From: Flavobacteriales bacterium
GTDB lineage: Bacteria; Bacteroidota; Bacteroidia; Flavobacteriales; Flavobacteriaceae
Direction of reading: 5' to 3'
NCBI GenBank assembly: GCA_004213645.1
Contig: SGZF01000001.1
Span: 1-64,000 of the forward strand
DNA: 64,000 nt
The translations under genes were made by a program, and so were the position numbers. This document shows positions 1 to 64,000 of this stretch, piece by piece; position 1 is the stretch's first letter, and every line of letters starts with the position of its first letter. A model generated the notes under the pieces. The model ran no database searches. It was not told the DNA's origin and saw nothing but the letters and a program-made list of their open reading frames with translations.

Positions 1-301
1 TTTCATCATCATCATGTTTTATTGACTTTCCTTTCCAATCTTTATGACATTTAATTCCAAAATGATTATTTGCATTTTTTGCTAATGTTCCCTCACCATA
101 ACCTGACTCTAAAATTCCTTGGGCCAAAGTAATACTTGCTGGTATTTTGAAGAATCTCATATTTTTAGTAGCAGCCGGAGCATATTTTTTAATATATATG
201 TTGATTTTATCTTCAACTGAACTTTCATTATTGGTAGTTTGTTTTAATGAAGAACAGGAAGAAACTAATATTATAACCAAAAACAAAAAGAAATTTTTCA
301 T
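1..301 (-). CDS. Glucosaminidase-family lipoprotein (partial, 3' end outside window)
   Basis: This gene is not in the ORF track because it runs off the left edge; 100 codons are visible from an ATG at 301. The product starts with a lipoprotein signal peptide ending in the lipobox 'VSSC' (Cys16). It continues into 'ITLAQGILESGYGEG', 'NANNHFGIKC', the signature of the glucosaminidase domain (PF01832, FlgJ/AtlA type), with the likely catalytic Glu in 'ILESG' (Glu65). Family members cleave peptidoglycan between GlcNAc and MurNAc, so a role in wall remodelling is inferred. It is divergent from the DUF4136 lipoprotein gene with only 21 bp between the starts. The C-terminal part is unseen, so any LysM domain cannot be judged. 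Confidence 0.85.
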   Translation of the reverse strand, partial: MKNFFLFLVIILVSSCSSLKQTTNNESSVEDKINIYIKKYAPAATKNMRFFKIPASITLAQGILESGYGEGTLAKNANNHFGIKCHKDWKGKSIKHDDDE

Positions 302-322
302 AACTTTATTACACTGAAAATT

Positions 323-847
323 ATGAAAAAATACTTCTCATCAAAAATAATATTATTCACATTTACGCTTTTAATTCATTCATGTGGAATTTATGTTCAA
401 TATGATTATGATTCAGATGTAAATTTTAATAATTACAGTTCATTTTCGTTTTATCAAACAGATATTGATAAAATTGAAATATCAGATATTGATAAAAAAA
501 GAATATTAAGATCATTAGATTTAGGTTTAAAATCCAAAGGGCTTAAAAGATCCAATTCTCCTGATTTACTTGTTAGTTTTGAAACTAAGTCAAAAGAAAG
601 AGTCTACGTGAATAATTATCTACCTTACGGATGGCATCCATTTTCATTTTATTATCCAAGAGGAATGCATAATTATTCAAGAGTTGAGGGAACCTTGTAT
701 ATTAATATAATTGATAATAAGAATCAACAGCTTATATGGCAAGGTAAAGGTGTTGGAGTTCTAAATAACTATTCAAAGAATAGAGATGAAATGATAAATA
801 AATTTGTAGTAGAAGTACTTGAAGAGTTTCCACCTAGAGCAGACTAA
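323..847 (+). CDS. DUF4136-type lipoprotein
   Basis: A 174-residue protein with a signal peptide and lipobox 'IHSC' (Cys21), then a soluble domain with the pattern of DUF4136 (PF13590): 'YDYDSDVNFNNYSSFSFYQ' near the N-terminus and 'VEGTLYINIIDNKNQQLIWQG' in the middle, as in other Bacteroidota envelope lipoproteins. The family has no established biochemical function. The gene is divergent from the glucosaminidase gene and its 3' end overlaps the 3' end of alaS by 14 bp on the opposite strand. Confidence 0.8.
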   Translation: MKKYFSSKIILFTFTLLIHSCGIYVQYDYDSDVNFNNYSSFSFYQTDIDKIEISDIDKKRILRSLDLGLKSKGLKRSNSPDLLVSFETKSKERVYVNNYLPYGWHPFSFYYPRGMHNYSRVEGTLYINIIDNKNQQLIWQGKGVGVLNNYSKNRDEMINKFVVEVLEEFPPRAD

Positions 848-3416
848 CTATTTCTTTACATTTATTTATTACTAAGTCTATACCATTAATATTATTGCCT
901 CCGCCAGTAGCATAAAATATTTGTCCACCACCACTTCCATTGATTAACTTACATAAATCTTTAATAATATCAGATGCATTTAACTTCTTTTCTAATGCTA
1001 TAGATTTAGAGATAAAGCAAGAGATAAATACTTTTTTGTTATTCTTTGCAAGAATTAAAATAAATAAATTGTCAATTTGATCTGCTAAAGAAAAGCATAG
1101 TTCTTTAATTGATTTAGGATCTAAATCAACTTCACTTATAAAGGTATTGAGACCATTAACTTTAATAATATCTTCAATTATTTGTTTTTTAGTTGATTGA
1201 ATCTTTATTTTATTTAATGACTCTGACTCTTTCTGTAAGATTTTTTTTGCTTTATCTTTTTCTGCTTTTTGTTCAATTTCTTTTTGCTTTAGATTCTCAG
1301 CAATGATGATTTCTTCATTACATGAAGCTGTTATTCTGCGAATTCCAAATGCTTGAGAAGCTTCAGATATAATATTAAAAGCTGGAATATCAATGGTATT
1401 TTTTACATGAGTTCCTCCACATAATTCGTATGAATCTTTAAACTTTATAGTTCTAACTTTATCATCATATTTTTCTGTAAACAGACCAATAGCTCCCTTC
1501 TTAATTGCTAGATCAAAATCTTCATCTCTATTTTCAATAAGATTAATCGATTCGTTTATCTTTTTGTTTACAAAATAATTTATAGATTTTAAATCTTTAC
1601 TAGATATTTTATTTGGGTGTGAGAAGTCAAATCTTAGTATATTTTCATTAATCATAGAACCTCTCTGTTCAACATGTTTGCCAAGAATATTTCTTAATGC
1701 TTGATGAAGAAGATGAGTAGATGTATGATTAGATTCAATTAGTGATCTTCTAGATTTATTAATTTTTAAATTAACTGTAATGTTTATATTAGCTGGTAAT
1801 TTATTTGTTAAGTGAATGATTTCTGCACCATCTTTAAATGTATCTAAAACTTCAATTTCATCATCACCAGAAATTATTTTACCTGTATCTCCAATTTGGC
1901 CTCCGCCCTCTGGATAGAATGGTGTCTTATCAGTTACAATCTGAAACTTTATTTTATTTTTATTTATCCTACTCTCTCTGTACTTAACAATTTGACAGTT
2001 TGTTTCATCAAAATCGTATCCTATAAATTCACAACTTTTAAGTTTTTCATTAACTATTACCCAGTCACTCAAATCTTCATTTTTTTTGTTCTGAGATCTC
2101 TTTTTTTGAATTTTCATGTTTTCATTAAATCCATCAACATCAACCTTAAAAGAATTTTCGCTTGCAATTAATGAAGTTAAATCAATAGGAAATCCAAAAG
2201 TATCATAAAGCTTAAATGCATCATATCCATTAATTATTTTGTCTTTTGGATTAGAACTTATTAATTCATTTATAAGTCCTAAGCCTTGATTAAGAGTCTT
2301 CAAGAACCCTTTTTCTTCATCTTTGATTATTGATTTTAAATATTCTTTTTGGTCACTTAAATTTGGATATAAACTAGAATATTTTTTTACAATATTATCA
2401 ACCAATTTATAAATGAAAGGTTCATGTATATCTAAGTTTGTATATCCATACCTAATAGCTCTTCTAAGTATTCTTCGTATTACATATCCAGGACCAGTAT
2501 TACTTGGTGCCTGACCATCTAAAACAGCAAAAACAATGGCTCTTATGTGATCAGAAATTACTCTTATCCCAATATCTACATTTTTATCACCGCTCAAGTA
2601 TTTCTTTGTTGAAATATCCTCAATTTTATTAATAATATCAGTAAATAAATCTGTTTCATAGGTAGATTTTTTTTCTTGTAATGCCATACATAATCTTTCA
2701 AGACCCATTCCTGTATCTACATATCTATTCTCTAATTTTTTTAAAGAACCGTCTTTCTTTCTATCAAATTGAATAAATACCAAATTCCAAATTTCTAGAA
2801 CCTGAGGATGATCTTTGTTAACAAGATCTGCACCTTTTATAATTTTTTTTTCAGATTGTGACCTTAAATCAACATGTATTTCTGAACAAGGGCCACAAGG
2901 TCCAATATCACCCATTTCCCAAAAATTATCTTTTTTGTTTCCATTAATTATTTTATCCTCAGAGAAAAATTTCTTCCATTCTTCAAAGGTTTCATTATCA
3001 AATTTTAAATCATCCTCATCTGAACCTTCAAAAACAGATACATATAAGTCATCTTTACTTAATTTATAAACTTCAGTTATTAACTCATATGACCATTTAA
3101 TAATTTCTTTTTTAAAGTAATCTCCAAAACTCCAATTTCCAAGCATTTCAAAAAATGTATGGTGATAAGTGTCAACTCCAACTTCTTCAAGATCATTATG
3201 CTTACCTGAAACTCTTAGACATTTCTGAGAATTAGCTACTCTTTTAAATTTAGAATTCTCATCACCTGTAAAGACGTTTCTAAACTGGTTCATACCGGCA
3301 TTTGTAAACATTAAGTTTTTATCTGTTTGATTAATTACAGGGGTCGATGGAATTATCTGATGTCCTTTGTCTTTGAAGTATTGTAAAAATTTATCTCTAA
3401 CAACAGATGAATTCAT
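834..3416 (-). CDS. alaS: Alanine--tRNA ligase
   Basis: The product charges tRNA-Ala with alanine and edits mischarged Ser/Gly in the cytoplasm. It has 860 residues, close to the 876 of E. coli AlaS. The class II catalytic core begins with 'MFTNAGMNQFRNVF' and 'HHTFFEMLGNWSFGDYF'. The editing domain has the metal-binding 'HTSTHLLH' and 'CGGTHVKNT' motifs, and the C-Ala domain ends with glycine-rich 'GSGGGQ..ATGGG'. The start ATG gives the normal short N-terminus before 'FLQYFKDKGH'. It is divergent from the M23 peptidase gene, an arrangement common in Flavobacteria. Confidence 0.98.
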   Translation of the reverse strand: MNSSVVRDKFLQYFKDKGHQIIPSTPVINQTDKNLMFTNAGMNQFRNVFTGDENSKFKRVANSQKCLRVSGKHNDLEEVGVDTYHHTFFEMLGNWSFGDYFKKEIIKWSYELITEVYKLSKDDLYVSVFEGSDEDDLKFDNETFEEWKKFFSEDKIINGNKKDNFWEMGDIGPCGPCSEIHVDLRSQSEKKIIKGADLVNKDHPQVLEIWNLVFIQFDRKKDGSLKKLENRYVDTGMGLERLCMALQEKKSTYETDLFTDIINKIEDISTKKYLSGDKNVDIGIRVISDHIRAIVFAVLDGQAPSNTGPGYVIRRILRRAIRYGYTNLDIHEPFIYKLVDNIVKKYSSLYPNLSDQKEYLKSIIKDEEKGFLKTLNQGLGLINELISSNPKDKIINGYDAFKLYDTFGFPIDLTSLIASENSFKVDVDGFNENMKIQKKRSQNKKNEDLSDWVIVNEKLKSCEFIGYDFDETNCQIVKYRESRINKNKIKFQIVTDKTPFYPEGGGQIGDTGKIISGDDEIEVLDTFKDGAEIIHLTNKLPANINITVNLKINKSRRSLIESNHTSTHLLHQALRNILGKHVEQRGSMINENILRFDFSHPNKISSKDLKSINYFVNKKINESINLIENRDEDFDLAIKKGAIGLFTEKYDDKVRTIKFKDSYELCGGTHVKNTIDIPAFNIISEASQAFGIRRITASCNEEIIIAENLKQKEIEQKAEKDKAKKILQKESESLNKIKIQSTKKQIIEDIIKVNGLNTFISEVDLDPKSIKELCFSLADQIDNLFILILAKNNKKVFISCFISKSIALEKKLNASDIIKDLCKLINGSGGGQIFYATGGGNNINGIDLVINKCKEIVSLL

Positions 3417-3422
3417 TTTTTT

Positions 3423-3430
3423 TATATTTG
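3423..3430 (+). promoter_or_regulatory. Candidate -7 box (TATATTTG) for the M23 peptidase gene
   Basis: TATATTTG matches the Bacteroidota sigma-A -7 consensus TANNTTTG and lies 47 bp before the M23 start. I did not find a convincing TTTG -33 box at the expected spacing, so this is a motif call only. Confidence 0.35.
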
Positions 3431-3477
3431 TAATGGATTTAAATGCATTAAGCTTTTAAATTACAACAAATTGATCT

Positions 3478-4455
3478 ATGTCCAAAACTAAATATTACTT
3501 TGATTCTGAGAATTTAGAGTTTGTTCCAATTAAAAAAACTCTTGTTCAACGTTTTTACAGACTATCCTTATTTTTAATAAGCTCAATAATTATAGGATCA
3601 TTTATTACAATTGTTCTTTTAAATACTGACTTTATTGACACTCCAAAAGAACTTGTTCAAGCTCGTGAGATTGATAATTATGAATTACAGCTTAGAGTTT
3701 TGAATAAAAAATTAGATCAGGTAGAATCCACATTGGCTAACATTGAAAAAAGAGATAATAATCTTTATAGAGTTTATTTTGAGGCAAGTCCAATTCCTGA
3801 TGAACAAAGAAAAGCAGGATTTGGAGGAGTTAATAGATATGGTTATTTAGAGGGTTATGAAAGTTCAAATCTTATTGTAAATACTACAAAAAGAGTCGAT
3901 ATATTAACTAAAGAACTTGTAATTCAATCTAAATCATTAGATGAAATTGAATTACTTGCAAAAAATAAAGAATCACTTCTAACTTCAATTCCTACTATTC
4001 AACCTGTAAATAGTTCTGATTTGAAAAGAATGGCTTCAGGATATGGTTATAGAATTGATCCATTTACTAAGAGAAGAACAATGCATTTTGGTATGGACTT
4101 TTCAGCTAAAACAGGTACGCCTGTTTATGCAACAGGAGATGGAAAAATTATGAGAGCTGATAATAGAGCTGTAGGATTTGGAAATCATGTTAGAATAGAT
4201 CATGGTTTTGGATATGTAAGTATATATGCTCACATGAGCAAAATTGAGGTAAAAAGAGGATATAAAGTCAAAAGAGGAGATATAATTGGCTATGTTGGTA
4301 ATACAGGTAGATCTGTTGCTCCTCACCTTCATTATGAAATAGTTAAAGATGGGAAAAAAATAAACCCAATTAACTTTTATTCAGGTAGTTTATCTCCAAG
4401 TGAATTCAAAAAGCTTGTAGAACTAGCATCTCAAGAGAATCAATCACTTGATTAA
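3478..4455 (+). CDS. M23 family metallopeptidase (LytM/NlpD-type)
   Basis: A 325-residue protein with an uncleaved N-terminal membrane segment (about residues 30-50), a coiled coil ('NYELQLRVLNKKLDQVESTLANIEKR') and a C-terminal M23 zinc peptidase domain. Zinc/catalytic motifs are visible: 'HFGMDFSAKTGTPVYA' (HxxxD) and 'APHLHYEI' (HxH). The family cuts peptide cross-links in peptidoglycan in the periplasm, or in degenerate form activates amidases; here the ligands are intact, so hydrolase activity is expected. The MerR-like gene follows after 3 bp, so they are probably co-transcribed. Confidence 0.92.
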   Translation: MSKTKYYFDSENLEFVPIKKTLVQRFYRLSLFLISSIIIGSFITIVLLNTDFIDTPKELVQAREIDNYELQLRVLNKKLDQVESTLANIEKRDNNLYRVYFEASPIPDEQRKAGFGGVNRYGYLEGYESSNLIVNTTKRVDILTKELVIQSKSLDEIELLAKNKESLLTSIPTIQPVNSSDLKRMASGYGYRIDPFTKRRTMHFGMDFSAKTGTPVYATGDGKIMRADNRAVGFGNHVRIDHGFGYVSIYAHMSKIEVKRGYKVKRGDIIGYVGNTGRSVAPHLHYEIVKDGKKINPINFYSGSLSPSEFKKLVELASQENQSLD

Positions 4456-4458
4456 GAT

Positions 4459-4788
4459 ATGTTAGGAAGTCTCCCAGAAAAAAAATATTATAGTATAAGT
4501 GAGGTAGCTGCTCACTTCAATGTAAATAAATCTCTTCTTAGATACTGGGAAAAAGAATTTAATGAAATAAAACCAATGATAAAATCTTCAGGTATTAGAA
4601 AATATACAAATGAAAATATTGAGATTATTTCTGTTATATACTCATTATTAAAAAAAGATGGGCTAACTATTCAAGGGGCTAAAAAGAGACTTAAGTCAAA
4701 AGATGTTTCAAAAGAAGAAAATTTATCAATTCTGAAAAAACTTAATAAAATAAAGGAAGAATTAAAAACTCTTAAAAAGAGTCTTTAA
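4459..4788 (+). CDS. MerR family transcriptional regulator
   Basis: A 109-residue protein. The winged-helix DNA-binding domain of MerR type spans about residues 8-78 ('YSISEVAAHFNVNKSLLRYWEKEF', then 'RKYTNENIEIISVIYSLLK'), followed by a short lysine-rich helix. No effector-binding domain or metal-binding cysteines are present, so its signal cannot be guessed. It lies 3 bp after the M23 peptidase gene and its stop abuts the der stop on the other strand. The M23-MerR pairing next to alaS is recurrent in Flavobacteria, which suggests a conserved envelope-related role (inference). Confidence 0.88.
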   Translation: MLGSLPEKKYYSISEVAAHFNVNKSLLRYWEKEFNEIKPMIKSSGIRKYTNENIEIISVIYSLLKKDGLTIQGAKKRLKSKDVSKEENLSILKKLNKIKEELKTLKKSL

Positions 4789-6090
4789 TTATTTTTTTCT
4801 GAGAAATATGTCAATAGGTACTCCTGAAAAGTCATATTGTTTTCTAATTTGATTTTCTAAAAAACGTTTGTAAGGCTCCTTAATATATTGAGGGAGGTTA
4901 CAATAAAATGCAAATTGAGGATACTTTGTAGGGAGCTGCCTACAAAATTTTATTTTTACATACTTCCCTTTAGTACTTGGTGGAGGTTTTTGTTCAATTA
5001 TTGGGAGTATATAATCATTAAGTTTTTTTGTAGAAATCTTATAATTTCTTCTATTATTTACTTCCATTGCTATTTTTATTCCATCAAATATTCTCTGTTT
5101 TGTTAAAGCAGAAAGAAATACAACAGGAACATCAATAAATGGAGATATTTTTTGGGATATTTCTTCTTCAATCTGTTTTGAAGTTAAATGATCTTTCTCA
5201 ACCATATCCCATTTATTTACAAGAATAACTACCCCTTTCTTATTATTTGCAGCTAGCCAAAATATATTTTGAACTTGTGAATCAAATCCTCTTTTTACAT
5301 CAAAGATGATCAAACAGGTATCAGAGTTTTCAATTGCCCTTATAGATCTAAGTATTGAATAAAATTCAATATCCTCTGAAATTTTAGTTTTTCTTCTAAT
5401 CCCAGCAGTATCGATCAAATCAAACTCAAATCCAAATTGATTATATCTAGTATATAAACTATCTCTGGTTGTCCCAGCCACATCAGTCACAATGAATCTA
5501 TCTTTACCGATAAGTGAATTAATAAATGATGACTTTCCAGCATTAGGTCTTCCTACGACAGCAAACTTTGGAACATCGGAAATTATTAGTTCCTCTCTAG
5601 GAAGTTTTTGTGCTAATAAGTCTAGAAATTCACCTGTTCCTGATCCGTTAATTGATGATAAACAGAATAGGTCTTTAAACCCTAGAGAGTAAAATTCATT
5701 AGAATCATCAATAAGTTTAGAATTATCAACTTTATTTACTAAAAGTAAAGTCTCTTTGGAGGATTTATGAAGCAAATCTGCAATTGACTGATCAGTACCA
5801 GTAAGACCATCTTTAACATCAACTAAGAATAAAATTACATCAGCCTCTTCAATAGCTAATACTACTTGCTTATCAATCTCCTTTTGAAAAACATCGTCAC
5901 TAGAGGGGAGATATCCACCCGTGTCAATAACACTAAATTCAACACCATTCCAGTCAGACTTTCCATAATGCCTATCTCTTGTAACTCCACTAACCTCATC
6001 AACTATGGCTTCTTTCTTCTCAATTAATCTATTGAAAAGTGTAGATTTACCGACATTTGGCCTTCCAACAATTGCTACAATTCCACTCAT
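4789..6090 (-). CDS. der: Ribosome biogenesis GTPase Der (EngA)
   Basis: A 433-residue double GTPase that acts in 50S subunit maturation. Both G domains are seen: 'GRPNVGKSTLFN' near residue 8 with 'DTGG', and 'GRPNAGKSSFIN' near residue 180 with 'DTAG' and 'NKWD'. A KH-like C-terminal domain ends in 'GVPIDIFLRKK', typical for Der. The length is normal. The gene sits 4 bp downstream of era on the same strand, an era-der pair that is probably one transcript. Confidence 0.98.
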   Translation of the reverse strand: MSGIVAIVGRPNVGKSTLFNRLIEKKEAIVDEVSGVTRDRHYGKSDWNGVEFSVIDTGGYLPSSDDVFQKEIDKQVVLAIEEADVILFLVDVKDGLTGTDQSIADLLHKSSKETLLLVNKVDNSKLIDDSNEFYSLGFKDLFCLSSINGSGTGEFLDLLAQKLPREELIISDVPKFAVVGRPNAGKSSFINSLIGKDRFIVTDVAGTTRDSLYTRYNQFGFEFDLIDTAGIRRKTKISEDIEFYSILRSIRAIENSDTCLIIFDVKRGFDSQVQNIFWLAANNKKGVVILVNKWDMVEKDHLTSKQIEEEISQKISPFIDVPVVFLSALTKQRIFDGIKIAMEVNNRRNYKISTKKLNDYILPIIEQKPPPSTKGKYVKIKFCRQLPTKYPQFAFYCNLPQYIKEPYKRFLENQIRKQYDFSGVPIDIFLRKK

Positions 6091-6094
6091 TTAA

Positions 6095-6985
6095 TTAAAA
6101 ATTATATCCAAATTTTTTTAAAGAAGATGGGTCATTCCTCCAGTTCTTTTTTACTTTGATAAATACTTCTAAAAATATTTTTTTACCAAAAAATTTCTCA
6201 AGATTAAATCTTGCCTTAGTAGCAACTCTTTTTAAGGAGCTCCCTTTATGGCCAATTAATATTCCTTTTTGAGATTCTCTTTCAACAAGAATTAAAGATC
6301 TAATTTTTATAATTTTTGGTAACTCCTTGAATTCTTCAGTAATTACCTCAACAGAATATGGGACTTCTTTATCATAATGAATTAAAATTTGTTCTCTAAT
6401 TGATTCATTCACAAAGAATCTTTCGGGTCTATCTGTAAATTGATCTTTAGGAAAAAATGGTGGAGAAAAAGGAAGTTCGTCTTTAAAAATATCTATAAGC
6501 TCGTCAACAAAAAAACCTTCAATTGCAGATACAGGATAAATATCAATATCAGGAAATATTAATTTCCAGTGAGCTATTGAATCCTCTAACTCCTGTTGAC
6601 TGGAAAGGTCAATTTTATTAATCAATAATATTATTGGGATTTTAAAGGAATTTAATTTTTCAATTAAAGAATCATCAAACGAATCTTTATTGCCAACCTC
6701 TTCAACTATTACTAGAAAATCTGAATCAATTAGAGTTTCTTTAATAAACTTCATCATTGCCTCTTGAAGCTTATAACTTGGATTTAAAATACCTGGTGTA
6801 TCTGACAAAACAATTTGATAATCATCACCATTTACAATTCCTCTAATTCGATGTCTTGTAGTTTGAGCTTTAGATGTAATAATAGACAGTTTTTCTTTCA
6901 TTAAAGAGTTTATCAATGTTGATTTACCAACATTTGGCCTACCAATTATTGAAACAAATCCAGATCTATGTTTATTATCAGACAT
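6095..6985 (-). CDS. era: GTPase Era
   Basis: A 296-residue GTPase that binds the 3' end of 16S rRNA and helps 30S assembly. G1 'GRPNVGKSTLIN', switch II 'DTPGI' and G4 'NKID' are visible, followed by a C-terminal KH domain containing 'LIGHKGSSLKRVATKAR'. The start ATG lies just before 'HRSGFVSIIGRPNVGKS', the usual N-terminus. It is first in an era-der pair and divergent from the initiator tRNA gene. Confidence 0.98.
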   Translation of the reverse strand: MSDNKHRSGFVSIIGRPNVGKSTLINSLMKEKLSIITSKAQTTRHRIRGIVNGDDYQIVLSDTPGILNPSYKLQEAMMKFIKETLIDSDFLVIVEEVGNKDSFDDSLIEKLNSFKIPIILLINKIDLSSQQELEDSIAHWKLIFPDIDIYPVSAIEGFFVDELIDIFKDELPFSPPFFPKDQFTDRPERFFVNESIREQILIHYDKEVPYSVEVITEEFKELPKIIKIRSLILVERESQKGILIGHKGSSLKRVATKARFNLEKFFGKKIFLEVFIKVKKNWRNDPSSLKKFGYNF

Positions 6986-7042
6986 TTCGGCAAAGATAAC
7001 TACTTAAATCAAATGCTTTAGCCCTGAGTAATGAAAGTTTAC

Positions 7043-7050
7043 TATATTTG
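7043..7050 (+). promoter_or_regulatory. Candidate -7 box (TATATTTG) for tRNA-fMet
   Basis: TATATTTG matches the Bacteroidota TANNTTTG -7 consensus and ends 10 bp before the first tRNA base, placing transcription start a few bases upstream of the mature 5' end. The same octamer sits 12 bp before tRNA-Phe in this window. Confidence 0.55.
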
Positions 7051-7060
7051 CATTTCAAAT

Positions 7061-7133
<73 letters not shown>

Positions 7134-7143
7134 CTAAAACAAT

Positions 7144-7181
7144 AAAACGGTTAAACTTCTATAAAGTTTAACCGTTTTTTT
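7144..7181 (+). terminator. Rho-independent terminator after tRNA-fMet
   Basis: A perfect inverted repeat (AAAACGGTTAAACTT / AAGTTTAACCGTTTT) with a 5-nt loop runs into a T tract, 10 bp after the tRNA. A very similar hairpin follows the next gene at about 7776-7811. Confidence 0.85.
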
Positions 7182-7229
7182 ATACACAATTTAGAATGTA
7201 TATTGTACTTCAATTATAATTTTAAAAAA

Positions 7230-7754
7230 ATGAAAAAAATATTTTTAATTTTTGCATCCATCCTTTTTCTTGGATGTACTAATACAACTGGACTTGTTGT
7301 AAATATTGATGATGATAAATCAAATTCAATTAGACAACATTATGAAAATTATCTAAATAATGATGTTGAAGGCCTTAAATCTCTTTGGTCTCCTGATCTA
7401 CAGGTATTTTTAAACAGTGTAGACGCTATTTCTCTTGACGAATTAGTAGGTTTACTTGAAGCTCAACATTCTACTTATTCAATAAGTATGCAATGGGGAA
7501 CTGATGAAGATACAAGTTATTGGGTAGAAACAACTGATTATCCTGGAGCGGACTCTTATAATCCAGCCACTGTTACACAAACTTGGTTTAATTGGATTGC
7601 AACTAGTAAGCTTACTGGAGAGACAATAACAATGCCTGCTCATATTAGCTTCTTCTGGGGAGAAGATGGAAAAATTGCACAGGAATATCATATGTATGAT
7701 ACTGCTGCAATGATTGCAGGTATTGAAGCTGCACAATTAGCTGCATCTGAGTAA
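7230..7754 (+). CDS. Small lipoprotein with NTF2/SnoaL-like domain
   Basis: The ORF track opens at a TTG (7203), but the ATG at 7230 gives a proper lipoprotein signal peptide 'MKKIFLIFASILFLGC' (Cys16), so 174 residues is preferred. The mature part, with 'IRQHYENYLNNDVEGLKSLWSPD' early and 'ISFFWGEDGKIAQEYHMYDTAAM' late, has the helix-strand pattern of NTF2-like/SnoaL or DUF4440 proteins, which are often found as periplasmic or secreted proteins of unknown function in marine Flavobacteria. No catalytic assignment is possible. It stands alone between two related terminator hairpins, so it is probably monocistronic. Confidence 0.7.
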   Translation: MKKIFLIFASILFLGCTNTTGLVVNIDDDKSNSIRQHYENYLNNDVEGLKSLWSPDLQVFLNSVDAISLDELVGLLEAQHSTYSISMQWGTDEDTSYWVETTDYPGADSYNPATVTQTWFNWIATSKLTGETITMPAHISFFWGEDGKIAQEYHMYDTAAMIAGIEAAQLAASE

Positions 7755-7775
7755 GAGTATCTTTAATTTAAATAA

Positions 7776-7811
7776 AAAACGGTTATACTTTTATAAAGTG
7801 TAGCCGTTTTA
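7776..7811 (+). terminator. Rho-independent terminator after the NTF2-like gene
   Basis: Inverted repeat ACGGTTATACTT / AAGTGTAGCCGT with two G-T wobbles, 5-nt loop and a following TTTT tract, 22 bp after the stop codon. It closely resembles the hairpin at 7144-7181. Confidence 0.75.
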
Positions 7812-7823
7812 TATATTTATCAA

Positions 7824-8930
7824 ATGAGAAAATTATCTATTAAAAAACAACTTATACTTTGTCTAATATTTACTTTTTTAACTAGCTGCGATAACATTAG
7901 CATCAAAGAAAATAGTATTAATGAAAAGGAAGTTATAGCATACTATCCTGGGGGAAAAGAGTTAATTGATCAATATGATCTAAATGGGGTAACTCAGTTA
8001 ATATATAGTTTCCTTCATTTAAGAGGTAACAAACTAGCAGTAGATAACAAAGAAGATAGCTTAACAATACTTCACTTAGTAAGTTTAAAAAATAAATATC
8101 CAAAACTAAAAGTTCTAGTCGCATTAGGAGGTTGGGGTGGATGTAAAACTTGTTCAGATATTTTCTCTTCAGCTGAGGGTCGAGAAGAATTTGCATCTTC
8201 AACTGCAAAAATTTTAGAAGATTATGATTTAGATGGAATAGACTTAGATTGGGAATATCCAGTTATTCCTGGTGTTCCTGGTCATAAATATCAAGATGAG
8301 GATAAAGATAACTTTACCGATCTTATTATTAGGTTAGACAATTATCTAACTTCACAACATATAATAAGTTTTGCTGCTGGAGGTTTCCAATCATTTCTTG
8401 ACAAATCAATAGACTGGGATAAAGTCATGCCTTTAGTTGATCATGTAAATATTATGAGCTATGATTTATATAGTCAAACAAAAACAGGTCATCATACTCC
8501 CTTATATTCAGTCAATAACGAATCCTACTCAGTTGACAGTTCTGTAAGATATCTAACTGAAATTGGTATACCAAAAAGTAAAATAGTGATTGGTGCAGCT
8601 TTTTATGGAAGAATATGGGAAAACGTTCCTGATATAAAAAATGGTCTATTTCAAAATGCCAAATTTAAAAGAGCCATTTCTTTTAATGAACTACATTTAC
8701 TTGATGATGGATATAATTTCTATTGGGATGAAAATGCAAAGGCTCCATATGGATTTAATAAAGATAAAAATGAATTCTTATCTTTTGATAACCCAAAGTC
8801 AGTTTCACTTAAAGCCAAGTATGTTATAGATGAGAATTTGAAGGGCATCATGTTTTGGCAACTTGCTGAAGACTCTCCCTCAAATGGACTTTTGGAGGCA
8901 ATTAAAAACAAAATTTATAGTAACGAGTGA
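7824..8930 (+). CDS. GH18 family chitinase-like lipoprotein
   Basis: A 368-residue glycoside hydrolase family 18 protein. The lipobox is 'LTSC' (Cys22). The catalytic DxxDxDxE motif is intact as 'DGIDLDWEYP' (residues 137-146, acid/base Glu144), preceded by the SxGG-like strand 'VLVALGGWGG' and followed by 'MSYDLY' (211-216), 'GAAFYGR' and a late 'MFWQL', all usual substrate-site strands. The fold and catalytic residues predict hydrolysis of beta-1,4-GlcNAc polymers such as chitin or related glycans at the cell envelope. It overlaps or touches the DUF819 gene, with which it is probably co-transcribed. Confidence 0.92.
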   Translation: MRKLSIKKQLILCLIFTFLTSCDNISIKENSINEKEVIAYYPGGKELIDQYDLNGVTQLIYSFLHLRGNKLAVDNKEDSLTILHLVSLKNKYPKLKVLVALGGWGGCKTCSDIFSSAEGREEFASSTAKILEDYDLDGIDLDWEYPVIPGVPGHKYQDEDKDNFTDLIIRLDNYLTSQHIISFAAGGFQSFLDKSIDWDKVMPLVDHVNIMSYDLYSQTKTGHHTPLYSVNNESYSVDSSVRYLTEIGIPKSKIVIGAAFYGRIWENVPDIKNGLFQNAKFKRAISFNELHLLDDGYNFYWDENAKAPYGFNKDKNEFLSFDNPKSVSLKAKYVIDENLKGIMFWQLAEDSPSNGLLEAIKNKIYSNE

Positions 8931-8935
8931 TAAAT

Positions 8936-10078
8936 ATGGACTTTAATACTAATCCAATTTATGTATTATCCATTTTATGCTTTATGGTTGTTCTATCTAT
9001 TTATGCTGGAAAAACCAAAACTGGAAAACAACTTGGAGGTCCAGCACTTCTAGTAATACTATTTACTGCTGTAATTGCAAATTTTAATTTAATTCCTTCT
9101 GCATCCAATAGTATTGAATTATATGATATAATTTTTAAATATGTAGCACCGATATCAATCTTTTTTTTACTATTAAAGGTAAATATAACAACAATTAAAA
9201 ATGCTGGTTTACCTATGGTTGGATTATTTATAATTGGATCCTTAGCTACAACTTGTGGAATAATTCTTTCTTGGTATTTGTTAAATCCTGAATCACTTCT
9301 GGGAGAAGATGGTAAAATTATTGCAGGGATGCTTACAGGAACATATACTGGTGGAAGTGTCAATTTTAACGCTATTGCTCTAGAATATGAATTTCAGAAA
9401 AAAGGAGTTTTGTATGCAGGGACAATCGCTGTAGATAATGTTGTAACAGCAATTTGGATAATGATTACATTAATTTTACCAACATTTCTAAATCGAATTT
9501 GGAAGAGCAATAAAAAATTCATTTCTAATAGAATTCAACCTAATAAAAAAACTGAAAACGAGCGTATCAGTATAAATTCTTTATCATGGTTATTATTTCT
9601 TGGAATTAGCGCTTATTATGTCTCAGATATTTTTACAAGTTATGTAATTGATATCCCATCAATTTTAATTCTTACAACTATAGGTATTGTAATGGCTCAA
9701 AGCAAGTTTATATCAAATATAAAAGGCTCTCAAGAACTTGGTCTATATTTAGTTTATATTTTTTTAGCAGTAATAGGAGCTTATTGTGAAATAGGTGCAG
9801 TTAGTCAGCTTCAAGAAATTGGATTATTATTATTAATATTTACAATTTGTTCAGTACTGATTCACGGTATATTATTTATTATAATTGGCGGCATTATATA
9901 TAGAGACTGGGAAATGATTTCAATTGCGAGTCAAGCTAATATTGGAGGTGGAGCATCCGCTATAGCACTTGCTGAGGCATTTGATAGAAAAGATCTTATT
10001 TTACCTTCAATTTTAGTGGGTAGTCTTGGAAATGCTTTGGGAACTTATCTTGGATTTTTTGTAGTTTACATTCTTTGA
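8936..10078 (+). CDS. DUF819 family integral membrane protein
   Basis: A roughly 380-residue membrane protein with about ten hydrophobic segments. It matches DUF819 (YjcL-like) through 'GPALLVILFTAVIANF', 'GMLTGTYTGGSVNFNAIALEY' and the C-terminal 'ANIGGGASAIALAEAF' and 'LVGSLGNALGTYLGFFVVY'. The family resembles symporters but has no proven substrate. The track start is a GTG (8927) inside the chitinase stop; the ATG at 8936 is preferred. Being downstream of a GH18 gene suggests transport of a breakdown product or an associated ion (inference only). Confidence 0.85.
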   Translation: MDFNTNPIYVLSILCFMVVLSIYAGKTKTGKQLGGPALLVILFTAVIANFNLIPSASNSIELYDIIFKYVAPISIFFLLLKVNITTIKNAGLPMVGLFIIGSLATTCGIILSWYLLNPESLLGEDGKIIAGMLTGTYTGGSVNFNAIALEYEFQKKGVLYAGTIAVDNVVTAIWIMITLILPTFLNRIWKSNKKFISNRIQPNKKTENERISINSLSWLLFLGISAYYVSDIFTSYVIDIPSILILTTIGIVMAQSKFISNIKGSQELGLYLVYIFLAVIGAYCEIGAVSQLQEIGLLLLIFTICSVLIHGILFIIIGGIIYRDWEMISIASQANIGGGASAIALAEAFDRKDLILPSILVGSLGNALGTYLGFFVVYIL

Positions 10079-10099
10079 AAAAAAAGAATTTATCCTCTT

Positions 10100-10123
10100 T
10101 TTAAAAAAATTTATTTTTTTAAA
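10100..10123. terminator. AT-only inverted repeat between convergent genes
   Basis: TTTAAAAAAA and TTTTTTTAAA form perfect 10-bp arms around a 4-nt loop at the convergent ends of the DUF819 and SGNH genes. With flanking A/T tracts it could serve as a weak bidirectional terminator; the lack of G-C pairs keeps confidence low. Confidence 0.35.
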
Positions 10124-10898
10124 GTATTATTTCATCAGAAATCTGCTGAATATAATTTAAAACCTCATCTTCTACGATACTATAATATATATCTACTTCC
10201 TTACTATCTTTTCCTTTATATCTTTTAGAAAGGTTTAAAGAGCTTTGACCAGTAATATGAGAATATATTACACAACTAGCAAGGTAGGTGCCATTAGGAT
10301 TTGGATGTTTGTTATCTTCCATTAAAAGGTTGAACTTAGGGTATCTTGCTTTAAAAAGCTTGAATGCTCTTCCTACAGGAATAATTTTAGTATTTGTTTT
10401 TGAAACTATTAATTTAATACTTTCCTCAATTGGATATTCTAAATTCATAGTGTTAAACTTTTCAATAGTCGGATACATCCAGGTAGAGAAGAAATGTATT
10501 TGAGTTTTAGGAGGGATTAATGATCTTATGAGATCAAAATAAACTTTTGTGTCATCTGGATTTGAAAGTGGATAAGTACTATGTTCCTGAATAATTATAT
10601 GATCAAATGTTTCATTTTTAAGCAATAATTTTAAATTAGGATTATTCCAATGATCTCTGAGTTTTGCAGAAGGGATTGAAATATGATTTACATCAAAATT
10701 TAAGCCACTCTCAATGGACATTTGTTCTACTTGAGAAGGAAGATTCCAATAGAAAGTAAAACTATTACCAATAAAAAGCACTTTCTGGTTTATTGGAATA
10801 TGTGAGTTAGAATAGGGATTTTGATTAAATGCGAAACCAGTATTAAAGCAATTTGATATTAAAATCAATAACACTATTCGCTTAAAAATATAAAGCAT
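10119..10898 (-). CDS. SGNH/GDSL-type hydrolase, secreted
   Basis: A 259-residue protein with a signal peptide and an SGNH hydrolase fold. Block I is 'VLFIGNSFTFYWNLP' with the probable nucleophile Ser in 'GNSFT'. An 'IIIQEHSTYPL' strand follows, then block V 'DNKHPNPNGTYLA' with the Asp/His pair. This resembles the DUF4886/SGNH group in Bacteroidota, members of which may act as esterases on sugar acetyl groups. The substrate is not readable from the sequence. It is transcribed on the same strand as the SusCD1 genes but behind their terminator, so it may have its own promoter. Confidence 0.75.
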   Translation of the reverse strand: MLYIFKRIVLLILISNCFNTGFAFNQNPYSNSHIPINQKVLFIGNSFTFYWNLPSQVEQMSIESGLNFDVNHISIPSAKLRDHWNNPNLKLLLKNETFDHIIIQEHSTYPLSNPDDTKVYFDLIRSLIPPKTQIHFFSTWMYPTIEKFNTMNLEYPIEESIKLIVSKTNTKIIPVGRAFKLFKARYPKFNLLMEDNKHPNPNGTYLASCVIYSHITGQSSLNLSKRYKGKDSKEVDIYYSIVEDEVLNYIQQISDEIIL

Positions 10899-10930
10899 TT
10901 AATAAATATAAAAAGAGTTATATGTAATCA

Positions 10931-10962
10931 AAAAAAAACCTGTGGTAATCCACAGGTTTTTC
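10931..10962 (-). terminator. Terminator after susD1
   Basis: AAAACCTGTGG and CCACAGGTTTT enclose a TAAT loop, with an A tract on the left that becomes the T tract on the minus strand. It lies 70 bp after the SusD1 stop and also has a T run on the plus strand, so it may act in both directions. Confidence 0.85.
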
Positions 10963-11030
10963 TTGTAGTAATCTTATTTAAGCTGAGATAATTTTAAACA
11001 AAAATCAACATAAAATAAGCTTAAATATTA

Positions 11031-12719
11031 TTACTTAGCCCACCAAAGTTTTGTTGCTAACTTATCAGGACCTTGAGTGCTTAAAGCAGATTGAAGATTT
11101 GATTCGTTATTAGTATACATACCCGTTGGATACTGAAATCTTTGAGGGTAAGCACCATCTAACTCTCCTAAACCATATATATCAGGGTCTGATACTCCAT
11201 TTGCAAGTACACTTGGATAACCTGAGTCTCTAACAATTGCCCATGCTTCAAAACCATCTGTATAATGTGCTAACCACTTTTGAGTTGCAATCTTTTCCAT
11301 ATTTTGCTCACTACTACCATTAAGTTTTGCCATATCACTTGTAGCAATAAAGTCTTCAACTTCACTTGATGGAACATCCCACAATGCCATTGCGTGTCTT
11401 AAACCATCTTGGTAAAAACTCTGAGCATCTCCTCCAGCTAAACCTAAAGTTATTGCTTCAGCAATTAAAAAATGACTTTCTGCTGCAGGAAATACAATTC
11501 TTGGATAAATAGGGTTACCTGAGTTATGAGCATTTGTTACAATTGCCGCTGGTTCAGAAAATAAATTTCTGTCTAGCATATGCTTTATTTTTGCATTTAA
11601 TCTAGTTGGTTGACCAATATAATTAACACCTGCTGGCATTGTTATCGTGTAACCATCTCCATTAGCAGTTTTTGTGTAAACCGCATCCTGATCATCAAGA
11701 ACACCTGTAAGATATTCAACATGCTTGTCAAATAAAGCTACACCATCACCTTCCGTTGGCTTATTCCAAGCAATAGTTCCTCCAGCACTTGTTTTTGCCA
11801 TATAAGGAAGTCTTGGGTCATTATTGTCTCTTAATGGATCTACCAAGCTTTTTCCTAGGTGCCAGTTACCTCCACCATAAAAGTTATGCCAGATATCACC
11901 ATAAACAGCACTTGTCCATTGACTTATTTCAAGATCTCTTTCAATTAGAGCATTTTTGCTTGCAAGAACTCCTGATGAGATTGCAGAACTTATTGCTGAA
12001 GAAGCAAAAGAAGCTCCAGGAGCTCCATAAGCTCTTAAAGCTAATCTAAGTTTCATGCTGTTTGCAAGACCTTTCCATGCTTGTAGATCTCCTGCGAAGA
12101 AAAGATCATTTTCAGCTAACATGTCAACTCCACTTCCTGTAGTTGTTTGAGATCCAATAATACTTACTGCCTCATCTAAATCAGAAATTAAAGACGAATA
12201 AATTGTAGCTTGATCATCAAATGCAGGTTGAGTTATGTCAGGATTAGAAGCTTCTGAAAATGGAATCATTCCCCATGTATCAGTGTATAGTTGATAGTAT
12301 AAAGCTTTCATTACTAACGAAATAGCATAATAGTTAGGGCTTTCTAGTTCTCCGCCCTCCTTTACAAAATTGGTAAACGCTGTAAGCTGACTATTATAAG
12401 CACCTATCCAGGCATCATGAGTGTCATTTGTCCAACCAGCACAATATGAATAACATGCACCATCATCCCACCAATTTGCGCTATAGCCAAATGTGTGTTG
12501 ACCCGCGTATCTATCAGCGTGAATAAGATTACCTCTCCAGTAAGTAAATCTATTTTGTGCGAAAAGCCCAATTTGGGTATTTGTTACAAAATATTTTGCA
12601 CTTACATCAGCAGAAGCTAACGCATCTGGTCTTTCATTGATTTCATTGAAATCATCTGTACATGACACAACTAGTGTCATTGTTAAAAGTGTAAATATTA
12701 AAAAATTATAGTTTTTCAT
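11031..12719 (-). CDS. SusD/RagB family nutrient-binding lipoprotein (SusD1)
   Basis: A 562-residue outer-membrane lipoprotein that caps and feeds a SusC channel. The lipobox 'VVSC' (Cys20) is followed by acidic 'TDDFNE', a pattern resembling surface-export signals of Bacteroidota lipoproteins. TPR-like helices and the strings 'YPRIVFPAAESHFLIAEA' and 'YPQRFQYPTGMYTNNESN' match the SusD-like_2 group (PF12771). It starts 12 bp after susC1, so the two form an operon. Ligand identity is not readable; this SusD group is not restricted to polysaccharides. Confidence 0.93.
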   Translation of the reverse strand: MKNYNFLIFTLLTMTLVVSCTDDFNEINERPDALASADVSAKYFVTNTQIGLFAQNRFTYWRGNLIHADRYAGQHTFGYSANWWDDGACYSYCAGWTNDTHDAWIGAYNSQLTAFTNFVKEGGELESPNYYAISLVMKALYYQLYTDTWGMIPFSEASNPDITQPAFDDQATIYSSLISDLDEAVSIIGSQTTTGSGVDMLAENDLFFAGDLQAWKGLANSMKLRLALRAYGAPGASFASSAISSAISSGVLASKNALIERDLEISQWTSAVYGDIWHNFYGGGNWHLGKSLVDPLRDNNDPRLPYMAKTSAGGTIAWNKPTEGDGVALFDKHVEYLTGVLDDQDAVYTKTANGDGYTITMPAGVNYIGQPTRLNAKIKHMLDRNLFSEPAAIVTNAHNSGNPIYPRIVFPAAESHFLIAEAITLGLAGGDAQSFYQDGLRHAMALWDVPSSEVEDFIATSDMAKLNGSSEQNMEKIATQKWLAHYTDGFEAWAIVRDSGYPSVLANGVSDPDIYGLGELDGAYPQRFQYPTGMYTNNESNLQSALSTQGPDKLATKLWWAK

Positions 12720-12731
12720 AATTTGGGTTTA

Positions 12732-15700
12732 TTAAAAGTTTAAAGTTAAGTTAACACCGACACTTCTTATAGAAGGGGCAGCGTATGATTGATATCCCTG
12801 AGCACCAATTGTAGTTCCTAGCATATTTTCTGGATCAAAACCAAAGCCAGTACCTCCTCTTGAATCTTTTGTTATAAAGAAAAGATTTCTACCAATTAAT
12901 TGGATAGATGCATTTTCAACACCAAATCTTTCAGTATTTGGAATTTGATAACCAAGTGCAACTTCTCTCAATCTAACATTCGTTTGGTCGTAAACGTAGT
13001 TTTCAGCAATACCTGACTGTGAGCTCCAGTATTGTTGACCAGTTATAGCAACATTGTTAGCACCGCCAGTTCCGGTGTTTGTTCCTGAAAGAGTAACACC
13101 ATCTCTATATTGAAGAGAGGCAGCTGATACACCGTTAACATCTAAGTCTCTAGCAGTCATTGAATAAAATTCTCCACCAAATCTTCCATCTATTTGCAAG
13201 CTTAATGAAATATTGTCATATCTAAATAGGTTAGACCAACCACCGATGAAATTTGGTTCAGCATTACCTAATAAATTGTCTGCTGGAGAGATAACGTGAA
13301 GACCTTCAGCAGTAACTAAATTCTGTCCTGAATCATTTGTCTCCCAAACAGTTCCATAGATATCACCAATGCTACCTCCAACCTGAGCTCTAAGCTGAAG
13401 ATCTCCGCTGTTAGAATTTAAATATGCAAAGCTGTCAACATCGTCAATTAAGGATACAAGATAATTGTCGTTTCTAGCAAAATTAAGTGACGTATCCCAT
13501 ACAAATTTTCCACTTTGAATTGGACGACCACCAATAGTTACTTCAAAACCTTTGTTGTTAACTTCACCTACATTTTGTTTAAAGAATTGATATCCTGTAG
13601 CTGCCGGAACAGGAACATTGAATATCAAATCTGTAGTAGATATATCATATACTGAAATATCAAGGTTTAACCTATTATTGAACATTACCAATTCCAGACC
13701 AAACTCAGTTGATGTAACTTGTTCTGGTCTTAAATCAGGATTTAACTTTACTGAAGGTGCAGTTAAAGTTGTAAGTCCTAAATAACCTTGTCCGGGAACG
13801 TCAAAAGTTTGACTTAATTGATATGGATCAGTATCATTACCAACCTCAGCATATCCAGCTCTAACTTTAAATAAATCAAATGTCTGTTCTGTAGGATCAA
13901 TAAATCTTGTTAAAAGTGCAGACACTGATGCAGAATAATATGCATATGATCTATTGTCCTCACTTAAAGTAGAAGACCAATCATTTCTTACAGTACCATC
14001 AAGATATAAGAAATCATCATAACCTAAATTAAGTGATCCATAAACTGAATTTACCTTTTTTGTCATCACAGGTCTGTGGACTGGAGCTGCAATTTCTACT
14101 GCATTAGAAAAGAAATATTTTGTTGGAATTTTGAAATTTCTAGCAAACTGATTGAATCCCTCAGATGTTCTTTTTGATAGTGTCCCACCAGCAGTTGCAA
14201 TAAGGTTTATTTTATCGGTTAAATCTCTATTAGCAGTAACAACAAAATCAGTATTAAACTCTCCATAATTAGCCATGTCTAGTTGATATTGACCACTAGT
14301 CCAGAAATGATGTCCAGGTTTATCTAGCCTTTCAATTTTAGAATCAGTGAAATCAGCACCAACTCTAACAAATGCAGTTAACCAATCTGTGAAATCATAA
14401 TCCATTTTAAAAAACCCAAAAAACCTAGATCTTCTATCTAAGTTTTCATCATGATATGACATCCAATATGGATTACCAGTTTGAGCATTTGCTCCACCAT
14501 AACTTAAAACTTTGAATTCTGCTGGTGTTCCAGGATTTTCAACTTGATATCTCTCAAGCATAGATAATCTAACATTTCTTGGCATATTGTATAACATACC
14601 ATAAATACTTTGTCCACTATTGGACTTACGGTTTCTAACATTTTGAGTAAAGTAAGTTGCCTTTGCATCTATTGATAGTTTATCACTTAAGTCCATTGTA
14701 CCTCTAAGGTTAAATGAATGACTCTCTAAATGAGAGTTAGGTGTAAGATCTTGCGTGTCATTATTTGAGTACGAGAATCTTACTGAACCATCATCAAATC
14801 CTTTTTGAATAGATATTGAAGTTATAGCTCTAACCGCTGTTTGGAAGAAATCCTCAACATTATTTGGTTGAGCACTGTAAGCACTTACTCCTCCCGTAAA
14901 ATCTGGTCTAATACTTCCATCCATTTGAGGACCCCAGTTTGCAGTACCCCAATTAGTATTTATATCAGTGTATGCAGCACCTTGTGAACCTTGTCCATAT
15001 ACATTTTGATATTCAGGCATAATCATTGGGTTGTCAAACGTTATGTTTGTATTTAATGTTATCCCTAAATCATCTCCTGCAACACCTTTTTTGGTTGTTA
15101 TAAGTACAACACCATTTCCTGCTCTAGACCCATATAATGCAGAAGCATTAGGCCCTTTAAGTACAGATATACTTTCAACATCATTAGGATTAACATCAGT
15201 TAATCCACCGCTTGTAATTTTATTTTCCCATATACTATCACCACTGTTAATTCCATCTTGGTTAATTGGAACACCGTCAACAACAACAAGTGCTTGAGTG
15301 TTTCCAGTTAAGGAATTATTTCCTCTAAGAACAATTCTAGATGCAGAACCAAAAGATCCAGTATCTGTTATGTTTAAACCAGCAACTTTACCTGTTAGAG
15401 AACTAGCAATATTGTGATTTTTAATTACATTAATATCATCACCTGCCACTTCAGTAACACCGTATCCCAATGATTTTCTTTCTCTTGAAATACCTAAAGC
15501 TGTAATAACAACTTCATCAAGAGCATTATCAGGTACAAGTTGAACGTTTAATGAGGAAGAACCCACAACTAGTTGTTGTGATTCATAACCTACATAGCTT
15601 ATAACTAATGTACTTCCATCAGATGATTCAATTGAAAAGTTACCATCAAAATCGGTAGTAGTACCTTGAGATGTTCCTTGAATAAGAATTGTAGCACCAG

Positions 15701-15809
15701 GCAATGGAACTCCATTATCATCGCTAACCGATCCTGAGATCTGCTGTGCAAAAGCTGAAAGACCAAAAGTCAATGACAGCAATGCGCTTAGAAATATATT
15801 TTTTCTCAT
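12732..15809 (-). CDS. SusC/RagA family TonB-linked outer membrane protein (SusC1)
   Basis: A 1025-residue TonB-dependent transporter. A signal peptide ends at 'SAFAQ' and a carboxypeptidase-regulatory-like beta domain ('GVPLPGATILIQGT..TDFDGNFSI') spans about 24-105. The SusC signature plug has 'VVDGVPI' and 'SVLKGPNASALYGSRAGNGVVLITTKKG', and a beta-barrel ends in the aromatic C-terminus 'VGVNLTLNF'. It imports a ligand captured by SusD1 using TonB energy. A TPR-LuxR regulator lies upstream on the same strand, and the 128-bp gap before this gene holds candidate operator repeats. Confidence 0.97.
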   Translation of the reverse strand: MRKNIFLSALLSLTFGLSAFAQQISGSVSDDNGVPLPGATILIQGTSQGTTTDFDGNFSIESSDGSTLVISYVGYESQQLVVGSSSLNVQLVPDNALDEVVITALGISRERKSLGYGVTEVAGDDINVIKNHNIASSLTGKVAGLNITDTGSFGSASRIVLRGNNSLTGNTQALVVVDGVPINQDGINSGDSIWENKITSGGLTDVNPNDVESISVLKGPNASALYGSRAGNGVVLITTKKGVAGDDLGITLNTNITFDNPMIMPEYQNVYGQGSQGAAYTDINTNWGTANWGPQMDGSIRPDFTGGVSAYSAQPNNVEDFFQTAVRAITSISIQKGFDDGSVRFSYSNNDTQDLTPNSHLESHSFNLRGTMDLSDKLSIDAKATYFTQNVRNRKSNSGQSIYGMLYNMPRNVRLSMLERYQVENPGTPAEFKVLSYGGANAQTGNPYWMSYHDENLDRRSRFFGFFKMDYDFTDWLTAFVRVGADFTDSKIERLDKPGHHFWTSGQYQLDMANYGEFNTDFVVTANRDLTDKINLIATAGGTLSKRTSEGFNQFARNFKIPTKYFFSNAVEIAAPVHRPVMTKKVNSVYGSLNLGYDDFLYLDGTVRNDWSSTLSEDNRSYAYYSASVSALLTRFIDPTEQTFDLFKVRAGYAEVGNDTDPYQLSQTFDVPGQGYLGLTTLTAPSVKLNPDLRPEQVTSTEFGLELVMFNNRLNLDISVYDISTTDLIFNVPVPAATGYQFFKQNVGEVNNKGFEVTIGGRPIQSGKFVWDTSLNFARNDNYLVSLIDDVDSFAYLNSNSGDLQLRAQVGGSIGDIYGTVWETNDSGQNLVTAEGLHVISPADNLLGNAEPNFIGGWSNLFRYDNISLSLQIDGRFGGEFYSMTARDLDVNGVSAASLQYRDGVTLSGTNTGTGGANNVAITGQQYWSSQSGIAENYVYDQTNVRLREVALGYQIPNTERFGVENASIQLIGRNLFFITKDSRGGTGFGFDPENMLGTTIGAQGYQSYAAPSIRSVGVNLTLNF

Positions 15810-15873
15810 AATTATTATTAATTAAATTATTGTTAATTTTTTATAAATATAATATTAATAAAATAATTGACAG

Positions 15874-15907
15874 TCACAAAATGTGATAATACTGCATTTA
15901 TACTGCA
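15874..15907. promoter_or_regulatory. Candidate operator: palindrome plus paired direct repeats upstream of susC1
   Basis: The gap holds a perfect inverted repeat TCACA-AAA-TGTGA (15874-15886) followed by two copies of ATACTGCA (15889-15896 and 15900-15907) with an 11-bp period, about one helical turn. It lies 65-98 bp before the susC1 start. It could bind the LuxR-type regulator encoded immediately upstream, but no factor can be assigned from sequence. Confidence 0.45.
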
Positions 15908-15937
15908 CTATATTTTGTAAAATTATAATTAATAATT

Positions 15938-17641
15938 CTAAATGCTGAGAATATAACTATTTAAGTCTTCTCCATTTGATAATTTAAGTTTTTTTGACAA
16001 CCTATATCTTTGACTCTCTACTGTTCTAATTGATATTCCAGAAATTCTTGCAATTTCATTATTTGAATGATTCATTTTAATATAAGAGGCAAGTCTAATA
16101 TCAGTTTGACTTAGCTTTGCACTTATATTAAGTTTTTTATAAAATTTTGGATAAACTTGACTAAACATTTTATCAAAGTCTTTATAGCTTTTTTCAGAAT
16201 TTGTAATATTTGAAATCTCACTTTTAATTTTACTAGAACTTGTACTTTCTTTTCCTATTTGTTTTTTAATTCTGTTCAGGTATTCATTTCTTTGAGAAAT
16301 AAAATTAATCTTGCTAAACAACTCCCTTTGCTTTAAATTCAGTTCATCTTTTATTTTCTCTTTTTCAAAATTTAAAGTTTTATTCTTTTCTTTTTGAAGA
16401 TCAAAATTAAATTTAAGTGTAACTGAAATTAGAAGTAAAATGATAAAAGAAATGATATAAATTGTTGTTAATCTTGAGTTTCTAATTTTTGAAACTCTTA
16501 AATCATTTTGTTTTTCACTTATTAAAATTAATTTTTCCAAACCACTAAACTCTTCTTCTTGAAATTGATATGTTGGTTGCTCGTTTAAAAATATAATTGA
16601 ATCTTTTACATTAAGAAGATTCGCTATTGAGTTTTCATTAATATATATTTTTTCTAGAAGTTTAAAGTTGTTGAGTTTTTGAGGTTGGGTGATTTGTTTA
16701 GTGTTTAGGTTTTCTATAAGTAAATCTTTTGCCTTATCAATCATACCTAGAGAATAATACACATTAGAGATCTCGAAATTTACTTTTGGAATTTCATTTG
16801 GAATGTCATTTAGTAACGATCTGGAAACAAGAAGGTAATTTAATGACTCCATTAACTTACCTTTAGATTTTAAAAATTCTGCATAAGAGCGATTTGCACT
16901 TGCAAAATATAAATTATAAACCAATTCTTTAGATCCATCTGAAACCATACCTTCATAAAAAGTTTTGCTTTTCTGAAAATATTCATTTAAATGCTCTTCA
17001 TTCTCTGATATTAAGAATAATTCAATATAGCTTTGATATGTTGCTTGAATTTCTTGAGGTATTCCATTTTTTTTTCTTCTTTCAAAAACTTGATCTAATA
17101 GGACTCTAGATGCATTTATGTCCCCTTGATCTCTTTTAATTAATGATAAATTAACTAAAGACGTATTAATTCCGTAGTATTTTTCTTCTTGATGCTCTGG
17201 ATCAAAAAGTTTAAAATTATTTAAGGCCTCGTTATAAAATTTTTCTGCATCATTATACTTCATTTTTTGATAGTATACATTCCCAATTATTACTAGAGCC
17301 CAAGGTGGTTTAATTACATTTTTATTTCTTCGTTGGCTTGGTCTTAATAATTCATAGAGTTCTAATGATATAGTTAAATATTCAAAAGCTGTTTTTAATT
17401 CCCCTAAATAAAAATATGTTTCTGCTAGATAATAATTTGTATTGACAAAATCAAGTGATATGTTATCATCATCTTGAAATGAATCTAAGGCTTTAAACCC
17501 AAATTTAATCGCTTTTTGATACTCTACTTCCTTATATTTTCTTATAGAGTCGTTTAATGACCTTATATCTTCTTGACTAATTAACGAGCATATACTAGAA
17601 AAGTAAATACCAAATATTAATATATTTTTTAGAAATTTCAT
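15938..17641 (-). CDS. TPR-transmembrane-LuxR type transcriptional regulator
   Basis: A 567-residue protein built as signal peptide (1-22), a long helical TPR-like region (about 40-340), one transmembrane helix near 391-410 ('LTTIYIISFIILLLISVTL'), a cytoplasmic coiled coil and a C-terminal LuxR/GerE helix-turn-helix (about 505-567, 'RLASYIKMNHSNNEIARI', 'SIRTVESQRYRLSKKL'). This architecture places a sensory TPR domain in the periplasm and DNA binding inside the cell, and is found beside SusC genes in Flavobacteria. Its start overlaps the stop of the GGT gene by 4 bp (ATGA), so the two are translationally coupled. It probably controls the neighbouring SusCD genes (inference). Confidence 0.85.
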   Translation of the reverse strand: MKFLKNILIFGIYFSSICSLISQEDIRSLNDSIRKYKEVEYQKAIKFGFKALDSFQDDDNISLDFVNTNYYLAETYFYLGELKTAFEYLTISLELYELLRPSQRRNKNVIKPPWALVIIGNVYYQKMKYNDAEKFYNEALNNFKLFDPEHQEEKYYGINTSLVNLSLIKRDQGDINASRVLLDQVFERRKKNGIPQEIQATYQSYIELFLISENEEHLNEYFQKSKTFYEGMVSDGSKELVYNLYFASANRSYAEFLKSKGKLMESLNYLLVSRSLLNDIPNEIPKVNFEISNVYYSLGMIDKAKDLLIENLNTKQITQPQKLNNFKLLEKIYINENSIANLLNVKDSIIFLNEQPTYQFQEEEFSGLEKLILISEKQNDLRVSKIRNSRLTTIYIISFIILLLISVTLKFNFDLQKEKNKTLNFEKEKIKDELNLKQRELFSKINFISQRNEYLNRIKKQIGKESTSSSKIKSEISNITNSEKSYKDFDKMFSQVYPKFYKKLNISAKLSQTDIRLASYIKMNHSNNEIARISGISIRTVESQRYRLSKKLKLSNGEDLNSYILSI

Positions 17642-19230
17642 TTGTAAAATTCAACAGTTCCTTCCCAATCTGGATCGGCTTTTCCAATCCATTTGTTGTT
17701 GATTGAATCTAATGCAATTGCATGAACTCTTCCAAAGTAACCTTTTTCTCTAATTCTTTCTATATTAATTGAATCTGGATAAACCTCATAATCATTATAT
17801 CTATTTAAACCTATATGACTCTCAATATATATTGGACTTTCATATTTATATACTCTGGGCAGAAATACAGATTCACTTAGAGAAAAGTTTTGTTTTAAAT
17901 ATCTGTATGCTACTTGATTAATTGCTATGGGGATCTTATTACCCCCGGCTGCTCCAAGAGCAAGAACTACTCTATCATTACTAGTAAAAATAGTTGGAGA
18001 AATATGAGAGGAAGCTCTATCACCTGGTTTATCCTCACCCAGATATCCGCCAAGATATGGTCCCATAGTTACATTATATAAGAATCCTAAACCTTTTGTT
18101 GCTACTTTAGAACCCATCTTAGGCCCAAGAGTTTGAGTAAGAGAAACCACGTTTCCATATTTATCTGAAGTTGTTAAATGAGCAGTATGACCTTGGGCAA
18201 TGTCAGCAATATTAAAGTTATGTAAATTGTTGTATGCCATTTCAGTATTATTTTCGATGGAAGAGGCAATCTGAACTGCTCTTTCTATTGAAAGAATACT
18301 ATTTAGAGAATCAACATCTTTTTGAAATGGTCTGTATTTATATGCTTCTTCAATTGCACTTGAGATCTTCAGAGTCCAATCTCTTTCATTTGTAATTTTT
18401 AATTGATCAAAAATCTGAATCATCTGGACTGTAATAGATCCATAAGATGGAAGATTCAGTGTATGGATATTATAACCATTAAATTTACCAACTAAAACTT
18501 CAGACTTTTTAGCAGTGTAATTTTTTAAATCATCTTTTGATATAAATCCACCATTTTTTTGAATATCACTGACAATTTTATCTGCAATTTCCCCTTCATA
18601 AAAACCTTTTTTTCCATTTTCTGAGATAACTTTTAATGTATTTGCTAAATCTTTTTGAATTAATCTATCACCTATTTGAAATGATTCACCACTCGAGTTT
18701 AAAAAGTATGTTCTTGTTCCTTCATATAAATTAATTTTTTCTTTCTCACTTTGTTGTCTTATAACTTCTCCCGGGAGCAAAATATATCCTTTATTTGCAA
18801 CACTTATTGAAGGTTCCATCACAGTCTTAAGATCTAAAACCCCATTTTCTTCATGAAGTTTAATTAACCCTGCAACAACACCTGGGATTCCAATAGTCTC
18901 ATATCCATAACTTGGTAGGTTATTATCCTCGTTACTAAAATTTTTAGGTATCTGAGTAGTTGCATCAATTCCCAGTATATCACCTTTTGCTTGTTTATAT
19001 ATAACCTGCAATCTTCCCCCTATTCCGCTCATACTAGGCTCAACAACTGATAGAGTAAATGCTGCTGCAACAGCAGCATCAAATGCATTTCCACCTTTAG
19101 AATAGATTATTTTTCCTGCATTAGATGCAATAGGATGGGGTGAAGAAATTAAACTATTTGAATAAATAGAATCATCATTACAAGCAATTATTCCAAGTGA
19201 GAGAAATACTACAAATATTTTTTTAATCAT
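17638..19230 (-). CDS. Gamma-glutamyltransferase-family Ntn hydrolase, lipoprotein
   Basis: The track start is a TTG; the ATG at 19230 gives 'MIKKIFVVFLSLGIIAC', a lipoprotein signal (Cys17), hence 530 residues. The self-cleaving site is visible as 'GHTAHLTTSDKYGNVVSLT', with Thr349 the expected nucleophile, and 'RASSHISPTIF' plus 'LGAAGGNKIP' match the oxyanion and substrate loops. The segment equivalent to the E. coli 'DFREMAP' loop reads 'IDATTQIPKNF', so the arginine that normally binds the gamma-glutamyl carboxylate seems absent. The substrate may therefore be another amide. It sits between SusCD2 (terminator between) and the coupled regulator. Confidence 0.88.
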   Translation of the reverse strand: MIKKIFVVFLSLGIIACNDDSIYSNSLISSPHPIASNAGKIIYSKGGNAFDAAVAAAFTLSVVEPSMSGIGGRLQVIYKQAKGDILGIDATTQIPKNFSNEDNNLPSYGYETIGIPGVVAGLIKLHEENGVLDLKTVMEPSISVANKGYILLPGEVIRQQSEKEKINLYEGTRTYFLNSSGESFQIGDRLIQKDLANTLKVISENGKKGFYEGEIADKIVSDIQKNGGFISKDDLKNYTAKKSEVLVGKFNGYNIHTLNLPSYGSITVQMIQIFDQLKITNERDWTLKISSAIEEAYKYRPFQKDVDSLNSILSIERAVQIASSIENNTEMAYNNLHNFNIADIAQGHTAHLTTSDKYGNVVSLTQTLGPKMGSKVATKGLGFLYNVTMGPYLGGYLGEDKPGDRASSHISPTIFTSNDRVVLALGAAGGNKIPIAINQVAYRYLKQNFSLSESVFLPRVYKYESPIYIESHIGLNRYNDYEVYPDSINIERIREKGYFGRVHAIALDSINNKWIGKADPDWEGTVEFYK

Positions 19231-19237
19231 AACCAAT

Positions 19238-19272
19238 AAAAAAAGGTTTGTAAAAATTACAAACCTTTTTTA
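19238..19272 (-). terminator. Terminator after susD2
   Basis: AAAAAAGGTTTGTAA and TTACAAACCTTTTTT form 15-bp arms around a short loop, 26 bp after the SusD2 stop. The A tract on the left gives the T tract on the minus strand. It separates the SusCD2 operon from the GGT-regulator pair. Confidence 0.85.
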
Positions 19273-19297
19273 AAAGTATTACTTTTTTTGAAATGTA

Positions 19298-20722
19298 TTA
19301 TTGATTCACTTGTGTTTTAGTGAAAATTCCAGGATCATCAGCTGGAGCATTTGAATTAGAATTTAACTCATTTGCAGACCATGGCATTCTCTCCGGGTAA
19401 GGAGCTCCAGGACCATCAACTAAAACAAAAGGAACAGAATATGCGGCATCTGAAGCTCTTAATCTTCTAGCATCATTAAAAGGAATATGCATTCCAAATC
19501 CTGAGACATATCTTTCCTCTATAACTTCTCTTAGAAAGGCTGTTTTTGCATCAACGCCGTCTTGATTCTCAACTCCTCCTGAATTAAAGTCTGAAGCTAC
19601 ATAAGCTTCATACTTATATGGCTTTGAAGAGTGATTACCATTAATATTACCTCCTGAATTTAACCAAGCTCTCACATTATTAAGATGCGGTAACCCGTCA
19701 GCTACTCCACCTTGTCTTGCTTTTGCTTCAGCAAGGATTAACTCATTTTCAAAATATGTAACCATATTTTGAGGCTCATCCTCTGAAATAATACCAGTAT
19801 TTGCAGAACCACTATTGTTGTTTATTATATAATAGTTATATCTAGCTGTTTCATCAGTTTTAGAATTATTTCTGTTAATTGAATTTGAACTATTTAATAA
19901 TTGTAATAAATAGCTCTCAGTATCACCTACTTTATTTCCAAGATCACCTGACCTTGAACCATTTAGAATTGTAGCAAAAAGATTAACATCCCCACTATTT
20001 TGAGATGCTGGTGGGTTAAATTTCATATCACCAGATGCAGAACTAATTCCATTGTTAGCAGCTGAAGCCGCAGCACTATAGTTCTTTTGATGAAGATTAA
20101 AACGAGCTATTAAAGTATATGCAGCTTCAATCCATTTATTTTTGTCACCTCCAAAATAAATATCTTGTGATAAACTACCTCCAGAAGAAGATTGTAATGT
20201 AGAAATTCCAGAATTCAACTTTTGAATTGCTGAAGTGTAAACTGAAACTTGAGAATCAAAAACTGGATCTTCAATCTCTGGATTACCTGCCTCACCATAC
20301 GGAATATCTCCCCAAAGTGATGCAGCCGTTCCAAATGCATGACCTTCGATTATCTGAGAAATTCCAACAAGTAATGTATTTGATGAGTTTTCCTGAATTT
20401 GTCTCATATTGCTTAAAACTCCAACATAAAGTGCATTCCATTCACTATTTGACTCAACTGTTGATAAGCTATATCCATAGATATTAGCATATAAGGATGT
20501 AAAGCCAATTAATTGACCTGAATACATACCACTAATTCTATTTAAGTGTCCAAGTTGCATCTGAATATTAGCCAACTGAGAACCTGTTAAAAATAATCTA
20601 TCCTCAACATCTGAAATTAAGATATCATTTGGATTTGAATTAATGTCATCATTTAAATCCTCACATGAAAATGAGAAAATTAAAATGATTGCTAAAATTG
20701 ATTTTGTAAATAATTTTTTCAT
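19298..20722 (-). CDS. SusD/RagB family nutrient-binding lipoprotein (SusD2)
   Basis: A 474-residue SusD-like lipoprotein of the SusD-like_2 type. The signal peptide ends at 'SFSC' (Cys20) followed by acidic 'EDLNDD'. 'MVTYFENELILAEAKARQGG' and 'VSGFGMHIPFNDARRLRAS' are characteristic C-terminal TPR strings, and the tail has 'YPERMPWSANELNSN'. It follows susC2 by 2 bp, so it is an operon partner. It is shorter than SusD1 and only distantly similar, so the two pairs probably take different ligands. Confidence 0.93.
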   Translation of the reverse strand: MKKLFTKSILAIILIFSFSCEDLNDDINSNPNDILISDVEDRLFLTGSQLANIQMQLGHLNRISGMYSGQLIGFTSLYANIYGYSLSTVESNSEWNALYVGVLSNMRQIQENSSNTLLVGISQIIEGHAFGTAASLWGDIPYGEAGNPEIEDPVFDSQVSVYTSAIQKLNSGISTLQSSSGGSLSQDIYFGGDKNKWIEAAYTLIARFNLHQKNYSAAASAANNGISSASGDMKFNPPASQNSGDVNLFATILNGSRSGDLGNKVGDTESYLLQLLNSSNSINRNNSKTDETARYNYYIINNNSGSANTGIISEDEPQNMVTYFENELILAEAKARQGGVADGLPHLNNVRAWLNSGGNINGNHSSKPYKYEAYVASDFNSGGVENQDGVDAKTAFLREVIEERYVSGFGMHIPFNDARRLRASDAAYSVPFVLVDGPGAPYPERMPWSANELNSNSNAPADDPGIFTKTQVNQ

Positions 20723-20724
20723 TT

Positions 20725-23700
20725 TTAATAATTTATAGTTAGACTAAACAGAAAACCTTTTGTCTGTGGATTTGTAAAATATTCAACCCCTTGAGCAGTA
20801 CTTACTCCAATTGTATTAATTTCAGGATCAAGACCCTCAACTTTATTAATGTTAATTAGATCTCTACCGCTAAACGATAGCATAACATCACTAAGTCCAA
20901 TCTTTTTTATGGATGGAGAATCCAAGACATAACTTAAAGTAATATCTCTAAGCTTCGTCCAAGTTGCGTCTACTACGGCAAAGTTATAAGCTTGGTTATC
21001 ACCAAAACCTCCTCCAATACCTGTTCTATACCAACTCTCATCAAGAAGTACAGGTCCACCTCCAAAATCTCTAACCCTACCTCTTACTGTTGTACCAGCT
21101 GCAATTGTATTACCTGCATAATTAACAAGGTTTTGGTCAAGAGTCATTCTGTTAGCTGTTTCTTGATTAGTTCCAAACCTGTTAAGTACCCATAGTGTTC
21201 TTGGAGAAAATAATCCTCCCTCTGAGTGTTCAAGAACAGCATTAAGTCTCCAATTTTTATATCTCATATTAAGAGAAACTCCTCCTCTCCAGTCAGGATT
21301 AGGATCACCTAAAACTTCAGGACTTGAGGTTATTTGAGGGAATCCATCAGAATTTAAGATAAAACTTCCATCAGGATTCTTTTGAGAGGATGTCCCATAT
21401 AATGCACCAAGTGGATATCCAACAACAGCTCTTGAACTAACAGAAGCTCCTGGGGATAAATTAATCGACTCAGTTCCATACAAGTCTGTAACCTCATTCT
21501 CATTTGTTGACCAATTTATAGAAGTAGATAAACCAAAATCAGATGTATTTACAAAATCATATCCCATATCAATTTCTATACCATTATTAGTCATTTCTCC
21601 ATAATTACCATATTGTGTTGAAAAACCAGTTGATGGAGAAAGTGTTACATCTAAAAGTATTCCTTCAATTATGTTATCATAATATGTTACTCCTAATGAT
21701 AGTTTGTCATCAAAAAATCTGAAGTCACCACCAATTTCCCATTCAGTTTTAATTTCAGGCTCCAGGTTTGGATTACCTAAATTGTTGTCTAATCTAAAAC
21801 CTCCTCCAAATAAGTTACTATCTAAAGGATCACTGTAAGTAGAATATCCAAATCCACCCTCAGCTAAAGTTTCAAATTTATGAGCAGATGGCTGAACACC
21901 TACCTGACCCCATGAAGCTCTTAGTTTTGCAAAAGACATATTATCAGATTCAATTACATTTTCTGTTAAAACCCATGCTGCATCTGCTGCAGGATAAAAG
22001 AATGTCCCGCTAATTGTCGAAGATGCCTCTAGTGCTCCTGAAACGTTAAGGAACAATTCATCATTTACATCAAAATTAAGAACACCATATCCTCTATTAG
22101 ATCTTCTGAAAGTTCGGAAGTTATCAAATGAAGATGCTTCAGCAGAAGTGTTTAAAGCTACAGTTTGCTTACTAGAATTAACTAAAAATCCTGTAATGTT
22201 ACCCGATATACGATTATATTTTCTATCAAAATAACTCCAACCTGCAGTTGCTGTTAAATTTACCATATCTCCTAGTTCAAATGTTGCTTTACCAATTAAA
22301 TCCATAGAAGAAACTCGAACATCAATAACATCCTCTTGAAACTGACCGTTAGCTCTTGAGCTGGCATCTCCAACTGGAAAGAAATATGTTCTTTTATCAT
22401 CAGTTACATCAACATTACCTCTTGCTATAATTGTAAAATTATTAGCCGGCTTAATAGTTAACTGAGGAGTAACTGTAACTCTATTAACTTTAGTGTTTGA
22501 AGTTTGCTCATTTACAGTCCATAAAGGATTTGTATATCCTTGGTTTTGACTTTGACCAATTTGTCTTCTATAAGATCTACCTCTATTAATAAATTCATTA
22601 CCACTAGAATCAAAGTATGAACCTTTATAATCCCTTCCATCAAAATCTGGTGGTGTTCTCAAATAACCCAACATCAACCCTGAAGTATTTGAACTTTGTT
22701 GAATTCTGTTAGAGTCTGTAAATGTATATGCCATTTTACTAGAAAGAGTAATTTTATCGTTCAATTTAGCTTCATAATTTAATCTTGCATTAGTTCTATC
22801 ATAAGAAGCATTTCTTATCACACCATCTTGAGATAGATTTCCTAAGCTGAAGAAATAGTTACTGTTTTCACCACCACCACTTATTGTTAAGTCATTTTGA
22901 AGAGCATTTCCAGTTCCAAAAATTGAGTTAAAGTTTTCTTCAACAAATGTTTGTGTAGAGTTTTTATCATCAACTCGTTGATACTCTTTACCATTTTCAG
23001 CTACAAAATATGCACCAGCTCTGTATGTATCAGAACCACCTGATCTTCCAGGAATGTAGTCCCCCCATGATTCTACTTTAGTATCACTAAAGACTCCATT
23101 TTGTCCTTGACCGTATGTATCTTGCAGAGGAATTCTCTCAGAAATTTCGTCAAAAGAATAACTTGACTTGAAAGATATTTTTGCTTCTCCTCTTTGCCCT
23201 TTCTTTGTTGTAATAACAACAACACCATTTGCAGCCCTACTACCATATAAAGAAGCAGCAGAAGCACCTTTGAGAACGTTAACGGATTCTATATCATTTG
23301 GATTTAAATCATTCAAACGTGATCCTTGAGACACACCTCCATTAGAACCTGTAATACTGTTACCTCCTGCGTAAGAAGTAGTGTTATCTAGTGGAACACC
23401 ATCCACTATAATAAGTGGCTGAATAGATCCATCAATAGTATTGGCACCACGAATTCTAATTGCACTTCCAGCTCCTGGATCACCATTAGATCTAGTAATT
23501 CTTACACCTGAAGCTTTTCCGCTTAAGGCATTTACAACTGTAGGCTCAGCTGATCTAATAACCGCATCGCTGTCAATAACAGAAGATGTAGAACCTTGCT
23601 GATCTCTAATAGCAGCAAACCCAAGAGCAGTTACTACTACCTCTTCAAGTTCATTGTCAAGTTGTAAAGAAATATTTATGCTACTTTGGCCAGAAACTGT

Positions 23701-23934
23701 AATATATTCAGTCGTGTAACCAATATAACTTATTGCAAGGACTTCGCCTTGATTAACGGTAATTTCAAAATTTCCATCAAAATCCGTCGAGACCCCTGTG
23801 TTAGTATCCTCAATGATAACGTTTGCACCTGGAAGAGGTACACCATTTTCATCAGTTATAACACCATTTACAGAGCCTTGACTAAAAGACAGTAATGTAA
23901 ATAGTAAAAATACTGTTGTTAGTATCTTTTTCAT
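20725..23934 (-). CDS. SusC/RagA family TonB-linked outer membrane protein (SusC2)
   Basis: A 1069-residue TonB-dependent transporter with a signal peptide, an N-terminal carboxypeptidase-regulatory-like domain ('GVPLPGANVIIEDTNTGVS'), plug motifs 'IIVDGVPLDN' and 'VLKGASAASLYGSRAANGV', and a barrel ending in 'TKGFLFSLTINY'. The layout equals SusC1 but the barrel sequences differ widely. It begins the SusCD2 operon. A 200-bp upstream gap with palindromes separates it from the M20 amidohydrolase gene on the same strand. Confidence 0.97.
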   Translation of the reverse strand: MKKILTTVFLLFTLLSFSQGSVNGVITDENGVPLPGANVIIEDTNTGVSTDFDGNFEITVNQGEVLAISYIGYTTEYITVSGQSSINISLQLDNELEEVVVTALGFAAIRDQQGSTSSVIDSDAVIRSAEPTVVNALSGKASGVRITRSNGDPGAGSAIRIRGANTIDGSIQPLIIVDGVPLDNTTSYAGGNSITGSNGGVSQGSRLNDLNPNDIESVNVLKGASAASLYGSRAANGVVVITTKKGQRGEAKISFKSSYSFDEISERIPLQDTYGQGQNGVFSDTKVESWGDYIPGRSGGSDTYRAGAYFVAENGKEYQRVDDKNSTQTFVEENFNSIFGTGNALQNDLTISGGGENSNYFFSLGNLSQDGVIRNASYDRTNARLNYEAKLNDKITLSSKMAYTFTDSNRIQQSSNTSGLMLGYLRTPPDFDGRDYKGSYFDSSGNEFINRGRSYRRQIGQSQNQGYTNPLWTVNEQTSNTKVNRVTVTPQLTIKPANNFTIIARGNVDVTDDKRTYFFPVGDASSRANGQFQEDVIDVRVSSMDLIGKATFELGDMVNLTATAGWSYFDRKYNRISGNITGFLVNSSKQTVALNTSAEASSFDNFRTFRRSNRGYGVLNFDVNDELFLNVSGALEASSTISGTFFYPAADAAWVLTENVIESDNMSFAKLRASWGQVGVQPSAHKFETLAEGGFGYSTYSDPLDSNLFGGGFRLDNNLGNPNLEPEIKTEWEIGGDFRFFDDKLSLGVTYYDNIIEGILLDVTLSPSTGFSTQYGNYGEMTNNGIEIDMGYDFVNTSDFGLSTSINWSTNENEVTDLYGTESINLSPGASVSSRAVVGYPLGALYGTSSQKNPDGSFILNSDGFPQITSSPEVLGDPNPDWRGGVSLNMRYKNWRLNAVLEHSEGGLFSPRTLWVLNRFGTNQETANRMTLDQNLVNYAGNTIAAGTTVRGRVRDFGGGPVLLDESWYRTGIGGGFGDNQAYNFAVVDATWTKLRDITLSYVLDSPSIKKIGLSDVMLSFSGRDLININKVEGLDPEINTIGVSTAQGVEYFTNPQTKGFLFSLTINY

Positions 23935-24046
23935 ATTTATGTTAATTTTATGTTAACTAATTTATGAATTATTCTCAAAAAACAATGCTTATAACTGAGA
24001 AAATTTATCATATAATACTCCTCTTTATGAGAAGTTAACAATTTGA

Positions 24047-24062
24047 AAACTTTACAAAGTTT
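24047..24062. promoter_or_regulatory. Candidate operator palindrome upstream of susC2
   Basis: AAACTTTACAAAGTTT has 7-bp perfect arms around a 2-bp centre, 113 bp before the susC2 start in the longest non-coding gap of the window (23935-24134). The same gap also holds two AGTAGATT copies 16 bp apart (24077, 24093), bracketed by AATTGAA and TTCAATT. This could be a regulator site or, for the outer repeat, a weak terminator of the amidohydrolase gene. Confidence 0.35.
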
Positions 24063-24134
24063 ATTTAAAATTGAAAAGTAGATTTACTAAATAGTAGATT
24101 CAATTATGAATAAATGAACAACTATAGAAAAAAT

Positions 24135-25727
24135 TTAATCATCTTTAATAACAGGATATTTAACTCCAAGTTGATCTAAATATGTATCATACTTAGTTTC
24201 ATCAAAGTAGAATTCCTTTAATTTATTCTTATATCTCTCCATTATATCTACATTTAAATATGTAGCAGGAGGATCATTTTCAGAAATCATAGGTTTATAC
24301 TCAGTTTCTTTTTTCTGAATATTTTCAAAGTAATTCTTTGCCTCATCTAGTTTCTCGGGCTTTAAGAGAAAATCTAATACCGTCATAGCAACAACTTTAG
24401 CTCCAGCATTTGCACCTTTGTGAGCTATTGGAGTTGCCATAGAAATTGCATTTGACCAATGATGTCCTTGCAGTCCTGGGATATTTGATGGAAATCTAAG
24501 TGTAACTGTTGGTACTTTCCATGATATATCACCAATATCATCTGAACCTCCACTTATATTATATGGAAGAGGAGCCCCTATTTTATTAAGTTTAGTTGCA
24601 AGACCATTAGTATTCCTTGAATTAACTTCTTTTTGAACTGCAACAGCAAGCTTTTGATCATCCTCTGACCATTCTGGAAGACCAATTGTTTGAATATTTT
24701 CATACATCTCCTCAGCTATAACTTTGTTAAAATGTCTTGGCCATGCAGTTCCAATTATTTTTGAGGTAAAGTTAGTATCAGTCATTAAAGCAGCTCCTTC
24801 AGCAATTTTATTAGCTTTTTCATAATTTTCCATTATACCTTCATATGTTATGTTTCTTATGTAAAACCATATTGAAGCTTTAGAAGGAACAACGTTTGGT
24901 TGGTCTCCTGCATCTGTAAAAATTGAGTGAGATCTTTGATCTGGATGCAAATGTTCTCTTCTGTAATTCCATCCTATATTCATCAATTCAGCAGCATCAA
25001 GAGCACTTCTTCCTCTCCAAGGTGCAGCTGCAGAATGAGCCGTTTCTCCCTCAAATGTATATTCAACAGAAATCAATCCAGTTCCTGTTGCCTTACCCCA
25101 TGAAACAGATAAGTTACTACTTACATGGGTAAAAATACACAAGTCAACATCATCAAAATAACCATCTCTTACATACCAAGCTTTAGTTCCAATTTGTTCT
25201 TCTGCAACTCCTGGCCACAAAACTAACTTACCAGCTATGTTATTTTCTTCCATAATTTTTTTAACAGATAGTGCAGCTGTAATGACAACAGGAAGGCCTG
25301 AATTATGACCCTCTCCATGTCCTGGCGCACCTTCTACCATTGGTTTATGATATGCAACACCTGGGTATTGAGATGCTACTGGAATTCCATCAATATCACT
25401 ACCTAAGGCTATAGTAGGACCACCTTCACCATTTGACCAAGAAGCAAGCCATGCAGTTGGAATATCTGAGATAGCATATTCAATTTCAAATCCATTTTCT
25501 TCAAGTATTGAAGTTAAATATTTTGAAGTCTCAAACTCTTGAAATCCGAGTTCAGCAAAGCTAAACACTTTGTCTACCATTACCTGTGTAGCCTTTTTAT
25601 CATCCTCAACCATCTGAGATACTTGAGTCTTAAGATTATTTATTTTTCTTTTTGAATATTGTGATTGAAGATTTAAAAATGAACCTAAAACAATCAAAAC
25701 GGTAATTATTCTTTTTGAATTTCTCAT
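24135..25727 (-). CDS. M20 family amidohydrolase, AbgB-like, exported
   Basis: A 530-residue M20 metallo-amidohydrolase. A signal peptide ('IITVLIVLGSFLNLQSQ') places it in the periplasm. 'GSDIDGIPVASQ', 'GHGEGHNSGLPVV', 'WPGVAEEQIGTKAWYV' and 'NISGGSDDIGDISWKVPTV' correspond to the AbgB subtype (p-aminobenzoyl-glutamate hydrolase subunit B), with metal ligands of the M20 site retained (Asp, His and the EE pair). Members cut N-acyl amino acids or small amides. It starts 10 bp after the NagB/PIG-L gene, so both are one transcript. The natural substrate here is unknown. Confidence 0.9.
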   Translation of the reverse strand: MRNSKRIITVLIVLGSFLNLQSQYSKRKINNLKTQVSQMVEDDKKATQVMVDKVFSFAELGFQEFETSKYLTSILEENGFEIEYAISDIPTAWLASWSNGEGGPTIALGSDIDGIPVASQYPGVAYHKPMVEGAPGHGEGHNSGLPVVITAALSVKKIMEENNIAGKLVLWPGVAEEQIGTKAWYVRDGYFDDVDLCIFTHVSSNLSVSWGKATGTGLISVEYTFEGETAHSAAAPWRGRSALDAAELMNIGWNYRREHLHPDQRSHSIFTDAGDQPNVVPSKASIWFYIRNITYEGIMENYEKANKIAEGAALMTDTNFTSKIIGTAWPRHFNKVIAEEMYENIQTIGLPEWSEDDQKLAVAVQKEVNSRNTNGLATKLNKIGAPLPYNISGGSDDIGDISWKVPTVTLRFPSNIPGLQGHHWSNAISMATPIAHKGANAGAKVVAMTVLDFLLKPEKLDEAKNYFENIQKKETEYKPMISENDPPATYLNVDIMERYKNKLKEFYFDETKYDTYLDQLGVKYPVIKDD

Positions 25728-25737
25728 AATTATAAAG

Positions 25738-27657
25738 TTAGAAATAATATCTTTTAAATGATTCTATGGCTGCATAGTCTGCTAGACCCATTTTCTTATA
25801 TTTTTTAGCAGTTTCATTATTTCTCTCCTCAGCTCTTACCCAGAACTCTCTTAAATCCTGCCCTTGGAACATTACTCCATCTTTTTGAGTTTGGTGAAAA
25901 AATATAGCATTTCTTTTTCTTAATACTTGAGCTGGGCTCATAGGAACTGCCATATCAATATCATGTATATCCCACTCAAGCCATGCACCTCTATATAACC
26001 AGAGCCAACAGTTTTTAATAAATTTTTCACCTTCAAGAGAATCTAAAGCATTAAATAGAATATCAAGGCATACTTTGTGGGTTCCATGTGGATCTTCAAG
26101 GTCTCCTGCAGCATAAATTTGATGAGGTTTGATCTTCTTTATTAAAGAAGCAGTTATTAAAATATCTTTTTTTGAAGCTGGTTTCTTCTTAATTCTTCCA
26201 GTTTCATAAAATGGTAAATTCATAAAATGTGTATTAGAATCAGGTATTCCAATATATCTAGTTGCAGCAGTTGCCTCACTTTTTCTAATAAACCCTTTAA
26301 GTTTTCTTACTTCAAGTGAATCTACTTTACCCGATTTCTTATCTTTTAGTTCCTTTACTAATTTTTTAATATTTACACCTAATTCATCAGGAAACATGTC
26401 TTTTGAAACCTCTATAAATTTCAATGCATCATGGTCAGAAACAGCAACATTTCCAGAAGATTGATATGCTATATGAACTTCATGTCCTTGTGAAACCAGT
26501 CTATCAAAAGTCCCTCCCATTGAAATTACATCATCATCAGGATGAGGGCTGAAGATAAGAACTCTTTTAGAACTTGGACTTTTTCTTTCAGGTCTTGTTG
26601 AGTCATCTGCGCCAGGCTTACCACCGGGCCATCCTGTTATGGTATTTTGAAAATGATTGAACATTTTAATATTTAGACCATAAGATGAGCCTTCAAGGGC
26701 TAATAAATCTGATAGTCCGTTTTTGTTATAATCTTCGTCAGTTAATTTTAAAATTGATTTTTTTGTAATACTACATAACCATACTATAGCTTTTCTTTTC
26801 ATTAAAGCTGACCAGTTGCATGGCCCAACTAGCCATGGTGTCCTAAATCTTGTTAGTTCGCTCGAAGACTCATTATCTAAAACTAAAGTTGCATTTTTAT
26901 GGTTTTGGAGATAAGTAGAAGGAATAAGAGATGAAATGTTATTCTCAACCGACTTTTTTACAATTAGACTTTTTTGAACCCCCCACGCCATAATAATTAT
27001 TCTTTTAGAATTAAAAATTGTTCTCACTCCCATTGTCATTGCCTTGGTCGGAACATTTTCAATTCCATTAAAATTTTTACTTGCATCAAATCTTGTAGTG
27101 TGATCAAGAGTAATTAATCTAGTAGTTGAATTAAAATGAGATCCTGGTTCATTAAAACCTATATGACCAGTTCTTCCAATTCCCAAAAGTTGAATGTCAA
27201 TTCCTCCATTTTCTATAATCTTATTCTCATAAAAATCACAAAACTTTTTAACTTCTTTTTCCTTAATTTCTCCTGAAGGAATATTAATATTTTCTTTAGG
27301 TATGTCAATATGATCAAATAAATTTTCATTCATAAAGTGATGATAACTGTTGCTATCATCTTTCTTAATTGGAAAATATTCATCTAAATTAAAAGCTATT
27401 ACGTTTGAGAAACTTAATGATTCGTCATTGTGTATTCTTATTAATTCTTGATAAACTTTTGCTGGTGAGGATCCAGTTGCAAATCCTATTACACAATTTT
27501 TATTCTTCTTTTGTTTTGATTTTACTAAATCACAAATTTCTCTTGCAATTAAATTTGAACCTCTCTCGGAATTTTCAAAAGTTATAGAATGCAGTTTCTC
27601 AAATCTAGTTTCTTCATCAATACCAGGAGATTGATACTTAAGATTTTTTATTGCCAT
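25738..27657 (-). CDS. nagB: NagB-like glucosamine-6-phosphate deaminase fused to a PIG-L deacetylase domain
   Basis: The ATG at 27657 (third codon of the track ORF) gives 639 residues, far longer than the about 265 of a plain NagB. Residues about 20-280 are NagB-like: 'IGFATGSSPAKVY', 'AFNLDEYF' (Asp92) and 'GIGRTGHIGFNEPGS' (His165, Glu170). The loop position equivalent to E. coli Asp141 is Thr163, a change I recall as typical of this long Bacteroidota form. Residues about 365-600 form a PIG-L/LmbE zinc deacetylase domain ('FSPHPDDDVISMGGTFDRL', 'DLEDPHGTHK'). A combined deacetylase-deaminase step in GlcNAc use is plausible. It is cytoplasmic, lies upstream of the amidohydrolase and is divergent from trxB. 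Confidence 0.85.
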   Translation of the reverse strand: MAIKNLKYQSPGIDEETRFEKLHSITFENSERGSNLIAREICDLVKSKQKKNKNCVIGFATGSSPAKVYQELIRIHNDESLSFSNVIAFNLDEYFPIKKDDSNSYHHFMNENLFDHIDIPKENINIPSGEIKEKEVKKFCDFYENKIIENGGIDIQLLGIGRTGHIGFNEPGSHFNSTTRLITLDHTTRFDASKNFNGIENVPTKAMTMGVRTIFNSKRIIIMAWGVQKSLIVKKSVENNISSLIPSTYLQNHKNATLVLDNESSSELTRFRTPWLVGPCNWSALMKRKAIVWLCSITKKSILKLTDEDYNKNGLSDLLALEGSSYGLNIKMFNHFQNTITGWPGGKPGADDSTRPERKSPSSKRVLIFSPHPDDDVISMGGTFDRLVSQGHEVHIAYQSSGNVAVSDHDALKFIEVSKDMFPDELGVNIKKLVKELKDKKSGKVDSLEVRKLKGFIRKSEATAATRYIGIPDSNTHFMNLPFYETGRIKKKPASKKDILITASLIKKIKPHQIYAAGDLEDPHGTHKVCLDILFNALDSLEGEKFIKNCWLWLYRGAWLEWDIHDIDMAVPMSPAQVLRKRNAIFFHQTQKDGVMFQGQDLREFWVRAEERNNETAKKYKKMGLADYAAIESFKRYYF

Positions 27658-27660
27658 TTT

Positions 27661-27668
27661 CAAATATA
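27661..27668 (-). promoter_or_regulatory. Candidate -7 box (TATATTTG) close to the nagB start
   Basis: On the minus strand TATATTTG lies 3 bp before the ATG, so if used the transcript would be leaderless or nearly so. No -33 box at the standard spacing was found. Confidence 0.3.
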
Positions 27669-27761
27669 TTATGAAATAACAAAGTTAATAATGTTTTACT
27701 CAATTTATTATTATGTTTTTTTAATTTTACATAATTGAAATAAAATCTCAAAAATTTTAAA

Positions 27762-28685
27762 ATGAATACAATAATTATAGGAAGCGGACCAGCTGGCTAC
27801 ACAGCAGCAATATATGCAGCTAGAGCAGATTTAAAACCAATCATATATACTGGACTTGAACCAGGAGGGCAATTGACTACAACAACTGAAGTTGATAATT
27901 TTCCAGGCTACCCTGCAGGTGTTGATGGTCCAACTATGATGAATGAGTTAAAAGAACAGGCAGAAAGATTTGGGACAGAAGTTAAAATTGATTTTATTTC
28001 AAAAGTTAATTTCTCTAAAGATAAAGGAGGTATTCATAAGCTTTACAATCAAAATGGGGATGAAATAATTTCTAAAACAGTCATAATTAGTACAGGTGCA
28101 TCTGCTAAATATCTAGGTTTACCAAGTGAACAAAGATTAATTGGCGGTGGAGTATCAGCATGTGCAGTATGCGATGGATTTTTTTATAAGAATCAAGATG
28201 TAGCAATAGTTGGAGGTGGAGATACAGCTATAGAAGAGGCAACATATCTAGCAAAAATTTGTAGCAATGTGACAATGCTTGTTAGGAAGGATCATTTTAG
28301 AGCATCAAAGGCAATGCAAAATAGATTATCCAATTTTGATAATATCAAAGTCCTTTTTAATCATGAAGTTGAAGAGGTAATGGGTGAAAATGTCGTTGAT
28401 GGTCTTAGGATAAAGAATAATATTAATAATGATAATTCAGAGTTAAAAATAACAGGCCTATTTCTTGCTATTGGCCATTCACCTAATACTGACATTTTCA
28501 AAGGATTAGTTGAAATGGATGATAGTGGTTATATCATAACAGATAAAATCTCAACAAAAACAAATATTCCAGGTGTATTTGCAGCTGGAGATGTTCAAGA
28601 TAAAGATTATCGACAAGCAATAACAGCAGCTGGAACTGGATGTATGGCCGCACTTGACGCTGAAAGATACTTACAAGAAATTTAA
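27762..28685 (+). CDS. trxB: Thioredoxin-disulfide reductase
   Basis: A 307-residue FAD/NADPH enzyme that reduces thioredoxin in the cytoplasm. The FAD-binding 'IIGSGPAGYTAAIYAARA', redox-active 'CAVCDG' (Cys134, Cys137), NADPH-binding 'VAIVGGGDTAIEEA' and C-terminal FAD motif 'GVFAAGDVQDKDYRQ' are all intact. The length is normal. The start ATG lies at the base of the first beta strand. Its stop overlaps the stop of the arginase-like gene on the opposite strand by 4 bp. Confidence 0.98.
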   Translation: MNTIIIGSGPAGYTAAIYAARADLKPIIYTGLEPGGQLTTTTEVDNFPGYPAGVDGPTMMNELKEQAERFGTEVKIDFISKVNFSKDKGGIHKLYNQNGDEIISKTVIISTGASAKYLGLPSEQRLIGGGVSACAVCDGFFYKNQDVAIVGGGDTAIEEATYLAKICSNVTMLVRKDHFRASKAMQNRLSNFDNIKVLFNHEVEEVMGENVVDGLRIKNNINNDNSELKITGLFLAIGHSPNTDIFKGLVEMDDSGYIITDKISTKTNIPGVFAAGDVQDKDYRQAITAAGTGCMAALDAERYLQEI

Positions 28686-29797
28686 ACTCTTTTAATTGCT
28701 TTAATCCAACTTAAGGGTATGTTATTATTAAGTGCATTTTGATAGTCACTTTCTAAACATGGGAGATAAGAAATATTTGAATTATTTGATGGATTAATTA
28801 ACATCCACCATTTTTCAGAAATCTTACTTTTATAAAATGTAATGTCTCTACCCGAAGTTTGAACAATATATTTGTTAAAGGTTTGAGAATCATTAAAATC
28901 AGACTCAGTAATTCTTTTATCAACACCATCCAAAAAATACCAAATTATTTCTGAATACAATTTATTTGATATTGCATTATTATTTAACTCAAAAAGCCCA
29001 AAAAAATTAGCTTTATTACTTTGACCAGCATATTTTGCAAGAATACATGATAACCTTGGATCAATTCCATTTGGACTGCCTTGAGAGTTTAAAGATTTTG
29101 TATCAAACCCCACTATGTTTGCATTTCTCATTATAGGTTCAGCTTTCATATTATTTTCAGAAATTTCACCCAATGAAATATATTCAAAAAATAATTTTTC
29201 CATTAACTGTATCTCATCATTAGAACATAAATGTCTCTGATATCCAATATTTGTAAAATCATTTAATTTATTTGAATCATCAACAATTATTTTATTCATG
29301 TAAGTTCTACCTGATATCAAATCTGATTCTTGATATAAGTCAAATTGATTATCAATAGATACTATGTTTATTTTATTAATTTGAGAATCAAAAGATTTGA
29401 AAATTGGGTAAATCAAATCATTACTTCCTCCAAAAATTACTAAAATTATATTTTTTGAAAGAAGTTCTTTACAAATATCATATAAAGCGTGGTAAGTATC
29501 ATCTACAGTATCCCCGTTTTGAATATTGCCAAGATCTAATATTTTAGTTTTCCAATTTCCAAATTTTAACTTGTAAAGCTCTTTTCTTACTAAACTTAAA
29601 TCTTGGTCCTCAGTTTCAAAAAAAGAATTTCTATTTTCTTCTATACCAATTATACATATATCAAATGATTCAATATCTGTTAGTCCTTTTGATGAAGTAT
29701 GAATATTAATTTTACTGAATATAGAGCCTTGCAAATAACTTTCATTTAGATCATTAAGAAAACTACTTGAAATTGGTTTGAGTAATTCAAGACTCAT
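28682..29797 (-). CDS. Arginase/formimidoylglutamase-fold protein with degenerate metal site
   Basis: A 371-residue protein of the ureohydrolase fold, usually annotated as formimidoylglutamase beside topA in Flavobacteria. Expected manganese motifs are eroded: GGDHS reads 'FGGSNDLIYP', DAHxD reads 'SIDNQFDL', and SxDxDxxDP reads 'GFDTKSLNSQG'. At least three of the six classic ligands are replaced, so normal amidino hydrolysis is unlikely (inference from the motif comparison). The start overlaps the topA stop by 4 bp, so it is translationally coupled to topA, which hints at a conserved non-catabolic role. Confidence 0.78.
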   Translation of the reverse strand: MSLELLKPISSSFLNDLNESYLQGSIFSKINIHTSSKGLTDIESFDICIIGIEENRNSFFETEDQDLSLVRKELYKLKFGNWKTKILDLGNIQNGDTVDDTYHALYDICKELLSKNIILVIFGGSNDLIYPIFKSFDSQINKINIVSIDNQFDLYQESDLISGRTYMNKIIVDDSNKLNDFTNIGYQRHLCSNDEIQLMEKLFFEYISLGEISENNMKAEPIMRNANIVGFDTKSLNSQGSPNGIDPRLSCILAKYAGQSNKANFFGLFELNNNAISNKLYSEIIWYFLDGVDKRITESDFNDSQTFNKYIVQTSGRDITFYKSKISEKWWMLINPSNNSNISYLPCLESDYQNALNNNIPLSWIKAIKRV

Positions 29798-32244
29798 TTT
29801 TTCTTTTTAGGGTTAAGATACTCTTTGGCTATGTCTAAAGTAATTGATTTAGGATCAATTTCTTTTGGAATTTCTACTTTCCGTTTTCCTTTTGATATAA
29901 TTGATCTTCCCCATCTACCTTTTTCAACTTTAATACCCTCGTCAGGCCATTCTGAAACAAGCTTTTCTTTTTCTTTTTTAATTTTTAGATCTACTAACTC
30001 TTCAATATCACTTATTGATAAATTATCAAAATCATATGTTTTATTTACGTTTATAAACATATTATTCCATTTAATGAAAGGGCCAAACCTTCCTTTACCC
30101 TTTGTAACTGGGTTTTCATTATATATGTGAATAGGTTCCTCTGATTTTAATTTTTCATCAATTAATTCAACTGCTAGATTTAAATCCACAGAATTTGGAT
30201 CAGTACCATTTGGAATAGATATAGATTTATTTGAAAATTTAATGTAAGGACCGTACCTTCCATTATTAACTGTCACAATCTCTTCCTTATAATTACCTAT
30301 TTCTTTGGGGAATTTAAATAACTCTAATGCCTCCTCAAGAGATATAGTATCTAACTGCTGATCTTTAGTTAAACTTGCAAATATTGGTTTTTCTTTCTCG
30401 TCAATTGTACCAATCTGTGCAATCGGCCCAAACTTTCCAAGCCTTACTTTAACAACTCGACCAGAACTAGGATCTGAGCCTAAAATTTTTTCTCCAGATT
30501 GTCTTTCTGCATTGTCCTTTACCTCATTTACATTTACATGGAAATCATTATAAAATTGTTTTATAATATCTGTCCAATCTTGATCACCTGTAGCAATTTT
30601 ATCAAAATTCTTTTCTACTTCTGCAGTAAATCCATAATCTAGAATATTATTAAAATTATCAACCAAAAAATCATTTACAATCATACCAATATCAGTTGGA
30701 ATAAGTTTACCCTTGTTTGATCCAGTTTTTTCTTTTAGTTTAATTTCTTTTATGCCTTCTTTATTAAACTCAATAAAATTATAACTTCTCTCTATCCCTT
30801 CATTTGCTCCTTTAGAAATATACCCTCTATTTTGAATTGTTGAAATTGTTGTAGCATAAGTTGCAGGTCTTCCAATACCTAACTCTTCTAATTTTTTTAC
30901 CAATGAAGCCTCGGTAAATCTGGATGGGGGTCTTGAAAAAGACTCTCTTGAGCTAATATTTAACAGATTAAGTGTTTCATCAAAATTTAAGGCAGGTAAA
31001 ACTCCTTTTTCTTCTTCAATTTCATCATCAGTTCCTTCATTATACACCCTTAGAAAACCATCAAATATTATAACTTCTCCTCTAGCAACAAAAAATTGAG
31101 AATATATACTAGAATTTATATTAACTACTGTTCTTTCAATTTGAGCATCAGACATTTGAGAAGAAATTGTTCTTTTCCAAATTAATTCATATAATCTTTG
31201 CTGATCATAATCGGATGTAATTTCTTCAACACCAATATCAGTTGGTCTTACAGCTTCATGAGCCTCTTGGGCAGACTTATTTTTGTTTTTGTAATTTCTA
31301 ATATTGACATATTCTTTACCATACTTGCTTTCTATCTTTTCAACAATTGATGACTTTGCATCATTTGAAATAGTTACACTATCTGTTCTCATGTAAGTTA
31401 TAAGTCCTGCCTCATATAATTTCTGAGCAGTTGACATTGTCCTTGTAACCCCAAAACCTAGTTTTCTTGATGCTTCTTGCTGTAGAGTAGAAGTAGTAAA
31501 AGGTGGGGTTGGTGACTTCTTAGCAGGTTTTTTCTCAACACTTGCAACATTAAATTTAGAATCGTAATTCTTTTCACAAAATTGTTTTACCTCATCTACT
31601 GAAGGATATTTTTCATTTAATTCAGCTTTTAATTTAACGCCGTCCTCAGTCTCAAAAACTCCAATTAATTTATATGAGCTTTTTGAAGTAAAATTTTTAA
31701 TTTCTCTTTCTTTCTCAACTATTAGCCTTACTGAAACAGATTGAACCCTACCAGCTGATAAACCAGCTTTAACTTTTCTCCAGAGAACAGGAGATAACTC
31801 ATAACCAACTAATCTATCAAGAACTCTTCTTGCTTGCTGAGCATTAACTAAATTAAAATTTATTTCACGTGGTGTTTCAAGTGCATTCAAAATTGCATTC
31901 TTTGTTATCTCGTGAAAAACAATTCTCTCATAATCTTTATTAACTAAATCAAGATTTTCATATAAATGCCATGCTATAGCTTCACCCTCTCTATCTTCAT
32001 CGCTCGCTAACCATACTTTATCTGAGTTTTTGACATATTTTTTCAAATCTCTGATAATAGGTTTCTTTTCAGTTGGGATTACATATTTAGGCTTAAAATC
32101 ATTCTTAACATCAACTCCAAGTTCTTTAACGGGTAGGTCTGAAATATGACCAACACAAGAAACAACCTTGAAATCTTGTCCTAAAATTTTTTCAATTGTC
32201 TTAGCTTTTGTAGCTGATTCGACTATAACTAAATTTTTTGGCAT
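29794..32244 (-). CDS. topA: DNA topoisomerase I
   Basis: An 816-residue type IA topoisomerase that relaxes negative supercoils. It has the N-terminal Toprim domain ('KNLVIVESATKAKTIEKIL', 'DEDREGEAIAWHL'), the central domain with 'QQARRVLDRLVGYELSPVLW' and 'AGRVQSVSVRLI', and the active tyrosine in 'GLITYMRTDSV'. The C-terminal part has glycine-rich repeats without zinc-finger cysteines ('GRYGPYIKF', 'GRFGPFIKWNN', 'KGRWGRSI'), as is normal for Bacteroidota. It is divergent from the MBL-rhodanese gene. Confidence 0.98.
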   Translation of the reverse strand: MPKNLVIVESATKAKTIEKILGQDFKVVSCVGHISDLPVKELGVDVKNDFKPKYVIPTEKKPIIRDLKKYVKNSDKVWLASDEDREGEAIAWHLYENLDLVNKDYERIVFHEITKNAILNALETPREINFNLVNAQQARRVLDRLVGYELSPVLWRKVKAGLSAGRVQSVSVRLIVEKEREIKNFTSKSSYKLIGVFETEDGVKLKAELNEKYPSVDEVKQFCEKNYDSKFNVASVEKKPAKKSPTPPFTTSTLQQEASRKLGFGVTRTMSTAQKLYEAGLITYMRTDSVTISNDAKSSIVEKIESKYGKEYVNIRNYKNKNKSAQEAHEAVRPTDIGVEEITSDYDQQRLYELIWKRTISSQMSDAQIERTVVNINSSIYSQFFVARGEVIIFDGFLRVYNEGTDDEIEEEKGVLPALNFDETLNLLNISSRESFSRPPSRFTEASLVKKLEELGIGRPATYATTISTIQNRGYISKGANEGIERSYNFIEFNKEGIKEIKLKEKTGSNKGKLIPTDIGMIVNDFLVDNFNNILDYGFTAEVEKNFDKIATGDQDWTDIIKQFYNDFHVNVNEVKDNAERQSGEKILGSDPSSGRVVKVRLGKFGPIAQIGTIDEKEKPIFASLTKDQQLDTISLEEALELFKFPKEIGNYKEEIVTVNNGRYGPYIKFSNKSISIPNGTDPNSVDLNLAVELIDEKLKSEEPIHIYNENPVTKGKGRFGPFIKWNNMFINVNKTYDFDNLSISDIEELVDLKIKKEKEKLVSEWPDEGIKVEKGRWGRSIISKGKRKVEIPKEIDPKSITLDIAKEYLNPKKKK

Positions 32245-32327
32245 ATTGTAATTTTGGCCTTAAATGTAAATAGATTTATTGTTTTGTATAAAAAAAAAAT
32301 AAAAATTTTAAAATTTGTTTAACAAAA

Positions 32328-32358
32328 TTGCTTGATAATTTTAAAGAAACTAATTTTG
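32328..32358 (+). promoter_or_regulatory. Candidate sigma-A promoter (TTG-N20-TAATTTTG) for the MBL-rhodanese gene
   Basis: TAATTTTG at 32351-32358 fits the TANNTTTG -7 consensus and TTG at 32328-32330 sits 20 bp before it, the spacing expected for the Bacteroidota -33 box. The ATG follows 8 bp after the -7 box. This is the best formed promoter I found in the window. Confidence 0.55.
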
Positions 32359-32365
32359 TAACTAT

Positions 32366-33736
32366 ATGAAAATAGAGCAGATATATACAAAATGTTTATC
32401 TCAAGGTTCTTATTATATTGAGAGTAATAATGAAGTTGCTATTATAGATCCTATAAGAGAGATTGATATATACTTAAAAAGAGCCGCCAAAACTAATAGC
32501 TCAATTAAATATATTTTTGAAACCCATATTCATGCAGATTTTATAAGTGGTCATCTTAACCTTGCCAAGAAAACTGGTGCTGAAATAGTTTTTGGTCCAA
32601 ATACCGAAACTAGCTTTGATACAACTATTGCAAATGACTACGAAGAATTTATTCTTGGTGATATAACTATTGTTGCTATTCATACTCCTGGTCATACAAT
32701 TGAAAGTACAACCTATTTATTAAGAAATTCTTCAGGGAAAGATCATGCTATATTTACTGGTGACACATTATTTTTAGGAGATGTTGGAAGACCTGATCTT
32801 TCTCAAAAATCAATTATAAGTAACAAAGATCTTGCCTCGATGCTTTTTGATAGTCTGAGGAATAGAATAATGACCCTAAGTAATGAAGTAATTATTTATC
32901 CTGGTCACGGACAAGGAAGTTCATGTGGAAAAGATTTAAGTTCAGAAACAATAGGTAAACTTGGAGATCAGAAAAAAACTAATTATGCGTTGAGAGAAGA
33001 TATGACAAAAGATGAATTCATAAATGAAGTGTTAGATGGGTTACTTGATCCCCCTAAATATTTTCCTTCAAATGTTTTATTAAATAAGAAAGGCTATGAC
33101 GAATCATATAAAATATTAAATAAAAATCTGAATTCACTTGAACCAAATGAAGTCAAAGAAAAATTAATTGATAATAATATTGTTCTTTTAGATGTTAGAG
33201 GTCCTGCAGATTTTTCTGATTCTCATATACCTGGATCAATTTTTATTGGCCTTGATGGAAGGTTTGCGCCTTGGGTAGGAGAAGTTTTAGAAAATATTTA
33301 CACAAGTCTAATAATTATATGTCCCGAGGGTAGAGAAGAAGAAACAGTATTAAGGTTATCAAGAGTTGGTTTTGATAATGTGTTAGGTTATCTTAACGGA
33401 GGTATTAAAAACTGGATTAAATTTGGTGGATCTATCGCCAATATTGAGAATAGACAAGCTTCTGACTTTACTGATATAAAATCTTCAAAAGAAAATATTC
33501 TTGATGTGAGATCAAATGCTGAGCATAAATCTGAGTGCTTTAATAATTCATTAAATATCCCTTTGCCTGAGTTAAGATCTTCATTAAATAAGATTAATTT
33601 TAAAAATAAATTCTATATTCATTGTAAAGGAGGTTACAGAAGCATGATTGCAGCGTCTATTCTTCTTTCAAAAGGAATTTCAGAATTTGCAAATATTCCA
33701 GGAGGGTTTGATAAAATTAAAAAATTTCAATCTTAA
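32366..33736 (+). CDS. MBL-fold hydrolase with two rhodanese domains
   Basis: A 456-residue protein. Residues 1-about 250 form a metallo-beta-lactamase domain of the persulfide dioxygenase/glyoxalase II group: 'HIHADFISGH' (His54, His56, Asp58, His62), 'HTPGHT', 'FTGDTLFLGDVGRPD' and 'YPGHGQGS'. Two rhodanese domains follow: one with 'LLDVRGPADFSDSHIPGS' and the cysteine loop 'CPEGREE', and one with active loop 'HCKGGYRS'. The family oxidises persulfides or transfers sulfane sulfur, so a role in cytoplasmic sulfur or H2S metabolism is likely. No signal peptide is present. Confidence 0.92.
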   Translation: MKIEQIYTKCLSQGSYYIESNNEVAIIDPIREIDIYLKRAAKTNSSIKYIFETHIHADFISGHLNLAKKTGAEIVFGPNTETSFDTTIANDYEEFILGDITIVAIHTPGHTIESTTYLLRNSSGKDHAIFTGDTLFLGDVGRPDLSQKSIISNKDLASMLFDSLRNRIMTLSNEVIIYPGHGQGSSCGKDLSSETIGKLGDQKKTNYALREDMTKDEFINEVLDGLLDPPKYFPSNVLLNKKGYDESYKILNKNLNSLEPNEVKEKLIDNNIVLLDVRGPADFSDSHIPGSIFIGLDGRFAPWVGEVLENIYTSLIIICPEGREEETVLRLSRVGFDNVLGYLNGGIKNWIKFGGSIANIENRQASDFTDIKSSKENILDVRSNAEHKSECFNNSLNIPLPELRSSLNKINFKNKFYIHCKGGYRSMIAASILLSKGISEFANIPGGFDKIKKFQS

Positions 33737-33773
33737 ATACTGACAAATTGGCATATTATAAATTAATTAATTA

Positions 33774-35177
33774 ATTTTATTAGCTAATAAAGAATTTATC
33801 AAAAAGAAATCTTTATATATCGAAACTTATGGCTGTCAAATGAATTTTGCTGACAGTGAAGTTGTTGCGTCAATTTTAAAAAAAGATGGTTACCAACTTA
33901 CAGATAATGTGAATAATGCAAACCTTGTTTTACTTAACACATGCTCGATTAGAGATAAAGCAGAACAGACAGTTAGAAATAAACTTAAAAGTTTTAATTC
34001 CCAAAAAAAATATAATAAAAACCTTAAAGTTGGATTATTAGGGTGTATGGCTGAAAGATTAAAAGAGAAACTTTTAGAGGAGGAAAAGATGGTAGATTTA
34101 GTTGTTGGTCCAGATTCCTACAAAGATCTTCCAAACCTTTTGGATGAGGTAGAGCATAATCAGAAAGCAGTAAATGTAATCTTATCAAAGTCTGAAACCT
34201 ATGGAGACATATCTCCAGTTAGAATCCATAATAATGGGGTAAATGCTTTTGTTTCAATAACTAGAGGTTGTGATAATATGTGTACCTTCTGTGTTGTTCC
34301 ATTTACAAGAGGGAGAGAGAGAAGTAGAGATCCTAAAAGTATTCATAGAGAAATTAATGAGCTCAATAATAAAGGTTACAAAGAAGTAACTCTTCTTGGA
34401 CAAAATGTTGATAGTTATTTGTGGTATGGAGGAGGAGCTAAAAAAGATTTTGAAAAGGCCAGTAAAAATCAGAAAAAAAATTCTCAAAAATTCTCAAATT
34501 TGCTTGAATTAGTAGCTTCAAGTTTTCCTGAAATTAGATTTAGATTTTCTACATCAAATCCTCAAGATATGACAGTTGATGTAATTGAAACGATGGCTAA
34601 ATATGATAATATATGTAACTATATTCATCTACCTATTCAATCAGGGAGTAATAGAATTTTAAAAAAAATGAACAGACTACACACTAGGGAAGAGTATATT
34701 AAATTAATAAAAAAAATAAGAGAGATTATTCCTAATTGTGGTATTTCTCATGACATGATAACTGGCTTTCCAAGTGAAACAGAAAGAGATCACCAGGATA
34801 CACTATCACTTATGGAAGAGGTAAAATATGACTTTGGATATATGTTTGCTTATTCTGAAAGGCCTGGAACATACGCTGGTAGACATTTTAAAGATGATAT
34901 CAGCCCTGAATTAAAACAAAGAAGACTTGAGGAGATTATTTCATTACAACAAAAACATAGTTATGAAAGAAATAAAAGGTTTATGGGTCTAGAATGTTCT
35001 GTTTTAATTGATAAATCATCAAAAAAATCAAATAATTTTTGGAGTGGTAGAACTAGCGAAAATAATGTTGTTGTATTTCCAAAGTATAATTTCTCACTTG
35101 GAGATATTGTAAATGTTGAAGTTCAAGATTGTACTACCGCCACATTAATTGGTGATGTAAATAAAATTAAAGTTTAA
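33774..35177 (+). CDS. miaB: tRNA-2-methylthio-N6-dimethylallyladenosine synthase MiaB, atypical start
   Basis: A radical SAM methylthiotransferase that modifies A37 of tRNAs. The SAM cluster motif 'GCDNMCTFCVVP', the UPF0004 cluster cysteines ('LLNTCSIRDKAEQ', 'LLGCMAE') and a C-terminal TRAM domain are present. The track start (33840) falls inside the first cluster motif 'YGCQMNFADSE' and would lose its essential Cys. In frame upstream, 'KKKSLYIETYGCQ' is clearly coding, but the frame back to the stop at 33768 has no ATG, GTG or TTG. I annotate from the ATT at 33774; ATC at 33798 is the alternative. The product is about 467 residues. Confidence 0.88.
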   Translation: MLLANKEFIKKKSLYIETYGCQMNFADSEVVASILKKDGYQLTDNVNNANLVLLNTCSIRDKAEQTVRNKLKSFNSQKKYNKNLKVGLLGCMAERLKEKLLEEEKMVDLVVGPDSYKDLPNLLDEVEHNQKAVNVILSKSETYGDISPVRIHNNGVNAFVSITRGCDNMCTFCVVPFTRGRERSRDPKSIHREINELNNKGYKEVTLLGQNVDSYLWYGGGAKKDFEKASKNQKKNSQKFSNLLELVASSFPEIRFRFSTSNPQDMTVDVIETMAKYDNICNYIHLPIQSGSNRILKKMNRLHTREEYIKLIKKIREIIPNCGISHDMITGFPSETERDHQDTLSLMEEVKYDFGYMFAYSERPGTYAGRHFKDDISPELKQRRLEEIISLQQKHSYERNKRFMGLECSVLIDKSSKKSNNFWSGRTSENNVVVFPKYNFSLGDIVNVEVQDCTTATLIGDVNKIKV

Positions 35178-36436
35178 TGGAATCAATTATTTCAGTAAAG
35201 CAGAGATTTGGAATTATCGGGGATAACCCAAAATTAAATAGAGCAATTGAAAAATCAATTCAAGTTGCAAACTCAGATATATCTGTTTTGGTTACAGGAG
35301 AAAGTGGTGTTGGTAAAGAAAATATTCCAAAGATTATTCATCAGTACTCACATAGAAAACACTCGAAATATATTGCTGTTAACTGTGGTGCAATTCCAGA
35401 TGGTACTATTGATTCAGAGCTATTTGGTCATGAGAAAGGAGCTTTTACTGGTGCAACTTCTAACAGAAATGGCTATTTTGAGGTTGCTGACGGAGGTACA
35501 ATTTTTCTTGATGAAGTAGGGGAACTCCCTTTGGCAACTCAAGTAAGACTTTTAAGAGTTCTTGAAACAGGAGAATTTATTAAGGTTGGATCTTCAAAAG
35601 TTGAGAAAACAAATGTAAGAATTGTAGCAGCTACAAATATAAATATGGAAGAGGCAATAAATAAAGAGAAGTTTAGAGAAGATCTTTTTTACAGACTAAG
35701 TACAATTATTATCAATATTCCCCCACTAAGACACAGAAAAGAGGATATTCCGATTTTATTTAGAAAATTTGCTTCTGATTTTGCACAAAAATATAATATG
35801 CCGACGCTTAGGTTAGATGAAATGGCTCAAGATCTTTTATGTCAACAGGACTGGAAAGGAAATATAAGACAGCTTAGAAATATTGCAGAACAAATGTCAA
35901 TTCTTGAAAAAGAAAGAAGTCTAAATGTTGACATATTAAATAATTATCTGCCTGACAAGATATCGAAATTACCTGCAACTTTAGATGAAGTAAAGAAAGA
36001 CAGCTCATCTTTTTCATCCGAGAGAGAAATTCTTTATAAAGTTTTGTTTGACATGAAAAATGATCTTAACGATCTTAAGAAACTTACAATGGAATTAATG
36101 AAAGGAGATGAGTCAACTGATATCAAAGAAAAAAACCAAGGTTTAATAAACAAATTATATGGAGAAAGTGAAGAGCCCCAAAATTCAAAAAATTTGGATT
36201 TACAGCCTGATATAAAGATTGATAAAAATCCAGATAATAGTTCTTTTGATTATGCTGAGACGATTGAAGAAGAAGAGACACTTTCTCTTCATGAAAAGGA
36301 GGTTGAAATGATTAAACAAGCATTGATAAGGACAAATGGAAAAAGAAAATATGCAGCAAAAGAACTTGGTATATCAGAAAGAACACTTTACAGAAAAATT
36401 AAACAACATAATTTAGGCGATGTATCAGATTTATAA
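35177..36436 (+). CDS. Sigma-54-dependent transcriptional activator
   Basis: A 419-residue regulator that opens RNA polymerase-sigma-54 promoters by ATP hydrolysis. The AAA+ domain starts near residue 12 with Walker A 'GESGVGKE', the sigma-54 contact loop 'GAFTGAT' and Walker B 'GGTIFLDEVGELP' are intact, and the arginine-finger region 'FREDLFYRLS' is present. A Fis-type helix-turn-helix closes the protein ('GKRKYAAKELGISERTLYRKI'). No receiver or GAF domain precedes the AAA+ part, so activity must be set by level or by a partner. The start overlaps the miaB stop (TAATG) and its end overlaps lptE. Confidence 0.95.
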   Translation: MESIISVKQRFGIIGDNPKLNRAIEKSIQVANSDISVLVTGESGVGKENIPKIIHQYSHRKHSKYIAVNCGAIPDGTIDSELFGHEKGAFTGATSNRNGYFEVADGGTIFLDEVGELPLATQVRLLRVLETGEFIKVGSSKVEKTNVRIVAATNINMEEAINKEKFREDLFYRLSTIIINIPPLRHRKEDIPILFRKFASDFAQKYNMPTLRLDEMAQDLLCQQDWKGNIRQLRNIAEQMSILEKERSLNVDILNNYLPDKISKLPATLDEVKKDSSSFSSEREILYKVLFDMKNDLNDLKKLTMELMKGDESTDIKEKNQGLINKLYGESEEPQNSKNLDLQPDIKIDKNPDNSSFDYAETIEEEETLSLHEKEVEMIKQALIRTNGKRKYAAKELGISERTLYRKIKQHNLGDVSDL

Positions 36437-36944
36437 AAAATTAATCTTAATAGTTCTTTTTCCACTATTTGTAATTTCATGTGGTATATATAGTTTTACT
36501 GGATCTTCAATACCTGTTGGGGTTGAAACTTTCCAAGTAGATTATTTTGAAAATATAGCTGGAGGTAGACCTGGATCCACAGTTGAACCTGGACTTGACA
36601 GAGATTTTACAATTGCATTGCAAGATCTAATTGTTAATCAAACAAGTTTAAACCTAGTTAATCAAGGAGGTGACATAATATACAGTGGTGAAATTACAGA
36701 GTTTAGTGTAACACCAATGGCTGCAACTGCTCAAATAACAGCAGCGCAAAACAGACTTACAATGGCTGTAAATGTAATTTATGAAAATGTATTAAATGAG
36801 GAAGATAATGCTGAAAAAAGATTTTCTTTTTATTATGATTTTCCTGGAAATCTTCAGGTTTACGATATTAAGGATTCTGCTTTAGAGGAAATTTTTGAAA
36901 GAATAACCCAAGATATTTTTAATGAAACATTAGCAAAGTGGTAA
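36420..36944 (+). CDS. lptE: LPS assembly lipoprotein LptE
   Basis: A 174-residue outer-membrane lipoprotein that partners LptD in placing lipopolysaccharide on the cell surface. The signal peptide 'LILIVLFPLFVISC' gives Cys21, followed by 'GIYSFTGSSIPVGVETFQVDYFEN', which is typical of Bacteroidota LptE. The late 'DFPGNLQVYDIKDSALEEIFERITQDIFNETLAKW' matches the family C-terminus. It starts 17 bp inside the sigma-54 activator gene. LptC is encoded at 58 kb; LptD was not seen here. Confidence 0.92.
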   Translation: MYQIYKKLILIVLFPLFVISCGIYSFTGSSIPVGVETFQVDYFENIAGGRPGSTVEPGLDRDFTIALQDLIVNQTSLNLVNQGGDIIYSGEITEFSVTPMAATAQITAAQNRLTMAVNVIYENVLNEEDNAEKRFSFYYDFPGNLQVYDIKDSALEEIFERITQDIFNETLAKW

Positions 36945-37537
36945 AGAAATCAGAAAATTCATTTTCAGATATTATTTTAAATTTTAATCCAAGTGATAAT
37001 GACAAGTCATTAAAACTTAAGAAAATTTTAAATTCTTATCCTTATTTTCAATCAGCTTCATCACATTATCTGAAAACTCTAGAATCTCAAGGGAAAGAAG
37101 CTTATTTGGAATTACTTCCAAAAACTGCTTTATTAACTAATGATAGATCCATCCTAAGAAACTGGCTATTAAAAGACGAGACCATTCAAGATAATAGTAT
37201 TTCTTTACCTGAAAAATATTCTTTTTTAGATTGGTTTGATGTAATTAATGATGTAGTTCCAAAAGTTGACGAAAAATTTGAATTAATTGATAAGTTTATC
37301 AAAAATTCTCCTAAAATTTCTATCAATAAAGAATTTAATGATAAATCAAATTTAAAAATTGATACAAAAGCTAAAGATGAACTTATTACAGAGACACTTG
37401 CAAAGATTTATCTAAGTCAAGAAAAGTATAATAAAGCAATTAAAGCTTATGAAATTTTAAGCTTGAAATATCCAAAAAAAAGTAGTTTCTTTGCAAACCA
37501 AATAAATGATATAAAAAAACTAAAAAGTAAAGATTAA
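36938..37537 (+). CDS. Conserved hypothetical protein with C-terminal TPR-like helices
   Basis: A 199-residue cytoplasmic protein without signal peptide. The start is probably the GTG at 36938, overlapping the lptE stop by 7 bp. Near the C-terminus, 'LITETLAKIYLSQEKYNKAIKAYEILSLKYPKK' reads as one TPR pair. The same gene is regularly found between lptE and secG in Flavobacteria. I do not know its function; the position suggests a link to envelope or secretion housekeeping. Confidence 0.82.
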   Translation: MVKKSENSFSDIILNFNPSDNDKSLKLKKILNSYPYFQSASSHYLKTLESQGKEAYLELLPKTALLTNDRSILRNWLLKDETIQDNSISLPEKYSFLDWFDVINDVVPKVDEKFELIDKFIKNSPKISINKEFNDKSNLKIDTKAKDELITETLAKIYLSQEKYNKAIKAYEILSLKYPKKSSFFANQINDIKKLKSKD

Positions 37538-37539
37538 TC

Positions 37540-37878
37540 ATGGGAACCTTTTGGATATTAGTATCGCTTATAATTTTTGTGTGTATCTTACTAGTTCTTG
37601 TTGTTATGGTTCAAAATCCTAAAGGAGGAGGTTTATCCTCTACTTTTGGAGGTGGTCAGCAACAAATCGGTGGTGTTAAAAGTACTACCGACTTTCTAGA
37701 TAAAAGTACCTGGGTATTAGCTGCAATTATACTTGTTCTAATATTAATATCAAATGTTACTTTAATGAACGACTCTGAAAATTCTGATTCTATATTGATA
37801 GATGATTCAATTCCTGAGCAAACAATTCCAGAAATTCCTGAGCAAACAATTCCAGAAATTCCATCTGAATCTGATTAA
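37540..37878 (+). CDS. secG: Preprotein translocase subunit SecG
   Basis: A 112-residue membrane protein with two transmembrane helices (about 3-24 and 57-77) joined by the conserved loop 'MVQNPKGGGLSSTFGGGQQ', diagnostic for SecG, which stimulates SecYEG translocation. The C-terminal tail is acidic and contains a tandem repeat 'IPEQTIPEIPEQTIPEIP', encoded by two perfect 24-bp repeats (37810-37857). It starts 2 bp after the hypothetical gene. Confidence 0.95.
   Translation: MGTFWILVSLIIFVCILLVLVVMVQNPKGGGLSSTFGGGQQQIGGVKSTTDFLDKSTWVLAAIILVLILISNVTLMNDSENSDSILIDDSIPEQTIPEIPEQTIPEIPSESD
37810..37857 (+). repeat. Two perfect 24-bp tandem repeats inside secG
   Basis: Two identical 24-bp units, each encoding eight residues (IPEQTIPE), followed by a partial third. 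The unit length is a multiple of three, so copy changes would keep the frame. Confidence 0.9.
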
Positions 37879-37910
37879 TTTAATGTCATGATGTCAGCGC
37901 ATGATTCACT

Positions 37911-37938
37911 TTGACATACATTTACAGTGTGGCATAAT
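37911..37938 (+). promoter_or_regulatory. Candidate groESL promoter
   Basis: TTGACA (37911) and CATAAT (37933) with 16 bp between them lie 27 bp before the groES ATG, an unusually E. coli-like arrangement. A Bacteroidota-style reading (TTG, N21, TAATTTAT) overlaps the same bases. No CIRCE element is visible, so HrcA control is not indicated. Confidence 0.35.
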
Positions 37939-37964
37939 TTATGAAAATCATTAAACAAAAAGAC

Positions 37965-38243
37965 ATGAGTAAAATAAATATTAAACCATTAGCAGATAGA
38001 GTAATAGTTGAGCCATCTGCGGCTGAAACAAAAACTTCATCTGGTATAATAATTCCAGATTCTGCAAAAGAAAAACCTCAAAAAGGTAAAATAGTAGCAG
38101 TTGGACCTGGTACAAAAGAAAATCCTGTAACACTAAAATCCGGAGATATTGTTCTTTACGGTAAATATGCAGGAACTGAACTTAATCACGATGGTGTTGA
38201 TTACCTTATAATGAAAGAAAACGACATCCTCGCAATTGTATAA
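37965..38243 (+). CDS. groES: Co-chaperonin GroES
   Basis: The ATG at 37965 (9th codon of the track ORF) gives the standard 92 residues beginning '[17 protein letters not shown]'. The mobile loop '[22 protein letters not shown]' and the closing '[14 protein letters not shown]' are typical. It caps the GroEL ring during ATP-driven folding. groEL follows after 15 bp, so they form one operon. Confidence 0.97.
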
Positions 38244-39893
<1,650 letters not shown>

Positions 39894-39913
39894 AGTTTTT
39901 ATTAACCAATATA

Positions 39914-39940
39914 AAACCTGCCTTAGAGCAGGTTTTTTTT
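39914..39940 (+). terminator. Terminator after groEL
   Basis: AACCTGC and GCAGGTT arms with a 6-nt loop, then a run of eight T, 21 bp after the groEL stop. Confidence 0.9.
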
Positions 39941-39959
39941 GTAAATTAGTTAACCTACT

Positions 39960-41465
39960 ATGAAGAAAATTAATTCTGCTATTATATCTGTTTTTAATAA
40001 AGATAAAATTGATGAAATATGTCTTCTATTATCTAAAAATAATGTAACAATTTATTCAACCGGTGGAACCTATAATTATATATCAAGTCTTGGATTAAAA
40101 ATTGAAAAAGTTGAAGACTTAACATCCTATCCTTCCATATTAAATGGAAGAGTTAAAACTTTACATCCTAAAGTTTTTGGAGGTATACTCAAAACTAATT
40201 CTGATTCTGATATCAAAGATTCCAAAAACTTTAAGATTCCTGACATTGATCTAGTAATTGTTGATCTATATCCTTTTGAAGAAACAGTTAAAAGCTCAAA
40301 TGACCATTCCGAAATAATTGAAAAAATTGACATTGGTGGTATATCTCTTATAAGAGCAGCAGCAAAAAATTATGAAAATATAGTATGTATAAGTTCTTCA
40401 TCGCAATACGAGAGTCTAATTCAAACTCTTAAAATTGATTGTTCAACTGATATTTCTTACAGACATGATCTTGCAGTTAATGCATATTATAAAAGTGCAA
40501 CATACGATTATGCAATATTTTCATATTTAAATAATTGTTCAATTAATAAGAATATTCTAGATGTAAAAGAATTAAGATATGGCGAAAACCCCCATCAAAA
40601 AGGAAGGTTCATTGGTAATATTGAAGATTATATTAAGCAATTACATGGCAAAGATATTTCATATAATAACCTTTTAGATATAGATGCTTCTATTGCCTTA
40701 CTTAAAGATTTACAAACAGATAATCCAGTTTTCTTAATTCATAAACACAATAACCCATGTGGAGTTGCTATAAGGAGTTCTATTCTAGAAGCATATGAAG
40801 ATGCTTTAGCTTGTGATAATGTGTCTGCATTTGGGGGTGTCCTATGTTCAAATAAAATAATTAATAAAGACTGTGCAAACCGAATAGACAAATTATTTTT
40901 TGAAATATTAATTGCACCTGATTTTGACGAAAAAGCTTTAAGTATATTAAAGTCAAAGAAGAATAGAATATTAATTAAATTAAATAAATTTCCTATGAGA
41001 ACTGTTCTAAGAAAGTCATGTTTAAATGGATTTTTAGAACAAGATATTGATGACAAAATTGAGAATTTTCAAGATTTTAGAGTTGTAACAAATAACCCTC
41101 CTAATGAAGAAAATTCAAATGATCTTGTACTTGCCTCAATTATTGCAAAACACACCAAATCAAACTGTATAGTTATTGTGAAAAATCAGCAGCTTATTGG
41201 TTCTGGTATGGGCCAGGTTTCAAGAATTGATGCTTTAAACCAAGCTATCGATAAATCAAAGAAATTTGGATTTGAATTAAAAGGATCAAATTTAGCAAGC
41301 GATGCATTCTTTCCATTTTCAGATTGTGTTGAAATTGCATTTAAAAATGGTATAGATTCAATTGTTCAACCAGGCGGTTCAGTTAGAGATCAAGATTCAA
41401 TAGATTTTTGTAATGAAAATGAAATGTCAATGGTGTTTTCGGGAATTAGGCACTTTAGACATTAA
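39960..41465 (+). CDS. purH: Bifunctional AICAR transformylase/IMP cyclohydrolase
   Basis: A 501-residue enzyme for the last two steps of IMP synthesis. The N-terminal IMP cyclohydrolase domain has 'STGGTYNYI', 'YPSILNGRVKTLHPKVFGGIL' and 'VIVDLYPFEETV'. The C-terminal transformylase domain has 'LRYGENPHQKG', the catalytic 'KHNNPCGVAI' and 'QPGGSVRDQDSIDF'. Both domains look intact; the protein is marginally shorter than the usual 510-530. It is followed directly by the mre operon. Confidence 0.97.
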   Translation: MKKINSAIISVFNKDKIDEICLLLSKNNVTIYSTGGTYNYISSLGLKIEKVEDLTSYPSILNGRVKTLHPKVFGGILKTNSDSDIKDSKNFKIPDIDLVIVDLYPFEETVKSSNDHSEIIEKIDIGGISLIRAAAKNYENIVCISSSSQYESLIQTLKIDCSTDISYRHDLAVNAYYKSATYDYAIFSYLNNCSINKNILDVKELRYGENPHQKGRFIGNIEDYIKQLHGKDISYNNLLDIDASIALLKDLQTDNPVFLIHKHNNPCGVAIRSSILEAYEDALACDNVSAFGGVLCSNKIINKDCANRIDKLFFEILIAPDFDEKALSILKSKKNRILIKLNKFPMRTVLRKSCLNGFLEQDIDDKIENFQDFRVVTNNPPNEENSNDLVLASIIAKHTKSNCIVIVKNQQLIGSGMGQVSRIDALNQAIDKSKKFGFELKGSNLASDAFFPFSDCVEIAFKNGIDSIVQPGGSVRDQDSIDFCNENEMSMVFSGIRHFRH

Positions 41466-41481
41466 ATTTGCAATATTTAAC

Positions 41482-41489
41482 TACCTTTG
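41482..41489 (+). promoter_or_regulatory. Candidate -7 box (TACCTTTG) for mreB
   Basis: TACCTTTG fits TANNTTTG and lies 9 bp before the mreB ATG. A TTTG occurs only 11 bp upstream, shorter than the normal spacing, so the -33 element is unclear. Confidence 0.35.
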
Positions 41490-41498
41490 CAGCTTAAT

Positions 41499-42518
41499 AT
41501 GGGGTTTTTTACAGAGGAAATTGCGATTGATTTAGGTACAGCAAACACACTTATAATTCATAATGATAAGGTTGTTATCAATAGTCCTTCTATTGTTGCA
41601 ATGGATCGCTCAACAAAAAAAATTATAGCTATTGGAGAGGAAGCAAAATTTATGCAGGGTAAAACTCATGAAAATATTAAGACTATTAGGCCCTTAAAAG
41701 ATGGAGTAATTGCTGATTTTGAGGCTTCAGAAAAAATGATAAGTGAATTAATTAGGAGCATTCCAACTCTTAAGAAAAGATGGTTTTCTCCCTCTTTAAC
41801 AATGGTTATATGTATCCCCTCTGGTATTACAGAAGTAGAAATGAGAGCTGTAAAAGAGTCTGCAGAAAGAGTAAATGGAAAAGAAGTTTATTTAATCCAT
41901 GAGCCAATGGCTGCTGCCATTGGAATTGGAATCGATATTGTTAAACCTAAAGGAAACATGGTTGTGGATATAGGAGGAGGAACTACTGAAATTGCTGTAA
42001 TCGCATTATCTGGAATTGTATGTGAAAAATCTCTAAAAGTAGCTGGTGATGTTCTTACCAACGATATTGTTTATTACATGAGGACTAAGCATAATCTTTA
42101 TATTGGGGATAGAACTGCTGAAAAAATTAAAATTGAAGTTGGTTCAGTAACTGAAAGTCTAGACGAACCACCTGATGATATGCACGTTCAAGGTAGAGAT
42201 CTTCTTTCTGGTAAGCCTAAAGAAAAAATAATTTCTTATATAGAAGTTGCAAAAGCTATTGATAAGTCTATAATTAGAATTGAAGATTCTATTATGGAAA
42301 CTTTATCTCAAACACCTCCTGAGCTTGCTGCTGATATCTACAACACAGGAATATACTTAGCTGGCGGAGGTGCCTTATTAAGAGGTCTTGATGAACGATT
42401 ATCAAAAAAAACTGATCTTCCTGTCTACATTGCTGAAGACCCGCTTCAGGCTGTAGTTAGAGGAACAGGAATTGCTCTAAAGAATATTGATAAGTTCAAG
42501 TCAGTTTTAATCAAGTAA
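41499..42518 (+). CDS. mreB: Rod shape-determining protein MreB
   Basis: The ATG at 41499 (fifth codon of the track ORF) gives 339 residues starting 'MGFFTEEIAIDLGTANTLI', the normal MreB N-terminus. The actin-fold phosphate loops 'DLGTANTL' and 'DIGGGTTEIAVI' and the adenosine motif 'GIYLAGGGALLRGL' are present. MreB filaments direct the elongation machinery along the inner membrane. It is first of mreB-mreC-mreD-mrdA-rodA, five genes with overlaps or short gaps. Confidence 0.98.
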   Translation: MGFFTEEIAIDLGTANTLIIHNDKVVINSPSIVAMDRSTKKIIAIGEEAKFMQGKTHENIKTIRPLKDGVIADFEASEKMISELIRSIPTLKKRWFSPSLTMVICIPSGITEVEMRAVKESAERVNGKEVYLIHEPMAAAIGIGIDIVKPKGNMVVDIGGGTTEIAVIALSGIVCEKSLKVAGDVLTNDIVYYMRTKHNLYIGDRTAEKIKIEVGSVTESLDEPPDDMHVQGRDLLSGKPKEKIISYIEVAKAIDKSIIRIEDSIMETLSQTPPELAADIYNTGIYLAGGGALLRGLDERLSKKTDLPVYIAEDPLQAVVRGTGIALKNIDKFKSVLIK

Positions 42519-42526
42519 ATCATTTA

Positions 42527-43330
42527 ATGCAATCTATAATTAATTCCATAGTTAAAAACAGGAACTTAATTATCTATATTGTTCTCTCTTTAATTACTTT
42601 TAATTTCCTTTATCAAAAGAGCCCAATTCATTCAACAAACATTGGTAAGATTGCTACTTTTATATCTGGAACCTCATCAAGTTTTTCATCTTCTGTTTCT
42701 TCTTATTTTAGTTTAAGATCAAAAAATCAGAAACTTATTACTGAAAATTTAGAGTTAAAAAAAGTTGAGTCAAAATATAATATCTTATCTCAAAATACTG
42801 AAAATTTATCAATTTTATCAGGACCAATTACTAGTGCAGAAGTAATTTTAAACTCTGTAAATAAGAACAAAAATATTATAGTAATAAATAAAGGTTTATC
42901 AGAAGGGGTTAATAAAGAAATGGGTGTTATTTCATCAAATGGAATTGTAGGAATTGTTAAAAATGTAACAGATAATTATTCATCTATTATTTCATTATTA
43001 AATATAGATTTAAAAATTAATGCCATTTTGAAAAAATCTTCAACTTTAGGCTCAATATCATGGGATGGGAAAAATCCAAAAATTGTAAAATTAAATGATA
43101 TACCACTAAGTAGTTCAATTAAAGTTGGAGATACAATTATAACTGGGGGTATGTCATTTTACTTCCCTAAAGGAATTCCAATAGGAGAAATAATTGATTA
43201 TGATAATTCATCTCTAGAGGGTTATTACGAAATTGATATTTTGATATTTAATGATTTCTCTTCATTATCTAATGTATATGTTATAGATAGATCTGACAAT
43301 GAAGAAATTAAAGATTTATTATATGAATAG
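42527..43330 (+). CDS. mreC: Rod shape-determining protein MreC
   Basis: A 267-residue membrane-anchored periplasmic scaffold of the elongasome. One transmembrane helix (about 12-30), a coiled coil ('KNQKLITENLELKKVESKYN'), then the MreC beta domain with 'NKNIIVINKGLSEGVNKEMGV', 'GIVGIVKNV' and 'GDTIITGGMSFYFPKGIPIG'. It begins 8 bp after mreB and overlaps mreD. Confidence 0.95.
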   Translation: MQSIINSIVKNRNLIIYIVLSLITFNFLYQKSPIHSTNIGKIATFISGTSSSFSSSVSSYFSLRSKNQKLITENLELKKVESKYNILSQNTENLSILSGPITSAEVILNSVNKNKNIIVINKGLSEGVNKEMGVISSNGIVGIVKNVTDNYSSIISLLNIDLKINAILKKSSTLGSISWDGKNPKIVKLNDIPLSSSIKVGDTIITGGMSFYFPKGIPIGEIIDYDNSSLEGYYEIDILIFNDFSSLSNVYVIDRSDNEEIKDLLYE

Positions 43331-43823
43331 AGAGGTATTTAGAAATATTTTTATTTATAGTACAATTTTAACATTGCAAATATTTATTTTCAATCATATT
43401 AACTTATTTGAAATTATAACTCCATATATATATATACTTATATTTATTATTTACAAGACCTCTTATGATAAAACACTTTTACTTTTTTTAGGATTTCTAT
43501 CAGGTATAATTATTGATTTATCAATACAAACATATGGATGTCATACATTTGCTACAATAACAATCTGCTATTTAAGGACTAAAATTGAAAAGACCTCTTT
43601 TGGAGTAAATGCTAATCTACCTTCAGCTATGGTTAAGGGAACCAAATTTTCTAGTAGAGCTTTCTTTTTTTTATCACTAATTTTTATACATTCAATTATA
43701 TATTATTCTCTTATTTTTTTTAATATAAATGCAATTGTAGAAATATTTTCTTATACTATTATTAATTCAATTATTACCTTTATGATAGTTTGGGTAATTT
43801 CAAAATTAATATCTAATAAATAA
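43323..43823 (+). CDS. mreD: Rod shape-determining protein MreD
   Basis: The ATG at 43323 gives 166 residues, fitting the family; the track ORF starts 24 bp earlier inside mreC. It is a hydrophobic protein with about five membrane helices, including 'IFNHINLFEIITPYIYILIF' and 'LLFLGFLSGIIIDLSIQTYG', both typical of Flavobacteria MreD. It overlaps mreC by 8 bp and its last base is the first of mrdA. Confidence 0.92.
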   Translation: MNREVFRNIFIYSTILTLQIFIFNHINLFEIITPYIYILIFIIYKTSYDKTLLLFLGFLSGIIIDLSIQTYGCHTFATITICYLRTKIEKTSFGVNANLPSAMVKGTKFSSRAFFFLSLIFIHSIIYYSLIFFNINAIVEIFSYTIINSIITFMIVWVISKLISNK

Positions 43824-45676
43824 TGTTAAAGAGGTACTTACTAGTATGGGTAACAATTATAAGCTCAATAGTTTTTGTAATTAGACTATCATCTCTTCAA
43901 TTATCAAGTGATTCTTATTTTAATTCAGATTTTGCAGTTCAAGAATTATCAATTTATCCAGAAAGAGGACTAATTTTTGATAGAAATGGTGAACTTCTTG
44001 TTGCTAATCAGCCAATGTATGATTTAATTATTGTTCCTGAGAATACCTCAGAATTTGATACAATTGAATTATCAAGATTAACCGGTATCAAAGTTGATGA
44101 TTTAATACAAAAAATCTCTGATGCTGTCAATTATTCTTCAAAATTACCTTATGTAATTGAATCACAAATTTCAAAAGAAAAGAATGCTTTTCTTCAAGAA
44201 AAAATTTGGCAATATGAAGGCTTCTATTTAAGGAAAAATTCTGTAAGAGATTATATTAAACCATATGCTAGTAATGTAATTGGATATACTGGAGAGGTAG
44301 ACGAAAACGATATTTCTAAAGATTCATATTATGAGAAAGGTGAAATGATAGGTAAACAAGGTATTGAAAAATACTATGAAAATGAACTTAAAGGATTTAA
44401 AGGAAAGAGATATTTTCAAAAAGACAGATTTAATAGAGTGATAGGAGTTTATAATAATTCTTCTAAAGATGTAGATCCTCTCAAAGCTAAAAATATTACT
44501 CTTACTATAGATATTGAACTTCAAGAATATGCTGAAAATCTTCTAAGCAATAAAAGGGGGGGTGTTGTTGTATTAGAACCAGGATCTGGTGAGATATTAA
44601 CTTTAGTCAGCTCACCAACATATAAATCAAATGAGTTTATTGGAAAAGAAAGAAGTAATAATTTTAAAAAGCTTTTGACTGATACAATTAATAAACCTTT
44701 ATTTGATAGATCTCTTCAAGCACAGTATTCTCCTGGATCACCAATGAAAATATTAAATGCTTTAGTCGGTCTTCAAGAAAATGTTATAGATGCTAACACA
44801 TCCTTTAAATGCGATGGTGGTCATTATTATGCAAATAATGCTTTCATGAAATGTCACAATAGTTTTGGTACAATTAGTGATCTTAGAAAAGGAATATATA
44901 ATTCTTGTAATACATATTTTGCTAAAACATATAAAATGATAATTGATAAATACGACTCTCCAAGTGAAGGAATGGATAACTGGGCTAATCATATTAAAAG
45001 TTTTGGTTTAGGTAATTATCTTGGATATGATTTATCAATAGGCAAAAAAGGATTTATTCCAGAATCTGACTATTACAATCAATTTTATGGTGACAATAGG
45101 TGGGGGTCATCTACAACTATTTCAAATGCTATTGGACAGGGGGAGATATTAACTACCCCTATTCAAATGGCAAATTTTGCTGCTGCAATTGCAAATAGAG
45201 GCTACTATTTAAAACCTCATTTTGTAAAAAAAATCAATAATGAGTCAATAGTTAATGTAGATAAAATATCTACAACTATAGATAAAGAAAACTTTGAAAT
45301 TGTCATTGATGGAATGGTTGATGTTGTTGATAAAGGTACTGCTAGAATTGCTAAAATTAATGGTATTGATGTTGCGGGTAAGACCGGGACTGTAGAAAAC
45401 TTTATCTTAATTGAAGATAAAAAAAGACAGTTAACAGATCATTCAACATTTATTGCTTTTGCTCCCGCTAATGATCCAAAAATTGTTGTTTCAGTTTTCA
45501 TTGAAAATGGTTATTGGGGAAGTAGATGGGCTGCACCAATAGCTAGCCTAATTATTGAAAAATATTTAACAAATGACATTAAAAGAAAATGGTTAGAGAA
45601 CCGAATGCTTAATGGAAGTCTACTAAGTGAATATGAGAAGCCTTACTTATCTAAAAGCTTTAGCATAAATGAATAG
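43823..45676 (+). CDS. mrdA: Penicillin-binding protein 2
   Basis: A 617-residue class B transpeptidase of the elongasome. It has an N-terminal membrane helix, a dimerisation domain ('YPERGLIFDRNGELLVANQPMYDL') and the transpeptidase domain with active-site motifs SxxK in 'YSPGSPMKI', SxN in 'YNSCNTYF' and KTG in 'VAGKTGTVEN'. The SxxK context 'SPGSPMK' replaces the more usual 'PGSTFK', a mild variation. It overlaps rodA by 8 bp. Confidence 0.96.
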   Translation: MLKRYLLVWVTIISSIVFVIRLSSLQLSSDSYFNSDFAVQELSIYPERGLIFDRNGELLVANQPMYDLIIVPENTSEFDTIELSRLTGIKVDDLIQKISDAVNYSSKLPYVIESQISKEKNAFLQEKIWQYEGFYLRKNSVRDYIKPYASNVIGYTGEVDENDISKDSYYEKGEMIGKQGIEKYYENELKGFKGKRYFQKDRFNRVIGVYNNSSKDVDPLKAKNITLTIDIELQEYAENLLSNKRGGVVVLEPGSGEILTLVSSPTYKSNEFIGKERSNNFKKLLTDTINKPLFDRSLQAQYSPGSPMKILNALVGLQENVIDANTSFKCDGGHYYANNAFMKCHNSFGTISDLRKGIYNSCNTYFAKTYKMIIDKYDSPSEGMDNWANHIKSFGLGNYLGYDLSIGKKGFIPESDYYNQFYGDNRWGSSTTISNAIGQGEILTTPIQMANFAAAIANRGYYLKPHFVKKINNESIVNVDKISTTIDKENFEIVIDGMVDVVDKGTARIAKINGIDVAGKTGTVENFILIEDKKRQLTDHSTFIAFAPANDPKIVVSVFIENGYWGSRWAAPIASLIIEKYLTNDIKRKWLENRMLNGSLLSEYEKPYLSKSFSINE

Positions 45677-46928
45677 TTTTAATATATTTAAGTATGATTT
45701 AATATCATTTTTGAGCTATTTTTTGTTGGTTATTTTTGGTATAATTAATATATATTCTTCAAGTTATTCAGATTCATTTACATCAATATTTGACTATACT
45801 ACCCTTGTTGGTAAACAATTAATATTTCTTGTTGCTTGTATAGTTTCATTTATCACAATCATTTTTAGTAAAAATAAGTTTTTTGATAACATTGCACTTT
45901 TACTCTATATAACTTCAATATTATTATTGATAAGTTTATTCTTTTTTGGAGTTGAAAGAGGAGGAGCAAAGTCATGGTATATATTGGGACCTATAAGTTT
46001 TCAACCTACTGAGTTTGCTAAGTTATGTTCTGCTCTTTTTTTAGCAAAGTTTTTAAGCATAATTCAGACAGACTTAAAAAAAAATCGAGATATTATTATT
46101 GTTGGAACAATTATTTTAATTCCATTTTTACTTATTACCCTTCAACCTGATCCTGGTTCTGCATTGGTTTTTTTAGCCTTTATTTTTCCTATTTTACGGG
46201 AGGGTTTGGATTTAAGATTTTTCTATTTTGGAGTTATAATTTTATCAACCCTTATTCTAACTCTTGTTTTTAACTTTATAATTAGCTTAATAATATTGAT
46301 AACATTATTTATGTTCATATTAATCTATTTGAGGCAAAAAAAAATTAAGATCTCCATAATTAATTATTTATTATCATTAACTACTCTAATTGTTATTTCA
46401 TTTTCAACCAATTATTTATTTGATAATATTCTTGAGCAAAGACATAGAGATAGAATTAATCTAATAATAGGAAAGGAGTTCGATAATAAGGGTATTGGTT
46501 ATAATATTAATCAATCAAAAATTGCAATAAGCAATGGTGGATTATTTGGAACTGGATTTTTAGAGGGAACCCAAACTAAAGGGAATTTTGTTCCTAGACA
46601 ACATACAGATTATATCTTTAGTACAATTGGAGAGGAGTGGGGTTTCGTAGGCACTTTATTCACAATTATTCTATTTGCCCTTCTCATTATTCGCATTACT
46701 TTAAGAGCTGAAAAACAAGTAAATCATTTTAGGCGGATTTATTCACATTGTTTTGCAAGCATATTGTTTTTTCATTTTTTTATAAATATAGGTATGTCAA
46801 TAGGACTAGTTCCCTCAATAGGAATTCCACTCCCATATATAAGTTATGGAGGATCCAGTCTTTTAATTTTTAGTATAATGTTCTTTATCTACTTAAATTT
46901 TGATTCTAGCAGATTAAAAGAAGATTAA
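45669..46928 (+). CDS. rodA: Peptidoglycan glycosyltransferase RodA
   Basis: A 419-residue SEDS polymerase with about ten membrane helices. Family strings are visible: 'RGGAKSWYILGPISFQPTEFAKL', 'LQPDPGSALVF' with the catalytic-site Asp, 'GTGFLEGTQTKGNFVPRQHTDYIFS' and 'GIPLPYISYGGSSLL'. It pairs with PBP2 to build lateral wall. It ends the mre operon, and its stop overlaps the convergent protease gene by 4 bp. Confidence 0.97.
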   Translation: MNSFNIFKYDLISFLSYFLLVIFGIINIYSSSYSDSFTSIFDYTTLVGKQLIFLVACIVSFITIIFSKNKFFDNIALLLYITSILLLISLFFFGVERGGAKSWYILGPISFQPTEFAKLCSALFLAKFLSIIQTDLKKNRDIIIVGTIILIPFLLITLQPDPGSALVFLAFIFPILREGLDLRFFYFGVIILSTLILTLVFNFIISLIILITLFMFILIYLRQKKIKISIINYLLSLTTLIVISFSTNYLFDNILEQRHRDRINLIIGKEFDNKGIGYNINQSKIAISNGGLFGTGFLEGTQTKGNFVPRQHTDYIFSTIGEEWGFVGTLFTIILFALLIIRITLRAEKQVNHFRRIYSHCFASILFFHFFINIGMSIGLVPSIGIPLPYISYGGSSLLIFSIMFFIYLNFDSSRLKED

Positions 46929-49069
46929 TCAATTTTATTAATCTGAGATAAGATTTCATTTCCTTCAATAGAAGATAAGTCTTTTAAAAGATTCATAGCC
47001 TCATCTACATAAATATCTTTTTGTAAAGATTTTATCCATCTATCTCTCTTCTCTTTTATATCATCATTATAGGTGCTATCTATGTTAACTGCAGTTTCAT
47101 TCCATTCAAAAATAAAAGGCGAAGAGAAGTCATCAATTAACTTTAACTTTTCATTTTGTGACTTAGAATTTTCTATGTCTTCTTTATATGAACTATATTC
47201 AAGAGAAATAGTCTTATCCTCTTGTTGTGACTTAATCCATAAAGCATGTTTATCAATTAAAGAAAAATATGCATTTTGAGAAATTCTATTTTTACTATTT
47301 GTGATGGCCTGAGAAAAATTGAAAATTTTTGAAGAATTGTCATACCTAGCTGGATCAATTTTATCCCAATTAAGAGGATTATTTAAGTCTTTTTCTCCAA
47401 TATCAATATAAGAATACCTATTTGGAAATATTAAGTCACTTTTGACTCCTTCAAGCTGAGTTGATCCACCATTTACTCTATAAAATTTATCAGTTGTAAT
47501 CTTAAGAGAACCCAGATCACCAAAAGTGTTTCCTGAAATCACATTATTTAAGTCAACTATATTTTGTACAGTACCTTTTCCATATGTCTGTTTGCCACCT
47601 AATATGATAGCCCTGTTATAATCTTGAAGTGCTGCTGCTAAAATTTCTGAAGCAGAGGCTGAAAACTCATTTACTAATATTACTAGAGGACCATCCCACA
47701 AGATTGATGGGTCATTATCTTTAAGAATATCTTTTCTTCCACCAATACTTTTTACTTGAACAACAGGTCCTTTTTCTATAAAAAAACCTGTTATGTCAAC
47801 AACAGTTTTTAAAGATCCTCCCCCATTGTTTCTGAGATCAAGAATTAAACCATTTATCTCTTTTTCTTTTAAGGATAATATTTCTTTTTTTATATCACTT
47901 GCTGCATTTCTTTCTCCATAGTCATCAAAGTCAACATAAAATCTTGGCAGATTTATTAATCCAAAAGTATTAAAGTCATCTTTAATTATAGAAGATTTTG
48001 CATAAGTTTCTTCAAGTTCAACAATATCTCTAGTAATTTCTACTTCTTCAATTCCACCCTCAACTCTTTTGATTGTTAGATATACATTTGTTCCTTTCTC
48101 ACCCTTTATCAAATCAGTTGCATCACTCAGTTTCATCAATGAAATTTCTGTAGGCTCTTCATCCTTAGATTGAGCAACAGCTAGAATGATATCACCAACA
48201 TTTAATAAATTATCTCTCCAAACTGGGCCACCAATAATTACCTCTGAAATCTCAACTTGTTGATTTCTTTTAAGAAGTCTAGCACCGATCCCCTGGAATT
48301 TTCCAGATATATTTTGATCAAAAACCTCTTTAGCCTCAGGTGCTAAATATGATGTATGTGGATCAAATTGTGTTACAATTGAATTCAAATAGATCGAAAA
48401 CCAGTCAAATCTTTCAAGCTCACTGTTAAACTGAAAAAAGTCTTCAAGATTTTCAATTATGGATTCTCTAGATTCAAGCTCAATCTCTTGATCTGATTTT
48501 AATTCTTTAGTTCCTTCCTCATTTTCTTTCTCATTAGTTTCTTTCTTTGATGCAAATCCATCCAAGACCGATAATTTAAGTCTCTTTCTCCATAGCGTTT
48601 TTAACTCATTTATATTTTCTGCAAAACTTAAAACATCATAATCAAGGTTAATTTCTTCATTTGTGTTAAAATTAAAAGGAACTTCCAGCACTTCTTGATA
48701 GAAATTTTCAACTTCATCAATTCTTTTATTAAATGTTTCATAAACTAAGTTAAAAAAAGTTATGTCTGAAGAATTTATTTGATCGTCAATTAAATACTTG
48801 TATTCAGAGAATAATTTTAAATCTGATTTAAGTAAAAATCTTTTTTGTGAATCGATAGCATCAATGAAATTATCATAAACTTTAGCAGAAAAGTCATCAT
48901 TTATAATTTGCGGGTCATAATGTAGTTTATCTAAAACATATGAAACCAAGTCTAAAAGAAGTTTATCTTTATTAGATTCATTACTAGAAAAACTAGTATT
49001 AGAAACCTCAAAATATATAAACAAAGAAATTACCCCTGAAACAATAAATCCAAATATTCTCAAAAACAT
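46925..49069 (-). CDS. Carboxy-terminal processing protease (S41, Prc/Tsp type)
   Basis: A 714-residue periplasmic serine protease. An N-terminal signal or anchor is followed by a large Tsp N-terminal domain, a PDZ domain ('GKFQGIGARLLKRNQQVEISEV', 'LNVGDIILAV'), the catalytic S41 domain with Ser in 'NEFSASASEILAAAL' and Lys in 'GGKQTYGKGTVQ', and a C-terminal Prc extension. The family trims or degrades envelope proteins from the C-terminus. It is a single gene, convergent with rodA and divergent from surE. Confidence 0.94.
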   Translation of the reverse strand: MFLRIFGFIVSGVISLFIYFEVSNTSFSSNESNKDKLLLDLVSYVLDKLHYDPQIINDDFSAKVYDNFIDAIDSQKRFLLKSDLKLFSEYKYLIDDQINSSDITFFNLVYETFNKRIDEVENFYQEVLEVPFNFNTNEEINLDYDVLSFAENINELKTLWRKRLKLSVLDGFASKKETNEKENEEGTKELKSDQEIELESRESIIENLEDFFQFNSELERFDWFSIYLNSIVTQFDPHTSYLAPEAKEVFDQNISGKFQGIGARLLKRNQQVEISEVIIGGPVWRDNLLNVGDIILAVAQSKDEEPTEISLMKLSDATDLIKGEKGTNVYLTIKRVEGGIEEVEITRDIVELEETYAKSSIIKDDFNTFGLINLPRFYVDFDDYGERNAASDIKKEILSLKEKEINGLILDLRNNGGGSLKTVVDITGFFIEKGPVVQVKSIGGRKDILKDNDPSILWDGPLVILVNEFSASASEILAAALQDYNRAIILGGKQTYGKGTVQNIVDLNNVISGNTFGDLGSLKITTDKFYRVNGGSTQLEGVKSDLIFPNRYSYIDIGEKDLNNPLNWDKIDPARYDNSSKIFNFSQAITNSKNRISQNAYFSLIDKHALWIKSQQEDKTISLEYSSYKEDIENSKSQNEKLKLIDDFSSPFIFEWNETAVNIDSTYNDDIKEKRDRWIKSLQKDIYVDEAMNLLKDLSSIEGNEILSQINKID

Positions 49070-49178
49070 AAAGCTAAATTAATTTAAAAAAAATATAAGC
49101 AAAACAGATTAGCACCTAACTTTTTGTTAAAGTTAAATTAGTTAAACGTTTTTATATCTTTACATGAAATATTTTTTT

Positions 49179-49949
49179 ATGACAAAACCACTAATATTAG
49201 TAACAAATGATGATGGTATTAATGCACCTGGAATAAGAACTCTTATAGAGGTGATGAAAGAAATTGGAGATATTATTGTGGTCGCTCCTGATAGTCCTCA
49301 ATCTGGAATGGGACATGCAATAACTATAAACTCAACTCTTCATTCATCTAGAATTACTCCTAAAACTGCAGATGTAATTGAACATAGTTGTTCTGGAACA
49401 CCTGCAGATTGTGTTAAACTAGCAATAAATGAACTAATGCCAAGAAGGCCAGATTTATGTGTTTCTGGAATAAATCATGGATCAAACTCATCTATTAACG
49501 TAATCTATTCTGGCACAATGAGCGCAGCTATAGAAGCAGGAATTGAAGGTGTCCCTGCTATTGGCTTCTCATTACTTGATTATAGGTGGAATGCAAATTT
49601 TAAAGAATCTAAAGAATTTATTAAGAAAATTACTTTAAATGCATTAAAAAACGGAATTCCAAAAGGGATTGTTCTGAATGTAAATATACCTTCAGTAAAA
49701 AAATCTGAAATTAAAGGAATTAAAGTTTGTAGGCAAGCAAAAGCATTTTGGGATGAAGAGTTTGACAAAAGAAAAAACCCATTAGGACAAGAATATTATT
49801 GGTTAACTGGAAAATTTGTGAATAAAGATAAAGGGGAAGACACTGATGAGTGGGCTTTAAACCAAAATTATATATCTATTGTTCCAGTTAAGTTTGATCT
49901 AACTGCTCATCACGCCATTCAAGATCTAAATGAATGGAATTTTAAATGA
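49179..49949 (+). CDS. surE: 5'/3'-nucleotidase SurE
   Basis: A metal-dependent nucleotidase of about 256 residues. The metal site 'LVTNDDGINAPGI', 'VVAPDSPQSGMGHAIT' and 'CSGTPADCVKLAI' are typical, as is 'SGINHGSNSSINVIYSGTMSAA'. The track starts at 49164, but the ATG at 49179 brings the first strand to its normal place; either is possible. Its stop overlaps lpxB by 4 bp, so the two are coupled. Confidence 0.95.
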   Translation: MTKPLILVTNDDGINAPGIRTLIEVMKEIGDIIVVAPDSPQSGMGHAITINSTLHSSRITPKTADVIEHSCSGTPADCVKLAINELMPRRPDLCVSGINHGSNSSINVIYSGTMSAAIEAGIEGVPAIGFSLLDYRWNANFKESKEFIKKITLNALKNGIPKGIVLNVNIPSVKKSEIKGIKVCRQAKAFWDEEFDKRKNPLGQEYYWLTGKFVNKDKGEDTDEWALNQNYISIVPVKFDLTAHHAIQDLNEWNFK

Positions 49950-51046
49950 AATATTACATAATTGCTGGAGAAGCATCTGGAGATTTATATGGATCAAGAT
50001 TAATTGATGAAATCAAATCAATTGATAGAGAAGCAAATATCCGCTTTTGGGGAGGTGATAAAATGATCCTAAGTGGTGGATTTAATGTAAAACACATTAA
50101 AGAGCTTGCTTTCATGGGATTCTATGAAGTTTTTAAAAACATATTTACTATACGTAAAAATATAAACTTTTGTAAAAAAGATATTTGTGATTTCAATCCA
50201 GATAAGATTATATATATTGACTATCCTGGCTTTAATTTACTAATTAGTAAATGGGCAAAGAAAAAAGGCTTTAAAAACTATTACTACATAAGTCCTCAAA
50301 TATGGGCTTGGAAAGAAAATAGAATTAAAACTATCAAGGAAAATATTGACAAACTTTATGTAATATTCCCTTTTGAAAGAGAATATTACAGTGATAGGCA
50401 CAATTTGAAATCAGAATTTTATGGTCACCCTCTTATTGAGCAAATTGATAATTTTAAGACAAACTTTGAATTTTACAAGCATAATAATATCGCAGATGAA
50501 AAAGAGATAATAACATTATTACCAGGAAGTAGATCTCAAGAAATTAATTCAATGCTTCCTATATTTTTAACTTTAAAAAAACATTTTCCAAAATATGAGT
50601 TTATTATAGCAGGTGTTAAAAATGTAGATAAAAGCATTTATAAAAAAGCATTAGAAATGAATGTGAAGATTTTGTATGATCAGACTTATAACTTATTGTA
50701 TAATTCAAAAGCTGCAATTGTAACTAGTGGAACAGCTTCATTAGAATGTGCTTTATTTAAGGTTCCTCAAATAGTATGTTATAAAACAAGTTTTATTAGT
50801 TACTTAATTGGAAAGACATTTATCAAGATTGATTTTATTTCACTTGTGAATATCATATTAAAACAAAAGGTAGTTCAAGAACTAATTCAGAACCAATTAA
50901 CTGAAGATAGATTATTGAAGGAACTTAATATAATAATTGAGGGTAGTAAAAGATCAATCATGCTTGATCATTATTCTAAAATATATTCTATGCTTTCATT
51001 AAATAATACATCCCATAATATAGCCAATTCAATAATTAAATCTTAA
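49946..51046 (+). CDS. lpxB: Lipid-A-disaccharide synthase
   Basis: A 366-residue GT19 glycosyltransferase that joins UDP-diacylglucosamine and lipid X in lipid A synthesis at the inner membrane. Motifs 'IIAGEASGDLYGSRLI', 'YISPQIWAWKENRI', 'YGHPLIEQI' and 'LLPGSRSQEI' are intact, and 'TSGTASLECALFKVPQIV' lies in the nucleotide-sugar domain. It overlaps surE, a pairing regular in Flavobacteria. Confidence 0.96.
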   Translation: MKYYIIAGEASGDLYGSRLIDEIKSIDREANIRFWGGDKMILSGGFNVKHIKELAFMGFYEVFKNIFTIRKNINFCKKDICDFNPDKIIYIDYPGFNLLISKWAKKKGFKNYYYISPQIWAWKENRIKTIKENIDKLYVIFPFEREYYSDRHNLKSEFYGHPLIEQIDNFKTNFEFYKHNNIADEKEIITLLPGSRSQEINSMLPIFLTLKKHFPKYEFIIAGVKNVDKSIYKKALEMNVKILYDQTYNLLYNSKAAIVTSGTASLECALFKVPQIVCYKTSFISYLIGKTFIKIDFISLVNIILKQKVVQELIQNQLTEDRLLKELNIIIEGSKRSIMLDHYSKIYSMLSLNNTSHNIANSIIKS

Positions 51047-51052
51047 AAAAAG

Positions 51053-52603
51053 TTATTCTATTCCATGCATCATTTTTACAATTTTCTTATTTGCAAGAAT
51101 CATTAACAATCCCACTGAAGCTGGAAGAATTGTAAACAGTAAAAAGAAGATTGACATTCCATAATCTTCTACAATAGGGTCAATATAACTACCTGTTATT
51201 CCAGCAAGATAATTAGCTATAGCACTTGATAGTAACCATACTGCAAACATTAGTCCTACAATTTTTTTAGGTGCAAGCTTGCTTACATAGGATAATCCAA
51301 CAGGTGAAACACAAAGCTCTCCTAGAGTATGAAATAAATATGCTAAGATAAGGAATATCATGCTTTGGGATGCTGTGGAAGCTCCAAGAGGAATATTAAT
51401 AGATCCAAAACTTAATATTGCAAAACCAAAAGATAATAGAATTAATCCAATACCAAATTTAACTGGGCCAGGAGGATTATATTTTGATTGCCATAATCTT
51501 GAAAGAACTGGAGCAAATACAATAATAAAAAAGGAATTTAAAATTGCAAACCATGAGGCAGGAACTTCTGTTGCATCTTCAAGAAATTCTCTATATAACA
51601 TCCATACAACTATTCCCCAAATAATAACAAAACTTGTAGCAAGAAAAATATTTGAAATCGCATACTTTTTAAAAGTATTTTTAAATAATAGATAAAGTAT
51701 AAAAGTTAAAATAATCATTGGGACAATGGTTAACAGTGTATTAACTATTTTAAATACTAAAGCGCCTGTTCCTAATAAATTTCTATCTGTATAATCATTT
51801 GCAAAAATTGTCATACTACCACCAGCTTGCTCAAAACCCCACCAGAAAAATATAGTTACAAAAGAAAATATCCCTATTACAATTAACCTATCTACAATAA
51901 TGTTTTTTGATACTTTCTTTTCATTTATATCAATTTTTTCCTTTTCTATTGTGGGTTTTAAACCAATATTTCCAAAAATTTTCTGACCAAAGTGAAATTG
52001 AAGCATACCAAAAAGCATAAATATTCCAGCCAATCCAAATCCAAGATGCCAATTAACATTTTCACCGATATAACCACATAAGAGTATGCCAAGAAATGCA
52101 CCAGCATTTATTCCCATGTAGAAAATTGTATATGCTGCATCTTTAATTTTTCCTTCATCCTTATACATCTGACCAACAATTGAACTTATATTGGGCTTAA
52201 AAAGACCATTACCTAGTATAAGTAACGATAGTCCAACGTATAAATAAAAATCATAAAATACTTCAAGTGCCATAGCTGCATGTCCAAGAGTCATTAAAAA
52301 TGCTCCAGCTACAATAGCTTTTCTATAGCCAATTAATCTATCTGCAATTAATCCCCCAAAAATTGGAGTAACATAAACTAAACCAGTATATAAAGCGTAT
52401 AATTTAAGTGCCTCAGCTCTATCCCATCCCCATCCTTGGTTTTCAATGGATGAAATAAGAAATAATACAAGAATTGCTCGCATACCATAATAAGAGAATC
52501 TCTCCCACATCTCTGTAAAAAAAAGTGTAAAAAGACCTGAAGGGTGGCCTAAAATTGTACGTTGATTTATTTCATCACCATTAAAGATATTTAGTTTTTC
52601 CAT
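51053..52603 (-). CDS. POT family proton-dependent oligopeptide transporter
   Basis: A 516-residue major facilitator protein with about 14 membrane helices. The POT signature 'EMWERFSYYGMRAILVLFL' (ExxERFxYY) near residue 31 and 'FYMGINAGAFLGILLCGYIGE' are present, as is a late 'FHTLGELCVSPVGLSYVSKLAP'. Members import di- and tripeptides with protons across the inner membrane. It may take up peptides released outside the cell, but it is 23 kb from the SusCD locus, so a direct link is not shown. Confidence 0.95.
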   Translation of the reverse strand: MEKLNIFNGDEINQRTILGHPSGLFTLFFTEMWERFSYYGMRAILVLFLISSIENQGWGWDRAEALKLYALYTGLVYVTPIFGGLIADRLIGYRKAIVAGAFLMTLGHAAMALEVFYDFYLYVGLSLLILGNGLFKPNISSIVGQMYKDEGKIKDAAYTIFYMGINAGAFLGILLCGYIGENVNWHLGFGLAGIFMLFGMLQFHFGQKIFGNIGLKPTIEKEKIDINEKKVSKNIIVDRLIVIGIFSFVTIFFWWGFEQAGGSMTIFANDYTDRNLLGTGALVFKIVNTLLTIVPMIILTFILYLLFKNTFKKYAISNIFLATSFVIIWGIVVWMLYREFLEDATEVPASWFAILNSFFIIVFAPVLSRLWQSKYNPPGPVKFGIGLILLSFGFAILSFGSINIPLGASTASQSMIFLILAYLFHTLGELCVSPVGLSYVSKLAPKKIVGLMFAVWLLSSAIANYLAGITGSYIDPIVEDYGMSIFFLLFTILPASVGLLMILANKKIVKMMHGIE

Positions 52604-52669
52604 AGTTAGTATTAACTAAAATTTAATTGAGATTGATTTCACTTATATTTACATAAAGTAAAGAAAATT

Positions 52670-53980
52670 ATGCCAGATAAAATAATTGGTTTTTCCAAAC
52701 TTTCAAGAGATGAGAAAATAAGTTGGATTAGTAGAAATTTTCTAGATAAGTCAGATGAATTTGAAAGTATTTTAAATAATTATTTGATTGATGATAAGAA
52801 AATTCAATCTCTACATAATTCATTTTCAGAAAATGTTATCTCAAATTTTAATCTCCCCTACTCTGTATCTCCAAATTTTTTAATAAATGATAAAAATTAT
52901 TGTGTTCCATTGGTCACCGAAGAAAGTTCTGTTATAGCTGCTCTATCAAAATCGTCAAAATTTTGGTTTGAAAGAGGAGGCTTTAAATCAAAGGTAATTA
53001 ACAGCTTAAAGAATGGGCAAATTCATTTCATGTATAATGGAAATATTAAAAAACTTAAAAAGTTTATAGATAAAAATGAATTAAAACTAATTGAGTCAAC
53101 GGATAGAATTACTAAAAAAATGAGAGAGAGAGGTGGTGGAATTAATAAAATCAAACTAATTGACAAATCTGGTGAATTGAATTCATATTTTCAATTATCT
53201 ATTGATTTTATTACAATAGATTCTATGGGAGCTAATTTTATTAACTCTTGTTTAGAAGTAATCTCAAAAACCTTTGAAAAACTAATTCATGAGTCAGATT
53301 ACTTTAATGAGTCAGAAAAGAAAACAAGAATAATAATGTCAATTTTATCAAATTATACTCCTAATTGTATTGTTGAAGCATCAGCTGAATGTAAAATAAA
53401 CGAGTTAGAAAATTTTGATAATTACTCTAAAGAAGAATTTGCCATTAAATTTAAAAATGCTTTTGATATAGCTAAAGTTGATGTAGGTAGAGCTGTAACA
53501 CATAACAAAGGAATAATGAATGGAATTGACGCAGTTTTAATTTCAACAGGAAACGATTTTAGGGCAGTTGATGCTGGAATTCACGCATTTGCTTCTTCAT
53601 CTGGGAACTATAAAAGTTTATCTGAGTGCTTAATCATTGATAATAAATTTAAAATCAGTCTCAAAGTTCCTATTTCAGTAGGGACAGTTGGGGGTATTAC
53701 AGATCTACATCCTATGGTAAAATTATCTCTTAAATTATTGGGTAACCCATCTTCTGAAGATCTTATGAAAATAATATGTTCTGTTGGTCTTGCTCAGAAC
53801 TATGCAGCTGTCAAATCATTAGTAACTACAGGAATTCAAAAGGGCCATATGAAAATGCATCTTATCAATCTTTTAAATAAGAATAAAGCAAGTAAGGATC
53901 AAATAAAAAGTGCAGAAGAATATTTTAAAAATAAAGAAATTAATAGCCAATCAGTATCTGAATTTCTTAATAAAAATTAA
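52670..53980 (+). CDS. Hydroxymethylglutaryl-CoA reductase, class II
   Basis: A 436-residue reductase converting HMG-CoA to mevalonate. Catalytic positions of class II enzymes are visible: Glu in 'CVPLVTEESSVIAA', Lys in 'THNKGIMNGIDAV', Asp in 'ISTGNDFRAVDAG' and the C-terminal His in 'IQKGHMKMHLINL'. 'SIDFITIDSMGANFINSCLE' is the substrate-binding region. Together with the GHMP kinase 5 bp downstream it shows use of the mevalonate route to isoprenoids, common in Flavobacteriaceae. A biosynthetic direction is inferred from this context. Confidence 0.95.
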   Translation: MPDKIIGFSKLSRDEKISWISRNFLDKSDEFESILNNYLIDDKKIQSLHNSFSENVISNFNLPYSVSPNFLINDKNYCVPLVTEESSVIAALSKSSKFWFERGGFKSKVINSLKNGQIHFMYNGNIKKLKKFIDKNELKLIESTDRITKKMRERGGGINKIKLIDKSGELNSYFQLSIDFITIDSMGANFINSCLEVISKTFEKLIHESDYFNESEKKTRIIMSILSNYTPNCIVEASAECKINELENFDNYSKEEFAIKFKNAFDIAKVDVGRAVTHNKGIMNGIDAVLISTGNDFRAVDAGIHAFASSSGNYKSLSECLIIDNKFKISLKVPISVGTVGGITDLHPMVKLSLKLLGNPSSEDLMKIICSVGLAQNYAAVKSLVTTGIQKGHMKMHLINLLNKNKASKDQIKSAEEYFKNKEINSQSVSEFLNKN

Positions 53981-53985
53981 TTCAA

Positions 53986-54882
53986 ATGAAATTCTACAGT
54001 AATGGTAAACTTCTAATTACAGGTGAATATGCTGTTTTAAATGGGGCTTTATCTCTAGCTATTCCCTCAAAATTTGGCCAATACTTAGATATTTCCGAAA
54101 ACTCAACAAAATTTATTAATTGGAAGAGCAAAAACCGTGACGATAAGGTGTGGTTTGAATGCAAAATATCTATAAAAAATTTAAATGTTGAAGAAACAAC
54201 TTCAAATGAAATTTCAAATAGGTTAGTAAAAATAATAAGTTTAATTAAGGAGTATAATCCATCTTTTTTGACGAAAACTGGCTCAAAAATTTCAACAAAA
54301 TTAACATTTGATAAAAATTGGGGGTTAGGATCATCATCAACACTAATTTCAAATCTTTCAAAACTTGCTAATGTTGACCCATACATAATTAATAGTAAAA
54401 TTTTTAAAGGGAGTGGTTATGATATTGCATGTGCAAATTCTAATTCACCGATATTGTATAAGATAAAAAAAGCTGAAAGAACAATTAAAGAGACTAATTT
54501 CAATCCAATATTTAAAAACAAAATATATTTTGTTTTTTTAAATAAAAAACAGAGTTCTTTAGCTGAAATAAAGAGATATAAAAGTTTGAAACCTTCAAAT
54601 TTAATATTAAGTGAAATATCTGATATAACATTAAGAATTTCTAATTGTAAAAATGAAATTGAATTTATCGACTTAATATCTTCTCATGAAAAAATTATAT
54701 CAAAATTAATTTCAAAGAAACCAATTAAAGATATTCTATTTAAAGATTTTGAGGGTGAAATAAAAAGTTTAGGAGCTTGGGGAGGCGATTTTATATTAAC
54801 TATAAGTCAAGATGACCCTTCAAGTTATTTTAGAAGTAAAGGATATAATACCATTTTTAAATATCAAGAGCTATTAGCCTAA
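53986..54882 (+). CDS. GYDIA family GHMP kinase (mevalonate pathway-type)
   Basis: A 298-residue kinase of the GHMP superfamily. It begins 'KFYSNGKLLITGEYAVLNGALSLAIP', has the phosphate loop 'NWGLGSSSTLISNL', the namesake 'GSGYDIACAN', and ends with 'IKSLGAWGGDFIL'. This group follows HMG-CoA reductase in Flavobacteria, consistent with a mevalonate or phosphomevalonate kinase, but the exact substrate is not fixed by sequence. Its stop overlaps the convergent ppiD-like gene by 4 bp. Confidence 0.92.
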   Translation: MKFYSNGKLLITGEYAVLNGALSLAIPSKFGQYLDISENSTKFINWKSKNRDDKVWFECKISIKNLNVEETTSNEISNRLVKIISLIKEYNPSFLTKTGSKISTKLTFDKNWGLGSSSTLISNLSKLANVDPYIINSKIFKGSGYDIACANSNSPILYKIKKAERTIKETNFNPIFKNKIYFVFLNKKQSSLAEIKRYKSLKPSNLILSEISDITLRISNCKNEIEFIDLISSHEKIISKLISKKPIKDILFKDFEGEIKSLGAWGGDFILTISQDDPSSYFRSKGYNTIFKYQELLA

Positions 54883-56660
54883 TAATAAAAACTTCTGTTA
54901 TCAACTATTTCTGCCTTTGATTCTAGTACTTCAGGAATTAAAGTTGATATTCTCTGAACTTCTTGATCACTTAATGAGTTAGAGATTGCAGAGGCTATGT
55001 TGATGTCTTCAGCCTTTTGTTTTGATATTAACCTTATTAAATATATTCCCTCGTTTCCTTTTAGAATTTTAGATGTTTCGTCATTATCCAAAGAGAACGC
55101 AGATCCGATAATATATGGTTCAGCACCAGCCCCAACTAAAATTGGGTCATATTGAGTTACTGCTGAAGCTCTTTCTAGTTCAACATCATAATTTTTAGAA
55201 AGTGTTTCAATATCTTTAGATTTGTTTTTATCTGTAAAAAAGTTATATTTTTTTTCTCTTAAAAGAATCTGCGAAACTTCCATTCTAACCTCATCAATAC
55301 TAGGTAAAGATTTTTTATTAAAACTTAATGCTTTAGCTACTAAATATCCTTCACTAAGTGTGAACCTTTTAACATCCCCAACTCTAGTTTGATCTTCATG
55401 TAACCATTTAATAACTTGTCTTGAGTTTGAGAGAGCAGGTAAGCCAGGGTCAAAATCTTCAAATGAGTCGTAAGAACTAATAGATAATGAGTTATCATTA
55501 TTCAGAGGCAAATCGTTATTAGCATCAAACTCAGCCTGAGAAGCAATTCTATAACTTAAGTTCGAAGATTCATTAGATGGAGATATTTCTTTAACTAAAT
55601 CTGCAATCAAAACCTTATTGATATTTCCATCCCTTTTTTTATCAATCATTCTTGAAATTTTAAACAAGTTTCCATCTCTGTAGGGCCCAAAAACTTCACC
55701 AACATTCAAACCAAATAAAATATCAGAGAAATCACTTGTAAGTTCTTGTTTAGATTTATATATAGAATCCCAAGCTACATCAGAATAAATCTCAATATAT
55801 TCAGAATAATCCTCTACATCATCAAATCCAGGAATTTCTTCAATATTATTTGTGACCCGATTCATTTGAGAAAAACCATCTCTGATTTGTTCTAGATCAG
55901 ATCTTATATTATTTAAATCAAGACTAGATGCAACATCTGGAATATATATATATTCTAATTTTCTAAATTCACCAATTTCAAATAACTCCCTATTATTCTT
56001 CAAATATGATAAAATTTCAGAGTCTTTAATCTGAAAAATTGAATCAGGAATCATATCATAGGGTATTCTTAAATATTCAATATTGACTTTATCATTTTCT
56101 AAATGATATTGAATATTAGACTCTACATTTGTATATATTACACTAGACTTTATTAAATCAAAATAAATTTTCTGTTTAGCTAATGAAATAATGTCCTGTT
56201 CTTGAAGTCTCCATTGATTGTACATTGAAGGGTTTGAAGACTTTAGTTGCGAAATATAATTTGTAAATTTATTAAAGTCAAAAAGACCAATTTCATTTTG
56301 AAATAATGGATTCATTACTATAGATTGATTTTCAGAAATAATTTGTTCAAGCTGATCTTTACCAGCATCAATTCCAAGTTTTTCAAGCTCTTGAATTAGA
56401 GTTTGGTTTTGTAATCCTTGATTCCATGCAAAGTTTACTGCGTTAATTGTACTTAATCCATAAACATTCTGGGCTTGTTCAACCATCATGTTAAACATTT
56501 CATAATCAATTTCCTCACCATTAATTTCTCCAATAGGTTTATTCGAACTAAATCCTCCGTTTGAGGTAAAAACACCAGAAATTACAAAGGCAAATAAAGC
56601 CATTCCAATAACTATAATAAGAAATATTGATCGCTTTCTAATTTGTCCTAGTACTGCCAT
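54879..56660 (-). CDS. PpiD/SurA-like periplasmic chaperone lacking the parvulin domain
   Basis: A 593-residue inner-membrane anchored protein ('RKRSIFLIIVIGMALFAFVISGVF', residues 9-32) with the SurA_N chaperone region (about 40-200). Flavobacterial homologues, as I recall them, are about 700 residues and carry a PPIC rotamase domain after a 'VGEVFGPYKDGNFFKI' string. Here 'VGEVFGPYRDGNLFKISRMI' (320-340) runs almost straight into 'LIADLVKEISPS', the segment that normally follows that domain. No 'ARHILI' or rotamase strand is present. It probably works as a holdase for outer-membrane or secreted proteins without isomerase activity. The CorC-type gene precedes it on the same strand. Confidence 0.85.
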   Translation of the reverse strand: MAVLGQIRKRSIFLIIVIGMALFAFVISGVFTSNGGFSSNKPIGEINGEEIDYEMFNMMVEQAQNVYGLSTINAVNFAWNQGLQNQTLIQELEKLGIDAGKDQLEQIISENQSIVMNPLFQNEIGLFDFNKFTNYISQLKSSNPSMYNQWRLQEQDIISLAKQKIYFDLIKSSVIYTNVESNIQYHLENDKVNIEYLRIPYDMIPDSIFQIKDSEILSYLKNNRELFEIGEFRKLEYIYIPDVASSLDLNNIRSDLEQIRDGFSQMNRVTNNIEEIPGFDDVEDYSEYIEIYSDVAWDSIYKSKQELTSDFSDILFGLNVGEVFGPYRDGNLFKISRMIDKKRDGNINKVLIADLVKEISPSNESSNLSYRIASQAEFDANNDLPLNNDNSLSISSYDSFEDFDPGLPALSNSRQVIKWLHEDQTRVGDVKRFTLSEGYLVAKALSFNKKSLPSIDEVRMEVSQILLREKKYNFFTDKNKSKDIETLSKNYDVELERASAVTQYDPILVGAGAEPYIIGSAFSLDNDETSKILKGNEGIYLIRLISKQKAEDINIASAISNSLSDQEVQRISTLIPEVLESKAEIVDNRSFYY

Positions 56661-56702
56661 AATTAAAATATTTTCGAAATTACAATTTACAATTTATTTA
56701 TA

Positions 56703-57953
56703 CTATTGTTCGTCAATTTTTTTTAGAACTACTTTCTCAATTTTAGATGAAGTTGCATGTAAAATTTCAATAGAGTATGAACCAATTATAATTATATCTC
56801 CAATTTTTGGAATTTCTTCCTTGTTAAATACAATAAGACCTCCTAAAGTGTCATATGATTCAGATTGAGGTAGATTAAAATTATATGTTCTGTTAAGATA
56901 CTCAATCTCTAATCTAGACGAAAATTCATATATATTCTCTGACAATTTTTTTTCATGAAGGTCATTAGTGTCATGTTCATCTTCTATTTCACCGAAAAGC
57001 TCTTCAACTATATCTTCAACAGTAATTATTCCAGATGTACCGCCATATTCGTCAATTACAACAGCAATACTCTTACTCTCTCTTGTCAATTTTTCTAGTA
57101 CATCATTGACCAACATTGGTTCTGGGACAAATACAACAGGTAGAATAAATTCCTTAATGTTTGAAGGTTTTTTTAAAAAATCAAATGAGTGAACATAACC
57201 AACTATATCATCTATTGTATCATTATAAATTGGAATTTTTGAAAATCCTGTTTCTATAAATAAATCTTTTACTTTGAAAATTGATGTAGAATCTTCTAAA
57301 GCAATTATTTCTGCCCTAGGAACCATAATATCTCTTGCTTTGATTTCAGATAATTCTAAAGCATTTTGAAAAATTTCTATCTCAGAATCTAAATTTTCAT
57401 CTGATTTTTCAATTTCATTTTCAATATAATTTTCTAATTCTAATTTAGAAAAAGACATTGACGATTCATCTGGATTAACTTTAAAAAAAGATTGTAGAAT
57501 AAAATTTGAAATAATTGTAACCAAACTGGTTATAGGATAAAATATTGTATAAAAAAAATATGCAGGCAAAGCAAAAATCTTCATTGAAATATTAGAATAA
57601 ATTTGAAATAACACTTTAGGTATAAACTCTGCAGCTAATAATATAACTAATGTCGATATTAAAGTCTGAATTAACACAATAGATATTTCATTCATTACAT
57701 AGATATCGTAATACAATAAATTATTCATTATAAATTCCCCCATAAAAATTCCATAAATAACTAGTGCAAAGTTATTGCCAATCAACATGGTTGCAATAAA
57801 CCTTGACGGATTTTGAGTTATAATTGAAAGTAACTTTGGTATTAACCCTTTTTGATTTTTTTCAATTTCTAGATTCAATCTGTTTGAAGAAACATAGGCT
57901 ATTTCCATTCCAGAGAAGAAAGCTGATGATAAGAGACTGAGAATAATTATCAT
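56703..57953 (-). CDS. CNNM/CorC-type hemolysin family protein
   Basis: A 416-residue membrane protein. The N-terminal DUF21/CNNM domain has about four hydrophobic helices ('LSSAFFSGMEIAYVSSNRLNLE'). A CBS domain pair ('ARDIMVPRAEIIAL', 'IAVVIDEYGGTSGIITVEDIVEELFGEI') and a C-terminal CorC_HlyC domain ('RTYNFNLPQSESYDTLGGLIV') follow. The family is linked to magnesium or cobalt efflux; the gliding protein GldE also belongs here, but the gldE context (ssb, gldD) is absent. It is part of the coaX-to-ppiD minus-strand cluster. Confidence 0.92.
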   Translation of the reverse strand: MIIILSLLSSAFFSGMEIAYVSSNRLNLEIEKNQKGLIPKLLSIITQNPSRFIATMLIGNNFALVIYGIFMGEFIMNNLLYYDIYVMNEISIVLIQTLISTLVILLAAEFIPKVLFQIYSNISMKIFALPAYFFYTIFYPITSLVTIISNFILQSFFKVNPDESSMSFSKLELENYIENEIEKSDENLDSEIEIFQNALELSEIKARDIMVPRAEIIALEDSTSIFKVKDLFIETGFSKIPIYNDTIDDIVGYVHSFDFLKKPSNIKEFILPVVFVPEPMLVNDVLEKLTRESKSIAVVIDEYGGTSGIITVEDIVEELFGEIEDEHDTNDLHEKKLSENIYEFSSRLEIEYLNRTYNFNLPQSESYDTLGGLIVFNKEEIPKIGDIIIIGSYSIEILHATSSKIEKVVLKKIDEQ

Positions 57954-58139
57954 TTAGTTTTTATTTGAGTATTTCTTCCTAAAATACCTTCTAAAAAGAG
58001 CCATAAATACTGAAAGTATTGAAAATCCTAAAAAAATATATGCTCTATTACTATTAATTCCAAAGTTCTCAAAAAAACTAATTATGGAAATAACTGCAAT
58101 AATCCAATAAATGATTTCAGAAATTAAATAATGCTTCAT
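57954..58139 (-). CDS. Small conserved membrane protein
   Basis: A 61-residue protein with two hydrophobic segments ('IIYWIIAVISIISFF' and 'IFLGFSILSVFMALF') and a basic tail 'RRYFRKKYSNKN'. It overlaps the lptC stop by 4 bp and abuts the CorC-type gene, so it is surely expressed in this operon. A small protein at this position recurs in Flavobacteria; function unknown. Confidence 0.75.
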   Translation of the reverse strand: MKHYLISEIIYWIIAVISIISFFENFGINSNRAYIFLGFSILSVFMALFRRYFRKKYSNKN

Positions 58140-58663
58140 TTTTCGTTAATGTTAATTGATCCTGTTAAATTTCCAGTCACAAGATCTGTAAAGTCTCTGT
58201 TAGAATCAAGTCTATTTGCAATTATCTTGTTTGTTTTATCAATATACTCAAACTTAGCCTCAGTAAATAACCATTCATTTTCCGTATCATAAAAAAGTTG
58301 ACTTGTAGTTAATAATTCACCATCGGATGTAGTAACCTCAACATTACCTTTAAACTCCATAAATTTATGTGTATTAAAAACAATTGCATAATCTGAATAT
58401 ATTTTTGATGTTCGATCATTATCGTAAATTATTAACTCTACATTTTCAAAAAATTCTGAATAATTTAACTGATCGTTTGAAAAATCATAATGCATTTTTC
58501 CAGATACATAAGACTTTTTAAAAGTTGAATCTGAATATATCATTTGAAAATCTCTAGCAATACTGACTGGTACCTTCATATTTTCAGACTCTACTGAATT
58601 AGGTTCAGTTATACATGATATAGAAAATGTTATTAATAAAAGAAAATAAATTGGACTTTTCAT
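58136..58663 (-). CDS. lptC: LPS export periplasmic protein LptC
   Basis: A 175-residue lipoprotein or anchored protein of the Lpt bridge. A signal peptide ends near 'FSISC' (Cys17). The beta-jellyroll pattern is seen in 'FKGNVEVTTSDGELLTTSQLFYDTENEWLFT', which is the LptC/OstA signature. It passes lipopolysaccharide from LptBFG to LptA. It sits between the TPR gene and a small membrane protein gene, as usual in Flavobacteria. Confidence 0.9.
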   Translation of the reverse strand: MKSPIYFLLLITFSISCITEPNSVESENMKVPVSIARDFQMIYSDSTFKKSYVSGKMHYDFSNDQLNYSEFFENVELIIYDNDRTSKIYSDYAIVFNTHKFMEFKGNVEVTTSDGELLTTSQLFYDTENEWLFTEAKFEYIDKTNKIIANRLDSNRDFTDLVTGNLTGSININEK

Positions 58664-58664
58664 T

Positions 58665-60056
58665 TTAAAGGTTTGGAACCTTTACACTTTTTCCTATCCA
58701 GCAAGAAAATCTAATGCTTGTACCTTGATTACCTTCAGTGAAGATATCAGTTTTTGATGGAGCTCTACCATTAAATGCAGCAGCAGTTCTATCAGATATC
58801 TTTTTTAATGAAGAATCAACTCTACCAGCTTTTATTGCAGTCTGCGCAGCTAGCCAAAATACTGCTCTTTTATTAAACTGAGTATCTCCACAACCATTTG
58901 CGCTGTCAGCATACATATTTGCAATTAGCAGATATGCTTGACCTAAAGAAGGTTGAAAAGATAAAGCCTGTTCAGCATAATTTCTAGCTGATACTCGTCT
59001 TCCAGCATTTTTAAATTTCACTGCGATTTTATATAAAATATTAGCCTTTTTATAATTATCTGTTTGAAGTGAAACTGATTCTTGATAGTACTTTAATGCA
59101 TCTTCAGAATTACCTTGTTTATCATTTAATATCCCTAAATAATATGCTGAATCAGCAGAAGGTTCGAGACTGTGAAGTTGCTCAACTAGTGTGACAAATA
59201 ATGGATCATCCGAACAATCTTTTCCATCTAACCTACCAGCAGCTCTCCTAATCCACAATGAATTATTTTTATTTTCTTCGAAGCTTTTAGAATATAATGG
59301 TATTAAAATATCACAAGTAGCTTCTTTCGCAATGAGTTGATCAATTAATTGTAAATAAGCACTAACTGCTCTTGAATTCGTATCATAAATTCTTTTATTT
59401 CTTACTTCCCTTGAAGTTAAAGGTGTGCCTAACTCTTCTTTATTAAGAATAATATCAATATTCTTCGAAATATCTGTTTTTAAAAGTTGAAATTTTTCAG
59501 TTAATTCCTCATACTTCTCAAATAATGTTTCAAGATCAATTTTAGAACCAGTTTTAAATAAATCATATCCTGTTTGAAAATAATACGCTAATGATTTTGG
59601 ATTTGTAAAACTATTAGGATCATTATTGAATGCATAATCAAATGTATCATAAATTAAACTTTTATCGGAAATACCATTATCAAGCATTGCCTGACCTTTG
59701 CTACTATATATTTTACCAATTTGATTTATACCTTTTCTAATAGGAAAGTTTTCAACCCATTGGTCATACATTTTGAGCAATTCATCAAGGTATCGTTTTT
59801 TTTCTTCATCATTTGATGATTTTTTTATGAAATCTTTGAGAATTAATTCTCCGTATTGATAAGTAGCTACATTTAGAGTTGGACAATTATCAAGTACTAT
59901 TTTCCATGGTTCATATGCGGCTTCATAATTTTTGATTTTAGCTGATTCCGCAAAGATTGATAGTTTCTCTAAACACTCGTCTGAACTTAATTGAGAGTAA
60001 ATAGGAAGGGCAAAAATTATTAAAAATAAATTTCTAAAAAACTTGAGGTAATTCAT
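58665..60056 (-). CDS. Exported TPR-repeat protein
   Basis: A 463-residue protein with a signal peptide ('LFLIIFALPIYSQ') and a helical-repeat body. TPR units are clearest at about 295-385 ('SADSAYYLGILNDKQGNSEDALKYYQESV', 'RVSARNYAEQALSFQPSLGQAYLLIA'). Four cysteines may form disulfides. It is conserved between the outer-membrane protein gene and lptC in Flavobacteria and likely acts as a periplasmic scaffold, but its partner is unknown. Confidence 0.85.
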   Translation of the reverse strand: MNYLKFFRNLFLIIFALPIYSQLSSDECLEKLSIFAESAKIKNYEAAYEPWKIVLDNCPTLNVATYQYGELILKDFIKKSSNDEEKKRYLDELLKMYDQWVENFPIRKGINQIGKIYSSKGQAMLDNGISDKSLIYDTFDYAFNNDPNSFTNPKSLAYYFQTGYDLFKTGSKIDLETLFEKYEELTEKFQLLKTDISKNIDIILNKEELGTPLTSREVRNKRIYDTNSRAVSAYLQLIDQLIAKEATCDILIPLYSKSFEENKNNSLWIRRAAGRLDGKDCSDDPLFVTLVEQLHSLEPSADSAYYLGILNDKQGNSEDALKYYQESVSLQTDNYKKANILYKIAVKFKNAGRRVSARNYAEQALSFQPSLGQAYLLIANMYADSANGCGDTQFNKRAVFWLAAQTAIKAGRVDSSLKKISDRTAAAFNGRAPSKTDIFTEGNQGTSIRFSCWIGKSVKVPNL

Positions 60057-60067
60057 AGAGTTTATGT

Positions 60068-61345
60068 CTAATTATATTTTCTTTTTATAAACCATATATC
60101 ATTAAGTGACACACCTAATCTCAAAGCAAAATAATTCTCATTAATTAGGTTATTATCATTTCCTGTTTTACCAATTTCAAGACCTAGGTTTGCTTTAGAA
60201 AGACCTGATAACGGTAAACTAAGCCCCAAATTTAAACTAAATTGATTTACAGGCAAATTATTTACAATAATACTTTTTTCAGTATTTTTAAAGCCAATAC
60301 TATATTTAACTCTTTTCCAGTAACTGGTTAAAGATGAGCTATCTGGTATGTAATACCCCCCTATCGATATTGAATTTGAATCTCTGTAAGAGATATTTGG
60401 TGTATTTAAGAAAACATTTTTAAATCCAGATGAAAGCTTAGCCTCATATTGAACACCTACAAACCAAGAATTTTTTCTCTCTAATCCAATTGAATAAATG
60501 AATTTCTTAGGTACTTGAAGTTTTGTATTCTCTAAACCTCTTGAATCTAAATTTACATCAACGAAATCACCAAGAGATTCAAGACTTAAAGAAGTGTTGT
60601 TAGAAGTGTATAGAGATCTAATATTATATGAATTTAAGTCTCCTTCAGGATAAATATTATATAATAAATTAATAGTTAAGTCTCTTTTTAAAGGAATTGA
60701 TAAATTAGTTGAAAAATTATATGAAAATCCTGTTATTTCAGAACTACTATTAGTAAAAATTCCATAGTTTACCTCTTCAAACAAATTAAAACTTTCATAG
60801 TTAAATTTTCCAAAATTATAATTTAATGTAGCTCCAACTGATAAATACTTAATCAAAGGCAAGCCAATAGATAAGAAAGCTCTATTTATATTTCCGTCAG
60901 CTCCATAGAGTCTTGAACTTATTGAATTTGACATATTATATTCTTCTGTAGTTTGAAGATTAAAACCTACAGATGAATAAGGAAGTACCCCAAAACCAAA
61001 ACCAAATTTTTTAACTGGAATTCCAATGGCAATGTAGTTTATATTTGCAGTATTAATATTATCTTTTGCAATACCATCAGATATAATTGTTGTTTTGTAA
61101 AAAGTCCCAATTAAATAATTAGTTGTTTTTAACTTAGCCAATGAGGCAGGATTATTTATATTAAATTCTATTGAATCAATTGCTGTATCAATCCCCCCCA
61201 TGGATATACTAGAAACATTACCAAGAAAATTTAATTCCCCAAGTTCATTTTGAGAGTAAGGTGATCCAGTATTTGTTTGAGAGAAAACAAATGATGATAA
61301 AATTAAGAATGATACAATTAAAGGAAATTTTTTATTCAACTTCAT
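60068..61345 (-). CDS. Outer-membrane beta-barrel protein, OmpP1/FadL-like
   Basis: A 425-residue protein with a signal peptide ('PLIVSFLILSSFVFSQ'). 'NTGSPYSQNELGELNFLGNVSSISMGG' and 'NINNPASLAKLKTTNYLIG' are the N-terminal pattern of the FadL/OmpP1-like barrels found next to coaX in Bacteroidota. Alternating polar/hydrophobic strands continue to the C-terminus, which ends 'ALRLGVSLNDIWFIKRKYN'. The ligand is unknown. It overlaps the coaX 3' end by 14 bp. Confidence 0.82.
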   Translation of the reverse strand: MKLNKKFPLIVSFLILSSFVFSQTNTGSPYSQNELGELNFLGNVSSISMGGIDTAIDSIEFNINNPASLAKLKTTNYLIGTFYKTTIISDGIAKDNINTANINYIAIGIPVKKFGFGFGVLPYSSVGFNLQTTEEYNMSNSISSRLYGADGNINRAFLSIGLPLIKYLSVGATLNYNFGKFNYESFNLFEEVNYGIFTNSSSEITGFSYNFSTNLSIPLKRDLTINLLYNIYPEGDLNSYNIRSLYTSNNTSLSLESLGDFVDVNLDSRGLENTKLQVPKKFIYSIGLERKNSWFVGVQYEAKLSSGFKNVFLNTPNISYRDSNSISIGGYYIPDSSSLTSYWKRVKYSIGFKNTEKSIIVNNLPVNQFSLNLGLSLPLSGLSKANLGLEIGKTGNDNNLINENYFALRLGVSLNDIWFIKRKYN

Positions 61346-62060
61346 TAAATTTTATAATATAGTTTAGACCCTGTGCTAAAAAATCTTGATCCGCAAAGAT
61401 TGCATTTTTTATCTTATTTAACAAAAACATTGAGTCTCCCCCTGTTATGATCAAATTAAAAATAGGGTAACTATTTTCTATGTTTTTAATATATTCTTTT
61501 ATTTCTCCAATAATTCCACTACAAACTCCAATATGGATTGACTCATTTGTGTCTGAACCTATAATTTTTTCAATATTTTGAAATTCTAATAATGGTAAGT
61601 TTGCAGTATGCTCTTTGAAACTTTTATATCTCATTAATATTCCTTGAGAAATTGCTCCTCCATGATAAATATTTTGAGAATCAACAAAGTCATAGGTTAT
61701 ACAGGTGCCAATATCAATGACTAGTGAGTTTTGCTTAGGATATTTATAAACAGCTGATGCAATTAGACCAATCCTATCTTGGCCCAAAGTAGTTTTAGAC
61801 TTATAATTATTTTGGAAAGGTAATTTTAAATACTGATTAGATAGATCATGAAAACTTGAGTTTTTAAAAATCTCAGAAAGTTGTTCTCTATAACTTTTAG
61901 TTACAGAAGAGCATATAATATTGTCTATCTTATTGATGTCAATTAATTTTATAGATTCTATGAATATTTTTTCGTCTAAAATTTTTGTTTCAATAAGCTC
62001 ATCTTTTTCAAATAAAAAAAATTTAACTGCAGTATTTCCTATATCTATTACTAAATTCAT
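61332..62060 (-). CDS. coaX: Type III pantothenate kinase
   Basis: A 242-residue ASKHA-fold kinase that phosphorylates pantothenate in the first step of CoA synthesis. The phosphate motifs 'LVIDIGNTAVKFFLFE' and 'LVIDIGTCITYDFV', the pantothenate motif 'TLGQDRIGLIASAVYKYP' and 'IITGGDSMFLL' are present. It heads the minus-strand cluster coaX - barrel protein - TPR - lptC - small membrane protein - CorC - PpiD. Confidence 0.96.
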   Translation of the reverse strand: MNLVIDIGNTAVKFFLFEKDELIETKILDEKIFIESIKLIDINKIDNIICSSVTKSYREQLSEIFKNSSFHDLSNQYLKLPFQNNYKSKTTLGQDRIGLIASAVYKYPKQNSLVIDIGTCITYDFVDSQNIYHGGAISQGILMRYKSFKEHTANLPLLEFQNIEKIIGSDTNESIHIGVCSGIIGEIKEYIKNIENSYPIFNLIITGGDSMFLLNKIKNAIFADQDFLAQGLNYIIKFNEVE

Positions 62061-62116
62061 TCAAAAATTTTAATAAAATTACAGAAACATTTCAACACGG
62101 CTTTATTTAAAATTAA

Positions 62117-62124
62117 TATATTTG
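62117..62124 (+). promoter_or_regulatory. Candidate -7 box (TATATTTG) for tRNA-Phe
   Basis: The same octamer as upstream of tRNA-fMet, ending 12 bp before the tRNA 5' end. Confidence 0.55.
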
Positions 62125-62136
62125 CCTTTGCTTTAT

Positions 62137-62209
62137 GGTACCTTAGCTCAGTTGGTAGAGCAAAGGACTGAAAATCCTTGTGTCCCTGGTTCGATTCCTG
62201 GAGGTACCA
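62137..62209 (+). tRNA. tRNA-Phe (GAA anticodon)
   Basis: The 73-nt cloverleaf has acceptor GGTACCT/AGGTACC, D stem GCTC/GAGC, anticodon stem AAGGA/TCCTT with loop CTGAAAA (anticodon GAA), T arm CCTGG-TTCGATT-CCTGG and discriminator A. CCA is not encoded. Confidence 0.98.
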
Positions 62210-62212
62210 CAA

Positions 62213-62243
62213 AAAATCCTCAGCATATGTTGAGGATTTTTTT
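62213..62243 (+). terminator. Terminator after tRNA-Phe
   Basis: AAAATCCTCA and TGAGGATTTT arms around an 8-nt loop with a following T tract, 3 bp after the tRNA. Confidence 0.88.
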
Positions 62244-62273
62244 GTATTTTGAAGCACCAAACTCTTATTTAAA

Positions 62274-62942
62274 TTGACCTATTATATTGATCGACTTTAT
62301 TTTAAAAAGAATAAGTTTTGGATGTTTAAGCTAATGGGAAGCTATACATTCAATAAAAATATTTTTGGATCTAGTGGTCTAGAGTTTTTTAAACTTCTTG
62401 GTACAGGTTCAAAAAATGGTTTTAGTATTTTTCCAGACTTTGCAAATTATGCTATAATATCATCTTGGAGTGATGATTCTGAAAGAAAGAAATTTTTAGA
62501 AAAAAATAAAATAATGACTACTGTTTTAAGTAAATGCCATGAAAGGATAGAAATTAAAATTGATCCTTATGATTATAAAGGCTCATGGAATAAAATTAAT
62601 CCATTTAAAAATGATAGTAGTTATAAGGGTGGAAAAATTCTAATTATAACAAGAGCAAGAGTTAAATTTAAAAAAATATTAGAGTTTTTAATAAGTACTT
62701 CGAAGGCATCTCGATCAATTAAAAGTCATAGTGGTGCATTATATTATAAAGGTGTTGGTGAACTACCAATAATTGAGCAATCAACAATTAGTATTTGGGA
62801 GACTGAAGAAAAAATGAAGTTATATGCTTACAATAATTCAGATCACATGAAAATTATTACCAAGGCTAGAAAAAGAAGATGGTATTCTGAAGAGCTTTTT
62901 GTTAGATGTAATATAAAATATATTAAAAAAATTAATGAGTAA
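62274..62942 (+). CDS. Spheroidene monooxygenase (CrtA)-like protein
   Basis: A 222-residue protein matching the CrtA-like family of Bacteroidota: 'FFKLLGTGSKNGFSIFPDFANYAI', 'LIITRARVKFKKILEF' and 'ALYYKGVGELPIIEQSTISIWE', ending in 'RRWYSEELFVRCN'. The family includes carotenoid ketolase/hydroxylase enzymes of purple bacteria; activity in Flavobacteria is less certain. The reading frame opens at 62253 and its first start codon is TTG (62274), which gives the expected N-terminus; the next ATG would remove about 16 residues. It overlaps the CrtD-like gene by 8 bp, so both form a carotenoid operon. Confidence 0.85.
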   Translation: MTYYIDRLYFKKNKFWMFKLMGSYTFNKNIFGSSGLEFFKLLGTGSKNGFSIFPDFANYAIISSWSDDSERKKFLEKNKIMTTVLSKCHERIEIKIDPYDYKGSWNKINPFKNDSSYKGGKILIITRARVKFKKILEFLISTSKASRSIKSHSGALYYKGVGELPIIEQSTISIWETEEKMKLYAYNNSDHMKIITKARKRRWYSEELFVRCNIKYIKKINE

Positions 62943-64000
62943 AAAAGTTATAATTATTGGATCTGGAATTGCTGGTCTTGCGTTATCTGTTAGGCTTAGA
63001 GTTAAAGGCTATGATGTTCATGTATTTGAAAAAAATGAATCTTATGGCGGAAAATTATCTGAATTCAAATTAGGTGAGTATAGATATGATTTTGGACCAA
63101 AATTATTTACTATGCCAGAACTGATAATTGACCTATTTAAAATTTCCAATCGCAACATTGATCATTATTTCAAGTACAAAAAAATTGAAGTTGGTTGTAA
63201 ATATTTTTGGAATGATGGAAAAGTTTTCAACGCATTTTCTGATAAAAAAAAATTAATAAGAGAAATAGAATCAGAGTTTAACATAGACTCAAAAAGATTA
63301 AATAATTATTTAAAAAAGTCAAGAATAAAATTTGCATTAACAAAAACAATATTTTTAGAAAAGTCTCTGCATAAATTATCCACTTATTTTTCTTTATCTG
63401 CTTTAAAAGGTGTTTTAAACTTTTCTAGACTGGATATTTCAAAATCATTAAACCAATTAAATGAAGAGGCTTTTGATGATAAAAGATTGGTTCAATTGTT
63501 TAATAGATTTGCAACTTATAATGGATCTAACCCATATGTTACCTCAGGAATAATGTCAATGATACAGCATCTGGAGCATGATCTTGGAGTATTTATGCCA
63601 TCAAATGGCTTGTCTGATATATCTAAGTCAATTTATAATTTAGCTAAAGATCTTGGAGTGGAGTTTAGTTTTAATTCAAGTATTAAAAAAATTATTACTC
63701 ATAAAAATAAAGCCATTGGTGTAGAGGGAAATAGGCATAAGTATTTAGCTGATATCATTGTTTCAAATATGGATGTAAGTTTAACCTACAGTAAATTATT
63801 AAAAGGCTTTAAAAAACCTAGATATTTAAACAACTATGAACCCTCTAGTTCAGCAATTGTTTTTTATTGGAATATTAATAGGACCTTCAAGGAACTTGAA
63901 TTACATAATGTTATATTTAGTGAAAATAATTCTAAAGAATTTGACTACATATTTAATAAAAAATTAGTTTATGAAGATCCTACTATATACATATGTCCAA
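62935..64000 (+). CDS. crtD: CrtD-like carotenoid 3,4-desaturase / phytoene desaturase family (partial)
   Basis: Not in the ORF track because it runs off the right edge; 355 codons are visible. It starts 'MSKKVIIIGSGIAGLALSVRLR', an FAD-binding Rossmann motif, followed by 'YGGKLSEFKLGEYRYDFGPKL'. Strings 'NRFATYNGSNPYVTSG', 'VFMPSNGLSDISKSI' and 'SSSAIVFYWNINRTFKELELHN' are those of the Bacteroidota CrtD group rather than CrtI (from recalled family members). CrtD introduces the 3,4 double bond in hydroxylated carotenoids such as those leading to myxol or saproxanthin. The C-terminal part is missing from the window. Confidence 0.82.
   Translation, partial: MSKKVIIIGSGIAGLALSVRLRVKGYDVHVFEKNESYGGKLSEFKLGEYRYDFGPKLFTMPELIIDLFKISNRNIDHYFKYKKIEVGCKYFWNDGKVFNAFSDKKKLIREIESEFNIDSKRLNNYLKKSRIKFALTKTIFLEKSLHKLSTYFSLSALKGVLNFSRLDISKSLNQLNEEAFDDKRLVQLFNRFATYNGSNPYVTSGIMSMIQHLEHDLGVFMPSNGLSDISKSIYNLAKDLGVEFSFNSSIKKIITHKNKAIGVEGNRHKYLADIIVSNMDVSLTYSKLLKGFKKPRYLNNYEPSSSAIVFYWNINRTFKELELHNVIFSENNSKEFDYIFNKKLVYEDPTIYICP

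Follow-up and report, generated by a model that had tools for sequence, protein, structure and literature searches.

Has a ppiD-like gene from a marine flavobacterium lost exactly its parvulin domain, and if so, how often and why has this happened? The gene lies on contig SGZF01000001.1 from a member of the Flavobacteriaceae, of which we analyzed the first 64,000 nucleotides (the window). The original prediction, which was made from these letters alone, described the protein as the product of a single, clean, in-frame deletion that left a chaperone-only protein, perhaps as part of genome streamlining.

The ppiD locus and its protein

The open reading frame (54879..56660, minus strand) starts with ATG and encodes 593 amino acids; Pfam, orthologs, and synteny identify it as an ortholog of PpiD without a parvulin domain. 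It has a predicted N-terminal membrane anchor (hydrophobic residues ~12-31, at 56568..56627 on the minus strand; predicted helix 2-28), at the same position as in the PpiD proteins of other species. Pfam also identifies a SurA-like N-terminal chaperone region (SurA_N_2, residues 4-136, 56253..56651, minus strand, E = 1.3e-24) and a Rotamase_2-type region (residues 479-556, 54993..55226, minus strand, E = 2e-11), which is retained and is distinct from the parvulin domain. There is no hit to Rotamase_3 or PF00639 above the Pfam cut-off in the 593 residues. In two full-length relatives (same family), these models match residues ~333-455, with E = 2e-29 and E = 4e-33, and both of those proteins also have SurA_N and Rotamase_2 matches like those of the window's protein. 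An HMM that we built from the parvulin domains of 68 full-length PpiD proteins found no meaningful match in the short forms (the best had E = 0.0056, in a distant family, and those in the window's genus had E of about 1 or worse). The signature histidines of parvulins, and the ASHIL and GFHVI motifs, are absent from the 593 residues, including the Rotamase_2-type region.

The missing domain would lie between residues 332-344 (LFKISRMIDKKRD; 55629..55667, minus strand) and residues 347-358 (INKVLIADLVKE, followed by ISPS; 55587..55622, minus strand), which are the two strands of a hairpin in the AlphaFold2 model and the alignment. Between them, Gly345-Asn346 (55623..55628, minus strand) replaces the ~105 parvulin residues of full-length relatives, as seen in both the alignment and the models. 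The interval 55560-55660, where the flanks of the parvulin domain were said to be nearly contiguous, encodes residues ~334-367 and includes the junction (the minus-strand reading is GPYRDGNLFKISRMIDKKRDGNINKVLIADLVKEISPS); within the 593-residue frame, the junction is GPYRDGNLFKISRMIDKKRDGN-INKVLIADLVKEISPS. So the flanks do meet as described, across just two residues, and the estimate that the protein is about 100 residues shorter than its homologs was accurate (593 amino acids against ~700). An alignment of 111 sequences, along with Pfam and the tree discussed below, confirms that exactly the parvulin domain was deleted in frame. The retained SurA_N_2 region and the rest of the sequence are consistent with a membrane-anchored chaperone body.

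Predicted structures agree with this picture. For a full-length sister, AlphaFold2 (mean pLDDT 88.8) places one long strand at residues 333-355, leading into the parvulin domain, and another at 443-464, leading out of it. In the model of the window's protein (mean pLDDT 85.9), there is one hairpin (332-344/347-358) with a tight turn at Gly345-Asn346. As modeled, the parvulin domain interrupts a beta-hairpin of the PpiD core at its turn, and removing the domain leaves the core fold intact: the models account for the clean loss, as the strands can close without it. The modeled insertion agrees with the published description of PpiD from E. coli, in which the parvulin domain is nested within the third domain (PMC9643414). 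The best solved match of both models is PpiD from the PpiD-YfgM complex (8zht). For the window's protein, the Foldseek hit to 8zht has E = 1.8e-30 and a TM-score of 0.71 (by query length), and 8zht is also the top hit of its sequence profile (E = 1.4e-76), although the solved chain, at 673 amino acids, exceeds the matching part of the window's protein by ~100 residues. Matches to Pin1-type structures go from E ~3e-8 with the full-length model to E = 0.46 with the short model.

The gene's surroundings are conserved as well. Upstream of ppiD is a gene for a CNNM/CorC-type membrane protein (56703..57953, minus strand), which tblastn found at nearly all of the loci that we searched. On the other side is a convergent GHMP-kinase-type gene (53986..54882, plus strand), which shares 4 bases with the end of ppiD and is present at many loci in the family. 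The next conserved neighbor is an HMG-CoA-reductase-type gene (52670..53980, plus strand), which we named by sequence recognition; conservation with an ortholog in the family (L042, 51%) supports the name. By position and phylogeny, the window's gene encodes a true ortholog of PpiD. (At contig CABYAF010000016.1, the ppiD region is present at both ends, inverted, as L045 and L046; this looks like an amplification or assembly artifact of a single-cell genome.)

The protein has the predicted single N-terminal transmembrane anchor and large periplasmic part of PpiD, as well as the SurA-like region, the fold, and the orthology, and it lacks the parvulin domain from which PpiD takes its name. Judging from the sequence, we classify it as a domain-less variant of PpiD and not as a peptidyl-prolyl isomerase.

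Distribution of the short form and genome size

The window's genus comprises marine genomes of the MED-G11/NS5 type, of 1.0-1.3 Mb; among its records are several marine assemblies from single cells or metagenomes, as well as Cryomorphaceae bacterium MED-G11 (FRAM18 bin151). All 16 of the other complete orthologs from the genus have 591-595 amino acids, an intact frame, and the same junction. We rejected an assembly error, a frameshift, or chance as the source of the short form because the junction is intact in 17 genomes of the genus.

Of the 150 other genera of Flavobacteriaceae that we searched, 148 have a match to PpiD, and the two without a match are represented by incomplete genomes. Among the matches listed, those from other genera are ~700 amino acids and span the parvulin domain, except for a few fragments at the ends of contigs. 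Short forms are also found elsewhere in the order, in families f6, f13, and f15 (~594-617 amino acids), and elsewhere in the phylum, in families f33 and f35 (~590 amino acids; 12 of these were included in the alignment). Of the 111 aligned orthologs, 68 have a parvulin segment of 94-118 residues and the other 43 have just 1-2 residues there, with no intermediates.

Some of the full-length proteins are unusual in other ways. L077 (from genome G217 of family f11) encodes a PpiD of 784 amino acids, which is longer than all of its relatives; its parvulin segment is 118 residues long, and it has other insertions besides. An open frame of similar length (795 amino acids) is found in G276, which shares a genus code with L077. 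The full-length ppiD at G164:C12:23352-25475 contains one in-frame TAG, so it might be a pseudogene or reflect a sequencing error. Family f16 has genomes of just 0.6 Mb (L085, L086, and L087) and has full-length PpiD proteins of ~700-720 amino acids, with 705-710 at these three loci, that include the parvulin domain, which is contrary to expectation under extreme reduction.

Was the domain removed by streamlining, that is, by selection for a small genome? The 1.0-1.3 Mb genomes of the window's genus and the ~1.0-1.8 Mb genomes of families f6 and f15 are consistent with this explanation, as is a stepwise fall in the number of parvulin matches (from 5 to 3 to 2, see below). But the domain was also lost in family f13, with genomes of 2.5-3.1 Mb, and in families f33 and f35, with genomes of 2.9-4.7 Mb, and it was kept in the 0.6 Mb genomes of f16 and in Flavobacteriaceae with genomes of 1.4-1.8 Mb. 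STREAMLINING alone is no explanation: because the domain is missing from genomes of 2.5-4.7 Mb and present in genomes of 0.6 and 1.4 Mb, genome size is neither necessary nor sufficient for the loss of parvulin. This part of the original prediction was not supported, and we consider it doubtful that streamlining was the cause. Small genomes may favor such domain losses.

The remaining prolyl isomerases

Within the window's genus, the only matches to Rotamase_3 are the two domains of a SurA-type protein, and we found no isolated or relocated parvulin gene in these incomplete genomes (completeness is 78% for the window's assembly). With the SurA-type protein as the sole match, we rejected the idea that the parvulin domain had moved to another gene, and it is unlikely that an isolated parvulin gene was overlooked in every genome of the genus.

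Besides the one SurA-type protein, with its two parvulin-like domains, the genus keeps FKBP proteins and cyclophilins. In the SurA-type protein at L141:472-1842 (plus strand, outside the window), the first parvulin has a glutamine instead of the first signature histidine, and the second has a degenerate C-terminal half. Relatives with larger genomes share this pattern, so the degeneration predates the loss from PpiD. Another protein that is found across the genus is a 336-residue fusion of cyclophilin and FKBP with a lipoprotein-like signal (LNSC), which in the window's genome is at L142:521-1531 (minus strand, outside the window). Its domain content suggests a dual-family immunophilin, which is possibly the main remaining prolyl isomerase of the envelope.

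More broadly, the number of parvulin domain matches in Flavobacteriaceae declines from 5 in several relatives to 3 in most of the sister genera and 2 in the window's genus. Families f6, f13, and f15 have a second two-domain parvulin protein (~650-720 amino acids) beside SurA, which is missing from the window's genus and from most of the sister genera. Thus, parvulin genes and parvulin domains vary independently.

For PpiD's partner YfgM, we found no confident candidate in the genus (the matches to PF09976 are weak). We considered and rejected L140 from the window's genome: it is a TPR protein that adjoins a VWA-type gene and looks BatC-like.

A rotamase domain elsewhere in the 593 residues had been raised as a challenge to the original prediction, and there is indeed such a match, to Rotamase_2. 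Could this region now provide the isomerase activity? The Pfam match is above the cut-off, and the region weakly resembles a borrelial PPIase domain (8sot). But full-length relatives carry the same region alongside their parvulin domain, its sequence in the window's protein lacks the signature histidines, and the short model matches Pin1-type structures only at the E value given above. Because the match occurs in full-length relatives too, we rejected it as a leftover isomerase, and it is very improbable that this region has taken over the activity.

History and meaning of the loss

To count the losses, we used a maximum-likelihood tree of PpiD that was built from 582 columns outside of the parvulin domain. 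The short forms fall into three clades, each with 100% support, whose nesting among the full-length forms has 97-100% support. Parsimony on this tree gives three changes and a full-length ancestor. The window's genus (17 sequences, 100% support) is sister to four full-length genera of Flavobacteriaceae, so the clade did once have the domain. In AU tests with a reduced set of 48 sequences and a simple model, forcing the window's genus together with f6/f13/f15 cost 252 log-likelihood units (p = 1e-46), and forcing f6/f13/f15 together with f33/f35 cost 251 units (p = 4e-58).

The sequences and their phylogeny show that the absence of parvulin in the window's genus is derived, not ancestral, and that the domain was lost at least three times independently, at the same site, within the phylum: in the window's genus, in f6/f13/f15, and in f33/f35. 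Two other details also favor independence: the scars differ (the scar of the window's genus, DGN-I/L-N, is ~4 residues longer than in the other two short clades), and the proteins of the window's genus are more similar to several full-length proteins of the sister lineage (38-44% identity) than to the short forms of other families (18-24% identity). The original prediction of a single event stands for the window's genus, but there were at least two further losses.

If the short form were ancestral and parvulin had been inserted later in other lineages, this would explain why several deep families in this phylum have short forms. However, the strong nesting of the three short clades, the outgroup positions of the full-length forms, and the AU tests all contradict ancestral absence, and PpiD from E. 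coli, which is outside the phylum, carries its parvulin nested at the equivalent position (PMC9643414), so we view this scenario as extremely unlikely. Spread of a short allele by horizontal transfer or recombination, which would explain why the junction positions of the three clades differ by no more than a few residues, is just as implausible: the short clades cluster with their respective relatives, the tree and the AU tests contradict whole-gene transfer between lineages, and the identities, the conserved gene neighbors, and the differing scars all oppose it.

The short ppiD is still under selection. For close pairs within the window's genus, dN/dS is 0.07-0.22 (it was saturated for two distant control pairs), so the gene is under strong purifying selection. 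As for the domain that was lost, of 68 full-length Bacteroidota parvulins, 64 have the first signature histidine and 65 have the second. Because most full-length forms keep these residues, the lost domain was probably a competent parvulin, in contrast to the inactive domain in E. coli.

PpiD is a periplasmic chaperone that is anchored in the inner membrane and is expected to act on proteins as they emerge from the Sec channel. We propose that in the ancestor of the window's genus, the parvulin module was cut out exactly and that the hairpin strands closed via the Gly-Asn turn, which in the models preserves the core fold. The short PpiD would then chaperone without isomerase function, and prolyl isomerization in the envelope would be left to SurA and to FKBP and cyclophilin proteins, or might not be needed at the Sec exit. 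Taken as a whole, it is very probable that this is a true PpiD whose parvulin domain was deleted in the genus's ancestor and which acts as a chaperone without isomerase activity, with the function argued by analogy.

The analogy is to the engineered PpiD-deltaParv of E. coli, which likewise is PpiD minus only the parvulin domain. PpiD-deltaParv protects citrate synthase from aggregation, is active as a chaperone both in vitro and in vivo, and rescues chaperone-deficient E. coli, including surA skp cells; in one assay in E. coli it showed slightly weaker complementation, and it seemed less stable (PMC2956729). Unlike that construct, the window's form is natural and is fixed in three clades, one of which is this genus. 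Also, PMC2956729 cites work that describes the parvulin domain of E. coli PpiD as catalytically inactive, so little about the loss of an active parvulin can be learned from the comparison. SurA offers another parallel, as its chaperone core (SurAN-Ct, cited in PMC2956729) works with the PPIase domains removed; SurA differs in being soluble and in having two parvulin domains, and the genus retains a separate SurA-type protein. The closest comparison is to the orthologous PpiD of other Bacteroidota (~700 amino acids, with SurA_N, Rotamase_3, and Rotamase_2), which shares the anchor, the SurA-like N-terminal region, the hairpin core, the C-terminal region, and the gene neighborhood; the ~105-residue parvulin there is a tight turn in the window's protein.

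Our search of open-licence papers found nothing about a parvulin-less PpiD or about flavobacterial PpiD. Given the scope of this search, such absence is weak evidence, and we provisionally consider the parvulin-less PpiD to be previously undescribed.

More tentatively, the genus might have lost its only parvulin with both histidines, and the ~105-residue module might be an optional plug-in of PpiD that is repeatedly removed when isomerization at the Sec exit is not needed or is handled by immunophilins. One practical consequence is that annotation as "peptidylprolyl isomerase" by overall similarity may cover proteins that lack the isomerase domain. There are also now natural matched pairs of PpiD with and without parvulin. 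PpiD's need for its parvulin domain has so far been argued from constructs in E. coli; here, there are at least three natural deletions at the same site. This repeated loss argues that the chaperone body, for which we measured selection in the window's genus, is the conserved function of PpiD and that the isomerase module is optional.
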